Virus record (IMG/VR): IMGVR_UViG_3300024262_000126
Location: 1-34,409 of that record
From: a virus
Length of the DNA stretch: 34,409 bases
Reading direction: 5' to 3' (one strand)
Shown here: piece by piece, positions 1-34,409 of the stretch
Numbering within the stretch: the first letter of the stretch is position 1
How the letters are laid out: each line of letters begins with the position of its first letter
The notes under the pieces: generated by a model
Told to the model about the DNA's origin: nothing
The model's input: the letters and a program-made list of their open reading frames with translations, nothing else
Database searches by the model: none
Program-made: the position numbers and the translations under genes

Positions 1-97
1 ATCTCTCACTTGGCAAACCGTAATTCAAATAAACCGCTCCGGCATCGACAAAAATTCTATCCGGAGTATCGGCGTTTAATCCACTCTTAATTCCCAT
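1..97 (-). CDS. Major tail tube protein, N-terminal fragment (cut by window edge)
   Basis: Only the first 32 codons lie in the window and the frame stays open to the edge. The start ATG at 97 follows a GAGGTG ribosome binding site. The N-terminus (MGIKSGLNADTPDRIFVDAG, then AVYLNYG) resembles the start of phage tail tube proteins, which commonly begin with a short Gly/Leu-Asn stretch and a 'DAGAVY' strand. Its position right after the tail terminator gene fits the usual order connector, terminator, tube. The assignment rests on this short motif and on context. Confidence 0.6.
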   Translation of the reverse strand, partial: MGIKSGLNADTPDRIFVDAGAVYLNYGLPSER

Positions 98-129
98 TTT
101 TTATCACCTCGTTTCTTTTTTAAACTTCT

Positions 130-564
130 TTAAACATTTATATTTGATTTCCTGATATATTTCACGGTATATAAAATGACCAGATGTTGAATAAATTCTT
201 CCTCCTCTTCGATCATGTCGCTGCTATCGAAAAAGATTCTCACCCCTTTCGCTTCCTCTCCCGAGATGAGAAACTCATGCAGGTCCATCAGCCAAATTAG
301 TCTGTTCCTCATATTGTTAACTCGGGTCATTAGATTATGTTTATCCCACAAATGGGTCTCCAGAGTCCCCGTTCCTAACAAGGGCATTAATGGATCCATA
401 AAAGGCCTGATTCCAAAAGTGATATAAGGAAACACATCCGATCTTAAGGCCCGACCGACCCGGATATTTTTATTTCCCATAATTCCCACTAGGTTACCTT
501 CTAAGGTTTCGTCAGATCTTAAATAATCGAATATTTCTTTATTTATCGCTGCGATTACATCCAT
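130..564 (-). CDS. Tail terminator / tail completion protein
   Basis: This 144-residue protein has the size of the small head-proximal tail completion proteins (DUF3168/lambda gpU-like group), which cap the tail tube and join it to the head connector. The N-terminal helix (MDVIAAINKEIFDYLRSD) is followed by mixed strands, including 'FPYITFGIRPF' and a C-terminal strand 'EEEFIQHLVILYTVKY', the alpha-beta pattern of that family. It sits between the HK97 gp10-like gene (1 base away) and the tail tube gene, the usual place for a terminator. No catalytic motif is seen. The call is from context plus fold pattern. Confidence 0.6.
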   Translation of the reverse strand: MDVIAAINKEIFDYLRSDETLEGNLVGIMGNKNIRVGRALRSDVFPYITFGIRPFMDPLMPLLGTGTLETHLWDKHNLMTRVNNMRNRLIWLMDLHEFLISGEEAKGVRIFFDSSDMIEEEEEFIQHLVILYTVKYIRKSNINV

Positions 565-565
565 A

Positions 566-991
566 CTAAAACCACTCTTCCTCGAGAAATTTTTTAATCA
601 TTTCTCTTGACTGTTCCAAAGTCACCCCCAGCCAGGGTCGGGCAGCCACATGTTCTGTCCCAAATTCCAATGCCTTCCCATATTCTCCGATATCTCCACC
701 TGTACCGACGTGCATCAAAAAAACTGGTCCTGCCTCAGTTACTATGAAAAAAATTGAGCCGTGCAATCCGCCATGCCAGATAACCGGTGGCTTTCCGGGA
801 GCACTGGCTATGTGAACTCTGCCTCTTGGAGTTACATATTTTTTTCCAGTTCCTGCTTGGGATATTACCTCTCTAATCTCTCTGATTAAAAGCTCTCCCA
901 AATCATTGAGTCGATCATTAGAAACTCGGTTTATGGCATCGGACACATCCTTGCCTTTCCAAATTAATTTAGCTTCACTCTTTCTTCTCAA
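566..991 (-). CDS. HK97 gp10-like head-tail connector / neck protein
   Basis: This 141-residue protein resembles the HK97 gp10 family of neck proteins. It has an N-terminal amphipathic helix ending in 'LGELLIREIREVISQAGTGKKY', a glycine/proline-rich middle ('APGKPPVIWHGGLHGSIFF'), then 'ALEFGTEHVAARPWLGVTLEQSREMIKKFL'. The 'LEFGT...AARPWL' signature followed by a terminal helix is typical of gp10. The start overlaps the end of the head-tail adaptor gene by 17 bases, which suggests coupled translation. It most likely forms part of the connector under the portal. Confidence 0.75.
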   Translation of the reverse strand: MRRKSEAKLIWKGKDVSDAINRVSNDRLNDLGELLIREIREVISQAGTGKKYVTPRGRVHIASAPGKPPVIWHGGLHGSIFFIVTEAGPVFLMHVGTGGDIGEYGKALEFGTEHVAARPWLGVTLEQSREMIKKFLEEEWF

Positions 992-1298
992 GCAGATCCA
1001 CCACCCATATCTTGTTTTTTAATAACCGGGGATCCACATATTTTACGTCGAAAATTCTATTCGTTCCCTTTAGCTTGACCCTGTACTTTTCAACTATATT
1101 TGGATATTCAGTATAAAGCCGATAATCAGCTATCACTCCAGTCTTATCGTAGGAGATACCTTCTCTTCCCCTTAAAGAATCAATTACTCCTCCGAACTCA
1201 TCGGTCTCAGTCCAGGTAATTTCCTGCCCCTCGGCTGTTTTTTCTCCTTCGGTTCTCTCTATTAAAATAAACCTTTGACGAGGTCCGATAATCCTCAT
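975..1298 (-). CDS. Phage head-tail adaptor (head-tail joining protein)
   Basis: This is a 107-residue beta-rich protein of the head-tail joining family (SPP1 gp16/HK97 gp9-like adaptor). Opening residues 'RIIGPRQRFILIERTE' are followed by a strand pattern with 'GGVIDSLRGREGISYDKTGVIADYRLYTEY' and the closing 'NRIFDVKYVDPRLLKNKIWVVDLLEK', matching the pattern '...f.V..v.dp......l.v.l.e' of these adaptors. Length is typical. It follows the first connector gene and overlaps the gp10-like gene, the standard connector order. Confidence 0.7.
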   Translation of the reverse strand: MRIIGPRQRFILIERTEGEKTAEGQEITWTETDEFGGVIDSLRGREGISYDKTGVIADYRLYTEYPNIVEKYRVKLKGTNRIFDVKYVDPRLLKNKIWVVDLLEKKE

Positions 1299-1310
1299 TT
1301 CTAATCCTCA

Positions 1311-2639
1311 CTAAGCTACCAATATTGGTCTTCGATTAATGTATCGTTTTAGATATCTATCGCATTCGATAATTCCACTCAAGTATAATTCTCCTCCCCG
1401 GTCATAGGAATAGACCCGGCCCATAGATTCTTTCTCAAATTCGTAATGTTCATACAGTGTTGGATCATTTTCATCCCTAGCCAAAATTATGCAGGCATCT
1501 TTAATTGCCTGGGGGCAACTATAATGACCTATAGTTCCTTTAACTTCTATATTTCTTTGTCCTTTGGGGAAATAACCATTAAGAAAAAATTCCGATGGCT
1601 CCATAAGTGTCCCTGGTTCATGCGTAATGCCTTGTGGATTGCGATAAATACAATCGTCATCGTAGTCCCAGTTGGTTATGAGCATTACGACATCCGCTTC
1701 TACCAGTGTGACTTTTAGTGGCTGCTCCAAAGTAAATATGGATTTTCCATCTCCATTAGTTGCCGTATTGCCTAAAATCCTACTGCCCCATAAATTGTTT
1801 ACTTGTTCCGAGGCATCCTTGATTCCCAGGTAATTGTTTTTATAATAATCAGCAGTAGCAGAAATAATTAGAGTAACTGTATACCCCCCTGCTATTCCGG
1901 TATACTGGACAAATTCCAGGGTGTCAATCCATAACTCATCGCTCAGTGTTGGTGCATCTGCACAATCGATAGTAATGGTCGCATCGGTTCCGGTGGCTGT
2001 AAAATCAAATACCGTCTGAACAAATTCTCCAGTTAAAATAGGTAGTTCCTTACTCTGTCCATCACACTTTATAGTTACGACTCCACCAGTCCAATCCGTG
2101 CCTTTTTTAGCATAAATTGTAATTCTATATTTCTTCCCTACTTCTAGATTGGTTAAAACAGTTCCTAAAGCATCATCCAATTTTAAAAGACTGGTTGAAG
2201 GAGCAGCACCTACTACATATTTACCGGCATTCCCAGTTTGGCCACCTTCAGTGCTACTCAAAACGCCCCCGGTCAAGGCATCCCAATCACCGATATCAAT
2301 GGTAAAAGCCTTGTTATCAGCCGCATTGTCACCAATAAACAAACCAGCGCTCGTTAGATCCGTCCCGGTTTTGTCTATGGTGGGAACCTCGATCTCGCTT
2401 ATGGCCATATGGTTAATCGATAATATTTTTTGCCTAATCGGAAGAAATAGCCTATCCTTCCCATTCCCATCTAAAAAATCATGAATAGTCTTCGGATAGA
2501 AATAGTCCTTGGTTATTCGCTCCACTTGGGCTTCTACTTCGTCTGTGATCGCCTGTCTTTCGGCAACAGTTGATTCTGCTGGCCAATTATCTATATCATC
2601 TTCATGTATATATTTGCCTATGGCCTTTTCCTCTAGCAT
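1311..2639 (-). CDS. Head-tail connector protein (gp6-like) with an inserted beta-sandwich domain
   Basis: The ends look like a gp6-type first connector. Residues 23-76 form the helical part (VAERQAITDEVEAQVERITKDYFYP) and residues 370-442 include 'CPQAIKDACIILARDEND' and a helical tail. Such connectors usually have 100-200 residues, but this one has 442. The extra length is mostly residues about 98-250, which read like a carbohydrate-binding-module-type beta sandwich ('NLEVGKKYRITIYAKKG', 'VQTVFDFTATGTDATITIDCADAP', 'ELWIDTLEFVQYTG'). It follows the capsid and accessory genes and precedes the adaptor. The connector call is by family resemblance; the role of the insert, perhaps surface binding or stabilisation, is inference. 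Confidence 0.65.
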   Translation of the reverse strand: MLEEKAIGKYIHEDDIDNWPAESTVAERQAITDEVEAQVERITKDYFYPKTIHDFLDGNGKDRLFLPIRQKILSINHMAISEIEVPTIDKTGTDLTSAGLFIGDNAADNKAFTIDIGDWDALTGGVLSSTEGGQTGNAGKYVVGAAPSTSLLKLDDALGTVLTNLEVGKKYRITIYAKKGTDWTGGVVTIKCDGQSKELPILTGEFVQTVFDFTATGTDATITIDCADAPTLSDELWIDTLEFVQYTGIAGGYTVTLIISATADYYKNNYLGIKDASEQVNNLWGSRILGNTATNGDGKSIFTLEQPLKVTLVEADVVMLITNWDYDDDCIYRNPQGITHEPGTLMEPSEFFLNGYFPKGQRNIEVKGTIGHYSCPQAIKDACIILARDENDPTLYEHYEFEKESMGRVYSYDRGGELYLSGIIECDRYLKRYINRRPILVA

Positions 2640-2712
2640 TAGCTACCTCCGCTCGATATAATAGTTTGAGGGGAGGCAAAAAACCTCCCCCTATATTTTT
2701 ATTCATTTCTGA

Positions 2713-3081
2713 TTAAGGTTCAGGAACACTGTCTTTGTCGACTGCTACTTTCCCATCCGAAGCCACTTGCACAGCAGTAACCTTAAATTCGCCTGTTTGA
2801 GGATTAGTCAAAACAATTTTTCTTTCTAAATCAGGTAAAGTGACAACAGCATCTCTAATCTCGACTCCGCTTTGGTCGTCTTTAGCCCCTTCCTCTATTC
2901 CAGCCAACTTAGTCTTCTCAGTATCTGACATTAACTTCTCGGTTGCTGATTCAAGAACCGCAGCAATCTCAACTGAATCTCCCCTTGTAATCTTAACGGC
3001 TGCTGCATTTACCTTACCGACAATTTCGTCATCGGTGTAAGCCACTGCATTTGGATCTAACAATATTCTTTCAATAGTCAT
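2713..3081 (-). CDS. Small virion-associated protein with fibre-like motif
   Basis: This 122-residue protein contains 'LMSDTEKTKLAGIEEGAKDDQSGVEI', of the type 'sdteK.KLagIeegA..nqs..EI' seen again and again in phage head and tail fibre proteins. The C-terminal part ('IVLTNPQTGEFKVTAVQVASDGKVAV') is predicted beta. It lies among small genes between the capsid protein and the connectors, where decoration or head-fibre proteins are often encoded. It ends 73 bases before the connector start. The exact role is not visible from sequence. Confidence 0.5.
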   Translation of the reverse strand: MTIERILLDPNAVAYTDDEIVGKVNAAAVKITRGDSVEIAAVLESATEKLMSDTEKTKLAGIEEGAKDDQSGVEIRDAVVTLPDLERKIVLTNPQTGEFKVTAVQVASDGKVAVDKDSVPEP

Positions 3082-3101
3082 TTTTTTAAAACCTCCTTTT
3101 C

Positions 3102-3317
3102 TTAGTCATTTTCAAATTCAATCGCTACCTTGCGATCTTTTGAAATAGATAATCTAGTTATTCTATGGCCATCAACTTCCGGAATAAATATATTTCCAAT
3201 TTCCGAAGGGACACACTCCATGACTATATTTGCATTAATAGGTGCTGGCTCTGCAATCCGAATTTGAATCGGTTCTGCTTCGATTATCCGAACAATTATA
3301 TTTTCGTTTTCTGCCAT
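3102..3317 (-). CDS. Small acidic virion-region protein, unknown function
   Basis: A 71-residue acidic protein that I do not recognise. It has alternating charged and hydrophobic residues ('NIIVRIIEAEPIQIRIAEPAPINANIVME') that suggest paired beta strands, then a short 'DGHRITRLSISKDRKVAIEFEND' strand pair. Its start shares a base with the stop of the upstream BppU-like gene, so the two are probably translated together. The setting suggests a minor structural or decoration protein. No domain motif supports a specific call. Confidence 0.45.
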   Translation of the reverse strand: MAENENIIVRIIEAEPIQIRIAEPAPINANIVMECVPSEIGNIFIPEVDGHRITRLSISKDRKVAIEFEND

Positions 3318-3676
3318 TAGTCTTTTCTCCTAGTTATAACTAGCATTATCTCTAAAGTCCCTATTAAGACAGTAAGTATGGTCCCATCGGCTCTTTTTAT
3401 CTGAATATCGAAACTATAGACTCCTATTCCTAAGTTTTTAGTATCCTCTGTTGTTAAGGTAATTTTAGTCTCTCCCCCCAGAGGATTTGAGTGAACCAAT
3501 ATATCCTTTTTTACGTCGGCATCTTCATCGGCCTTCCAGGCATATTTCTTCAAGGTAAAATAGATTTTCCATCCGGTAATAGGGATTATTGCACCTTTGC
3601 TATCAGTAAAAGAAAGGGTATACTCCCGCCTATTACCTTGATATAGAGGATTTAGAGTAATTGTATTTTCTGGCAT
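3317..3676 (-). CDS. BppU-like Ig-type beta-sandwich structural protein
   Basis: This 119-residue protein follows the pattern of BppU-type N-terminal domains. It opens with 'LYQGNRREYTLSFTDSKGAIIPITGWKIYFTLKK', has 'GGETKITLTTEDTKNLGIGVYSFDIQIKRADGTI', and closes with a 'GTLEIMLVITR' strand. In that family the domain sits in baseplate or fibre proteins and mediates assembly. Here it is alone and in the head gene block, so a decoration or fibre-attachment role is equally likely. It overlaps the next gene by one base. Confidence 0.55.
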   Translation of the reverse strand: MPENTITLNPLYQGNRREYTLSFTDSKGAIIPITGWKIYFTLKKYAWKADEDADVKKDILVHSNPLGGETKITLTTEDTKNLGIGVYSFDIQIKRADGTILTVLIGTLEIMLVITRRKD

Positions 3677-3755
3677 TAAAGATCACTCGCAATCTATTTA
3701 TTCCTCTTTGCCCACAAACTTCTCGTATAAGTAATTTTGAGACTACCTAACTGGT

Positions 3756-4076
3756 TTAGGCAGTTCCCAAATCGACCACGAAATAGTTTACCTTTTTGCT
3801 GTCTATCGCGGCGGGGGTGGTTGTATCTCCATCATAGACCGTAAAATATCCCTCAGCCGCTACTACGGCTCCAACGCCTTTAATTATGGATTCAGCCCCG
3901 CTAACTAAAACCACTCCATTCGCATGGAGGCCTTCAATGGCAATTTGTCCAGCAGTACCCGATGTTCCAGTAGTACCCTGTCCGGCTGGGCCAATCCTCT
4001 CAAAGGTTACTGAAAGAATCCTGCTGATCATTTGATGTATATTAGTATCTATATCTCTTAATTTAGTTAGATCCAT
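3756..4076 (-). CDS. Putative head decoration protein, collagen-like segment
   Basis: This 106-residue protein has a short N-terminal helix ('MDLTKLRDIDTNIHQMISRI') and a glycine-rich stretch ('GPAGQGTTGTSGTAGQ') like a brief collagen/fibre linker. The beta-rich C-terminus has 'IKGVGAVVAAEGYFTVYDGDTTTPAAIDSKKV'. It is one base downstream of the previous gene and close to the capsid gene. Small proteins with this strand pattern and position are often capsid decoration proteins, but I see no diagnostic motif. The structural role is inferred from position only. Confidence 0.45.
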   Translation of the reverse strand: MDLTKLRDIDTNIHQMISRILSVTFERIGPAGQGTTGTSGTAGQIAIEGLHANGVVLVSGAESIIKGVGAVVAAEGYFTVYDGDTTTPAAIDSKKVNYFVVDLGTA

Positions 4077-4077
4077 T

Positions 4078-4359
4078 CTATTTCACCTCACTTAATCTAT
4101 TAATTAATTCTTTCTTATTAATATGTTTATCAAATTCGATTCCTTTATCTTTAGCTATTTTTTTAAGCTTGAAGAAATGGATATTATCATAATCTTCATC
4201 TTTAACTTCAGTTATCACATCAATATAAGGATAGGCAGACAGAGCGTCTGCCATTTCCCTATCCTCAGTCTCAATCATCTGTTTTTTCGCTATGAAAATA
4301 CTCATCCCTTTGTAGGGCAGGTTTCTTGAGTTACCGTAATTGTAAATTTTGTATAACAT
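4078..4359 (-). CDS. Small protein with C-terminal SAP/HeH-like helix-extended-helix
   Basis: A 93-residue protein. Residues 1-55 form an alpha/beta unit ('MLYKIYNYGNSRNLPYKGMSIFIAKKQMIETED'). Residues about 62-93 ('FFKLKKIAKDKGIEFDKHINKKELINRL') match the helix-extended-helix (SAP/HeH/LEM-like) pattern 'lkkiAke.gi......kkelI..l', which in many small phage head proteins may touch DNA or another capsid component. It lies directly after the major capsid gene. The domain call is by pattern; the function is not known. Confidence 0.5.
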   Translation of the reverse strand: MLYKIYNYGNSRNLPYKGMSIFIAKKQMIETEDREMADALSAYPYIDVITEVKDEDYDNIHFFKLKKIAKDKGIEFDKHINKKELINRLSEVK

Positions 4360-4383
4360 TTAATCTCCCCTAATCAGTTTTTT

Positions 4384-5676
4384 TTAACCTATAGCTAGGT
4401 TCTTGATCAGGACAATGGCATTTACGTTCTCGATGGCTAAATCCGCTCTCAAACTATAGAAGAAGTAGGTAGCTTTGTCGGCAGCGGACCTTTCGGTTTC
4501 CATTTCGATATCCCGGTGGATACCGATAATTAAATTGTCCTTATGGGTTAGCATGCAGTCAGTAAGGGAGCCCCCATTCAGTTTTCCATCCGCATCCAGG
4601 GTGTTAGCCATTAATGGACAGGAAACAATAGGAATTTTCCCCCATTGAATCGGCGCCTGTCCTAAAATAGCGGTATCTCCTAGAGCAGTAGAACGTTCTG
4701 CTAATGCCTCGATGTAATCTTCCTCTACCTGGTCATTGGTGAAAAATCTGAGATTGGCCAAACCTTCCAACTTATATATAGCAGGCATTCTTCTTCTAGC
4801 TTTGGCAAACTTAAATTCCCAGTTATAAGGTGCAGTAGCGGCTTGTTCAACGATCTTCCCAGTAAGTAAGAATTCTTGAATGGTGCAAACTCCCCCTGAA
4901 GTGTATGCAGTATATCCTGTTGAATCTATACCATCCAATGAGAAGGTATCAACAGTAAGCACAGTAATTTTATACAGCTTACTATTAAGTTCAATCATTC
5001 CTACTACATTAGTAATTTTCACTGTATTCCCAGTAGAAAAACCGTGTGCTACAGCCGTAATTACACAAGGATCAGCTTGTGATGCACCTGTAATGGCTGC
5101 TGTTGCCCCAGGAGACGCATTCAATATGATAGCCGAACCGGAAACATCATTTACGTAGTCTTGGCCTGCTCCACTATGGGTGATTCTGTATCTCCAGCCA
5201 TCAAAGAGGCTTCTGATATCGGTATTAGCGAAACCACCTAAGCTATGGGTATCACCAATCCAATAAGCTTCATCGAGTTCATTAGCAATCTGTTTGGTTA
5301 CCATCTTCATAATATGGTCCATGAAAGCATCTCCCTCAATGTTATCCTCTATATCATCATCGTGGATTACGGCACAACCCCTCACTTCTTTGGCATTCAA
5401 AACAATAAGGTTATGGCTAAGCTGTTGCTTGTAATCAGATGACACAAAAGTAGCTGCTGGATGGAGAAATTTGCCAGCACCCAATCCCATAGCCCTAATA
5501 TTTTTGCTCGCTTTATCCATCTTTACCTGTCTGGCATTATTTTTGAGGACAGATTGATCGTATACGTAATCAATAAACCTATCCGCTTCCTCGGCAGCCA
5601 GAACAATGGTAGGCATGCTGATTAATGCCTTCTGGAAGCTTTCTTTATTTAATAGTTCACTATTAACTTTAAACAT
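4384..5676 (-). CDS. Major capsid protein with inserted FCCH-like beta domain
   Basis: A 430-residue protein directly downstream of the scaffold gene, in the standard position for the HK97-fold capsid protein. Residues 1-180 contain a long N-arm/E-loop type region and 'ANELDEAYWIGDTHS', as in capsid proteins of this class. Residues 280-430 hold 'MPAIYKLEGLANLRFFTNDQVEEDYIEAL' and 'TYFFYSLRADLAIENVNAIVLIKNLAIG', the usual P- and A-domain ending. Between them, residues about 190-266 ('ADPCVITAVAHGFSTGN', 'MIELNSKLYKITVLTVDTF', 'GYTAYTSGG') match the FCCH-like beta domain found as an insert in many phage structural proteins. The start follows a GAGGTG site. Confidence 0.8.
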   Translation of the reverse strand: MFKVNSELLNKESFQKALISMPTIVLAAEEADRFIDYVYDQSVLKNNARQVKMDKASKNIRAMGLGAGKFLHPAATFVSSDYKQQLSHNLIVLNAKEVRGCAVIHDDDIEDNIEGDAFMDHIMKMVTKQIANELDEAYWIGDTHSLGGFANTDIRSLFDGWRYRITHSGAGQDYVNDVSGSAIILNASPGATAAITGASQADPCVITAVAHGFSTGNTVKITNVVGMIELNSKLYKITVLTVDTFSLDGIDSTGYTAYTSGGVCTIQEFLLTGKIVEQAATAPYNWEFKFAKARRRMPAIYKLEGLANLRFFTNDQVEEDYIEALAERSTALGDTAILGQAPIQWGKIPIVSCPLMANTLDADGKLNGGSLTDCMLTHKDNLIIGIHRDIEMETERSAADKATYFFYSLRADLAIENVNAIVLIKNLAIG

Positions 5677-5726
5677 CTATTATTCACCTCACAATCTTTT
5701 GCCTAATTTTCTTTTAAATCATTAGA

Positions 5727-6869
5727 CTATACTCCGAATGAAGACCACTTCTTTTTGGGTTTATTTTCATCATCTCCACCATCATCTTGGCCTTCAATGG
5801 TCTTTTTTATTCCTTTATCTTTTTCCAGGGTCTCCAGTCTCTTGCTAAGTTCGGATATGCCTTTATCCTTTTCCTCCAAGTCTTTCCCCAGTTTTTCTAT
5901 AGTCTGATCCTTCTCTTCCAGTTTCTTTTCTAATCTCTTGGCAATATCACTTACTTCATCTAAAGCATTTTTAAACTCTTTATCGGCATCTTTTCCTTCG
6001 GTGGCATCAGATTTTTTAAGTTTTATCTGATCTCCTTCAGGCAAAAGATCGTTCAAGGCTTTAACCACATTTTGAAGCTCGTTAAAGGCTTTAATTACGC
6101 TTTTAACTTTTCCTACAGTATCTTTGGAAAGTGCTTTCCCAGATTTCTCTACATCCTTATCTTCTACATCCTTATCTCCTACTTTCTTATCTTCTTCCTT
6201 TTTAACTTCTTCTTTTTTTTTGGCTGGATAACCATAACCATAGCTGGCATATTTGGCCAGCACTCCGACCGCACCTTTAAGATCATCTGGAAAATCCGCT
6301 TTATATTTACTTATCAGCTTCAAAGCTCCTTTTATGGCATTCAAGGCTTTATCAGAAAGTTCAGCTTTCTCAAGCTCGAATTCCTCGGGAGCAAAGCTAA
6401 CTTCCTCATCAAAGTACGAATCCAATAAGTCTTTTAATTCTTTATTCATGTCCATTCCATTCACCTCCATTTCGGATTTCGACAGATAGAAAGTATCACT
6501 GTGCTTGAACCCATCTTCGGTCTCGGTAATCTTTGAATAAGAGCAAGAGATTGGATTTCCGGCAAGCACTTTATCTTCTTCCCCCCGTGGTTTATAGAAA
6601 GAAAAATGAAAGTCCTGCAAGTTTTTAATCTCTTCTCCACTCACAATTATTTTTGTTCCTTTGATGGTCCCATCACTCTCTATCGAAATACTTATTTTTT
6701 TATCATCCTTCTTTGCAATTAAGAATCTTCTCTTCTGGATATCAGAACTATCTTGATACTTGTCAAATAGTTTCTGCATATCTCTTTTGAAGAATAGAAA
6801 CTTCTTTCTAGTTGCTGGCAAATCGGTAAAACTTATCTCACTTGGTTCTATATTCTTTAAATTTGCCAT
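5727..6869 (-). CDS. Putative capsid scaffolding protein, long coiled coil
   Basis: This 380-residue protein precedes the capsid gene by 50 bases. The C-terminal half is highly charged coiled coil, with Lys/Glu/Asp heptads such as 'EKDQTIEKLGKDLEEKDKGI' at about residues 320-345, and it ends in a short basic tail 'KPKKKWSSFGV'. The N-terminal part ('SIESDGTIKGTKIIVSG', 'YKPRGEEDKVLAGNPISCSYSK') is a compact globular domain. A coiled-coil protein just before the capsid gene is typical of scaffolds. I placed the start at ATG 6869, which has GAGGGGG upstream; a longer GTG start at 6884 would leave this site inside the gene. Confidence 0.6.
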   Translation of the reverse strand: MANLKNIEPSEISFTDLPATRKKFLFFKRDMQKLFDKYQDSSDIQKRRFLIAKKDDKKISISIESDGTIKGTKIIVSGEEIKNLQDFHFSFYKPRGEEDKVLAGNPISCSYSKITETEDGFKHSDTFYLSKSEMEVNGMDMNKELKDLLDSYFDEEVSFAPEEFELEKAELSDKALNAIKGALKLISKYKADFPDDLKGAVGVLAKYASYGYGYPAKKKEEVKKEEDKKVGDKDVEDKDVEKSGKALSKDTVGKVKSVIKAFNELQNVVKALNDLLPEGDQIKLKKSDATEGKDADKEFKNALDEVSDIAKRLEKKLEEKDQTIEKLGKDLEEKDKGISELSKRLETLEKDKGIKKTIEGQDDGGDDENKPKKKWSSFGV

Positions 6870-6904
6870 CGATTGCCCCCTCACTTTGGCTTAGCATCCA
6901 GCAA

Positions 6905-6967
6905 ATAAAAAAACGGGATGCTTAAGCCTAAGATTTTTTGCAATCTTATTAAGCTTAAGCATCCCGT
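6905..6967 (-). terminator. Long hairpin with U-tract in the leader of the scaffold/capsid genes
   Basis: On the minus strand a 15-base-pair perfect stem (6913-6927 with 6953-6967, key bases ACGGGATGCTTAAGC) encloses a second helix (AAGATT with AATCTT around a 6-base loop). It is followed at once by seven T (6906-6912). This is a strong intrinsic terminator by sequence. It lies after a consensus promoter and before the scaffold start codon, so it may act as an attenuator rather than only as the end of the upstream gene. Confidence 0.75.
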
Positions 6968-7020
6968 CTAAGGATCCTAACTATAAACTTGCATTTCCAT
7001 ATTCGATTTTTTGTATTCTT

Positions 7021-7049
7021 ATATTATAATAAAATTATTTTAATGTCAA
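7021..7049 (-). promoter_or_regulatory. Sigma-70-type promoter for the scaffold/capsid genes
   Basis: On the minus strand a perfect -35 box TTGACA (7044-7049) is followed by -10 TAATAT (7021-7026) with 17-base spacing, or by perfect TATAAT (7023-7028) with 15-base spacing. The -35 box overlaps the stop codon of the 1218-codon gene. The start site is expected near 7013, about 46 bases before the long hairpin. The similar promoter-hairpin pair at 19.6 kb supports a real control site. Confidence 0.7.
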
Positions 7050-10000
7050 ACATGCACAGCTCGGCCCGCTAATGAATAGCCGGTTATCGTGCCATCCTTT
7101 ATTCCTTTCCAGACTTTTTCATCTAATACTCGGGCGATTAATAACCAACTCCCTTTTTTTATTTTTTGATTATTTATCTCAAAATCCACTGGTGCAATAT
7201 AAATTTCCAATACTTTGGTATCAATGTATTTACCTTTGTGGTTAACCTTAAATTTTTGCGGACCTTCCATATAAGAATAAAGAGCTTTTCTTATCTCTTC
7301 TTCATTAGTAGTATCACCCTGGCTATCTACCTCATTCGGAGCATAGACGACCCCGCATACAATATGCTCATCTTCTTTCTTAGAGATATCAAATATGGGA
7401 ATAAATTTATTAAATTCATAATGCTTAGATTTTCCAGCCTCGGCTTCTTCCTTGAGTTTCGATACCATCCACACCCTTTCGCCCTTCTTCCCGGCCTCGG
7501 TGACCGGTACATAGGCAAAAAGGTAAATCCCCTCTGGTATTACCTCTACATTTTTTATTTTTAGTTTCTTAGCATGATCATCCTGTGGCTCAATTGCGTT
7601 CCAATCAAAATCATCAAGGATTAGCATAGCCCCATACTTATTAGTGGTAGCTCCCACTGTTCCTGGTGGGAACATCTCAATCTTATTCTTACCGGCTTTC
7701 ATCCATGAAACGGGTCCTCTAATCGTCTCTGCCTCCGGTTCTTCTACCCTCGGTACCTTCCAGCCAAACCTGAGCTTGCCACCTTCTTTCAACTTCTTCA
7801 ATTTATCTAAACCGGTAAGGTTTCCGATCATTATCTCCCCACCTTCAAAATAATCATCGCCTTTTCTGACCATTCTTAAATCAATATGGGCTCCTTGCTC
7901 ACCTATTGCGCCCTTTAATAGCATCTTTAATTTAGTCGGATTGGCTCTGGATCTTACTGCTTCAGCGGACACCTTCTTAAGTTCTGAAACTTTATCTTCC
8001 TCTATCCCCATTATGTGAAGCTGCAGAACCCCTTTGCCGGTATTTCCTATCACATAATCTATATTCCCTTCCTCCGCTTTCTGTAACGTACCCTTTTCTC
8101 TTAGAATTTCTCTCTCTTTTTCCCAGGCTTCCTCGTCATCAAATTCGTGTTTTTGGTACCAGCTGTCGGGCATATTACAAATCCCGCCTACCGGCTCTTC
8201 ATCTCCACATATCAGACAACGCGGGTGTCCGTTGGGATGGGTATATTTAGCTGCTTTAAACTCGTGAATCTTTCCTGCTAAAGGTTTCTTCTTATTTTCA
8301 TTAATAACGGCTGTCTCCTTCCCATATTCTTCTGTTTGCTTATTTGATAATTTCTTTTCCATCCCTTCATCTTTATAGAATTCTCTCTTTAATTCAGCCC
8401 AGATATTTGGATTTCTATTATCCCCAAATTTCTTTGCTGCTATTCCATCTTTTACTTCTTTAACAGAGATTATTTCACCCTTACCATCACCGGTTGTGGC
8501 CCATTCCTTGAAATGTTTCTCGCAAAACCAGGCATGGCCTATTCCCTCAGCCCATAAGCATTCATAAACGGGAGGATTAGAGCATTCCATACATTGATCT
8601 CTCTTATGCTGTGCCTTCTGTAATATATTCGCACGTTCAGCTATCCCTATCACCTGCTTAGCAAAATAAGGCTCTTTTCGGTCCTTATCAATATCCAATA
8701 CCCTTGGTCCTAGCCATTGCAATTTATCTTCTTGAGGTATAATTTCTTCAATGCCTATAGTCAATATATCTCCTACGTTAGCATTTATCTTGGTATTAAA
8801 GGTCTTACCTAAGTCAATATATTTCTTACCTTTGAATTCAATTAGATTAGTAAATTTACTATCCCCTGGCAGCAAACCGCAATGATAGTTATAACCGCCG
8901 GCCCGGTTAGGAATTTTCTTAATGGCTATTACCTTTATCTCCGCTTCTATCTTTATCTTAGCCCAGCCTTCAATACTCCCGTCAGTGTCCCAGATACTGT
9001 TTAGATCCTTAACCATTATGCCTTCGCTTTGAGGCAACTTAGATAATTTTTTAAACTGAGCTTCTAACTCTTTGCCATCTTTAACTATTATAAAATTGGT
9101 CAAGTCAAAATGGGGATCACCCTTTAGGTATTTACTATAAAACTTCTCTAACTGTTCTCTTCTCTCCTTTAGTGGCTTCTTATGCAGATCTTCTTTCCAG
9201 TAAGGCAAATCAAATATAGTAGCCTTTATAATATCCTTTTCTTCCAACACCGGCTCATCACTCATCAATGTCATTAGCATAATACGGGGTAAGGCCTTAC
9301 CATCCCTATCGATACCCAAGCCAAAATCAAGTATAAAATCGTCAGGAACCTTTTTTAATACCTCCACTAATTCCTCAAGTTGTTTAGTCCTATCTTTATC
9401 CCCTTCAGTTTTTAGCCTTAGTTTATCTCCCAGCTTTTCTGCTACACATCTAAAGGCATTAAGTTTTTCCTCCACGTCCAGAGGAAACCTATCCTTAGCC
9501 CAGTTTTCAATCTGGGAATATTCAAATGCTTCAGTAATTCTGGCCATCGTGGGCTTAGGTGGGATGAAGGTTCCGAAGGGTTTAAGGTTATCGGCTTTTT
9601 TGATTTTAGCCACCTTGATAATTGCTATAGCAGTATTGTCTCCATGGTCGACCATTTTAATTTCAGCATCTTTATCGAATAATGCTTTGAAATCATCTAT
9701 CTTAATAAACTCCTGTTTATGTGTCGGATCAAGCCTCTTTAAAAGTGGACTAATAAATATCACCTTATTTTCAGCTACCCGGATAGCTTCCTTAATAATT
9801 TCATCGGGATTCTTTAAATGTTCCAATATATGAAGACCGATAACATTACAGAAATAATTATCTTCATAAGGTAGTTTCTCTTTTTCCAGATCTACCTTTT
9901 TAACAGTTAAACCTTTCTTTTTGCACATTCCTAAGGCAAAGTCATTATTATCTAAGCCATCTACCTGGTAGTTATAATAATCCGAGTTTATCAAAGCCCG

Positions 10001-10702
10001 CATCACCCGGCCGGTTCCACAACCCAGATCTAGTATCGTCTTACCCTTTAAGTTTTTGGCCATCTCTGCAAAGTCATAGATAAAATCCTGCTTCCATTCA
10101 TCCAAGCCCTCATAATATTCTTTAATGCCTTTTTCTATTTCCTCCGATTTACTGTAATCTTCTTTAACTTCAACCCTGTCAATCCTATTTTTTGATCTTA
10201 GAACCAAATCAAAAAGCGGAATGTAAGTTGAATGAGCCCCGGTTTCATTATAAACAAAATGGCATTCCTTCTCGATCTGCTTCTGCATTAATCGGGACAG
10301 CTTCAATTCCAACCCTTCATCCCGGTTTTTTTCGTCTTCTCTTACAATTAAATCCAGGTCATCTGCATCCTTCGGGGATTTGACAAAACCGCCACCAATG
10401 GACACATAATCGGGAACTTTTACTATATCACCTAAAGAAGATGTATTTATCCCATACACATTTTTTCTGAATAATGCCCTATCGATGCTTTGAACACCAT
10501 GAGTGAGTTTCCTCTTATTCATCTCCTTAAGTAGCAATCTATATTGATCGAGGAAGCTATTCTTCTCTAATTTACCAACTTTCTGTCGATTATTATTTTT
10601 AAACCATTTATTGAAAAGTTGAATAAATCTCAAGCGCAGGCTATATAATTCATCATCTGAAATTTTACTTAATTCTTCTGAAGTCATTCCCTCTATCTTC
10701 AC
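7046..10702 (-). CDS. Giant multidomain protein: nucleotidyltransferase-like, methyltransferase, DNA ligase-like, zinc-binding and XkdF-like protease domains
   Basis: This 1218-residue protein reads as several domains in order. Residues 102-120 look like a nucleotidyltransferase ('GGGFVKSPKDADDLDLIV'). Residues 221-320 are a class I SAM methyltransferase ('ILDLGCGTGR'). Residues 375-670 follow the ATP-dependent DNA ligase order: 'EEKLNAFR' with K413 as candidate adenylated lysine, 'ILDFGL', 'EGIMVK' and 'WAKIKIE', then an OB-like part. Cys/His clusters lie at 704-730 and 826-842. Residues 880-985 with 'AHIDLRM' recall the LigD phosphoesterase. Residues 1110-1218 match the XkdF-like prohead protease ('GVVYAPNEVDSQGD', H1155, 'GYSLAGRA'). 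In the ligase motif Asn replaces Asp (KLN for KxDG), so activity is uncertain. The start is GTG with AGGTGA upstream. Position between the head protein and scaffold supports the protease role. Confidence 0.75.
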   Translation of the reverse strand: MKIEGMTSEELSKISDDELYSLRLRFIQLFNKWFKNNNRQKVGKLEKNSFLDQYRLLLKEMNKRKLTHGVQSIDRALFRKNVYGINTSSLGDIVKVPDYVSIGGGFVKSPKDADDLDLIVREDEKNRDEGLELKLSRLMQKQIEKECHFVYNETGAHSTYIPLFDLVLRSKNRIDRVEVKEDYSKSEEIEKGIKEYYEGLDEWKQDFIYDFAEMAKNLKGKTILDLGCGTGRVMRALINSDYYNYQVDGLDNNDFALGMCKKKGLTVKKVDLEKEKLPYEDNYFCNVIGLHILEHLKNPDEIIKEAIRVAENKVIFISPLLKRLDPTHKQEFIKIDDFKALFDKDAEIKMVDHGDNTAIAIIKVAKIKKADNLKPFGTFIPPKPTMARITEAFEYSQIENWAKDRFPLDVEEKLNAFRCVAEKLGDKLRLKTEGDKDRTKQLEELVEVLKKVPDDFILDFGLGIDRDGKALPRIMLMTLMSDEPVLEEKDIIKATIFDLPYWKEDLHKKPLKERREQLEKFYSKYLKGDPHFDLTNFIIVKDGKELEAQFKKLSKLPQSEGIMVKDLNSIWDTDGSIEGWAKIKIEAEIKVIAIKKIPNRAGGYNYHCGLLPGDSKFTNLIEFKGKKYIDLGKTFNTKINANVGDILTIGIEEIIPQEDKLQWLGPRVLDIDKDRKEPYFAKQVIGIAERANILQKAQHKRDQCMECSNPPVYECLWAEGIGHAWFCEKHFKEWATTGDGKGEIISVKEVKDGIAAKKFGDNRNPNIWAELKREFYKDEGMEKKLSNKQTEEYGKETAVINENKKKPLAGKIHEFKAAKYTHPNGHPRCLICGDEEPVGGICNMPDSWYQKHEFDDEEAWEKEREILREKGTLQKAEEGNIDYVIGNTGKGVLQLHIMGIEEDKVSELKKVSAEAVRSRANPTKLKMLLKGAIGEQGAHIDLRMVRKGDDYFEGGEIMIGNLTGLDKLKKLKEGGKLRFGWKVPRVEEPEAETIRGPVSWMKAGKNKIEMFPPGTVGATTNKYGAMLILDDFDWNAIEPQDDHAKKLKIKNVEVIPEGIYLFAYVPVTEAGKKGERVWMVSKLKEEAEAGKSKHYEFNKFIPIFDISKKEDEHIVCGVVYAPNEVDSQGDTTNEEEIRKALYSYMEGPQKFKVNHKGKYIDTKVLEIYIAPVDFEINNQKIKKGSWLLIARVLDEKVWKGIKDGTITGYSLAGRAVHV

Positions 10703-10789
10703 TTCTAATCACCTACTTTATCTAATAACTAACATACCGAATCTGGTATATTAGTTAATTTTTAATCTTAATATATTTTAATTTACTTT

Positions 10790-11017
10790 TTAATAAATCC
10801 TACCCTTTACGAATTTAGGAATTTCAGTTATTTCTACTATCTTTCCGCCGATCTCTTTAACTACTAGTTCTGCTAAAGCTAAATCCCGGATAGGAGTATA
10901 ATATTCTATATCCTCATAGGAAAATGTGTCTAGGATGCTTTTCATTATCCTATCTTTACATTTCCACTTCTCATTTTCTAAGGTAGCTTTAACTTCCGCT
11001 ATTCTAATAGTTATCAT
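10790..11017 (-). CDS. Hypothetical 75-residue protein
   Basis: I do not recognise this protein. It has an N-terminal strand-helix ('MITIRIAEVKATLENEKWKCKDRIMKSIL'), then 'DLALAELVVKEIGGKIVEITEI', which looks like a helix-strand unit, and a basic end 'KFVKGRIY'. The start codon directly follows the stop codon of the Mu F-like/zincin gene and has GAGGAG nearby, so it is co-translated. The next gene, the giant protein, starts 87 bases further on. A small virion or assembly role is possible from the setting only. Confidence 0.5.
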   Translation of the reverse strand: MITIRIAEVKATLENEKWKCKDRIMKSILDTFSYEDIEYYTPIRDLALAELVVKEIGGKIVEITEIPKFVKGRIY

Positions 11018-12703
11018 TTATAGCGCTCCTCTTACAAGTTTGTAAATAAAGTTGAAATATTCTGGGTCTTTGATAGCAAGTTTATAAGGGTCATTATAAA
11101 AATATTGCAGGCCCATGCTCAATATTTCTGTTGCCTGTCCTTTATAATCTTTACCCATATAGGCATCGATAAACTTATCTTTTCTGGTTAGCTCATCTCT
11201 TCCGAATCCAGATCCCAGCCATTCTAGAGGGCATCCTTTAGTTCTCTTGGTATAAAATTCCATTATTGTGCGGTGAACTTTACCGCTTGAATCTTCAATA
11301 AAATGTCCGAATTCATGAATAACGGTTCTATTGACTTCACTAAGTGAGTAGTAAGGTCCCGACCTGCTTAAGCATACCCCCTGTTTCATATCGTAAAACG
11401 CCCTTGAGTCTGCTTTCTTTATTAGAACTTCATATCTGCCTACTATATCTTTATTCACGAATTTTTCACACTCATCGATGGCTTTTAATATCTTGCGTTT
11501 TTGCTCTGGTCCTATATCCGGGAACAATATCTCGGGTCTGAATTTTGGACGGAGTGCCCTATCCACATATAGGTCATTGCGCATACCTATCTTCATTTGA
11601 TTAATGCTGTACCTTCTCTTGGCAGAGGCCTCTTTCATAAGGAGTCGATATCGATTAGTTTCTACCATATCTTTTTCCAGATAATAGGCGTTTTGCACTT
11701 TTTTCCTGTAAAGAGCAATTTCATTAGTTAATTTTCTCTGTTCTTCTATCTTATCTTTATATTTGGCTATAAGTTTATCGCTTGCTTTTTCTGGTCTCTT
11801 TGGTACCTTCGGTTTCTTCTTCGCTCTGGAAATTACTACAATCCAATGACACCGGCAATTAGGATGTTTTGGAAGGACTCCTCTAGCTTCGGCTCGCGTA
11901 AATCTTTGCCCCGCCAAATCCAGACATTCGGAACAGGCATCTCCGGCCGAAGATATCTCTACCTCTTCATACCGGGTTCCCTCCAATGAATCTAAATAGC
12001 CCTCGTTTACACTTCTTGATACTTCGGTCCTAGCTATTAATTCACTACGGTCTCTCAAAAGTCTATCATAACGTTTAGTATACTTTTGTAGATATAACTC
12101 TTTAGGGAGCTTCTGTGCCTCTAACGCTTTTCTATATTTCAGTAAGGCCGCACTCTGTCTCCCATTTAGCCCCACATCTTTTAAATGTTCTATATCCCTT
12201 GCTACTTGAGTAAGCGTCTTCCCTTCCTTCAATCCATGGGACACTATTTCCCGGATTCCTTTTTTTGTCTCCTTTTCTACCAGCGTGATTAATTCATAAG
12301 AATATTTCTCGGCCCACTTTACCGATAAAGGATTTATTACGTCAAAAGAAGCCTCGATTTTGGCATGCGCTCGGGATAAGTTGCCGGATCTTTCCATTAT
12401 ATTAAGATAGGCCGGTTTGATTATGCTCTCTCCTTCTTTTTCTATCGTTTCCCAATCTACATAATCTATTATTATTTGGGACTTGGATTTCTTTTCAATT
12501 TTTAGAATTCTATTTTTAATATCTCTGATAATCTGTTTCCGGGATAGTTGCATCCAATCCCGGACCTTAGGGTATAGATAGGCCTCACACTCATCCATCA
12601 ATTTAAGTATCTGCTTACTTAGCCTTTCCTTGCGGCCTACCTTCTCAAAAAATATATCTACAAGTTTATCCAATTCCTCTACGGTATTACTGGTTAATGG
12701 CAT
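11018..12703 (-). CDS. Mu F/SPP1 gp7-like head morphogenesis protein fused to a zincin metallopeptidase
   Basis: Residues about 1-290 are a phage head morphogenesis protein of the Mu gpF/SPP1 gp7 type. They end in 'ARTEVSRSVNEGYLDSL', C257-x2-C260, 'GQRFTRAEARGVLPKHPNCRCHW' with H280, C283 and C285, the family signature. A charged linker (295-375) follows. Residues 375-561 contain HEFGH at 463-467, a zincin HExxH motif, with E526 in 'QATEILSMG' as a candidate third zinc ligand. The protein would enter the procapsid with the portal; the peptidase may act in maturation or be delivered into the host. The second domain is firmly seen, its target is unknown. AGGAG lies upstream of the start. Confidence 0.8.
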   Translation of the reverse strand: MPLTSNTVEELDKLVDIFFEKVGRKERLSKQILKLMDECEAYLYPKVRDWMQLSRKQIIRDIKNRILKIEKKSKSQIIIDYVDWETIEKEGESIIKPAYLNIMERSGNLSRAHAKIEASFDVINPLSVKWAEKYSYELITLVEKETKKGIREIVSHGLKEGKTLTQVARDIEHLKDVGLNGRQSAALLKYRKALEAQKLPKELYLQKYTKRYDRLLRDRSELIARTEVSRSVNEGYLDSLEGTRYEEVEISSAGDACSECLDLAGQRFTRAEARGVLPKHPNCRCHWIVVISRAKKKPKVPKRPEKASDKLIAKYKDKIEEQRKLTNEIALYRKKVQNAYYLEKDMVETNRYRLLMKEASAKRRYSINQMKIGMRNDLYVDRALRPKFRPEILFPDIGPEQKRKILKAIDECEKFVNKDIVGRYEVLIKKADSRAFYDMKQGVCLSRSGPYYSLSEVNRTVIHEFGHFIEDSSGKVHRTIMEFYTKRTKGCPLEWLGSGFGRDELTRKDKFIDAYMGKDYKGQATEILSMGLQYFYNDPYKLAIKDPEYFNFIYKLVRGAL

Positions 12704-12733
12704 AATTATTTAGCTCCTCTTCTTCATAGCCAT

Positions 12734-12913
12734 TTACTCTTTCCTCCACGGAGTCCGGCCATCTGCTATTCCCAATTCTATTCTGATAGCTATCTTGACT
12801 CCCGGCATATCTTCTTTAATCTTCTTATCTAACATCTGGCCTATCTCTGCCAAGGTCTCTTTCACATAACCTTCTAATTCCATCTTTTTAATGAATTTCT
12901 CTATATCTACCAT
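12734..12913 (-). CDS. Small charged protein between portal and head morphogenesis genes
   Basis: A 59-residue protein starting at ATG 12913, five bases after the portal stop codon, with AGAGGAT upstream; a longer start at 12967 would overlap the portal gene by 50 bases without a better site. It is a charged helical protein ('KFIKKMELEGYVKETLAEIGQMLDKKIKEDM') ending in a strand-like 'VKIAIRIELGIADGRTPWRKE'. I do not recognise it. The place between portal and head morphogenesis genes suggests a small head component. Confidence 0.5.
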   Translation of the reverse strand: MVDIEKFIKKMELEGYVKETLAEIGQMLDKKIKEDMPGVKIAIRIELGIADGRTPWRKE

Positions 12914-12917
12914 TCTT

Positions 12918-14411
12918 CTAATCCTCTGACCTTTCTTCTTCCTTACCCACTTCTTTAAGAAAATCACCTTCAGCTAATTTGTTAATTCCCTCTTTAAGAT
13001 CTTCTATAGTTTTGATAAATTTGTCTTCTCTCTTCTCCAGTTCTTCTTCTCCTACCTCTATCAAACTAGAACCGATATAAAATTTGTTTCCCCCGGGATA
13101 GGGTTTGCCTATATCCAGTAAATTTATTGCTTGATTGGGAGTCATTGCCGCTGATTGAATCAAAGATATATACCTTTTGGCTTCGGCATCTACATCTCTG
13201 ATATCTAGATCGTTAAGCTTGAATTTATAGCATTCACAATTTAATCCCTGCTCTATAATCTTATGATTTACCATATCTTCGATATCTTCCTGCAATGGTT
13301 CGACGACTCCATTCTTATATATCTCGGTAGATTCTTTAATATTGGTTCCGCCTAATCTGCCCACAATATTAAGTCCTATACGATAGCCTGGCATGGAATA
13401 GGCCATTAAAACATCGTCTATCAACCGCTGAGTATAGACTCTGAAGCTGCCTTCCTGTATATCCACCGAAAGCTTTTCAGAGTCCATGGAATCGCCTTCA
13501 TTGACCTTAAAGACCATGGTCTTGTGGGCATTCTTGGAACCCTTTATCTCGGTATCCAGGAATTTTTCAATCTTCTTGGGTGAGTCATCGGACCAGTTGC
13601 CTTTTAAGACGATCATCCAGGCCGGGACCCCGTAGTTTTCAAAGAAGGCCAGATTGTAATCCCGAATTTCAATCAGGGCAATGACTGAACCGACGGCAGA
13701 CAGGATATTAGGGGCACCATAGTAATCAGAGCGGGGATAATAGTTTTTATAATAGATCAGTTCATTAGCCCTAGTCTTCAGGTCATAAGTTCCTTTCTTC
13801 CCATCCTTAGCGGAGATATTATCTTTTGCTCCAAAGGCCTTGAACCAGACTTCTTTAAGCCCCCGTTGCTGAAAGAATTTCTCTTTTTTCTTGTGTATTT
13901 TAAAGGTATGAGCCGGAGTATGATAAATCTCTGCAATCTCGCCTTTAGCATCCCTTACCACTTCCAAACCCCACCAACCTATTATTCCCCAATCAATCAA
14001 CAGTTCATTTAGGATAGTCCTCAAAGAATCATCAGGATTGGGTTTGTCTAAAAACTCTTGGATCTTTTTACTCTCGGCCTCATTCTCCTTTTTGCCTTCC
14101 TTTAGGACCAGCTTCCAACCTAATCCGGCTACATCCTTAGCAATCTGCTTCACGCAGGCAGAAAATACCGAATTAGATTCATTTAGAATTAAAAAATTAG
14201 CGGGAGCATAGGGATAAGAAACCAAGCCCCCGATACCGTAGACTTCTTTTTGGACCTGTTTGGAGGACTTTTTAAAAGCAGATTTTTGGCCTTCAGCTTC
14301 AAATCTATCTAATATCGAAGTGGAGGCACTTTTTCTGGTCTCCACATAAACATACGATTGTTCTTTTTTACCTTTATCTTTAATACTTATTTTACTATCC
14401 GGTGTAGACAT
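12918..14411 (-). CDS. Portal protein
   Basis: A 497-residue protein located directly after the large terminase gene, as portal genes are. It shows the HK97/SPP1-type portal pattern: 'LILNESNSVFSACVKQIAKDVAGLGWKLV' near the N-terminus, 'YHTPAHTFKIHKK', 'ANELIYYKNYYPRSDYYGAPNI' and 'FFENYGVPAWMIVLKG', then 'SVDIQEGSFRVYTQRLIDDVLMAYSMPGYRIGL' in the stem/wing region and 'GKPYPGGNKFY' towards the end. The portal ring forms the DNA entry channel and binds the terminase. I chose ATG 14411, which has AAGGAGAGG upstream. It overlaps the terminase end by 17 bases. Confidence 0.85.
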   Translation of the reverse strand: MSTPDSKISIKDKGKKEQSYVYVETRKSASTSILDRFEAEGQKSAFKKSSKQVQKEVYGIGGLVSYPYAPANFLILNESNSVFSACVKQIAKDVAGLGWKLVLKEGKKENEAESKKIQEFLDKPNPDDSLRTILNELLIDWGIIGWWGLEVVRDAKGEIAEIYHTPAHTFKIHKKKEKFFQQRGLKEVWFKAFGAKDNISAKDGKKGTYDLKTRANELIYYKNYYPRSDYYGAPNILSAVGSVIALIEIRDYNLAFFENYGVPAWMIVLKGNWSDDSPKKIEKFLDTEIKGSKNAHKTMVFKVNEGDSMDSEKLSVDIQEGSFRVYTQRLIDDVLMAYSMPGYRIGLNIVGRLGGTNIKESTEIYKNGVVEPLQEDIEDMVNHKIIEQGLNCECYKFKLNDLDIRDVDAEAKRYISLIQSAAMTPNQAINLLDIGKPYPGGNKFYIGSSLIEVGEEELEKREDKFIKTIEDLKEGINKLAEGDFLKEVGKEEERSED

Positions 14412-15858
14412 AACTTTCTTTCCTCTCCTTCTTTTTAGAGAAAGTATTGGCCACCGCATCCCCATAGTCCGGGGACCGTCCCAACCTCTTTTTTATCTTA
14501 TCCTTCTCCTCGATTATAATGTCGCCATTGCTCCTAGTGGTCCAATGCACCTCGGTCAAGTCTTGAGTCAATTCATCTATCGGGGGCAGGGCTAACTCTC
14601 CTTCGAATGCTGGATCTAAAGCATCTCTTAAGGCCCAATATAAATAGGCCCTCATATTGGCAAAGGTCCTCTGTTCAGTCATGTCGGTCAGTCCCTTCGC
14701 TGATTCTGAAGCCATAACTCCAATCGCATTAACCTTCAGTTCTATCAATCTCGAGAAGACTCCGGCCCCCTCTCCTGCTGAATCTATATAGGTGATATCT
14801 TCTTTCTTTATTAATTCATTTTTTGCTTTTCCTACGGTTACCATGTGATCCTGTTTGCTGTAGACTTTAAGTCTTTCAATAACGTCTCCTCTTCTGAAAG
14901 CAAATACAGTAAGATCCCTGCCCATGCCGGCTACATCGACTCCCAATTTTAAGGCGCCTTCCCCTTTCCCCTGTAAATCCTGCCATCTATCGTTGGCCAA
15001 TTCTACCCAGCTTAAGGGTATTAAAGTATCCTCTGTCGCTCGCGGGAATTCGCCCATAATTTTAACTAAGAATAAATCATTAGGTCGGTACCATTTACCT
15101 TCCCATTTGAAATCGTATAAATCTCTTCTTTGTTCTCCTTCTTCTATTTCTGTAACCCATCCCGGTTTTCTGATCTTTTCATCAATCCACTCCCAATCTA
15201 CCTGTCCCGGGATTAATATCTTTTTGGCCCTAACATTTACTGCATTCAAGCAGTTCATTTTGAACTTCTTATAAAGGGAACTCCTGGTACTCTGATAGGC
15301 CTCCCCAGAGGTCCTGTTCGGGTTGAATATCAAAACTAATCGGCTATTCCCGGTAAGTAATCCCTCTATGGCATCAAAAGTTACCTGGTCTATCCCGCTC
15401 GCTTCAGTAACCACTACCATAAGATTAGGAGAGTGAAATCCGGTCCAGTCTTCCGGTTTCTTGTCTTTTGTTTTAAAGCCTAATAAAAACCAGTCTGAAT
15501 CCTCAGAGAAAGTTATTTTATGAGTCCACAAGTCTCCTCCTAAATTTATCTTCGCATTTCTATATATTCTGCCTATCTCGGACATCATAATACTAATAAC
15601 TTGTCTATCTGTAGGTGCCGTATTGATAACCTTGGAGGGAATATTCAGATACAAAAAACATAAAGAACCTACAGCAGCTACGTAGTCCTTTCCTGCTGCA
15701 TGCCCTGATCTAACCGATGTCCTCCTATGGATTTGCATTGATTCTAAAATTCTTCTCTGCTTCTGGTCGAGTCTTACTCCCAAACCTTCTCTAGCGAACT
15801 TATTCCAGTCGCCTTCATAACTGCTTAGAATATCTATTTCCCTCTCGCTTAATCTCAA
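14395..15858 (-). CDS. terL: Terminase large subunit
   Basis: A 487-residue packaging motor. The ATPase half has a Walker A-like 'RSGHAAGKD' (50-58) and a Walker B strand with 'LMVVVTEASG' (146-155), where E152 is the likely catalytic acid. A coupling 'IFNPNRTSGEA' follows at about 178. The nuclease half has RuvC/RNase H-like acidic residues: D308 in 'LGVDVAGMGRD', D359 in 'YIDSAGEGAGVF' and D467 in 'SPDYGDAVA'. This is the Mu gp28-type terminase. It cuts concatemeric phage DNA and pumps it through the portal. It lies 10 bases downstream of the small terminase gene and overlaps the portal start. Confidence 0.9.
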   Translation of the reverse strand: MRLSEREIDILSSYEGDWNKFAREGLGVRLDQKQRRILESMQIHRRTSVRSGHAAGKDYVAAVGSLCFLYLNIPSKVINTAPTDRQVISIMMSEIGRIYRNAKINLGGDLWTHKITFSEDSDWFLLGFKTKDKKPEDWTGFHSPNLMVVVTEASGIDQVTFDAIEGLLTGNSRLVLIFNPNRTSGEAYQSTRSSLYKKFKMNCLNAVNVRAKKILIPGQVDWEWIDEKIRKPGWVTEIEEGEQRRDLYDFKWEGKWYRPNDLFLVKIMGEFPRATEDTLIPLSWVELANDRWQDLQGKGEGALKLGVDVAGMGRDLTVFAFRRGDVIERLKVYSKQDHMVTVGKAKNELIKKEDITYIDSAGEGAGVFSRLIELKVNAIGVMASESAKGLTDMTEQRTFANMRAYLYWALRDALDPAFEGELALPPIDELTQDLTEVHWTTRSNGDIIIEEKDKIKKRLGRSPDYGDAVANTFSKKKERKESYVYTG

Positions 15859-15868
15859 TTTAACCGCC

Positions 15869-16276
15869 TCATCTGAATAGGATCCTGCTAGTCTTTGTTT
15901 CTTTCTCCTGCTCTTTTTTCGCTTTCATTAGATTAGCAAAAGTAAGTTCCAACGATACCTCGTGAGTAGTTTTATCTGACCATCTATCTTTAGCCCTATT
16001 CTTCAGCCAGAATATTTGAGCAGTAACATTACCTTTCAAGGCACTTGCATATAAAGCATCTTCTACGGTCTGGGTCCGACTATCGATAATTGATAATATT
16101 TTATTATCGAAACCTATATATTTTTTTCGCCATCTCCAAATAGTATCCCGGCTTAAATTTACTGCTTTACAAGCATCACTTATAGACACCCCGCCGGTAA
16201 GTGATTCTAAAAAATCTTCTTTTTGTCGATTTCTTGTCAGATTTGTCAGATTTTTTGCCGTTTCTCTTTTATTCAT
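15869..16276 (-). CDS. terS: Terminase small subunit
   Basis: A 135-residue protein with an N-terminal helix-turn-helix ('GGVSISDACKAVNLSRDTIWRWRKKY', residues about 28-54) of the phBC6A51/terminase small subunit type. A helical part follows ('VEDALYASALKGNVTAQIFWLKNRAKDRWSDK'), whose 'ALkGn..A..fwLknRa..~W.dk' pattern is the standard marker of these proteins. It would recognise phage DNA and load the large subunit. The start overlaps the upstream methyltransferase end by 8 bases. A lysine/glutamate-rich tail follows the conserved part. Confidence 0.85.
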   Translation of the reverse strand: MNKRETAKNLTNLTRNRQKEDFLESLTGGVSISDACKAVNLSRDTIWRWRKKYIGFDNKILSIIDSRTQTVEDALYASALKGNVTAQIFWLKNRAKDRWSDKTTHEVSLELTFANLMKAKKEQEKETKTSRILFR

Positions 16277-17705
16277 TATTTATCTTCACTGCTTTCTTCC
16301 CGGTAAATTTCTCATATCTTAATAAAATAACTTCCCCGTATATCGGTTCTATTTCTATCGCTCGACATTTCCTATGCATAATCTCGCTTGCTATAAGTGT
16401 TGATCCTGCCCCAGCGAACGGTTCGGCTATTATTCCATTTCGAGGGGATAATATCTTAATATAAGGAACTAAAATCTGAATTGGCTTTGTGCCGAATATT
16501 ATATTTTGCCCGCCCGATTTCCCTGTTTCTGCTGAATGGGTAATGTGGTCGGTTGCTCTAGCCCAGATAGTATTTTTTCTTCTATCCCAATAAGCTCCTT
16601 TTCCATGTTGTCCATATAAAATTACTTCATAGGTATCTAAAAGTTTTTGAGCCTTTTCTCTTAAATAATTTTCTAATTCTTCTTCGTATGCTTCATTTTT
16701 TATTCCTTCTCCAGCTAGTGGAGCGATATCATATTTGTTAAAAAAATATCCCGGTCTGGAAAATCCCTGACATCGATTGGGCAGCCACCAGATCACCATA
16801 TTCTTTATCTTCCAATACTTAGCTATGGCCTGCCATATCTCTATGGTATTCCTCCAGTTTTCAAAGACCATAACATTGGCTCCCTTGGGATTTTGAAAGT
16901 CATTAGCTATCGATAACCATTCGTCATATTCGGGAACTCCGCCTTTCTTCTCCACTCCTAAATAACTGCGCTGGCTCCGGTAACCAAAACCATTTTTAGT
17001 CTTAACCCATCCCTTGAATCTTCCTCTGCCATCAGTCTTTCCCACGCTTTCGTATACCTTATCCTTCTTTAACTTTACTCCCTCTTTAGTCTGTATCTTC
17101 CGGGCCCTCTTGGTGTAAGCTAATTTATAAGGTGGATCTGTAAACATAAAATCGAATCTTTCATTTCCAAACAATTTATCCCATTCGCTTCTATTAGTGC
17201 AATCTCCGATGATTAATTTATGCTCTCCCAGTCGCCATAAATCGCCATCGCTAACTCTCTTAATCCCTCCCTTAAGCAATTTCTCTAGTTCTTTATCAAC
17301 ATCAAACTCTTCATCAATATTTAAACCGAAAACATCATCCAATTCTTCCCTGCTAAATCCCACATCTACCAGCATTTCTTCATCGTAATTGGCCAGCAAA
17401 TCATAATCGAAATGCCCTAAATTTTTATTCAGTCTTAAATTCAATTCCTGCTCTTTTTCTAATTTAGTAATTTTCACATAATTAACCGGTATGGTTTTAT
17501 AGCCCATTTCCTTTGCTACTAATAATCTCTGGTGTCCACCGATAACTATATTTTTTCTATTTTCTGCAGAATTGACCACTATCGGTTCTACAAAATCAAA
17601 TCTTTTTAAACTTTCCTTTAAATCTTTGTATTCTTTTTCAGTCAGAGCCCGCGGATTATATTCTGAAGGATTAAGTTCTTCTATCGGTACATCTTTTATT
17701 TTCAT
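16269..17705 (-). CDS. ParB-like/DNA methyltransferase fusion
   Basis: A 478-residue protein. Residues 1-100 are a ParB/sulfiredoxin-like domain ('EYNPRALTEKEYKDLKESL', 'IVIGGHQRLLVAKEMGY' with GGHQR at 56-60). Then comes an amino-methyltransferase of the beta-order, with motif IV DPPY at 190-193 ('MFTDPPYKLAY') and motif I 'EPFAGAGSTLIA' near 436-447. It would methylate adenine N6 or cytosine N4 in a short site; specificity is not readable. A long inserted target-recognition region lies at about 200-330. It overlaps the upstream methyltransferase by 4 bases (ATGA). Likely protects phage DNA from host restriction and may mark packaging. Confidence 0.8.
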   Translation of the reverse strand: MKIKDVPIEELNPSEYNPRALTEKEYKDLKESLKRFDFVEPIVVNSAENRKNIVIGGHQRLLVAKEMGYKTIPVNYVKITKLEKEQELNLRLNKNLGHFDYDLLANYDEEMLVDVGFSREELDDVFGLNIDEEFDVDKELEKLLKGGIKRVSDGDLWRLGEHKLIIGDCTNRSEWDKLFGNERFDFMFTDPPYKLAYTKRARKIQTKEGVKLKKDKVYESVGKTDGRGRFKGWVKTKNGFGYRSQRSYLGVEKKGGVPEYDEWLSIANDFQNPKGANVMVFENWRNTIEIWQAIAKYWKIKNMVIWWLPNRCQGFSRPGYFFNKYDIAPLAGEGIKNEAYEEELENYLREKAQKLLDTYEVILYGQHGKGAYWDRRKNTIWARATDHITHSAETGKSGGQNIIFGTKPIQILVPYIKILSPRNGIIAEPFAGAGSTLIASEIMHRKCRAIEIEPIYGEVILLRYEKFTGKKAVKINNE

Positions 17706-19381
17706 ATTGTTAATTCTCCCTGCTTTTTTCTTTCTATATATTCTATTCTCTTTCGAGCTATCTCATAATATTCAATGCCCAATTCAACACCAGCATAATT
17801 TCTATTGGTATTTATACAAGCTACACAAGTTGTCCCCGTTCCCATGAAGGGATCTAAAACTATTTGTCCTTCTCTGGTTATAAGTTGTATGAGGTATTTG
17901 CAAAGTTTTTCTGATTTTTGTGTAGGATGCGAGACAATATGCTTTTGTTCACTATCAGGCTTACCATGTTTATGGTCTTCTCTTTCCTTTGTTGGAAAAG
18001 CATCTTGGCAGATATGACAATAGAACCACCTTTCATTTCTTGATGCTTTCGTACAATAAAAGAAGCGAGAAGCACCACCTACATCACCGAGTCCTGGTTT
18101 TATTCCTTCGTAATAGTTTTGTTTATATCCCCCTTGATATGCTTTTTCGTGTCCTGCTCTACCACCACTTGATTTACTTACCCCACTTTGCTCATCCACC
18201 ATATAGCAAGGACAATTCGGATCGGTGTGGATTAAGGTTTTTTCTTTACCATTTACTCCATAATGTTTCCCAGTTATACCAGTTGCACCAAAATTATTAA
18301 CAACACCATTTTCTCCTTTATGTTTATCTTTATCTTTCCAACCTGCCGTTTCTACTTCTCCCTCTACCACCTCATCACAAGTGCATTCTAAAATAAGATT
18401 TGCAGGATAACGACCTGTATTAATATTTGAATTTAGTAGCCCATATCCAAAAGTAGAGCCGAAACAAGTTTTCTTATATTTAACATTTTCAGATAATTGT
18501 TTATTATGATGACCATCTTTGAAATCTCCATTATCTTTGTATGATATCCTTCCCCCATCAATATTCAATCCACCTATACCCCATTTCAAAACATTTTCAG
18601 CAACTGTTTTTTCTGATAAGGGTTTCCTTACAAGCCACCAGCATTCTACGGCTGGTTTCAATCCTGTTCCCCAACCCTCCCATTTTTTGGCTTCGGTGGT
18701 TACGGGGGCAGTGACTGGTCGTATTCCCCCTTCATCTACTTTGCCAACATTAAATATGGATTTATCATTTCCAATTCCGTTTTTATTAGGTATCCCCCAA
18801 CAATCACTATCGGGATAAGCAATTGGTTTATGTCCTACTACCTCCCTAAATCCTTTCCACACTTTCTTAAACTCTTCTTTAGTCGGTTTCCTACCTAGCT
18901 TTTTTTCTAATTGCTCTCGGCACGCTCTGCGGTCTATACCCTTACTAATATTCAAACTTTTCGAAAATCCTTGCCCAAAAATATGATACACACAATCCCG
19001 AATTTCAAAACCGGCTTCCTCTAAAGCAAAAGCAGTCCAATGTGAAGTTCTTGGCAAGGCCCATACAAAAGCATGTCCGCCTGGTTTCAATATTCTTTTC
19101 GCCTCAGTCATTAAATCCGTGAGCCAACTGATAAATTGATTTCTCGCCTTTAAACTTTTGTCCCAATGAACATCACAAGCAAATCCTGGTGAACTGCAAT
19201 CATTGCCGGAGCCTGTTCTTCTACAAGAGTTCCCTCTACCACCCTTCGGAAATGTATCCCATTTCTCACCCATAAAACTTATCCCCGCGGGCGGGTCAGT
19301 TAACATTCCATCAAAAGAATTGTCCCCAAAAGTCCTTAATATCTCTTTGGAATCACCCTGTATTATTTTGTTCATGGACAT
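17702..19381 (-). CDS. DNA methyltransferase with DPPA motif IV
   Basis: A 559-residue amino-methyltransferase. After the start comes 'IIQGDSKEILRTFGDNSFDGMLTDPPAGISFMGEKWD', motif IV with DPPA at 29-32, then 'AKRILKPGGHAFVWALPRTSHWTAFAL'. Motif I, 'DPFMGTGTTCVA', lies near the C-terminus (FMGTG 512-516), preceded by 'SHPTQKSEKL'. A long middle region holds extra elements, including a Cys/His cluster in 'FYCHICQDAFPTKEREDHKH' that may bind zinc. DPPA instead of DPPY is unusual in general but occurs in this phage-rich subfamily. I chose ATG 19381, preceded by AAGGGAG. It is the first gene after the 19.6-kb promoter and hairpin. Confidence 0.8.
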   Translation of the reverse strand: MSMNKIIQGDSKEILRTFGDNSFDGMLTDPPAGISFMGEKWDTFPKGGRGNSCRRTGSGNDCSSPGFACDVHWDKSLKARNQFISWLTDLMTEAKRILKPGGHAFVWALPRTSHWTAFALEEAGFEIRDCVYHIFGQGFSKSLNISKGIDRRACREQLEKKLGRKPTKEEFKKVWKGFREVVGHKPIAYPDSDCWGIPNKNGIGNDKSIFNVGKVDEGGIRPVTAPVTTEAKKWEGWGTGLKPAVECWWLVRKPLSEKTVAENVLKWGIGGLNIDGGRISYKDNGDFKDGHHNKQLSENVKYKKTCFGSTFGYGLLNSNINTGRYPANLILECTCDEVVEGEVETAGWKDKDKHKGENGVVNNFGATGITGKHYGVNGKEKTLIHTDPNCPCYMVDEQSGVSKSSGGRAGHEKAYQGGYKQNYYEGIKPGLGDVGGASRFFYCTKASRNERWFYCHICQDAFPTKEREDHKHGKPDSEQKHIVSHPTQKSEKLCKYLIQLITREGQIVLDPFMGTGTTCVACINTNRNYAGVELGIEYYEIARKRIEYIERKKQGELTI

Positions 19382-19452
19382 CGACCTAATCTCCCTTTTG
19401 AACAATGCCCAAATGTTTCTCGAATCTTTGCCCAAAATTGTGTTTTTATTCA

Positions 19453-19519
19453 AAAATAAAAAATGACCTAAGCCCTCTCAAATTATTTTCCAATAATCCT
19501 CGAAAGAGCTTAGGTCATT
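19453..19519 (-). terminator. Long hairpin with U-tract before the methyltransferase/terminase genes
   Basis: On the minus strand a perfect 12-base-pair stem (19462-19473 with 19508-19519, key bases AATGACCTAAGC) encloses a CTTTC/GAGAG helix and an ATTATT/AATAAT helix capped by a GGAA tetraloop. A T-rich tail (19453-19461) follows. It fits an intrinsic terminator. It lies after a consensus promoter and 70 bases before the next start codon. Confidence 0.7.
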
Positions 19520-19562
19520 AACCTAACTTTTTAAGGCATTACTCTATTCTATTATCTATTAA

Positions 19563-19591
19563 ATTTTATCAAATTAAGTGATTTCTGTCAA
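19563..19591 (-). promoter_or_regulatory. Sigma-70-type promoter for the methyltransferase/terminase genes
   Basis: On the minus strand TTGACA (19586-19591) and TAAAAT (19563-19568) are separated by exactly 17 bases. Eleven of twelve box positions match the consensus. The boxes lie in the gap after the nuclease gene stop. The start site is expected near 19556, about 37 bases before the hairpin at 19519. Confidence 0.7.
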
Positions 19592-19621
19592 AGAAGAAGT
19601 ATCATTCCATTCTTATTCTTT

Positions 19622-20059
19622 TTATTCCCACCCGGGAATCAACTTGCTATATTTCTCTATCTCTTTATAGCTCATTATCTCAATAAAATCTATTCCCAAA
19701 TCATCTAATAGGAACTTAATCATCTCGCCATTAGCTTCTGATTTTGAGTATTTATCAGGTATTATAAATTTTAACTTAATAAATTCCTCCGGATAATATT
19801 TTTTAAATCTCCTTAGTTTAGTTTTATCGCTGGCAGTAAAAAATCCTTTAATTTCTACAAACTTGTCCTGTTCGGGTAAATAAATATCGGGTTTATAGAA
19901 TCTGCTGCCTCTTTTGATCTTAAAAAATTCAAATTCTCGCGGTTCATAAGTCCATTTTATGCCTACAAGATTATAATATCTACAAATATTCGCCTCCCAA
20001 CTACTCCTGACATAGATTCCTAAATCTTTTCTAAAACCACCTTTCGCTACATTACTCAT
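19622..20059 (-). CDS. PD-(D/E)XK family endonuclease
   Basis: A 145-residue protein with the phage endonuclease pattern 'RSSWEANICRYYNLVGIKWTYEPREFEF', then 'FYKPDIYLPEQDKFVEIKGFF'. The active-site set is E22, D58 in 'KPDI', and E69-x-K71 in 'VEIKG', a complete PD-ExK core; a related arrangement occurs in T7 endonuclease I-like and nicking enzymes. Short length suggests the catalytic domain alone, perhaps for branched DNA, repair or host DNA attack. Overlaps the upstream gene by 8 bases. It is the last gene before the 19.6-kb promoter. Confidence 0.75.
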   Translation of the reverse strand: MSNVAKGGFRKDLGIYVRSSWEANICRYYNLVGIKWTYEPREFEFFKIKRGSRFYKPDIYLPEQDKFVEIKGFFTASDKTKLRRFKKYYPEEFIKLKFIIPDKYSKSEANGEMIKFLLDDLGIDFIEIMSYKEIEKYSKLIPGWE

Positions 20060-20294
20060 TTCTGACCCACCCTGCTTTATTCATTTCTCTCTCATCTAAT
20101 TTTTCTAAAGTAACCATGTCAGGAAGAAATATAATTAAATTATCAGGGAATACCTTATGTAATCGTTCTCCAATATATTTATCCATTTTATTTGGTAATC
20201 CCTTAACAACTATTATATCTTTCTTTTTAATTTCCACTTTAAGCTTACCTAGTTTTATATCATTATTCACTTTTAACCATTTAATAAGATTCAT
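20052..20294 (-). CDS. Hypothetical 80-residue protein
   Basis: Not recognised. Beta/alpha pattern: 'KLGKLKVEIKKKDIIVVKGLPNKMDKYIGERLHKVFPDNLIIFLPDMVTLEKLDE'. The middle reads as strand, helix ('NKMDKYIGERLHKVF') and strand ('NLIIFLPDM'). It overlaps both neighbours, by 4 bases with the radical SAM gene upstream and by 8 with the nuclease downstream, so all three are co-expressed. No catalytic motif is seen. Confidence 0.55.
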   Translation of the reverse strand: MNLIKWLKVNNDIKLGKLKVEIKKKDIIVVKGLPNKMDKYIGERLHKVFPDNLIIFLPDMVTLEKLDEREMNKAGWVRNE

Positions 20295-21166
20295 TTATTA
20301 TCAGTCCTCCTGCTATAATCTTCCCAATCACAAACTTTATATAACCTCTTGTTAACCCACCGGGCAAAGTCCCTTATTTTTTTATTCCCATCTTCATAAA
20401 TCATTATAAAGGGATCCAATCCCAGATTAGCTAATTTTTCAAAACGATACATATCTTCCTTAAAATTAGTATTGTAATTGCATAAGATATATATCATTAT
20501 CTTATATGGCTTGATTCCCGCTTTAGATAATATTTTTAACCCTTCTTTTACTTCTTTTTCATAATCCATCAAGTCCCAGGCAAAACGTATCTGTTTTAAA
20601 TGTTTTACTTTAGCTAGTAACTTAGCATTCTCCTTATTAATTAACCTTATATCAAGTCCCTGGTTAAAATCCATCACCCAGCCCCGGTCAATAAATAGCT
20701 GCAGCTTTTTAATATGTGAAAGCAAGGCCAGAAAGTTATTATCAAGTAGTACCACAATATTAGACTTAGGATTTAAAAATTCTTCCACTTCTGCATGTTC
20801 TTTTATATGTCCTTCTTTTTCTCTTACAAGACAGAATTCACAATTCCTTTGGCATCCCCTCGTGGTAAATCCTAAAGAATAGTTAAGGTTATAAAGCGAA
20901 TAATCTGGCCTAATATGTTCTATCTCTTGGGACAATTTTCTCTTTATGTCAATCCCTGATCCCCCACAAATCATGTCATCGGTCCTGTAATTATCATTTT
21001 TATTAGCTCTTGTAAAAATCTTTGAGCAATATATCTTATCGTAGGTTGAATGCCATAGTGGTTTATAAAATTCTACTTCATCGCCTTTTTGCTTATGATA
21101 TGCTGATATTTTCATTAAGGCTAAATTATGATATTTTGAATTGACATCAAAAAGGCCAATCTTCAA
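20291..21166 (-). CDS. Radical SAM enzyme
   Basis: A 291-residue protein with the radical SAM cluster motif C105-x3-C109-x2-C112 in 'TTRGCQRNCEFCLV', which binds a [4Fe-4S] cluster and S-adenosylmethionine. The first 95 residues ('MKIGLFDVNSKYHNLALMKISAYHKQKGDEVEFY') resemble the B12-binding-like front domain of many radical SAM proteins. The barrel continues with 'VVLLDNNFLA' and 'DFNQGLDIRLI'. Phage copies of this family are common; the substrate is not known. The start is TTG at 21166, with AAGGAAG upstream, and overlaps the previous small gene by 4 bases. Confidence 0.8.
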   Translation of the reverse strand: MKIGLFDVNSKYHNLALMKISAYHKQKGDEVEFYKPLWHSTYDKIYCSKIFTRANKNDNYRTDDMICGGSGIDIKRKLSQEIEHIRPDYSLYNLNYSLGFTTRGCQRNCEFCLVREKEGHIKEHAEVEEFLNPKSNIVVLLDNNFLALLSHIKKLQLFIDRGWVMDFNQGLDIRLINKENAKLLAKVKHLKQIRFAWDLMDYEKEVKEGLKILSKAGIKPYKIMIYILCNYNTNFKEDMYRFEKLANLGLDPFIMIYEDGNKKIRDFARWVNKRLYKVCDWEDYSRRTDNK

Positions 21167-21315
21167 AATATCTTCCTTAAAGCGATAATCATCGTTATAA
21201 CTATCGTAAGAATCAATGGTATCCAGAACCAGTCTACAGTTCTTTCCGCTTTTTCAACTGGACTGCTAAATCCCTTTATTCTTTCTTCACTCCTCTTAAA
21301 TCTTATTAGTTTCAT
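21163..21315 (-). CDS. Small single-span membrane protein (50 residues)
   Basis: An open frame from ATG 21315 to TGA 21163. It encodes a charged N-terminus ('MKLIRFKRSEERIKGF') and one hydrophobic segment 'WFWIPLILTIVITMIIAL', followed by 'RKIF'. The layout is that of a small inner-membrane protein with the C-terminal end at the membrane. Its stop overlaps the radical SAM start codon region. The ribosome site is weak (AAAGAAAAGAG), so the exact start is less sure. The role could be holin-like, but nothing proves this. Confidence 0.5.
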   Translation of the reverse strand: MKLIRFKRSEERIKGFSSPVEKAERTVDWFWIPLILTIVITMIIALRKIF

Positions 21316-21343
21316 TTAATCATGCTCTTTTCTTTAATCTTAA

Positions 21344-21577
21344 TTATTCATTTTCTATGACCATCTTAACTGCTTTATTTAATTTCTCTAATAGCCTAAG
21401 ACAGTCATTACAAATTACTACAAATCCGGTAATATATTCTTTATCATTCCGGTGTGCCACTAAATTTATATTTCGTTCTTTTCTGCAATTAACACATTGC
21501 AAATTATAATCTGTCATTCTATTTTTATTTCCTAGCTTATGTAATTTCTCAACACCCTTCAGTCCTTCAACGCCCAT
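21344..21577 (-). CDS. Small zinc-ribbon-like protein
   Basis: A 77-residue protein with two Cys pairs, C28-x2-C31 ('LQCVNCRKE') and C57-x2-C60 ('ICNDCLRLL'), the pattern of a treble-clef or zinc-ribbon fold. The C-terminal helix ('LRLLEKLNKAVKMVIENE') follows the second pair. AGGAGG, inside the end of the upstream gene, serves the ATG at 21577; a shorter start at residue 21 would have a poorer site. Partner and role are unknown. Confidence 0.6.
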   Translation of the reverse strand: MGVEGLKGVEKLHKLGNKNRMTDYNLQCVNCRKERNINLVAHRNDKEYITGFVVICNDCLRLLEKLNKAVKMVIENE

Positions 21578-21763
21578 TTAATTATTCCCTCCTTTTATTT
21601 TATTTATTCTGGCTTGGCGTGTACGATGCATCCTAACATGTTCCAATACTTGAATCTGAAACGAAAGCCAAGGTTTGATTATTCTAAGCCAAATGTAATG
21701 GTAAAACAAGATTCCAACCAAGAATCCCAATACAAAAATTAATATCCCTAAATAATTATTCAT
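21578..21763 (-). CDS. Small membrane protein (61 residues)
   Basis: One hydrophobic segment, 'YLGILIFVLGFLVGILFYHYIWL' at residues 4-26, is followed by a basic tail ('VRMHRTRQARINKIKGGNN'). Nin/out orientation is expected because the positive charges follow the span. The last codons carry the ribosome site of the next gene, and its start codon comes directly after the stop. I do not recognise a family. Confidence 0.55.
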   Translation of the reverse strand: MNNYLGILIFVLGFLVGILFYHYIWLRIIKPWLSFQIQVLEHVRMHRTRQARINKIKGGNN

Positions 21764-21781
21764 TTAATCATTCTCCTTTAT

Positions 21782-21979
21782 TTAAGGATTACCCATTCGA
21801 TATATCTGGAATTTTTCTTCTAATATTCCTCTTATTAAACAAGCTTCCTCTGCTATAATCTCTAAAGCAATCATCTCTCTTTCCTTGCGATTTAAAAATG
21901 CTGAATGTTCGACTTTCTCCGCTAATAATTTTCTATATTTTTTATCTTTAATTTTCTCTAAATACTCTAAGTTAGTCAC
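21782..21979 (-). CDS. Hypothetical 65-residue helical protein
   Basis: Not recognised. Charged and helical throughout ('MTNLEYLEKIKDKKYRKLLAEKVEHSAFLNRKEREMIALEIIAEEACLIRGILEE'). AAAGGGATTAAGG lies before the start. Eighteen bases separate it from both neighbours. It shares the small-gene style of this block and no motif allows a functional call. Confidence 0.5.
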   Translation of the reverse strand: MTNLEYLEKIKDKKYRKLLAEKVEHSAFLNRKEREMIALEIIAEEACLIRGILEEKFQIYRMGNP

Positions 21980-21997
21980 CTTAATCCCTTTCTTTTT

Positions 21998-22366
21998 TTA
22001 TTTACATTCCTCTATGTCTCTTTTAATAGATTGACATATTTGAGCCAGCTCATATCTGAAATAAGAAATTTCTATTTTTTCATCCATTCCTTTTTGACCT
22101 AGTTTCTCTAACCTATTCTTCAAATTAAGATATTTCGCAAATAGATTCATAAACTTCCTCATAAAAAAACCCGCTACTTCCTCATTGCTCCGCCTTCTAA
22201 TATATATTATATTGGTATGCTTTTTTTCAAGACTATTCATTATATTGAAATAATTAAGACCAAAAACATTATATTCTTGATGTTTCCTGTTTTCTGATTT
22301 AGCTATATTCTCAAAACATCTTTTTAGTTCTTTCCAGGCCTTTTCATAATCACATTTTAATGTCAT
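21998..22366 (-). CDS. Hypothetical 122-residue helical protein
   Basis: Not recognised. Helical and rich in Lys, Arg, Glu and Asn ('YEKAWKELKRCFENIAKSENRKHQEYNVFGLNYF'), with a middle stretch 'IIYIRRRSNEEVAGFFMRKFMNLFAKYLNLKNRLEKLGQKG'. The start overlaps the upstream gene by 17 bases. No catalytic or metal-binding motif is seen. Confidence 0.5.
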   Translation of the reverse strand: MTLKCDYEKAWKELKRCFENIAKSENRKHQEYNVFGLNYFNIMNSLEKKHTNIIYIRRRSNEEVAGFFMRKFMNLFAKYLNLKNRLEKLGQKGMDEKIEISYFRYELAQICQSIKRDIEECK

Positions 22367-22601
22367 ATTTTTTAATTAACTCCCCTCTATATTTATCAAA
22401 TTCCTTCTGACTCGTTCCCCAGTTACTCATGACCTTTCTAAGCTGGTCCCAGGATAATAATGTAGCCGAAACGTCCCCTCTGCACAACCAAATATATTGC
22501 GTCCTCATACTTATAAATCCCTTGTGGAGTTTTAACTTCGGATATGTAAGGGTGTTATCAGTAGTAAAAATTTGTCCCGGTTCGACTTCGTTTACCTTCA
22601 C
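22350..22601 (-). CDS. Hypothetical 83-residue protein with SH3-like strands
   Basis: Not recognised. The start 'MKVNEVEPGQIFTTDNTLTYPKLKL' and 'ISMRTQYIWLCRGDVSATLLSWDQ' suggest a small all-beta fold of the SH3 type, with 'v.pGqiF.....yPKl.l..G...~r....~~c~~G..a~l~~~~.v' typical of several phage small proteins. A C-terminal helix ('KEFDKYRGELIKKYDIKM') follows. Overlaps the next gene by 17 bases. Confidence 0.5.
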   Translation of the reverse strand: MKVNEVEPGQIFTTDNTLTYPKLKLHKGFISMRTQYIWLCRGDVSATLLSWDQLRKVMSNWGTSQKEFDKYRGELIKKYDIKM

Positions 22602-22616
22602 TTCGACCTCACAGTC

Positions 22617-22874
22617 TCAACAAAATATTTTTTCAAATATTCTATTAATTCTTTCTATAACCGATATTAGAATAGAACCAAACCGGGTCTCACTTACGAC
22701 TGTCGCAAATTCATGATAAGCTTTCCTCAATTGCCATCTTTGAAATGAAAAAGTATTTCTCATCTTTATAATTTCCTTTTCACTAAGTAATTCAGTCTCG
22801 ATATTTTCTTCTTCTGTTAACCACTGTAAAATGTCATTATACTCTTCATCACTTACCGATATATGTTTCTTCAT
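22617..22874 (-). CDS. Hypothetical 85-residue acidic protein
   Basis: Not recognised. The N-terminal half is acidic and helical ('SDEEYNDILQWLTEEENIETELLSEKEIIKM') and the C-terminal half amphipathic ('LRKAYHEFATVVSETRFGSILISVIERINRIFEKIFC'). It begins one base after the stop of the short basic gene upstream. No motif gives a function. Confidence 0.5.
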   Translation of the reverse strand: MKKHISVSDEEYNDILQWLTEEENIETELLSEKEIIKMRNTFSFQRWQLRKAYHEFATVVSETRFGSILISVIERINRIFEKIFC

Positions 22875-23027
22875 TTATCGATTCCTCGCAAATCTATTTC
22901 TCTTTTTTTTAAATATTTTCTTCGCTACCATCTCCATAGCTGGTTTTAAAAATGGTTTCGGTTTTATCTTTTTATGGCCTCGCTCATCAAATCTTATATA
23001 TTCTTTACTAGGAAACGACAATTTCAT
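22875..23027 (-). CDS. Short basic protein, gp10-tail-like
   Basis: A 50-residue frame from ATG 23027, overlapping the end of the ClpP-like gene by 20 bases, with GGTTTGGTGG upstream. The sequence 'FDERGHKKIKPKPFLKPAMEMVAKKIF' is like the C-terminal 'PFl.pA' segment of HK97 gp10-type neck proteins, then ends in basic residues 'KKRNRFARNR'. It may be a leftover of a gp10-like gene or a separate small basic protein. A start at 23063 is possible but would overlap more. Moderate support only. Confidence 0.4.
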   Translation of the reverse strand: MKLSFPSKEYIRFDERGHKKIKPKPFLKPAMEMVAKKIFKKKRNRFARNR

Positions 23028-23628
23028 CCACCAAACCATATGCCAGGCATTGGTCAGCGTCAAACCACAGATCGTGTTTCAATATTTCCTCGAGTTTCTT
23101 CGTCGGGATTTTTGTATATTCTCCATATACCTTTTTTATCATCACCATAATCTTATCCAGATTCTGCATCTCATCCTTAAACTCCTCATACTTGCCCCAC
23201 ATAAAGGAACTCAATTGATGGATGAGCATATAGGCATGTCGATTGATAAATCTTTTCTTCCCACAAACACTCAGGAATGTTGCTGCACTAGCACAACATC
23301 CATCAATCATCGTATGTACAGGAACGATACTTTTAATAATCTCATCCATTCCTGCCATTCCCGCGAAGATGCTCCCTCCATAACTTTGGATGTGGAGATA
23401 AATATCAGCCGGTTCTCGATTTTGAACCATTGCTTCCCGTTGTAAATCGATTCCTTTATTCCTTAAATTTCGATTAAGCTGTAAAATTTTATCTGTATTA
23501 ATATCAGAATAGAAATAAATTCTATTTTCTACCACTTCAATAAAAGACGGACGTGCTTTCTCCTCTTGTTGAGACTTCGGGTCTTCTTTGGGCGGCTCTT
23601 CCTTCTTTCCCCAATAAAAATCATTCAT
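23008..23628 (-). CDS. ClpP-like serine protease
   Basis: A 206-residue protein with the ClpP/crotonase-type fold. 'IYLHIQSYGGSIFAGMAGMDEI' at 76-97 is the oxyanion and substrate-groove segment, and S114 in 'GCCASAATFLS' is the nucleophile. H137 in 'AYMLIHQLSS' is the base, and D190/D192 in 'LWFDADQCLAYGLVDEI' is the acid. In many siphoviruses such a protein is the prohead protease, but there it sits between portal and capsid genes. Here it lies about 9 kb upstream of the portal, and the XkdF-like domain may already serve the head. An early or cytosolic role is therefore possible. The first 28 residues are polar and not conserved. Confidence 0.75.
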   Translation of the reverse strand: MNDFYWGKKEEPPKEDPKSQQEEKARPSFIEVVENRIYFYSDINTDKILQLNRNLRNKGIDLQREAMVQNREPADIYLHIQSYGGSIFAGMAGMDEIIKSIVPVHTMIDGCCASAATFLSVCGKKRFINRHAYMLIHQLSSFMWGKYEEFKDEMQNLDKIMVMIKKVYGEYTKIPTKKLEEILKHDLWFDADQCLAYGLVDEIVVS

Positions 23629-23630
23629 TC

Positions 23631-23915
23631 TTAAAATTCTCCTTTCTTAACCTCAAACAAATGAAATACTAACGCCCCATTTTCCATTTGAAATGTTCCT
23701 ATATAATTAGTTATTCTAAGGTAATCTTCACCTAGAGGATGACCAGTTCCACTTAACCTAAAATATCTAGTTTCTTTTTCTGTTTCTGAATCCACTAACG
23801 CCCATAGCTGGGCCGTTTCTCTCTGGATTTGAACTGTTAATATCCTAGCATCTTTAGGCAATTCTAAAGTGAAATGGTCTTCTATGGGAATCGGATATTT
23901 AAAGATCGTTAGCAT
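23631..23915 (-). CDS. Small beta-rich protein (DUF7352-like)
   Basis: A 94-residue protein of a common phage family of unknown function: 'MLTIFKYPIPIEDHFTLELPKDARILTVQIQ', 'LWALVDSETEKETRYFRLSGTGHPL' and 'YIGTFQMENGALVFHLFEVK', matching the pattern 'lp.ga.il.v..q......wal.d...~~r.f...GTGh.......yigT.~..~g.lv.H.fe'. It is two bases upstream of the ClpP-like gene, so they are co-expressed. No enzyme motif is present. Confidence 0.6.
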   Translation of the reverse strand: MLTIFKYPIPIEDHFTLELPKDARILTVQIQRETAQLWALVDSETEKETRYFRLSGTGHPLGEDYLRITNYIGTFQMENGALVFHLFEVKKGEF

Positions 23916-23958
23916 ATTTTTTCGTCTTTCTTTTTTTTGAGAAATTTAGATAAGAGAT

Positions 23959-23993
23959 AAGCAATCATACTCTAGCCTAAGGGCATATTGCTT
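23959..23993 (-). other. Hairpin just downstream of the IS110/Nop-type gene
   Basis: On the minus strand AAGCAAT (23987-23993) pairs with ATTGCTT (23959-23965) around a 21-base loop, six bases after the stop codon at 24000. There is no clean U-tract directly after it, so a terminator call is weak. Its edge AAGCAAT and loop size are reminiscent of the array hairpins on the other side of the gene, so it may be a stray array unit. Confidence 0.35.
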
Positions 23994-23999
23994 TTAGCA

Positions 24000-24932
24000 T
24001 TATCTCTCCACCATCTTTATTTCCCCATATAGCTCACCCAAGAATTTTGTCTGGATAAATTTCTTGGCATAATTATTTATCTTACCCTTTTTCCAATCGG
24101 GGTGTTTCTCTCCATAATATATCTTCATATCATCATATAACTTTCGCCAGATTGGAGTATTCTGTCTTATAATCTCCTCACTAAAGTGGAATAGTGCCCT
24201 CTTTAGTTGGTGATTAAATCTCTGATTTCCCTTCTTAGTGACCATTCCGGCATAGTGTCTCAAGGCATATTTATCGTTAAATCGAGAAGCCCTTTTGACC
24301 CCGGCTATCAGTCCACCGGCTACGGCAGGTCCCACTCCCTTTATCCCCTTTAAATAATCCTTCCAGACGGGGTGTTTCCTCACTTCTATTTGCAGTAGCT
24401 TAGTCTGAAGTTCAAAATCTTCTTCTAGGGCCTGGATAACTGCCTCCTTTTTCTCCACTGCCTCTTTCTCATATCCGTTCAGACTTACCAACTCTAATCT
24501 ATTCTTGAGAGCAAACAGTCTTAATTTAGTCGCCACCATAATCTTTTCAGTATCAGCACGCTCTTTGAATATTATACTGATCCGGGCGGTTATTTCGTCC
24601 AGCTCTTTAAATTCATAAAAATCTTCGGGGTGTTCTTTAATTAAAAGTTTTATGGCAAGAGCGTCATTCTCGTCTGTTTTTGGTAGCTTCAGGCTTTCCC
24701 GGCACTCCTTGGTTCTGATCCCCGGAAGAGTAAATATTTGATGGCCCTTTCTTCTAGCTAAAAGTTTGAAGGAGTCTCCACCACCTTCCTCGAAATAGAA
24801 GGAATTTTCCTCTTCTATCTTATCCAGAAATTTAGAGAATTCTCCGACGTTCGGGGTCATGGTTTTGGATTTCTCGTTCTTAAGGTCAAAGACCTTCAGT
24901 TCCTTTCTGATTGCCCATTTAACAAAATACAT
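24000..24932 (-). CDS. IS110/Nop-type RNA-guided protein, Tas-like (no transposase serine)
   Basis: A 310-residue protein with the IS110 layout. A RuvC-like N-terminus has E48/E49 in 'FYFEEGGGDSFKLLARRKGHQIF' and D87/D90 in 'KTDENDALAIKLL'. A helical middle (110-190) follows, then a helix-hairpin-helix 'IKGVGPAVAGGLIAG' (197-211), 'RFNDKYALRHYAGM' and 'KKGNQRFNHQLKRALFH' (233-249). Two things depart from IS110 transposases. The first RuvC aspartate is missing (A7 at the 'GIDVAK' position, with a TGA two codons before the start), and the loop carrying the catalytic serine is absent between 'YAGM' and 'TKKGN'. This matches Tas proteins (Nop domain, RuvC-like in TasR) better than a transposase. 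The start has AAAGGTG upstream. The array is 24 bases upstream. Confidence 0.8.
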   Translation of the reverse strand: MYFVKWAIRKELKVFDLKNEKSKTMTPNVGEFSKFLDKIEEENSFYFEEGGGDSFKLLARRKGHQIFTLPGIRTKECRESLKLPKTDENDALAIKLLIKEHPEDFYEFKELDEITARISIIFKERADTEKIMVATKLRLFALKNRLELVSLNGYEKEAVEKKEAVIQALEEDFELQTKLLQIEVRKHPVWKDYLKGIKGVGPAVAGGLIAGVKRASRFNDKYALRHYAGMVTKKGNQRFNHQLKRALFHFSEEIIRQNTPIWRKLYDDMKIYYGEKHPDWKKGKINNYAKKFIQTKFLGELYGEIKMVER

Positions 24933-24955
24933 TTTAAATCACCTTTCTTTTAGCG

Positions 24956-25013
24956 AGGCAGAAGCAAATTCGGTATAGCTTTTTTTCCGCGTATTGACCT
25001 TAGCATTCTGCCT
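24956..25013 (-). repeat. Array hairpin 12 of 12, type A1
   Basis: Minus-strand stem AGGCAGAA with TTCTGCCT, then a bulged T and a GC pair. 5' edge TGCTAAGG, middle AAAAAAAGCTA, 3' edge TTTGC. Interior about 37 bases. Closest unit to the protein gene. Confidence 0.7.
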
Positions 25014-25028
25014 ACAATATTTTTTTTT

Positions 25029-25076
25029 GGAAGCAAATCTTGATCAGCATATTAAACATTTTTGTTTTAGCTTTCC
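25029..25076 (-). repeat. Array hairpin 11 of 12, type A2
   Basis: Minus-strand stem GGAA(A)GC with GCTTCC, bulged A. 5' edge GCTAAAA, middle ATGTTTAATATGCT, 3' edge TTTGC. Interior 35 bases. Middle and edges match the unit at 25704 almost base for base, while the flanking stretches differ. Confidence 0.7.
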
Positions 25077-25087
25077 GTCTCTTCAGG

Positions 25088-25143
25088 CGGAGATAAATTT
25101 CAATTAGTAGTTCTTTCGAATACAATCATATATTAGTGCTCCG
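25088..25143 (-). repeat. Array hairpin 10 of 12, type B
   Basis: Minus-strand stem CGGAG with CTCCG. 5' edge GCACTAAT, middle AAAGAACTAC, 3' edge TTATCTCC. Exactly 56 bases, the same length as the type B unit at 25393, with matching start, middle and end and differing stretches between them. Confidence 0.7.
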
Positions 25144-25166
25144 TTCTTTTTTCTAATCTCTAAAAT

Positions 25167-25223
25167 GGACAAAAGGCAATTTTGGCCTAAACGGATAAGT
25201 CATTGTAATTTTAGCTCTCTGTC
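25167..25223 (-). repeat. Array hairpin 9 of 12, type C
   Basis: Minus-strand stem GACAGAGAGC with GCCTTTTGTC holds two G-U pairs and one mismatch; on the plus strand the same positions would be A-C mismatches. 5' edge GCTAAAAT, 3' edge AATTGCC. Confidence 0.6.
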
Positions 25224-25249
25224 TGTTCCCATATCAAAATAAGGTCCCG

Positions 25250-25318
25250 GGTAAGTAGAGAGTAATCATTTCTTAGTAGGGTCTAACCTACATTTCATAA
25301 ATAGCATCTCTACTTACC
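25250..25318 (-). repeat. Array hairpin 8 of 12, type A1-like
   Basis: Longest stem in the array, GGTAAGTAGAG with CTCTACTTACC, 11 perfect pairs. 5' edge ATGCTATTT. An extra small hairpin GTAGG/CCTAC sits in the interior, so the middle motif is less clear here. Confidence 0.6.
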
Positions 25319-25326
25319 AAATTTTC

Positions 25327-25381
25327 TTGGAAGCACATCTTAGCTTTAGCACTCAGGCAAATCTATAATAATAGCTTCCAA
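25327..25381 (-). repeat. Array hairpin 7 of 12, type A2
   Basis: Perfect 8-base-pair stem TTGGAAGC with GCTTCCAA, no bulge. 5' edge GCTATTATT, middle TTGCCTGAGTGCT, 3' edge ATGTGC. Interior 39 bases. Confidence 0.7.
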
Positions 25382-25392
25382 TCTGCTGGGAT

Positions 25393-25448
25393 CGGAGACA
25401 AAAGCTTAACAATAGCTCTTTACATTACATTTATGATTTAATACCCCG
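25393..25448 (-). repeat. Array hairpin 6 of 12, type B
   Basis: Minus-strand stem CGGGG with CTCCG, one G-U pair that exists only in minus-strand RNA. 5' edge GTATTAA, middle AAAGAGCTAT, 3' edge TTGTCTCC. 56 bases, equal to the other type B unit at 25088. Confidence 0.65.
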
Positions 25449-25464
25449 CCCTAAGTTTGGAAAT

Positions 25465-25517
25465 GGACAGAGGCATTTGACTTATAAAGGATTCATCCCT
25501 CTTCCAACTCCCTGCCC
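25465..25517 (-). repeat. Array hairpin 5 of 12, type C
   Basis: Minus-strand stem GGGCAGGG with CTCTGTCC, including G-U pairs. Edge 3' AAATGCC. The 5' edge GGAGTTGG is the most diverged of all twelve. It shares AATGGACA-AGGCA (plus-strand reading) with the other type C unit at 25167. Confidence 0.55.
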
Positions 25518-25552
25518 ATCTCTCCTATCTAAATCATATCGTCCATCTAATA

Positions 25553-25612
25553 ATAGAAGCATATATTTAGTAATAAGTTCCCCCAATCTACAGTTCCCTA
25601 TTAGCGTTCTAT
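25553..25612 (-). repeat. Array hairpin 4 of 12, type A1-like
   Basis: Minus-strand stem ATAGAA with TTCTAT, a bulged C and then a GC pair, the same bulge position as in the A1 units. 5' edge CGCTAATAGG, middle GGGGGAACTTAT, 3' edge TATGC. Interior about 43 bases. Confidence 0.6.
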
Positions 25613-25634
25613 CTAGTGGTCCTTTTTAATAAAA

Positions 25635-25691
25635 AAGCAGAAGCATCTTTTCTTCAACTTTTTTAAGAAGTCTCTCCTTAGCATTCTGCCT
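25635..25691 (-). repeat. Array hairpin 3 of 12, type A1
   Basis: Minus-strand stem AGGCAGAA with TTCTGCTT, one G-U pair, bulged T. 5' edge TGCTAAGG and middle AAAAAAGTTG match the unit at 24956; the stretches on either side of the middle differ. Interior 36 bases. Confidence 0.7.
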
Positions 25692-25703
25692 CGCCATACC
25701 TTA

Positions 25704-25755
25704 CCGAAAGCATCTTTATTGCAGCAATTTAAGCAATTTTATTATAGCTTTCCGG
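25704..25755 (-). repeat. Array hairpin 2 of 12, type A2
   Basis: Minus-strand stem CCGGAAAGC with GCTTTCGG, one bulge. 5' edge GCTATAA, middle TTGCTTAAATTGCT, 3' edge GATGC. Interior 35 bases, equal to the A2 unit at 25029. Confidence 0.7.
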
Positions 25756-25760
25756 CTCAT

Positions 25761-25825
25761 TGGGGCAGAGACATGCCTCTTCTGATAGTTTTTTAGATAT
25801 AAGATACCATTAGTACTCCACCCCA
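25761..25825 (-). repeat. Array hairpin 1 of 12, type B
   Basis: Minus-strand stem TGGGGTGGAG with CTCTGCCCCA, ten pairs of which two are G-U; on the plus strand these become A-C mismatches. 5' edge GTACTAAT, middle AAAAAACTAT, 3' edge TGTCTC. First unit in transcription order. Confidence 0.65.
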
Positions 25826-25834
25826 TTTAGATTT

Positions 25835-26140
25835 TTAAGGATCCTTTCTGGGAGGGCAGCCAACCCGGCTTTTTAATAATTGTGTTTTCTCGAATATTCT
25901 ATTCATTTGCCCTCTAATTTCACAGAGCCTCTTATAATTATCTTCAAGCCATCCTTCGGAAGCTTTCTTGGTGAGGTCCTTTTCTTCTCCCGCTTCCATC
26001 GGAGAACCAACCAGCTCGTTATTTATTTCGGATACAATTATATTCAATTGTTTAGTCCGGTCTAATATGGCAAAAACGATTTTTGATACGTCTCCAGTAG
26101 TCGCTGGCTTCCTATTTTCTACACTTCTTCCTTCTTGCAT
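25835..26140 (-). CDS. Hypothetical 101-residue protein
   Basis: Not recognised. A polar start ('MQEGRSVENRKPATTGDVS') is followed by helices ('KIVFAILDRTKQLNIIVSEINNELVG', 'LEDNYKRLCEIRGQMNRIFEKTQLL') and a basic end 'VGCPPRKDP'. GGGAGG lies before the start. It ends nine bases before the first array hairpin, so gene, array and Tas-like gene are probably on one transcript. Confidence 0.55.
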   Translation of the reverse strand: MQEGRSVENRKPATTGDVSKIVFAILDRTKQLNIIVSEINNELVGSPMEAGEEKDLTKKASEGWLEDNYKRLCEIRGQMNRIFEKTQLLKSRVGCPPRKDP

Positions 26141-26210
26141 CTCTTTTTCCTCCCTTTTTCTTTTTTTATCTTTTCTCTTAAAAATAATGTCATCATCCTC
26201 AGGAGCTGGA

Positions 26211-26957
26211 TTAGATAAGAATTTTGGTTCTTTCAGGAAATTCTTTCACCTCTTCTAGATAAATTCCTTTTAAGCTATCTTTTAGATAAATAGGGATTTT
26301 ATCTTTTCTGCAATAATCAACTATGTTTTCTATCCATTCTTTTTTTGGTATGATCTTCCCCTTTCTGTTCCCAGTCTCGGCACCGATAATAACCCAGTCA
26401 ATATTTGCATTTGAAAATGGCACAGGGTTAAAATACTCAAGAATGGGCTCAACTGATACAAAAGTTATATTACAACTCGTAATAAATAGATAAGGTATCC
26501 CTCTCTCAAAATCTTTTTCTCTTGTTATGGTCACTCCTAACCAGCAGTTCTTTGGGAAAATATACCTATCGTAAACTTCCGGATATCTTGTCAAAAATTG
26601 GAAGATGTGCTGGGGATATAATTTTACTTTTTCCAATACTTTTTTTATCCATTCATCTTCCCAATTAGCTATCTCGCTCATCGATCCCACAAATATCTTT
26701 TGGGACTTTTGGGGAAATTTCTTCTCGAATTGAGAATAAAGAAACATAAGCTTAAATTCAATCAAATCGAGAGAATTTTTTAATTTAAAATGAACATCAT
26801 CCATATTATGTTCAACTCTATATTCCCATTCCTCTATGAATCTTATGCCCCCAAACCTTTTTGCGAATATCCTCGCGTAGCAATAAGGACATCCTCTATT
26901 TCTGCAACCCCACACCGGATTCCAGGTGAGATTACACCAGCCAATCTTATTTTTCAT
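26211..26957 (-). CDS. Phage Gp37/Gp68 family protein (DUF5131), radical SAM-like
   Basis: A 248-residue protein with the family hallmark 'TWNPVWGC...GCPYCYARIFAKRFGG', giving C18-x4-C23-x2-C26, a [4Fe-4S]-type cluster arrangement as in radical SAM enzymes. Further family segments are 'KIFVGSMSEIANWEDEW', 'HIFQFLTRYPEVY', 'NCWLGVTI', 'FVSVEPILEYF' and 'DWVIIGAETGNRKGKIIPKKEW'. The reaction is not established to my knowledge. It overlaps the preceding 59-residue gene by 11 bases. Together with the gene at 20291 the phage encodes two radical SAM-like proteins. Confidence 0.8.
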   Translation of the reverse strand: MKNKIGWCNLTWNPVWGCRNRGCPYCYARIFAKRFGGIRFIEEWEYRVEHNMDDVHFKLKNSLDLIEFKLMFLYSQFEKKFPQKSQKIFVGSMSEIANWEDEWIKKVLEKVKLYPQHIFQFLTRYPEVYDRYIFPKNCWLGVTITREKDFERGIPYLFITSCNITFVSVEPILEYFNPVPFSNANIDWVIIGAETGNRKGKIIPKKEWIENIVDYCRKDKIPIYLKDSLKGIYLEEVKEFPERTKILI

Positions 26958-27126
26958 TTCCTTTCATCACAGCCTTCCTAAAATTTATATCGGCCTCGTC
27001 TTCCCAGGAATATTTTTTATCTATCACCACTAGTTTTTCAATATTCTTTTTAAGTTTCTTTGAAAAATCATTGAATTCACTATTCTTTTTTACCTGCTCA
27101 TAATAAGTTTTTATGGTAGGAAACAT
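26947..27126 (-). CDS. Hypothetical 59-residue protein
   Basis: A frame from ATG 27126 to TAA 26947 with AGGAGG six bases before the start, a strong site. The protein is charged and helical ('FPTIKTYYEQVKKNSEFNDFSKKLKKNIEKL', then 'WEDEADINFRKAVMKG'). It overlaps the Gp37/Gp68 gene start by 11 bases. I do not recognise a family. Confidence 0.6.
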   Translation of the reverse strand: MFPTIKTYYEQVKKNSEFNDFSKKLKKNIEKLVVIDKKYSWEDEADINFRKAVMKGNEK

Positions 27127-27138
27127 TGTCTTGCCTCC

Positions 27139-27471
27139 TCATAATTTTTTATATGCCTCAAATGTAATAAAATCACATTCCCCAATAACTACCTTCTGCC
27201 CACATCTTAAGCATATTCTTTTCTGTCCCTTCCCTCCTGCTTTTGCACGGATAATATGAGTCGGTCTTGGCAGTTCCTTATTTAAATCGAATGGGCAGCC
27301 ATTTTTATAATTTGTCACACAGCGCATTACTGTTGTCCATTTATCACTGCCTGCTCGGTACCCACAATCGTGAGGATTATAGCAAATTCTGCAAGGGCAT
27401 ATTTTGTCACTTGCCTCAGTTAATCTGCCTTTATATTCCTTTTTATTCAAAAGCCGGTCTCTAATTTTCAT
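27139..27471 (-). CDS. Cys-rich zinc-binding-like protein
   Basis: A 110-residue protein with several Cys: 'ICPCRICYNPHDCGY' (about 24-38), 'MRCVTNYKNGCPF' (50-61) and 'RICLRCGQKVVIGEC' (85-99), the last a C-x2-C zinc-ribbon half. Possible DNA- or RNA-binding protein with two zinc sites. The start follows the previous stop by two bases. No known family is evident; zinc binding is inferred from the Cys spacing. Confidence 0.55.
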   Translation of the reverse strand: MKIRDRLLNKKEYKGRLTEASDKICPCRICYNPHDCGYRAGSDKWTTVMRCVTNYKNGCPFDLNKELPRPTHIIRAKAGGKGQKRICLRCGQKVVIGECDFITFEAYKKL

Positions 27472-27473
27472 TC

Positions 27474-27692
27474 CTATGTTCTTCCTATAATTTTCTTAAG
27501 ATCTATTATGGATAATTCGTGTCCTTTATATCTTGCTACTTCGTCCCAAGCTCCTACAGAATAAAGTCTATTACTATCTAAATCTTCAAGTATTTTTTCT
27601 TCAATAGTTTCCAGAAACTCTTCATCAGTTATAATGAGAATTTCGTCTCCATAAATTGTAATTAAAGTAAATTCTTCTTTTTTACTTGTCAT
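27474..27692 (-). CDS. Hypothetical acidic 72-residue protein
   Basis: Not recognised. Acidic strand-helix-helix pattern ('FTLITIYGDEILIITDEEFLETIEEKILEDLDSN') with 'SVGAWDEVARYKGHELSIIDLKKII'. The start overlaps the upstream gene stop by 4 bases (ATGA), which shows translational coupling. Small acidic phage proteins can act as host inhibitors, but nothing here shows this. Confidence 0.5.
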   Translation of the reverse strand: MTSKKEEFTLITIYGDEILIITDEEFLETIEEKILEDLDSNRLYSVGAWDEVARYKGHELSIIDLKKIIGRT

Positions 27693-27922
27693 CTTCTCGA
27701 CCTCCCTTTTAACCTTCTTTTCTTATTATGCCCGCAATTCATTTTCTCTATTCGCTTCCATTCTCCTAGCTTCTTCCTTCTGGCCCTCTTAATCTCCCTT
27801 CTCTTTGCCTTGTCAATTTCTGAATCAAGCATATCGAAAGTCTGATTAATATAGTCCTTACCCCTACTACTATCCAACTTTTCAGACTCTTTCTTGAGAT
27901 ATTTTCTGATCGCTTTCTGCAT
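27689..27922 (-). CDS. Hypothetical basic 77-residue protein
   Basis: Not recognised. Strongly basic, with 'KAKRREIKRARRKKLGEWKRIEKMNCGHNKKRRLKGRSRR' as the second half, which suggests nucleic acid binding. GGAAGGTAG lies before the start. It overlaps the acidic gene downstream by 4 bases, so a basic and an acidic protein are made from adjacent coupled genes. Confidence 0.5.
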   Translation of the reverse strand: MQKAIRKYLKKESEKLDSSRGKDYINQTFDMLDSEIDKAKRREIKRARRKKLGEWKRIEKMNCGHNKKRRLKGRSRR

Positions 27923-27975
27923 ACTACCTTCCTTTCTAATTTAGTTTTCTGCCTCTTATTTGCTCAATACATTAG

Positions 27976-28218
27976 TCAAGGATATCCTCTTAATAACTGC
28001 AGTCCTCTGCTTTCTTCAAAATCACTATATCTTTTTTCCAGCCTCTCCAACCTGTTCTGTATCGCTCCAATTAGCTCTACGTTGGTCCCATCCCGGCTAA
28101 TTAGAATCTTAATTAAAAGTTCATTCTTCTCTATCTTAAAGCTCAAATACAAGATCCAGAATCCTACCAAAAGCATTATGACTATAAACACAATTAATAG
28201 ATTCTCAAATTTTCTCAT
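27976..28218 (-). CDS. Single-span membrane protein with coiled-coil tail
   Basis: An 80-residue protein with one N-terminal membrane segment ('LLIVFIVIMLLVGFWILYLSF', residues 7-27) and a charged helical tail ('IGAIQNRLERLEKRYSDFEES'). The layout is like small phage membrane-anchored proteins such as spanin or holin partners, but there is no lysis cassette nearby. AGGTGGAAGG precedes the start, which overlaps the upstream gene by 4 bases. Confidence 0.5.
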   Translation of the reverse strand: MRKFENLLIVFIVIMLLVGFWILYLSFKIEKNELLIKILISRDGTNVELIGAIQNRLERLEKRYSDFEESRGLQLLRGYP

Positions 28219-28400
28219 CCTTCCACCTCCTTAATTCGTTTTTCTAACTGTCTTCTCATACTATTATCCGGTGGTAAATTCTTTATTAGCTTCTTCCATT
28301 TTCCGATCTTATTTTTTTCCTTTCGGTTTTGGCTCCGATATTTTTGGCACTTTTCCTTATTCCGGCCATGCTTTTTTGCTCCTCCAGATGTTTTTCTCAT
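28215..28400 (-). CDS. Small basic protein (61 residues)
   Basis: I chose ATG 28400, which follows GAGGAGAGGG, over a start at 28469 that has no visible ribosome site. The protein begins 'MRKTSGGAKKHGRNKEKCQKYRSQNR', a pattern met in many small phage proteins, and ends in a charged helix. Very basic, so nucleic acid binding is likely. The function is unknown. Confidence 0.5.
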   Translation of the reverse strand: MRKTSGGAKKHGRNKEKCQKYRSQNRKEKNKIGKWKKLIKNLPPDNSMRRQLEKRIKEVEG

Positions 28401-28447
28401 TGCTATATCCCTCTCCTCTCCCTTAAAAAGCTTCTTTAGTCGAATCC

Positions 28448-28621
28448 CTATAATCTTATTATTTTGCATAACAACTTTACTGCCCGTTCATATTTGCCCG
28501 GATTCTGTTTCGAATCCCAGCCATATTTATAAGATAATTTTTTCTTGTGCCGTTCATAAGTCTCCCATTTATTATCTCTATGCATCTTATTCTTTTTATT
28601 TGCGAACGGCTTAATACTCAT
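28448..28621 (-). CDS. Small basic protein overlapping the helicase end
   Basis: A 57-residue frame from ATG 28621 to TAG 28448. The start overlaps the helicase stop by 11 bases (ATGAGTATTAA), a sign of coupled translation. It contains 'KWETYERHKKKLSYKYGWDSKQNPGKYERAVKLLCKII', a charged helical pattern as in small replication-block proteins of siphoviruses. A shorter start at its second Met (residue 13) is possible. Not recognised beyond this. Confidence 0.45.
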   Translation of the reverse strand: MSIKPFANKKNKMHRDNKWETYERHKKKLSYKYGWDSKQNPGKYERAVKLLCKIIRL

Positions 28622-29891
28622 GTGCTGTGTATTCCCTTTCTTTTATCCGGCAATATTCGGGATAAAAATCTAAGGCAAATTTCCCAATCGTCCCATCTCT
28701 ATTCTTCGCAATCAGAATTTCCATCTTTTCTGGTGATTCGCCACCTGTCCTCATCTCAATCTTTTCTTTGAGCCGCTCTTCCCAGTAAACAAAAAGGACA
28801 ATGGGAGAGCATTCCTCAATTCTTCCACTATCCCTAAGGTCAGAAAGTCTAGGTTTTCTAATTATATTCTTATTGCCTCGGGATAGTTGACTCACCACAA
28901 AAGTGGATATTTCTCGTCCCAGGGTTATGCCCTGCAAGTCTTTTATATTCCCGGTCACTTTCTGATAATCGGTTAATGCCTTCTTCCTATCTAAGTTTTG
29001 GAGGTAATCCATAAATACTATTTCAGGATTATATTTTTGAATATATTTTCTTATGTCCTCCATATCAAATACCTTCTTGATATTCAAATTCCAATGATCC
29101 CCTACTATAGTAGCGATGCTATCCAGGGCCTCTCTCTCCCCTTCATCAAATCTTCCCTTCCTAAAGTCCATAATATTCTTGGGCATCAAGTTGGATAACA
29201 ATCTTCGAGAAATTTCTAGTGCAGTCATCTCTGAAGACAAATAAAGAACTTTCTTTTCTTCGTCCACATCTATAAAATCTATAGCCAGTTGTATAGCAAA
29301 TGAGGTTTTCCCCTGGCTGGTAAATCCACCAATAGTTATTATTTCTCCTTTGTCTATCCCCCCGAGGTATCTATTAAGATGTCCCATCTTAAACCGGTGG
29401 GCTACTCCTTCTGCCGATATTTTTAAGGTATTCTTCAATAGTGTTTTTAAGTTTTCTTCCTTTATCTCGATTATCGGTATCAGGGATATTTTTTCAAGTG
29501 CCTTCTGGGTATCTATCTTCTCTAACCTTAGTTCCCCTAAAATAAATAATATTTTTCGTTGATTAGATTTTTTCTTAATAATCTGGTTATAGAATTCTAT
29601 ATTCTCGGGAGTGGGGACACTATTAACCAGATGGGTCAGATAGGTTATTCCTCCTATATCTATCAGTTCATTTTTGTTCTGCAATTCTTCTGTTAAAGTC
29701 ACTAGGTCCACAGCTATGTTTTTATTGAATAGCTCGAGGATTACCTGGTATATTCTGCTATGAGAAATCTTATAGTAATCATTAGGCTCCAGAATTTCCA
29801 CACTGGCATGGACGGCCCTCGGGGATAGTAACATCGAGCCTAAAGAGGCTTGTTCCGCCGAAATATTCCGTTCTGATTCTATCGGTAACAT
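28611..29891 (-). CDS. dnaB: DnaB-type replicative DNA helicase
   Basis: A 426-residue helicase from ATG 29891, which has AAGGAGA upstream; the longer frame into the preceding gene has no such site. The N-terminal helical domain ('SAEQASLGSMLLSPRAVHASVEIL', residues 11-110) is followed by the RecA-like motor: Walker A 'GGFTSQGKTS' (188-197), Walker B 'IVFMDYLQNL' (291-300), then 'FVVSQLSRGNKNIIRKPRLSDLRDSGRIEECSPIVLF' and 'IAKNRDGTIGKFALDF'. It unwinds the phage replication fork. It is slightly shorter than typical DnaB (about 450-470). The loader and initiator genes sit directly upstream. Confidence 0.9.
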   Translation of the reverse strand: MLPIESERNISAEQASLGSMLLSPRAVHASVEILEPNDYYKISHSRIYQVILELFNKNIAVDLVTLTEELQNKNELIDIGGITYLTHLVNSVPTPENIEFYNQIIKKKSNQRKILFILGELRLEKIDTQKALEKISLIPIIEIKEENLKTLLKNTLKISAEGVAHRFKMGHLNRYLGGIDKGEIITIGGFTSQGKTSFAIQLAIDFIDVDEEKKVLYLSSEMTALEISRRLLSNLMPKNIMDFRKGRFDEGEREALDSIATIVGDHWNLNIKKVFDMEDIRKYIQKYNPEIVFMDYLQNLDRKKALTDYQKVTGNIKDLQGITLGREISTFVVSQLSRGNKNIIRKPRLSDLRDSGRIEECSPIVLFVYWEERLKEKIEMRTGGESPEKMEILIAKNRDGTIGKFALDFYPEYCRIKEREYTAHEY

Positions 29892-29901
29892 AATTTTCTC
29901 C

Positions 29902-30138
29902 TTATTCCAGATCGGGTAAATCAGAAACTTGACTTTCCCCTTCCAGGCACTCAAAAACATCAGCCGGTCTGGGAAAGTATCTACATTTTTTAAGGCATCC
30001 CTTGATAATAAATTTCGTTTTATCGTCAGATATCTCTTTAAATATTTCAAAATATATCTTCAATACATCAGGGGCCAGACTCTTTTCGTACACCTTGCCG
30101 AATATCCTCATCATCTCATTAAAGTTTTTCTTATCCAT
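29902..30138 (-). CDS. Helicase loader-like protein (G39P type)
   Basis: A 78-residue helical protein with the pattern of SPP1 G39P/loader-of-G40P proteins: 'MMRIFGKVYEKSLAPDVLKIYFEIFKEISDDKTKFIIKGCLKKCRYFPRPADVFECL', that is, helix, helix and 'fPrPadv'. Such proteins bind the replicative helicase and deliver it to the origin complex. It ends 10 bases before the helicase start and overlaps the initiator gene by 8 bases, the same order as in SPP1-like modules. The family match is by pattern and context. Confidence 0.65.
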   Translation of the reverse strand: MDKKNFNEMMRIFGKVYEKSLAPDVLKIYFEIFKEISDDKTKFIIKGCLKKCRYFPRPADVFECLEGESQVSDLPDLE

Positions 30139-31006
30139 CTTCTTCCTCCATCTTTTTCAAGGATTCCTCCATAGATATTTTTGGCTTTGATACCCCCATT
30201 TTATTTTCCAGGGTTACTATCTTCTCTCTTAATTTAACGGTACTGAGTATATTCGATTTCCAAAAATTATCATCCTGGCACCAGTTAATTATCTTCTTTA
30301 TCTCTTTCCAGTTATATCCTTTATGTTCAGATTTTTTCACTCCTACTGGTCCAAGCCGATTGAGTTTCTCCATTTCATAAACCCACTTTTTCATTAAAGA
30401 ATCAGTCGGGTCTTTATTAGGCACTCTTGCCCTGGGATTATTAGCCAAGATCTTATCTATAAGATAGCAGGTTGCTTTATAGGCTATTTTAATATTGTCT
30501 GAGTCAGGGCTCTCCTTGGAGTCCTGACGGAGGAATATATTTCCTTTCCTTTCCTTTCCTTTAATTTCCTTGCCATTAGGGTGGCTATTGGGGTGGCTAT
30601 CATTATTCCATCTCTTTTTTGCTCCCTTTTTGCCTGCAACCCTTAATTTATCTGTCTTTTTATTTCTCATGGATAACCGTCTTCTCAAAGTTTTTGAAAA
30701 AAAATATTTTTTATTTTTGGAAAAATAAAATAATTTATATTTTTTTATACAATTTTCCACAAATTTTTCCAATTTTTTTCTAGAAACACGAAAATTCAAG
30801 GCCAATCCGGCTACGTCTATATTATCGGGCTCGCCATTAGCAAATCTTAATTTATAATTTGTCGCCTCCGCCATCGCTTCAATAATCGCCCAAAACAAGC
30901 CATAGCCTTCCCATCCGTAGTCTACCCGCATGGCTAATATTTTTTCATCCCTGCTGGCATTAGTGTCATGGCTGAAATAATAACTATTTTTTAAGTGTCC
31001 GCCCAT
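30131..31006 (-). CDS. Replication initiator / replisome organiser, DUF4373-type N-terminus
   Basis: A 291-residue protein from ATG 31006, preceded by AAAGGAG. Residues 8-110 match the DUF4373 (Lin1244/Lin1753-like) domain: 'YYFSHDTNASRDEKILAMRVDYGWEGYGLFWAIIEAMAE', winged-helix-like. A Lys/Asn-rich linker follows. The C-terminal part has 'WKEIKKIINWCQDDNFWKSNILSTVKLREKIVTLENKMG', as in DnaD-like/organiser proteins ('i.~vI.w...D.FW..nI.S...L'). It would bind the origin and recruit loader and helicase. Short tandem repeats lie about 65 bases upstream and are a candidate binding site. Confidence 0.75.
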   Translation of the reverse strand: MGGHLKNSYYFSHDTNASRDEKILAMRVDYGWEGYGLFWAIIEAMAEATNYKLRFANGEPDNIDVAGLALNFRVSRKKLEKFVENCIKKYKLFYFSKNKKYFFSKTLRRRLSMRNKKTDKLRVAGKKGAKKRWNNDSHPNSHPNGKEIKGKERKGNIFLRQDSKESPDSDNIKIAYKATCYLIDKILANNPRARVPNKDPTDSLMKKWVYEMEKLNRLGPVGVKKSEHKGYNWKEIKKIINWCQDDNFWKSNILSTVKLREKIVTLENKMGVSKPKISMEESLKKMEEEDG

Positions 31007-31071
31007 GGTAACTCCTTTCACTAAATTTTTTACACTTTCTCAGAGAGAAATACAATTTTTTAGCATAAAAA

Positions 31072-31103
31072 CCATTCCTACCCATTTACTACCTCTTTAC
31101 TAC
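31072..31103 (-). repeat. Three short tandem repeats upstream of the initiator gene
   Basis: On the minus strand GTAGTAAAGAG, GTAGTAAATGG and GTAGGAATGG follow each other without gap. Such iteron-like repeats just before an initiator gene may be an origin or operator. Only three copies, so chance cannot be excluded. Confidence 0.45.
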
Positions 31104-31169
31104 TAATGGCAAATATTTAGCTCGCGATCAAAAAGGCACCACTCCCTTCATAATCCAGGATTATAATTT

Positions 31170-31262
31170 AAAAAAATAAGGCAAACAATTTCAAAACCGT
31201 GGAGGTGCTACCTACCAAATAGTAGATTTATGAATCCACAATCTATTACTTTGTTTGCCTTA
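31170..31262 (-). terminator. Long-stem terminator with structured loop
   Basis: On the minus strand a perfect 12-base-pair stem (TAAGGCAAACAA at 31251-31262 with its complement at 31177-31188) encloses about 62 bases with a further GTGGA/TCCAC helix, and is followed at once by seven T. It ends the early cluster. The large structured loop is unusual for a simple terminator. Confidence 0.65.
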
Positions 31263-31350
31263 ATCAAATGTCTTTTATATCTTTGATTTTGTTTCATAAT
31301 TAGCACCTTTTGGGGGGAACATCATATAACACTTTCCTCTATTAATCCAG

Positions 31351-31572
31351 CTATTTTTCTCTTATTTCAAATTTATTTTTCAGCTCTTCCAGCCTCCTAT
31401 GTTCTGACATTAGCTTCCCAATTTGCCAGCCTTTACTTTTCCAGATCCTGCCTATCTTCTTACCTTTCAATGTTCCCTTTCTTAGAAGAAAGGTGATCTT
31501 ATTTTCTTTAAGGCTAGTTATTTCTGCAATTTCTCTTACTGAATATAATCTAAAATTATCAAAAAATTTCAT
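31351..31572 (-). CDS. Small MerR/excisionase-like winged-helix protein
   Basis: A 73-residue protein from ATG 31572 (GGGAG upstream). It has 'FRLYSVREIAEITSLKENKITFLLRKGTLKGKKIGRIWKSKGWQIGKL', the HTH_17/excisionase pattern of 'ysv.EiAe.tgls...v..ll..G.l.g.kig..w....~~i..fl'. It probably binds DNA as an early regulator. The longer frame to 31635 overlaps the upstream gene and has no better site. It is the last gene before the hairpin terminator. Confidence 0.65.
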   Translation of the reverse strand: MKFFDNFRLYSVREIAEITSLKENKITFLLRKGTLKGKKIGRIWKSKGWQIGKLMSEHRRLEELKNKFEIREK

Positions 31573-31595
31573 AAATTCATCTCCCTTATTTAAGT

Positions 31596-31946
31596 TTAAA
31601 ATTCTCGCAATATACCAATGGGATTTACACCCCACTCGCCCTCCTTGCTAGGCTTATAGGGCTCAGTCTCGCAGATTACCCTAGCCCTAATCTTCGTTTC
31701 CTTTATTTTTGAATCACCGAATATATACCCTATGCCAAGGATTACATCTACACAAGATTCACTTATTTGATTTATTTTTAATACCTTAAAAGTAAGTAAA
31801 TCCTTTAAATAAAACCAGTTCTTTAGCAGTTCACTATTGTTATTTTCTTTACTTCTCCAGGTCTTCTGGGTATATTTAAGCATCTCTGACCAATTACTAT
31901 CTTTCCAGGCATTCATAAAATTTTTTGTTGTTTCTATCGCATCCAT
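31596..31946 (-). CDS. NTF2/SnoaL-like small protein
   Basis: A 116-residue protein with the cone-like NTF2 pattern: 'MDAIETTKNFMNAWKDSNWSEMLKYTQKTWRSKE' helices, then strands 'TFKVLKINQISESCVDVILGIGYIF' and 'KIRARVICETEP', ending 'EGEWGVNPIGIL' as in extracytoplasmic NTF2-like domains. It may bind a small ligand or a protein. The start overlaps the previous 42-residue gene by 13 bases. Function unknown. Confidence 0.55.
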   Translation of the reverse strand: MDAIETTKNFMNAWKDSNWSEMLKYTQKTWRSKENNNSELLKNWFYLKDLLTFKVLKINQISESCVDVILGIGYIFGDSKIKETKIRARVICETEPYKPSKEGEWGVNPIGILREF

Positions 31947-32062
31947 TCTTCAGTTAACCTCCACATCCCAGCAGTAGAATATCTTATATAGTTATCTGGT
32001 TTTATAAATGGTTTAATTTCTTCCATAAGATGTTTAAAATTTTCGATTCTCATTTTAGCCAT
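31934..32062 (-). CDS. 42-residue protein
   Basis: A frame from ATG 32062 to TAG 31934 with a strong AAAGGAGAT site eight bases before the start. It reads 'MAKMRIENFKHLMEEIKPF', then 'KPDNYIRYSTAGMWRLTEEWMR'. The stop overlaps the NTF2-like start. The good ribosome site and coupling make it a real gene. I do not recognise a family. Confidence 0.6.
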   Translation of the reverse strand: MAKMRIENFKHLMEEIKPFIKPDNYIRYSTAGMWRLTEEWMR

Positions 32063-32081
32063 TATTTATATCTCCTTTCTT

Positions 32082-32585
32082 TTATTCTCCCAATTTTTCT
32101 CCATCGACATATTTAAACTCATCACATATTTCGAGATTCAGTTTAGCAGTTTCTTTTGCTTGTTTAATCAATTCTTTTTTAAGGCCTTCTTTTGAATTTG
32201 AGTGAAGGATTACAGTATAATCTTTTTTCCCTAGCGTACATTTTTGTACTAAAAAAGTCCCCAAGGGTTCATTTTTTGAAGTTTCCCGAACCGCTTCTAC
32301 CTCCGAATCATAAACACCAATTACTTTTTTATTCTTTATTGCAATAACTTTTCCCTTATATTTTTTAACAAGTTCATCTTGGTTATCTAAATAATACTTA
32401 AATTCTTTTTCTAATGGCTTGGACATTTCTGGATGGAGTTTCTTCCATTCCAACTGTAAAATTCTGTTTAGGATCAGATCTACTCTCTTATCACATCGTC
32501 TCAGTTTTAGCCAAAAAATTATGACTAAAATTAATGAAATGATTCCAGCCAAATCACCTACTAAAATAAAAATTTCTTTTAGCAT
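32082..32585 (-). CDS. Membrane-anchored protein with DUF5678-like domain
   Basis: A 167-residue protein. Residues 6-27 are a membrane segment ('FILVGDLAGIISLILVIIFWL'), followed by a charged helix and a DUF5678-like domain at about 65-120 ('YLDNQDELVKKYKGKVIAIKNKKVIGVYDSEVEAVRETS', 'GTFLVQKC'). That small alpha/beta domain is common and of unknown function. The last 45 residues are polar and helical. AAGGAGA precedes the start. Confidence 0.6.
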   Translation of the reverse strand: MLKEIFILVGDLAGIISLILVIIFWLKLRRCDKRVDLILNRILQLEWKKLHPEMSKPLEKEFKYYLDNQDELVKKYKGKVIAIKNKKVIGVYDSEVEAVRETSKNEPLGTFLVQKCTLGKKDYTVILHSNSKEGLKKELIKQAKETAKLNLEICDEFKYVDGEKLGE

Positions 32586-32625
32586 TTTTTATGTCTCCTT
32601 GTTTTTTTATTTTTTTAATTCAGTC

Positions 32626-33186
32626 CTAGCTCCCTTCTAATTCTTTACCTTTTCTTTTTATTAATATGTGTGTATTAGATTTATTTCTAATGTCTTTCCA
32701 GCTAATGAACTTAAAAAAATTATCAGATTTTGTTGTATGAAATAATTCCGGACGTTCAATTGAAAGTAAATATAAATCTTCTGTATCAATTATGGCTATA
32801 GATTTGAGTATATTCTCCTTTCTATTATTGCAATACATTTGCATTGTGAGATGAGGATAAAAAGACTCTCCTATTGTTTTTAATCTTTTTTTATATTCAG
32901 TTTCGGCCTTACTTTCCCTTTCGGATCTTATCGTAAAGGTGTCGTAGGATTCTCCCCTCCACCCCATCCATTGCACTCTGCTCGCTATACCTCTGATTTT
33001 TTTATCCTTTTTCCAAATAATATCTATTCCGCAATCCCTATCTAGTAACTGAAGTATTTCATTATTAGATCCTTCTAGTGGATAAATATATCCTCCCCCT
33101 AAGGCTTCTATTATAAAATGTCTATTTTTATTTATGGCTTTAGCTGAATCTTCCATGTCTTTTTGCCAGATATTATATGATTTCAC
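32626..33186 (-). CDS. Possible nuclease, coupled to a DNA methyltransferase
   Basis: A 186-residue protein. It has 'LLDRDCGIDIIWKKDKKIRGIASRVQW' (residues 48-73), where D51/D55 followed 15 residues on by a strand with a polar end recall a PD-(D/E)XK-like core, and 'YDTFTIRSERESKAETEYKKRLKTI' after it. The lysine and acid positions are not canonical, so nuclease activity is unproven. It overlaps the methyltransferase gene by 14 bases, so both are translated together. It may be a nuclease partner or a modifier of the methyltransferase. Confidence 0.5.
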   Translation of the reverse strand: MKSYNIWQKDMEDSAKAINKNRHFIIEALGGGYIYPLEGSNNEILQLLDRDCGIDIIWKKDKKIRGIASRVQWMGWRGESYDTFTIRSERESKAETEYKKRLKTIGESFYPHLTMQMYCNNRKENILKSIAIIDTEDLYLLSIERPELFHTTKSDNFFKFISWKDIRNKSNTHILIKRKGKELEGS

Positions 33187-34303
33187 AACCGCGTTCCTCC
33201 GCTATTTTTAACATGTCTCTAGAATTATCGCATCCCATAACTTTTCGTCCCAATTTCGCACCCATTAATATAAATGTTCCAGTCCCCGCAAAGCAATCGA
33301 ATATCTTGTCCCCTTCTTTTGTGGCATGAGTAATAAGTCTCCTGGCAAGTTCGGTGGGTTTTTGCCAAGTATGATATCTATTGCCTTGTCGTCCATCCGG
33401 AGCATTTATGTCCTGGACTGAAAACATTTCATTGGTTATTTTAGTATCTAATTTTCTACTCTGATCTGAATAAAGATGTAAAATAACTTGATAATTTAGA
33501 TTGTATTTCATTTTAGGGGTCTGCCCTAATGTATTTCTATAGGTCCAGATTAAAGGATTGTCTAATATAAATTTCTTTTGCGATAATAGTATATTTAAGT
33601 ATGCCTTTAATTCTCTGGGATATGCCCCAATACATATAGATGATCGCCCTGTTGGTTTAACCTTATCTAATGCTTTTATAACCCAGTCATTTACAAACTC
33701 TTCTATATCTTCTATATCAGTAGAATAGGGGGGATCTGTTATTAACAGGTCCTGTGAATTATTTTCTATCCGGTCCAAAAAATCTCTGTAGTCACAATGG
33801 TATATTTTAGGCCGAATACTAAGTTTTTCTTTTATTTGATCTTCTCTCTTCCATCGCTCTATTTCTAATTTCTTTGCCATTCTTACCGCTCCTGATGTAG
33901 TTATCTCTCTGCTGGCTTGGATATAATTTTCAAATATGTCTTCTGGGATATTGGCTATTCGTTGCCAATTGGAAGATTGGCCTTTAGTTATCCCTTGTTC
34001 TTTTAATGTGAGTGCAACGGTCGTAGCTTGCAACCGTTGATATTCTCCGGGTTTTTGTTTTGGCATTTCTTTCAATAATTCCCCAGCCTTACGTTCTGCC
34101 CTTAACTTTATTTCCTCTGCCATCTTAATATATTCAGGACTCTCTTTTGCCTGGATCATTGCATATCTGTAGACTTCTGCCTTATCTCTTATTAATTTAA
34201 TTTCGTCTACTTTATGACATTCTTGTATAGCAAATTTCATCTTATTGTATTTTTCTAAATATTGCATAATACCAATTGCCCTTTTTTTAATTGTAATTGA
34301 CAT
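33173..34303 (-). CDS. DNA methyltransferase with phage-type N-terminal domain
   Basis: A 376-residue protein. The N-terminal 150 residues are helical and charged ('DKAEVYRYAMIQAKESPEYIKMAEEIKLRAERKAGELL', then 'GQSSNWQRIANIPED'), a domain found in front of phage methyltransferases. The catalytic part has motif IV DPPY at 190-193 ('DLLITDPPYSTDIED') and motif I 'DCFAGTGTF' at 336-344 with 'MGCD' after it, the N6-adenine/N4-cytosine beta order. A start at Met13 (34267), with AAAGGG upstream, is an alternative, because the first ATG has no clear site. It is the first gene after a promoter-like element. Confidence 0.8.
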   Translation of the reverse strand: MSITIKKRAIGIMQYLEKYNKMKFAIQECHKVDEIKLIRDKAEVYRYAMIQAKESPEYIKMAEEIKLRAERKAGELLKEMPKQKPGEYQRLQATTVALTLKEQGITKGQSSNWQRIANIPEDIFENYIQASREITTSGAVRMAKKLEIERWKREDQIKEKLSIRPKIYHCDYRDFLDRIENNSQDLLITDPPYSTDIEDIEEFVNDWVIKALDKVKPTGRSSICIGAYPRELKAYLNILLSQKKFILDNPLIWTYRNTLGQTPKMKYNLNYQVILHLYSDQSRKLDTKITNEMFSVQDINAPDGRQGNRYHTWQKPTELARRLITHATKEGDKIFDCFAGTGTFILMGAKLGRKVMGCDNSRDMLKIAEERGCEII

Positions 34304-34307
34304 TTTG

Positions 34308-34349
34308 GGACATTTGTCCTATTATAAAAATGTGATAATAAAGGTTCCA
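34308..34349 (-). promoter_or_regulatory. Promoter-like element with an inverted repeat
   Basis: On the minus strand a perfect -10 TATAAT (34321-34326) has a weak -35 TGGAAC (34344-34349) 17 bases upstream. Just downstream lies GGACA-TT-TGTCC (34308-34319), a 12-base inverted repeat between promoter and start codon that could be an operator. The expected transcript would leave about 11 bases before the ATG at 34303. Confidence 0.5.
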
Positions 34350-34359
34350 CCCTACTGAT

Positions 34360-34378
34360 AAGAGACCACGGGTCTCTT
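34360..34378. other. Short inverted repeat AAGAGACC-ACG-GGTCTCTT
   Basis: A perfect 8-base-pair stem with a 3-base loop, about 55 bases upstream of the methyltransferase. No U-tract follows on the minus strand, so it is more likely a regulator site than a terminator. Direction is not defined by the sequence. Confidence 0.4.
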
Positions 34379-34409
34379 CCAAAGATGTCGACTATTTATA
34401 ATCTGAAAT

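What the first reader, a model, noticed from the sequence alone, without database searches (positions are those of the whole stretch)
24000..24932. IS110-like protein without the transposase serine and without the first RuvC aspartate
Between 'YAGM' and 'TKKGN' IS110 transposases carry a loop with the catalytic serine; here the loop is missing. At the position of the first Asp of the DEDD set stands A7, and an in-frame stop two codons before the ATG rules out a longer N-terminus. E48/E49, D87 and D90 remain. The protein should not transpose and may have no or altered nuclease activity, perhaps using D16. It could bind DNA under RNA guidance without cutting, as proposed for nuclease-free Tas proteins.
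Basis: partly seen in the sequence, partly recalled or inferred. Interest (0 to 1): 0.75.

Follow-up and report, generated by a model that had tools for sequence, protein, structure and literature searches.

The report
Phage TIGR-Tas guide array, disarmed nuclease
A phage carries a row of 13 small two-part guide RNAs around a relative of the RNA-guided DNA-cutting enzyme TasR whose first catalytic acid has become a lysine, so it probably finds DNA by RNA guidance and binds it without cutting.

Summary
The ORF (minus strand, 24932-24000, 310 aa) is not a crippled IS110 transposase. I count 12 units upstream and one overlapping its stop codon. Each typical unit has a bulged stem, then box C (CTA), a 9-nt spacer, a TG box, a loop, box C', a second 9-nt spacer and a TG box. 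A unit scan finds 9 units against 0.13 in shuffles.

A 55%-identical phage relative (L095) reads VDWA, and HMMER aligns its Asp to TasR D11, whose D11A mutant is published as catalytically dead. The window reads VKWA. The second copy (G001) also has K5. Purifying selection holds (dN/dS about 0.09), so this is a maintained, naturally disarmed TasR.

Between the two phages, stems are kept while spacer pairs are nearly unchanged or replaced, A and B together. Arrays show tandem duplication. No convincing target was found. The most likely role is RNA-guided DNA binding without cleavage. This is a new variant of a known kind.

The parts
24000..24932 (-). tasR-like gene, 310 aa: RuvC-fold domain (about residues 1-107) and Nop/coiled-coil domain (about 108-310)
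24918..24920 (-). codon of K5, in place of the catalytic Asp (TasR D11, L095 D7)
24786..24791 (-). E48/E49, retained RuvC acid of the EEGGGDSFKLL motif
24663..24674 (-). D87 and D90 of KTDENDA, retained RuvC acids
25762..25824 (-). TIGR unit U0 (class II, A-U closing pair; 11/12-nt spacers)
25704..25755 (-). TIGR unit U1, spacers TAATAAAAT/CAATAAAGA, identical in G001
25635..25691 (-). TIGR unit U2, spacers AGGAGAGAC/AAGAAAAGA, replaced in G001
25552..25613 (-). TIGR unit U3, spacers ATAGGGAAC/CTAAATATA, identical in G001
25460..25522 (-). TIGR unit U4, 13-bp stem kept, spacers GAAGAGGGA/TAAGTCAAA replaced in G001
25388..25451 (-). TIGR unit U5 (class II; placed partly by synteny with G001)
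25327..25381 (-). TIGR unit U6, spacers TTATAGATT/AAGCTAAGA
25250..25318 (-). TIGR unit U7, 12-bp stem, spacers TTTATGAAA/AGAAATGAT
   Evidence: z -5.8
25167..25226 (-). TIGR unit U8, spacers AAATTACAA/GGCCAAAAT, one change in G001 (weak stem, placed partly by synteny)
25087..25144 (-). TIGR unit U9 (class II)
25027..25078 (-). TIGR unit U10, spacers AAACAAAAA/ATCAAGATT (short stem; block copy of U1)
24956..25013 (-). TIGR unit U11, spacers AGGTCAATA/TACCGAATT
23952..24008 (-). TIGR unit U12; its 5' arm contains the tas stop codon; spacers AAAGCAATA/GAGTATGAT, one change in G001; compensatory TAA/TTA to TGA/TCA change

Best explanation
[quoted passage not shown] The array is transcribed on the minus strand across 25824-23952 (inferred). 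Each hairpin unit yields a guide with two short spacers, mostly 9 nt, framed by C/D boxes (inferred from the published stem arrays). A Tas dimer binds one guide through its Nop domains, and the two spacers pair with opposite strands of one 18-20 bp target (inferred from TasR). The RuvC domain has lysine in place of the metal-binding Asp and keeps E, D and D, so the complex holds and bends DNA without cutting it (inferred from the published dead D11A mutant, which still binds processed guides). The likely use is to repress or block chosen sites of the host or of rival elements, with a constant set of guides and a changing set.
For: Protein: TasR is the best solved relative; TIGR_Tas_endo scores far above IS110; the model matches IS621, TasR, TasH and Nop5. 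Array: 9 units against 0.13 per shuffle, maximum 1. Over the window and several related phage records, units of this form cluster only beside tas. TG stands exactly 9 nt after box C in 17 of 21 class I units, and YTR exactly 9 nt before box D in 21 of 21. Arms pair better with their own partner than with those of other units (0 of 5000 permutations). 25 changed stem pairs stay canonical, 13 of them by two-sided change, against 7 broken. Dead site: K5 at D11, the same in both phages; the paper reports that D11A abolishes cleavage while the protein still binds processed tigRNA (PMC12045711). Selection: dN/dS 0.085 overall, 0.12 in RuvC and 0.07 in Nop. Spacers: U1, U3, U8 and U12 show 2 differences in 72 sites, P 5e-7 against the third-codon rate, and A and B divergence correlate across units, rho 0.91.
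Against: There are no RNA data. No full 18-of-18 target was found in any record searched, so DNA targeting is unproven here. The NCBIfam Tas match is under its curated cut-off (76 against 100 bits). E48/E49, D87, D90 and the whole EEGGGDSFKLL motif remain, so some altered nuclease activity cannot be excluded. Units U5, U8 and U10 were placed partly by synteny and by eye. The four frozen units were picked after seeing the data.
Confidence: 0.72

Rival explanations
1. The protein still cuts or nicks DNA: E48/E49, D53, D87, D90 or D16 rebuild a metal site despite K5.
For: E48/E49, D53, D87 and D90 are conserved in all three Tas proteins, and the RuvC domain is under purifying selection.
Against: Mutating the same Asp to Ala kills TaTasR (PMC12045711); Lys is worse for a metal site (general knowledge). 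The shared motif is also present in L095, which has the normal Asp, so it is not a compensation. D16 is absent from L095.
Confidence: 0.12
2. The array works on RNA, not DNA: a box C/D-like guide RNP that pairs with transcripts, possibly recruiting a methyltransferase or acting as antisense.
For: A Nop-fold protein with an inactive RuvC domain and C/D boxes resembles Nop5 (Z 8.4-8.5); the paper speculates that inactive TasR may be an intermediate toward snoRNPs. No DNA target was found.
Against: TasR did not act on RNA (PMC12045711). No fibrillarin or L7Ae among the ORFs scanned. An RNA with two independent antisense elements would not need A and B to change together.
Confidence: 0.1
3. A decayed or recently dead IS110 transposon whose flanking hairpins are remnants of bridge RNA.
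For: Pfam labels the C-terminus as an IS110 domain; the best fold matches by Z are IS110 proteins, though nine of eleven rows behind the model were IS110.
Against: The gene keeps dN/dS 0.085. The array has 13 ordered units, in a conserved place in two phages, with covarying stems. Tas profiles fit better.
Confidence: 0.02
4. The hairpins are ordinary phage intergenic structures (terminators, processing sites) and the box spacing is coincidence.
For: Individual z-scores are modest for several units.
Against: Box spacing of exactly 9, absence elsewhere in the related phages, shuffle controls, and recovery of a new tas gene (L095) from a collection of phage contigs by the unit pattern alone.
Confidence: 0.03

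Closest known systems
TIGR-TasR of Thermoproteota archaeon LB_CRA_1 (TaTasR, PDB 9mty; PMC12045711)
   Same: RuvC plus Nop layout, about 310-330 aa, D87 and D90 at the same residue numbers, guides with paired 9-nt spacers between C and D boxes
   Different: TaTasR has D11 and cuts DNA; its array is of the dual-repeat kind with CCA and UG boxes. Here the Asp is Lys, the array is of the stem-loop kind and box C is CTA.
Stem-loop TIGR arrays (TasA locus of the Peromyscus leucopus gut metagenome; PMC12045711)
   Same: Palindromic stems, variable linkers, two 8-12 nt spacers between boxes, 13 units
   Different: That locus encodes TasA without a nuclease domain; here the effector has a RuvC domain, dead in the window and with an intact tetrad in L095.
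Inactive TasR clade of CPR bacteria (PMC12045711)
   Same: Inactive RuvC domain together with stem arrays
   Different: That clade is described with large Nop insertions and in CPR bacteria; this one is compact and phage-borne, and has a close relative with an intact tetrad. Its members' sequences were not at hand, so a direct comparison was not made.
IS110 family transposases (IS621, ISCro4)
   Same: RuvC-like plus Nop-like fold; E48, D87, D90 motifs
   Different: No serine loop, no first Asp, many hairpin guides instead of one bridge RNA.

Membership tests
TIGR-Tas (TasR type) | Nop-domain protein related to Tas by sequence | tested here: met
   TasR in PDB E 1.3e-13, L095 relative 3.2e-19; NF052498 E 3.9e-21 but 76 bits, under its curated cut-off of 100
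TIGR-Tas (TasR type) | N-terminal RuvC-fold domain | tested here: met
   model pLDDT about 90 over the domain; TasR Z 10.1, RuvC Z 8.3
TIGR-Tas (TasR type) | adjacent array of paired 8-12 nt spacers between C and D boxes | tested here: met
TIGR-Tas, stem-array subtype | palindromic arms and variable linkers in place of the two repeats | tested here: met
TIGR-Tas (TasR type) | array processed into unit-length guides bound by Tas | not testable with these tools
   needs RNA sequencing of pulled-down protein
Active TasR nuclease | four RuvC acids with D11 essential | tested here: not met
   K5 stands at D11; L095 has the Asp
[quoted passage not shown]
   310 aa; no large insertion in the Nop domain relative to TasR in alignment A2, only one segment about 12 residues longer; clade members not at hand
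IS110 transposase | DEDD tetrad | tested here: not met
IS110 transposase | catalytic serine in the loop after AGL | tested here: not met
   loop absent in A5
IS110 transposase | element ends and a single bridge RNA | not tested
   ends not sought; instead 13 hairpin units in a conserved phage context
Box C/D sRNP (Nop5) | Nop domain working with fibrillarin and L7Ae | tested here: inconclusive
   fold match Z 8.4-8.5; no such partner among the ORFs scanned, but not all ORFs were scanned

The most novel reading that the evidence does not exclude
TIGR arrays may need no adaptation machinery: they grow by tandem duplication of whole hairpin units (in L095 starting from the 3' end of tas itself), and the two spacers of a unit are then rewritten together inside a fixed scaffold, so that a phage carries a frozen set and a fast-changing set of guides for a naturally nuclease-dead TasR that works as a programmable DNA roadblock or repressor.
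Probability: 0.35. Interest if true: 0.82.

Novelty: new variant of a known kind. Interest (0 to 1): 0.63.

Why it matters
TIGR-Tas systems were described in 2025, with open questions on what cutting-deficient Tas proteins do and how arrays arise and grow (PMC12045711). This locus offers a compact natural equivalent of the laboratory D11A mutant, a 55%-identical relative with an intact tetrad and the same kind of array, and two phages in which the same array can be compared unit by unit. That comparison separates guides that are held constant from guides that are replaced as pairs, which makes both questions directly testable. A natural dead TasR with its own guide format may also be a useful small DNA-binding tool.

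Tried and rejected
Structure from a two-row alignment: mean pLDDT 37.5, discarded; the usable model needed nine viral IS110 rows, so its likeness to IS110 is partly built in. No atomic coordinates were available, so the geometry of the metal site was not measured.

A7 as the lost Asp: suggested by alignment A5 and by a whole-length profile alignment, rejected because of L095 and TasR.

Homologue searches with P0001 in viral contigs gave only G001 and G002; a fragment profile added a distant TasA-like protein (L028) and four FEN-type nucleases that are false matches. Two scans of genome contigs found nothing. INPHARED and PLSDB gave nothing convincing. So no non-viral relative and no host was identified.

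Target search: no excess over mispaired spacers at up to 2 mismatches in the window, G001 and nine related phage records. G001 unit U2 has one 17-of-18 match in its own genome at 12308-12325 inside a 235-aa ORF; by the mispaired controls about 0.02 such matches are expected for this rule, or 0.09 over the four rules tried, so it is only a hint.

Other single-unit hits of the array pattern in viral contigs (for example L073, L074, L080, L081) had no tas gene by tblastn and were left as likely chance. Rfam has no matching family. Promoter and terminator scans were not above shuffles in a useful way. A chimeric query was used once only to read more of the TasR chain and is not evidence. A remnant of the tas 3' end downstream in G001 did not exceed shuffles (27 against a maximum of 30) and is not claimed.

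Full report
What was checked. The ORF at 24000-24932 is real, lies on the minus strand and encodes 310 aa. An in-frame TGA stands two codons upstream of the ATG and a ribosome-binding-like AAAGGTGA just before it, so there is no longer N-terminus in this frame. The window is a virus record with portal, terminase, head morphogenesis, head maturation protease and DnaB-like helicase genes. Alignment with viral IS110 proteins shows the loop with the catalytic serine gone, and E48, D87 and D90 under invariant IS110 acids.

What the protein is. The best solved relative by sequence is not an IS110 protein but 9mty, TIGR-TasR (E 1.3e-13). NCBIfam gives TIGR_Tas_endo at 3.9e-21 and IS110 at 4e-11; both are below their curated cut-offs. 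Two other phage records (G001, 76 kb, and G002, identical to it in the region compared) carry a 90%-identical copy. A model made from P0001, the G001 copy and nine viral IS110 proteins has mean pLDDT 75.5, about 90 in the RuvC domain. It aligns over its whole length to IS621 (Z 12.9) and TasR (Z 10.1, 23% identity, the highest identity among these), and in part to TasH, Nop5 and RuvC. Because IS110 rows dominated the alignment behind the model, the order of these Z values should not be used to choose between IS110 and TasR.

Which catalytic residue is lost. The third member settles it otherwise. L095 begins MLNYAVDWATKKDLAI and is 54.7% identical to P0001. HMMER aligns it to TasR from the N-terminus, with its D7 on D11 of TasR (LAVDWS). 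MAFFT aligns this D7 with K5 of P0001 (VKWAIRK against VDWATKK). D11 is the residue whose D11A mutant was used as dead TasR: no cleavage, yet RNA processing and binding persist (PMC12045711). The change is therefore Asp to Lys, encoded AAA in both phages. L095 has D7, the Glu and both later Asps, so by sequence its tetrad is intact. The loss of Asp in the window lineage is the simplest reading, since both L095 and TasR have it. The gene is not decaying: dN/dS is 0.085 overall, 0.12 in the RuvC part and 0.07 in the Nop part.

The array. Directly upstream of the gene on its own strand lies a row of hairpins. Written out, a typical unit is: 5' arm, one bulged base, G, box C (CTA), 9-nt spacer A, TG, loop, box C' (CTA, TTA, CTG or TTG), 9-nt spacer B, TG, C, 3' arm. 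Three units (U0, U5, U9) have an A-U closing pair and a spacer B of about 12 nt. A scan that scores these features finds 9 units in the 1,058-base upstream region, against a mean of 0.13 and a maximum of 1 in 30 dinucleotide shuffles. U5, U8 and U10 were added by synteny with G001. A further unit, U12, overlaps the stop codon of tas; between the two phages its stem changes from TAA/TTA to TGA/TCA, so the stop codon and its partner change together. G001 has three more units downstream. Across the window, most of G001, and stretches of related phages without tas, units of this form cluster only at tas; the few other hits at the threshold break the spacer rule or stand alone. The spacing is sharp: TG exactly 9 nt after box C in 17 of 21 class I units and YTR exactly 9 nt before box D in 21 of 21. 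The scan rewards offset 9, and registers were set by hand, so these counts are not fully independent, but stems fixed most registers. Arms pair with their own partners better than with those of other units (5.56 of 6 against 4.02; 0 of 5000 permutations), and 25 changed pairs stay canonical, 13 by change on both sides, against 7 broken. Arms were chosen for pairing, so the synteny comparison is the stronger of the two.

This is the anatomy that Faure et al. [quoted passage not shown] They tested such an array only for a TasA. They also mention an inactive TasR clade of CPR bacteria with large Nop insertions and stem arrays. The present protein is compact and phage-borne.

A prediction that came true. 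The unit pattern alone, without any protein, was scanned over the viral contigs. Of 58 contigs, three carried a cluster of units of this form: G001, G002 and L095 (L088 gave five scattered hits that break the spacer rule). L095, found this way, then proved to encode a Tas protein between its units, with a downstream unit overlapping the 3' end of tas, as in the window. The 9-nt spacing of L095 is built into the pattern and is not independent evidence; the tas gene is.

How the arrays change. Compared unit by unit, the window and G001 share order and stems, while spacers fall into nearly unchanged pairs (U1 0+0, U3 0+0, U8 1+0, U12 1+0 differences in 9+9), intermediate ones (U0, U9, U10) and replaced ones (U2 6+6, U4 6+5, U6 7+7, U11 5+6, U5 and U7). 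Divergence of A and B is correlated across units, rho 0.91, as expected if both specify one target. Some of this correlation could come from different ages of units. The four frozen units show 2 changes in 72 sites where the third-codon rate predicts about 18 (P 5e-7; the units were picked after the fact). Within the window, the stretch around U1 is a copy of the stretch around U10 (local score 58, shuffles at most 29). In L095, neighbouring units repeat every 78-79 bases, and the first repeat includes the 3' end of tas, with spacers far more different than the scaffold. Growth by tandem duplication followed by spacer replacement is the simplest account. How spacers are rewritten is unknown.

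Mechanism. Shown here: gene, array anatomy, K5 in place of the catalytic Asp, selection on protein and array, pairwise spacer change. Inferred from TasR and stem-array TasA: transcription and processing of the array, one guide per Tas dimer, pairing of the spacers with opposite strands of a target that reads spacer B, 0-2 nt, reverse complement of spacer A, and a sharp bend of the DNA. Inferred from D11A: no cleavage. Most likely use: a roadblock or repressor at chosen sites. No target supports this yet; the host is unknown, though DnaB and Lin1244-type proteins hint at Gram-positive phage relatives.

Verdict. The finding is real and better than stated: the residue is K5, the family is TIGR-TasR, and the guide array is present. 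It is a new variant of a known kind.

Noticed in passing
window 7046-10702 (-): A 1,218-aa ORF joins a MetW-like methyltransferase, an ATP-dependent DNA ligase-like domain and an XkdF-type phage serine protease, an unusual combination.
   Followed up: no
window 16269-17705 (-): A ParB-like domain fused to a DNA methyltransferase, next to a second methyltransferase ORF at 17702-19453; ParB-like genes have been reported beside some TasA loci, but this one is about 6 kb from tas.
   Followed up: no
window 26211-26957 (-): A DUF5131 protein (phrog_2045) is encoded just upstream of the array on the same strand; a matching stretch lies upstream of the array in G001.
   Followed up: no
G001:12308-12325 (L006:12308-12325, minus strand): A 17-of-18 match to the target predicted for G001 unit U2, with no gap, inside a 235-aa ORF of the same phage; about 0.02 expected from mispaired controls for this rule, so only a hint of self-targeting.
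   Followed up: partly
L007:1547-1960: G001 has three further array units downstream of tas that the window lacks.
   Followed up: partly
L028:2653-3852: A viral contig encodes a 399-aa protein with a match to the Nop-domain motif of P0001 and no RuvC motif seen, probably a TasA-type protein.
   Followed up: no
L073, L074, L080, L081: Several viral contigs share one isolated unit-like hairpin (CTA TGATTTACT TG AGTA CTA TTTTAGTGT TG) without a detectable tas gene nearby.
   Followed up: no
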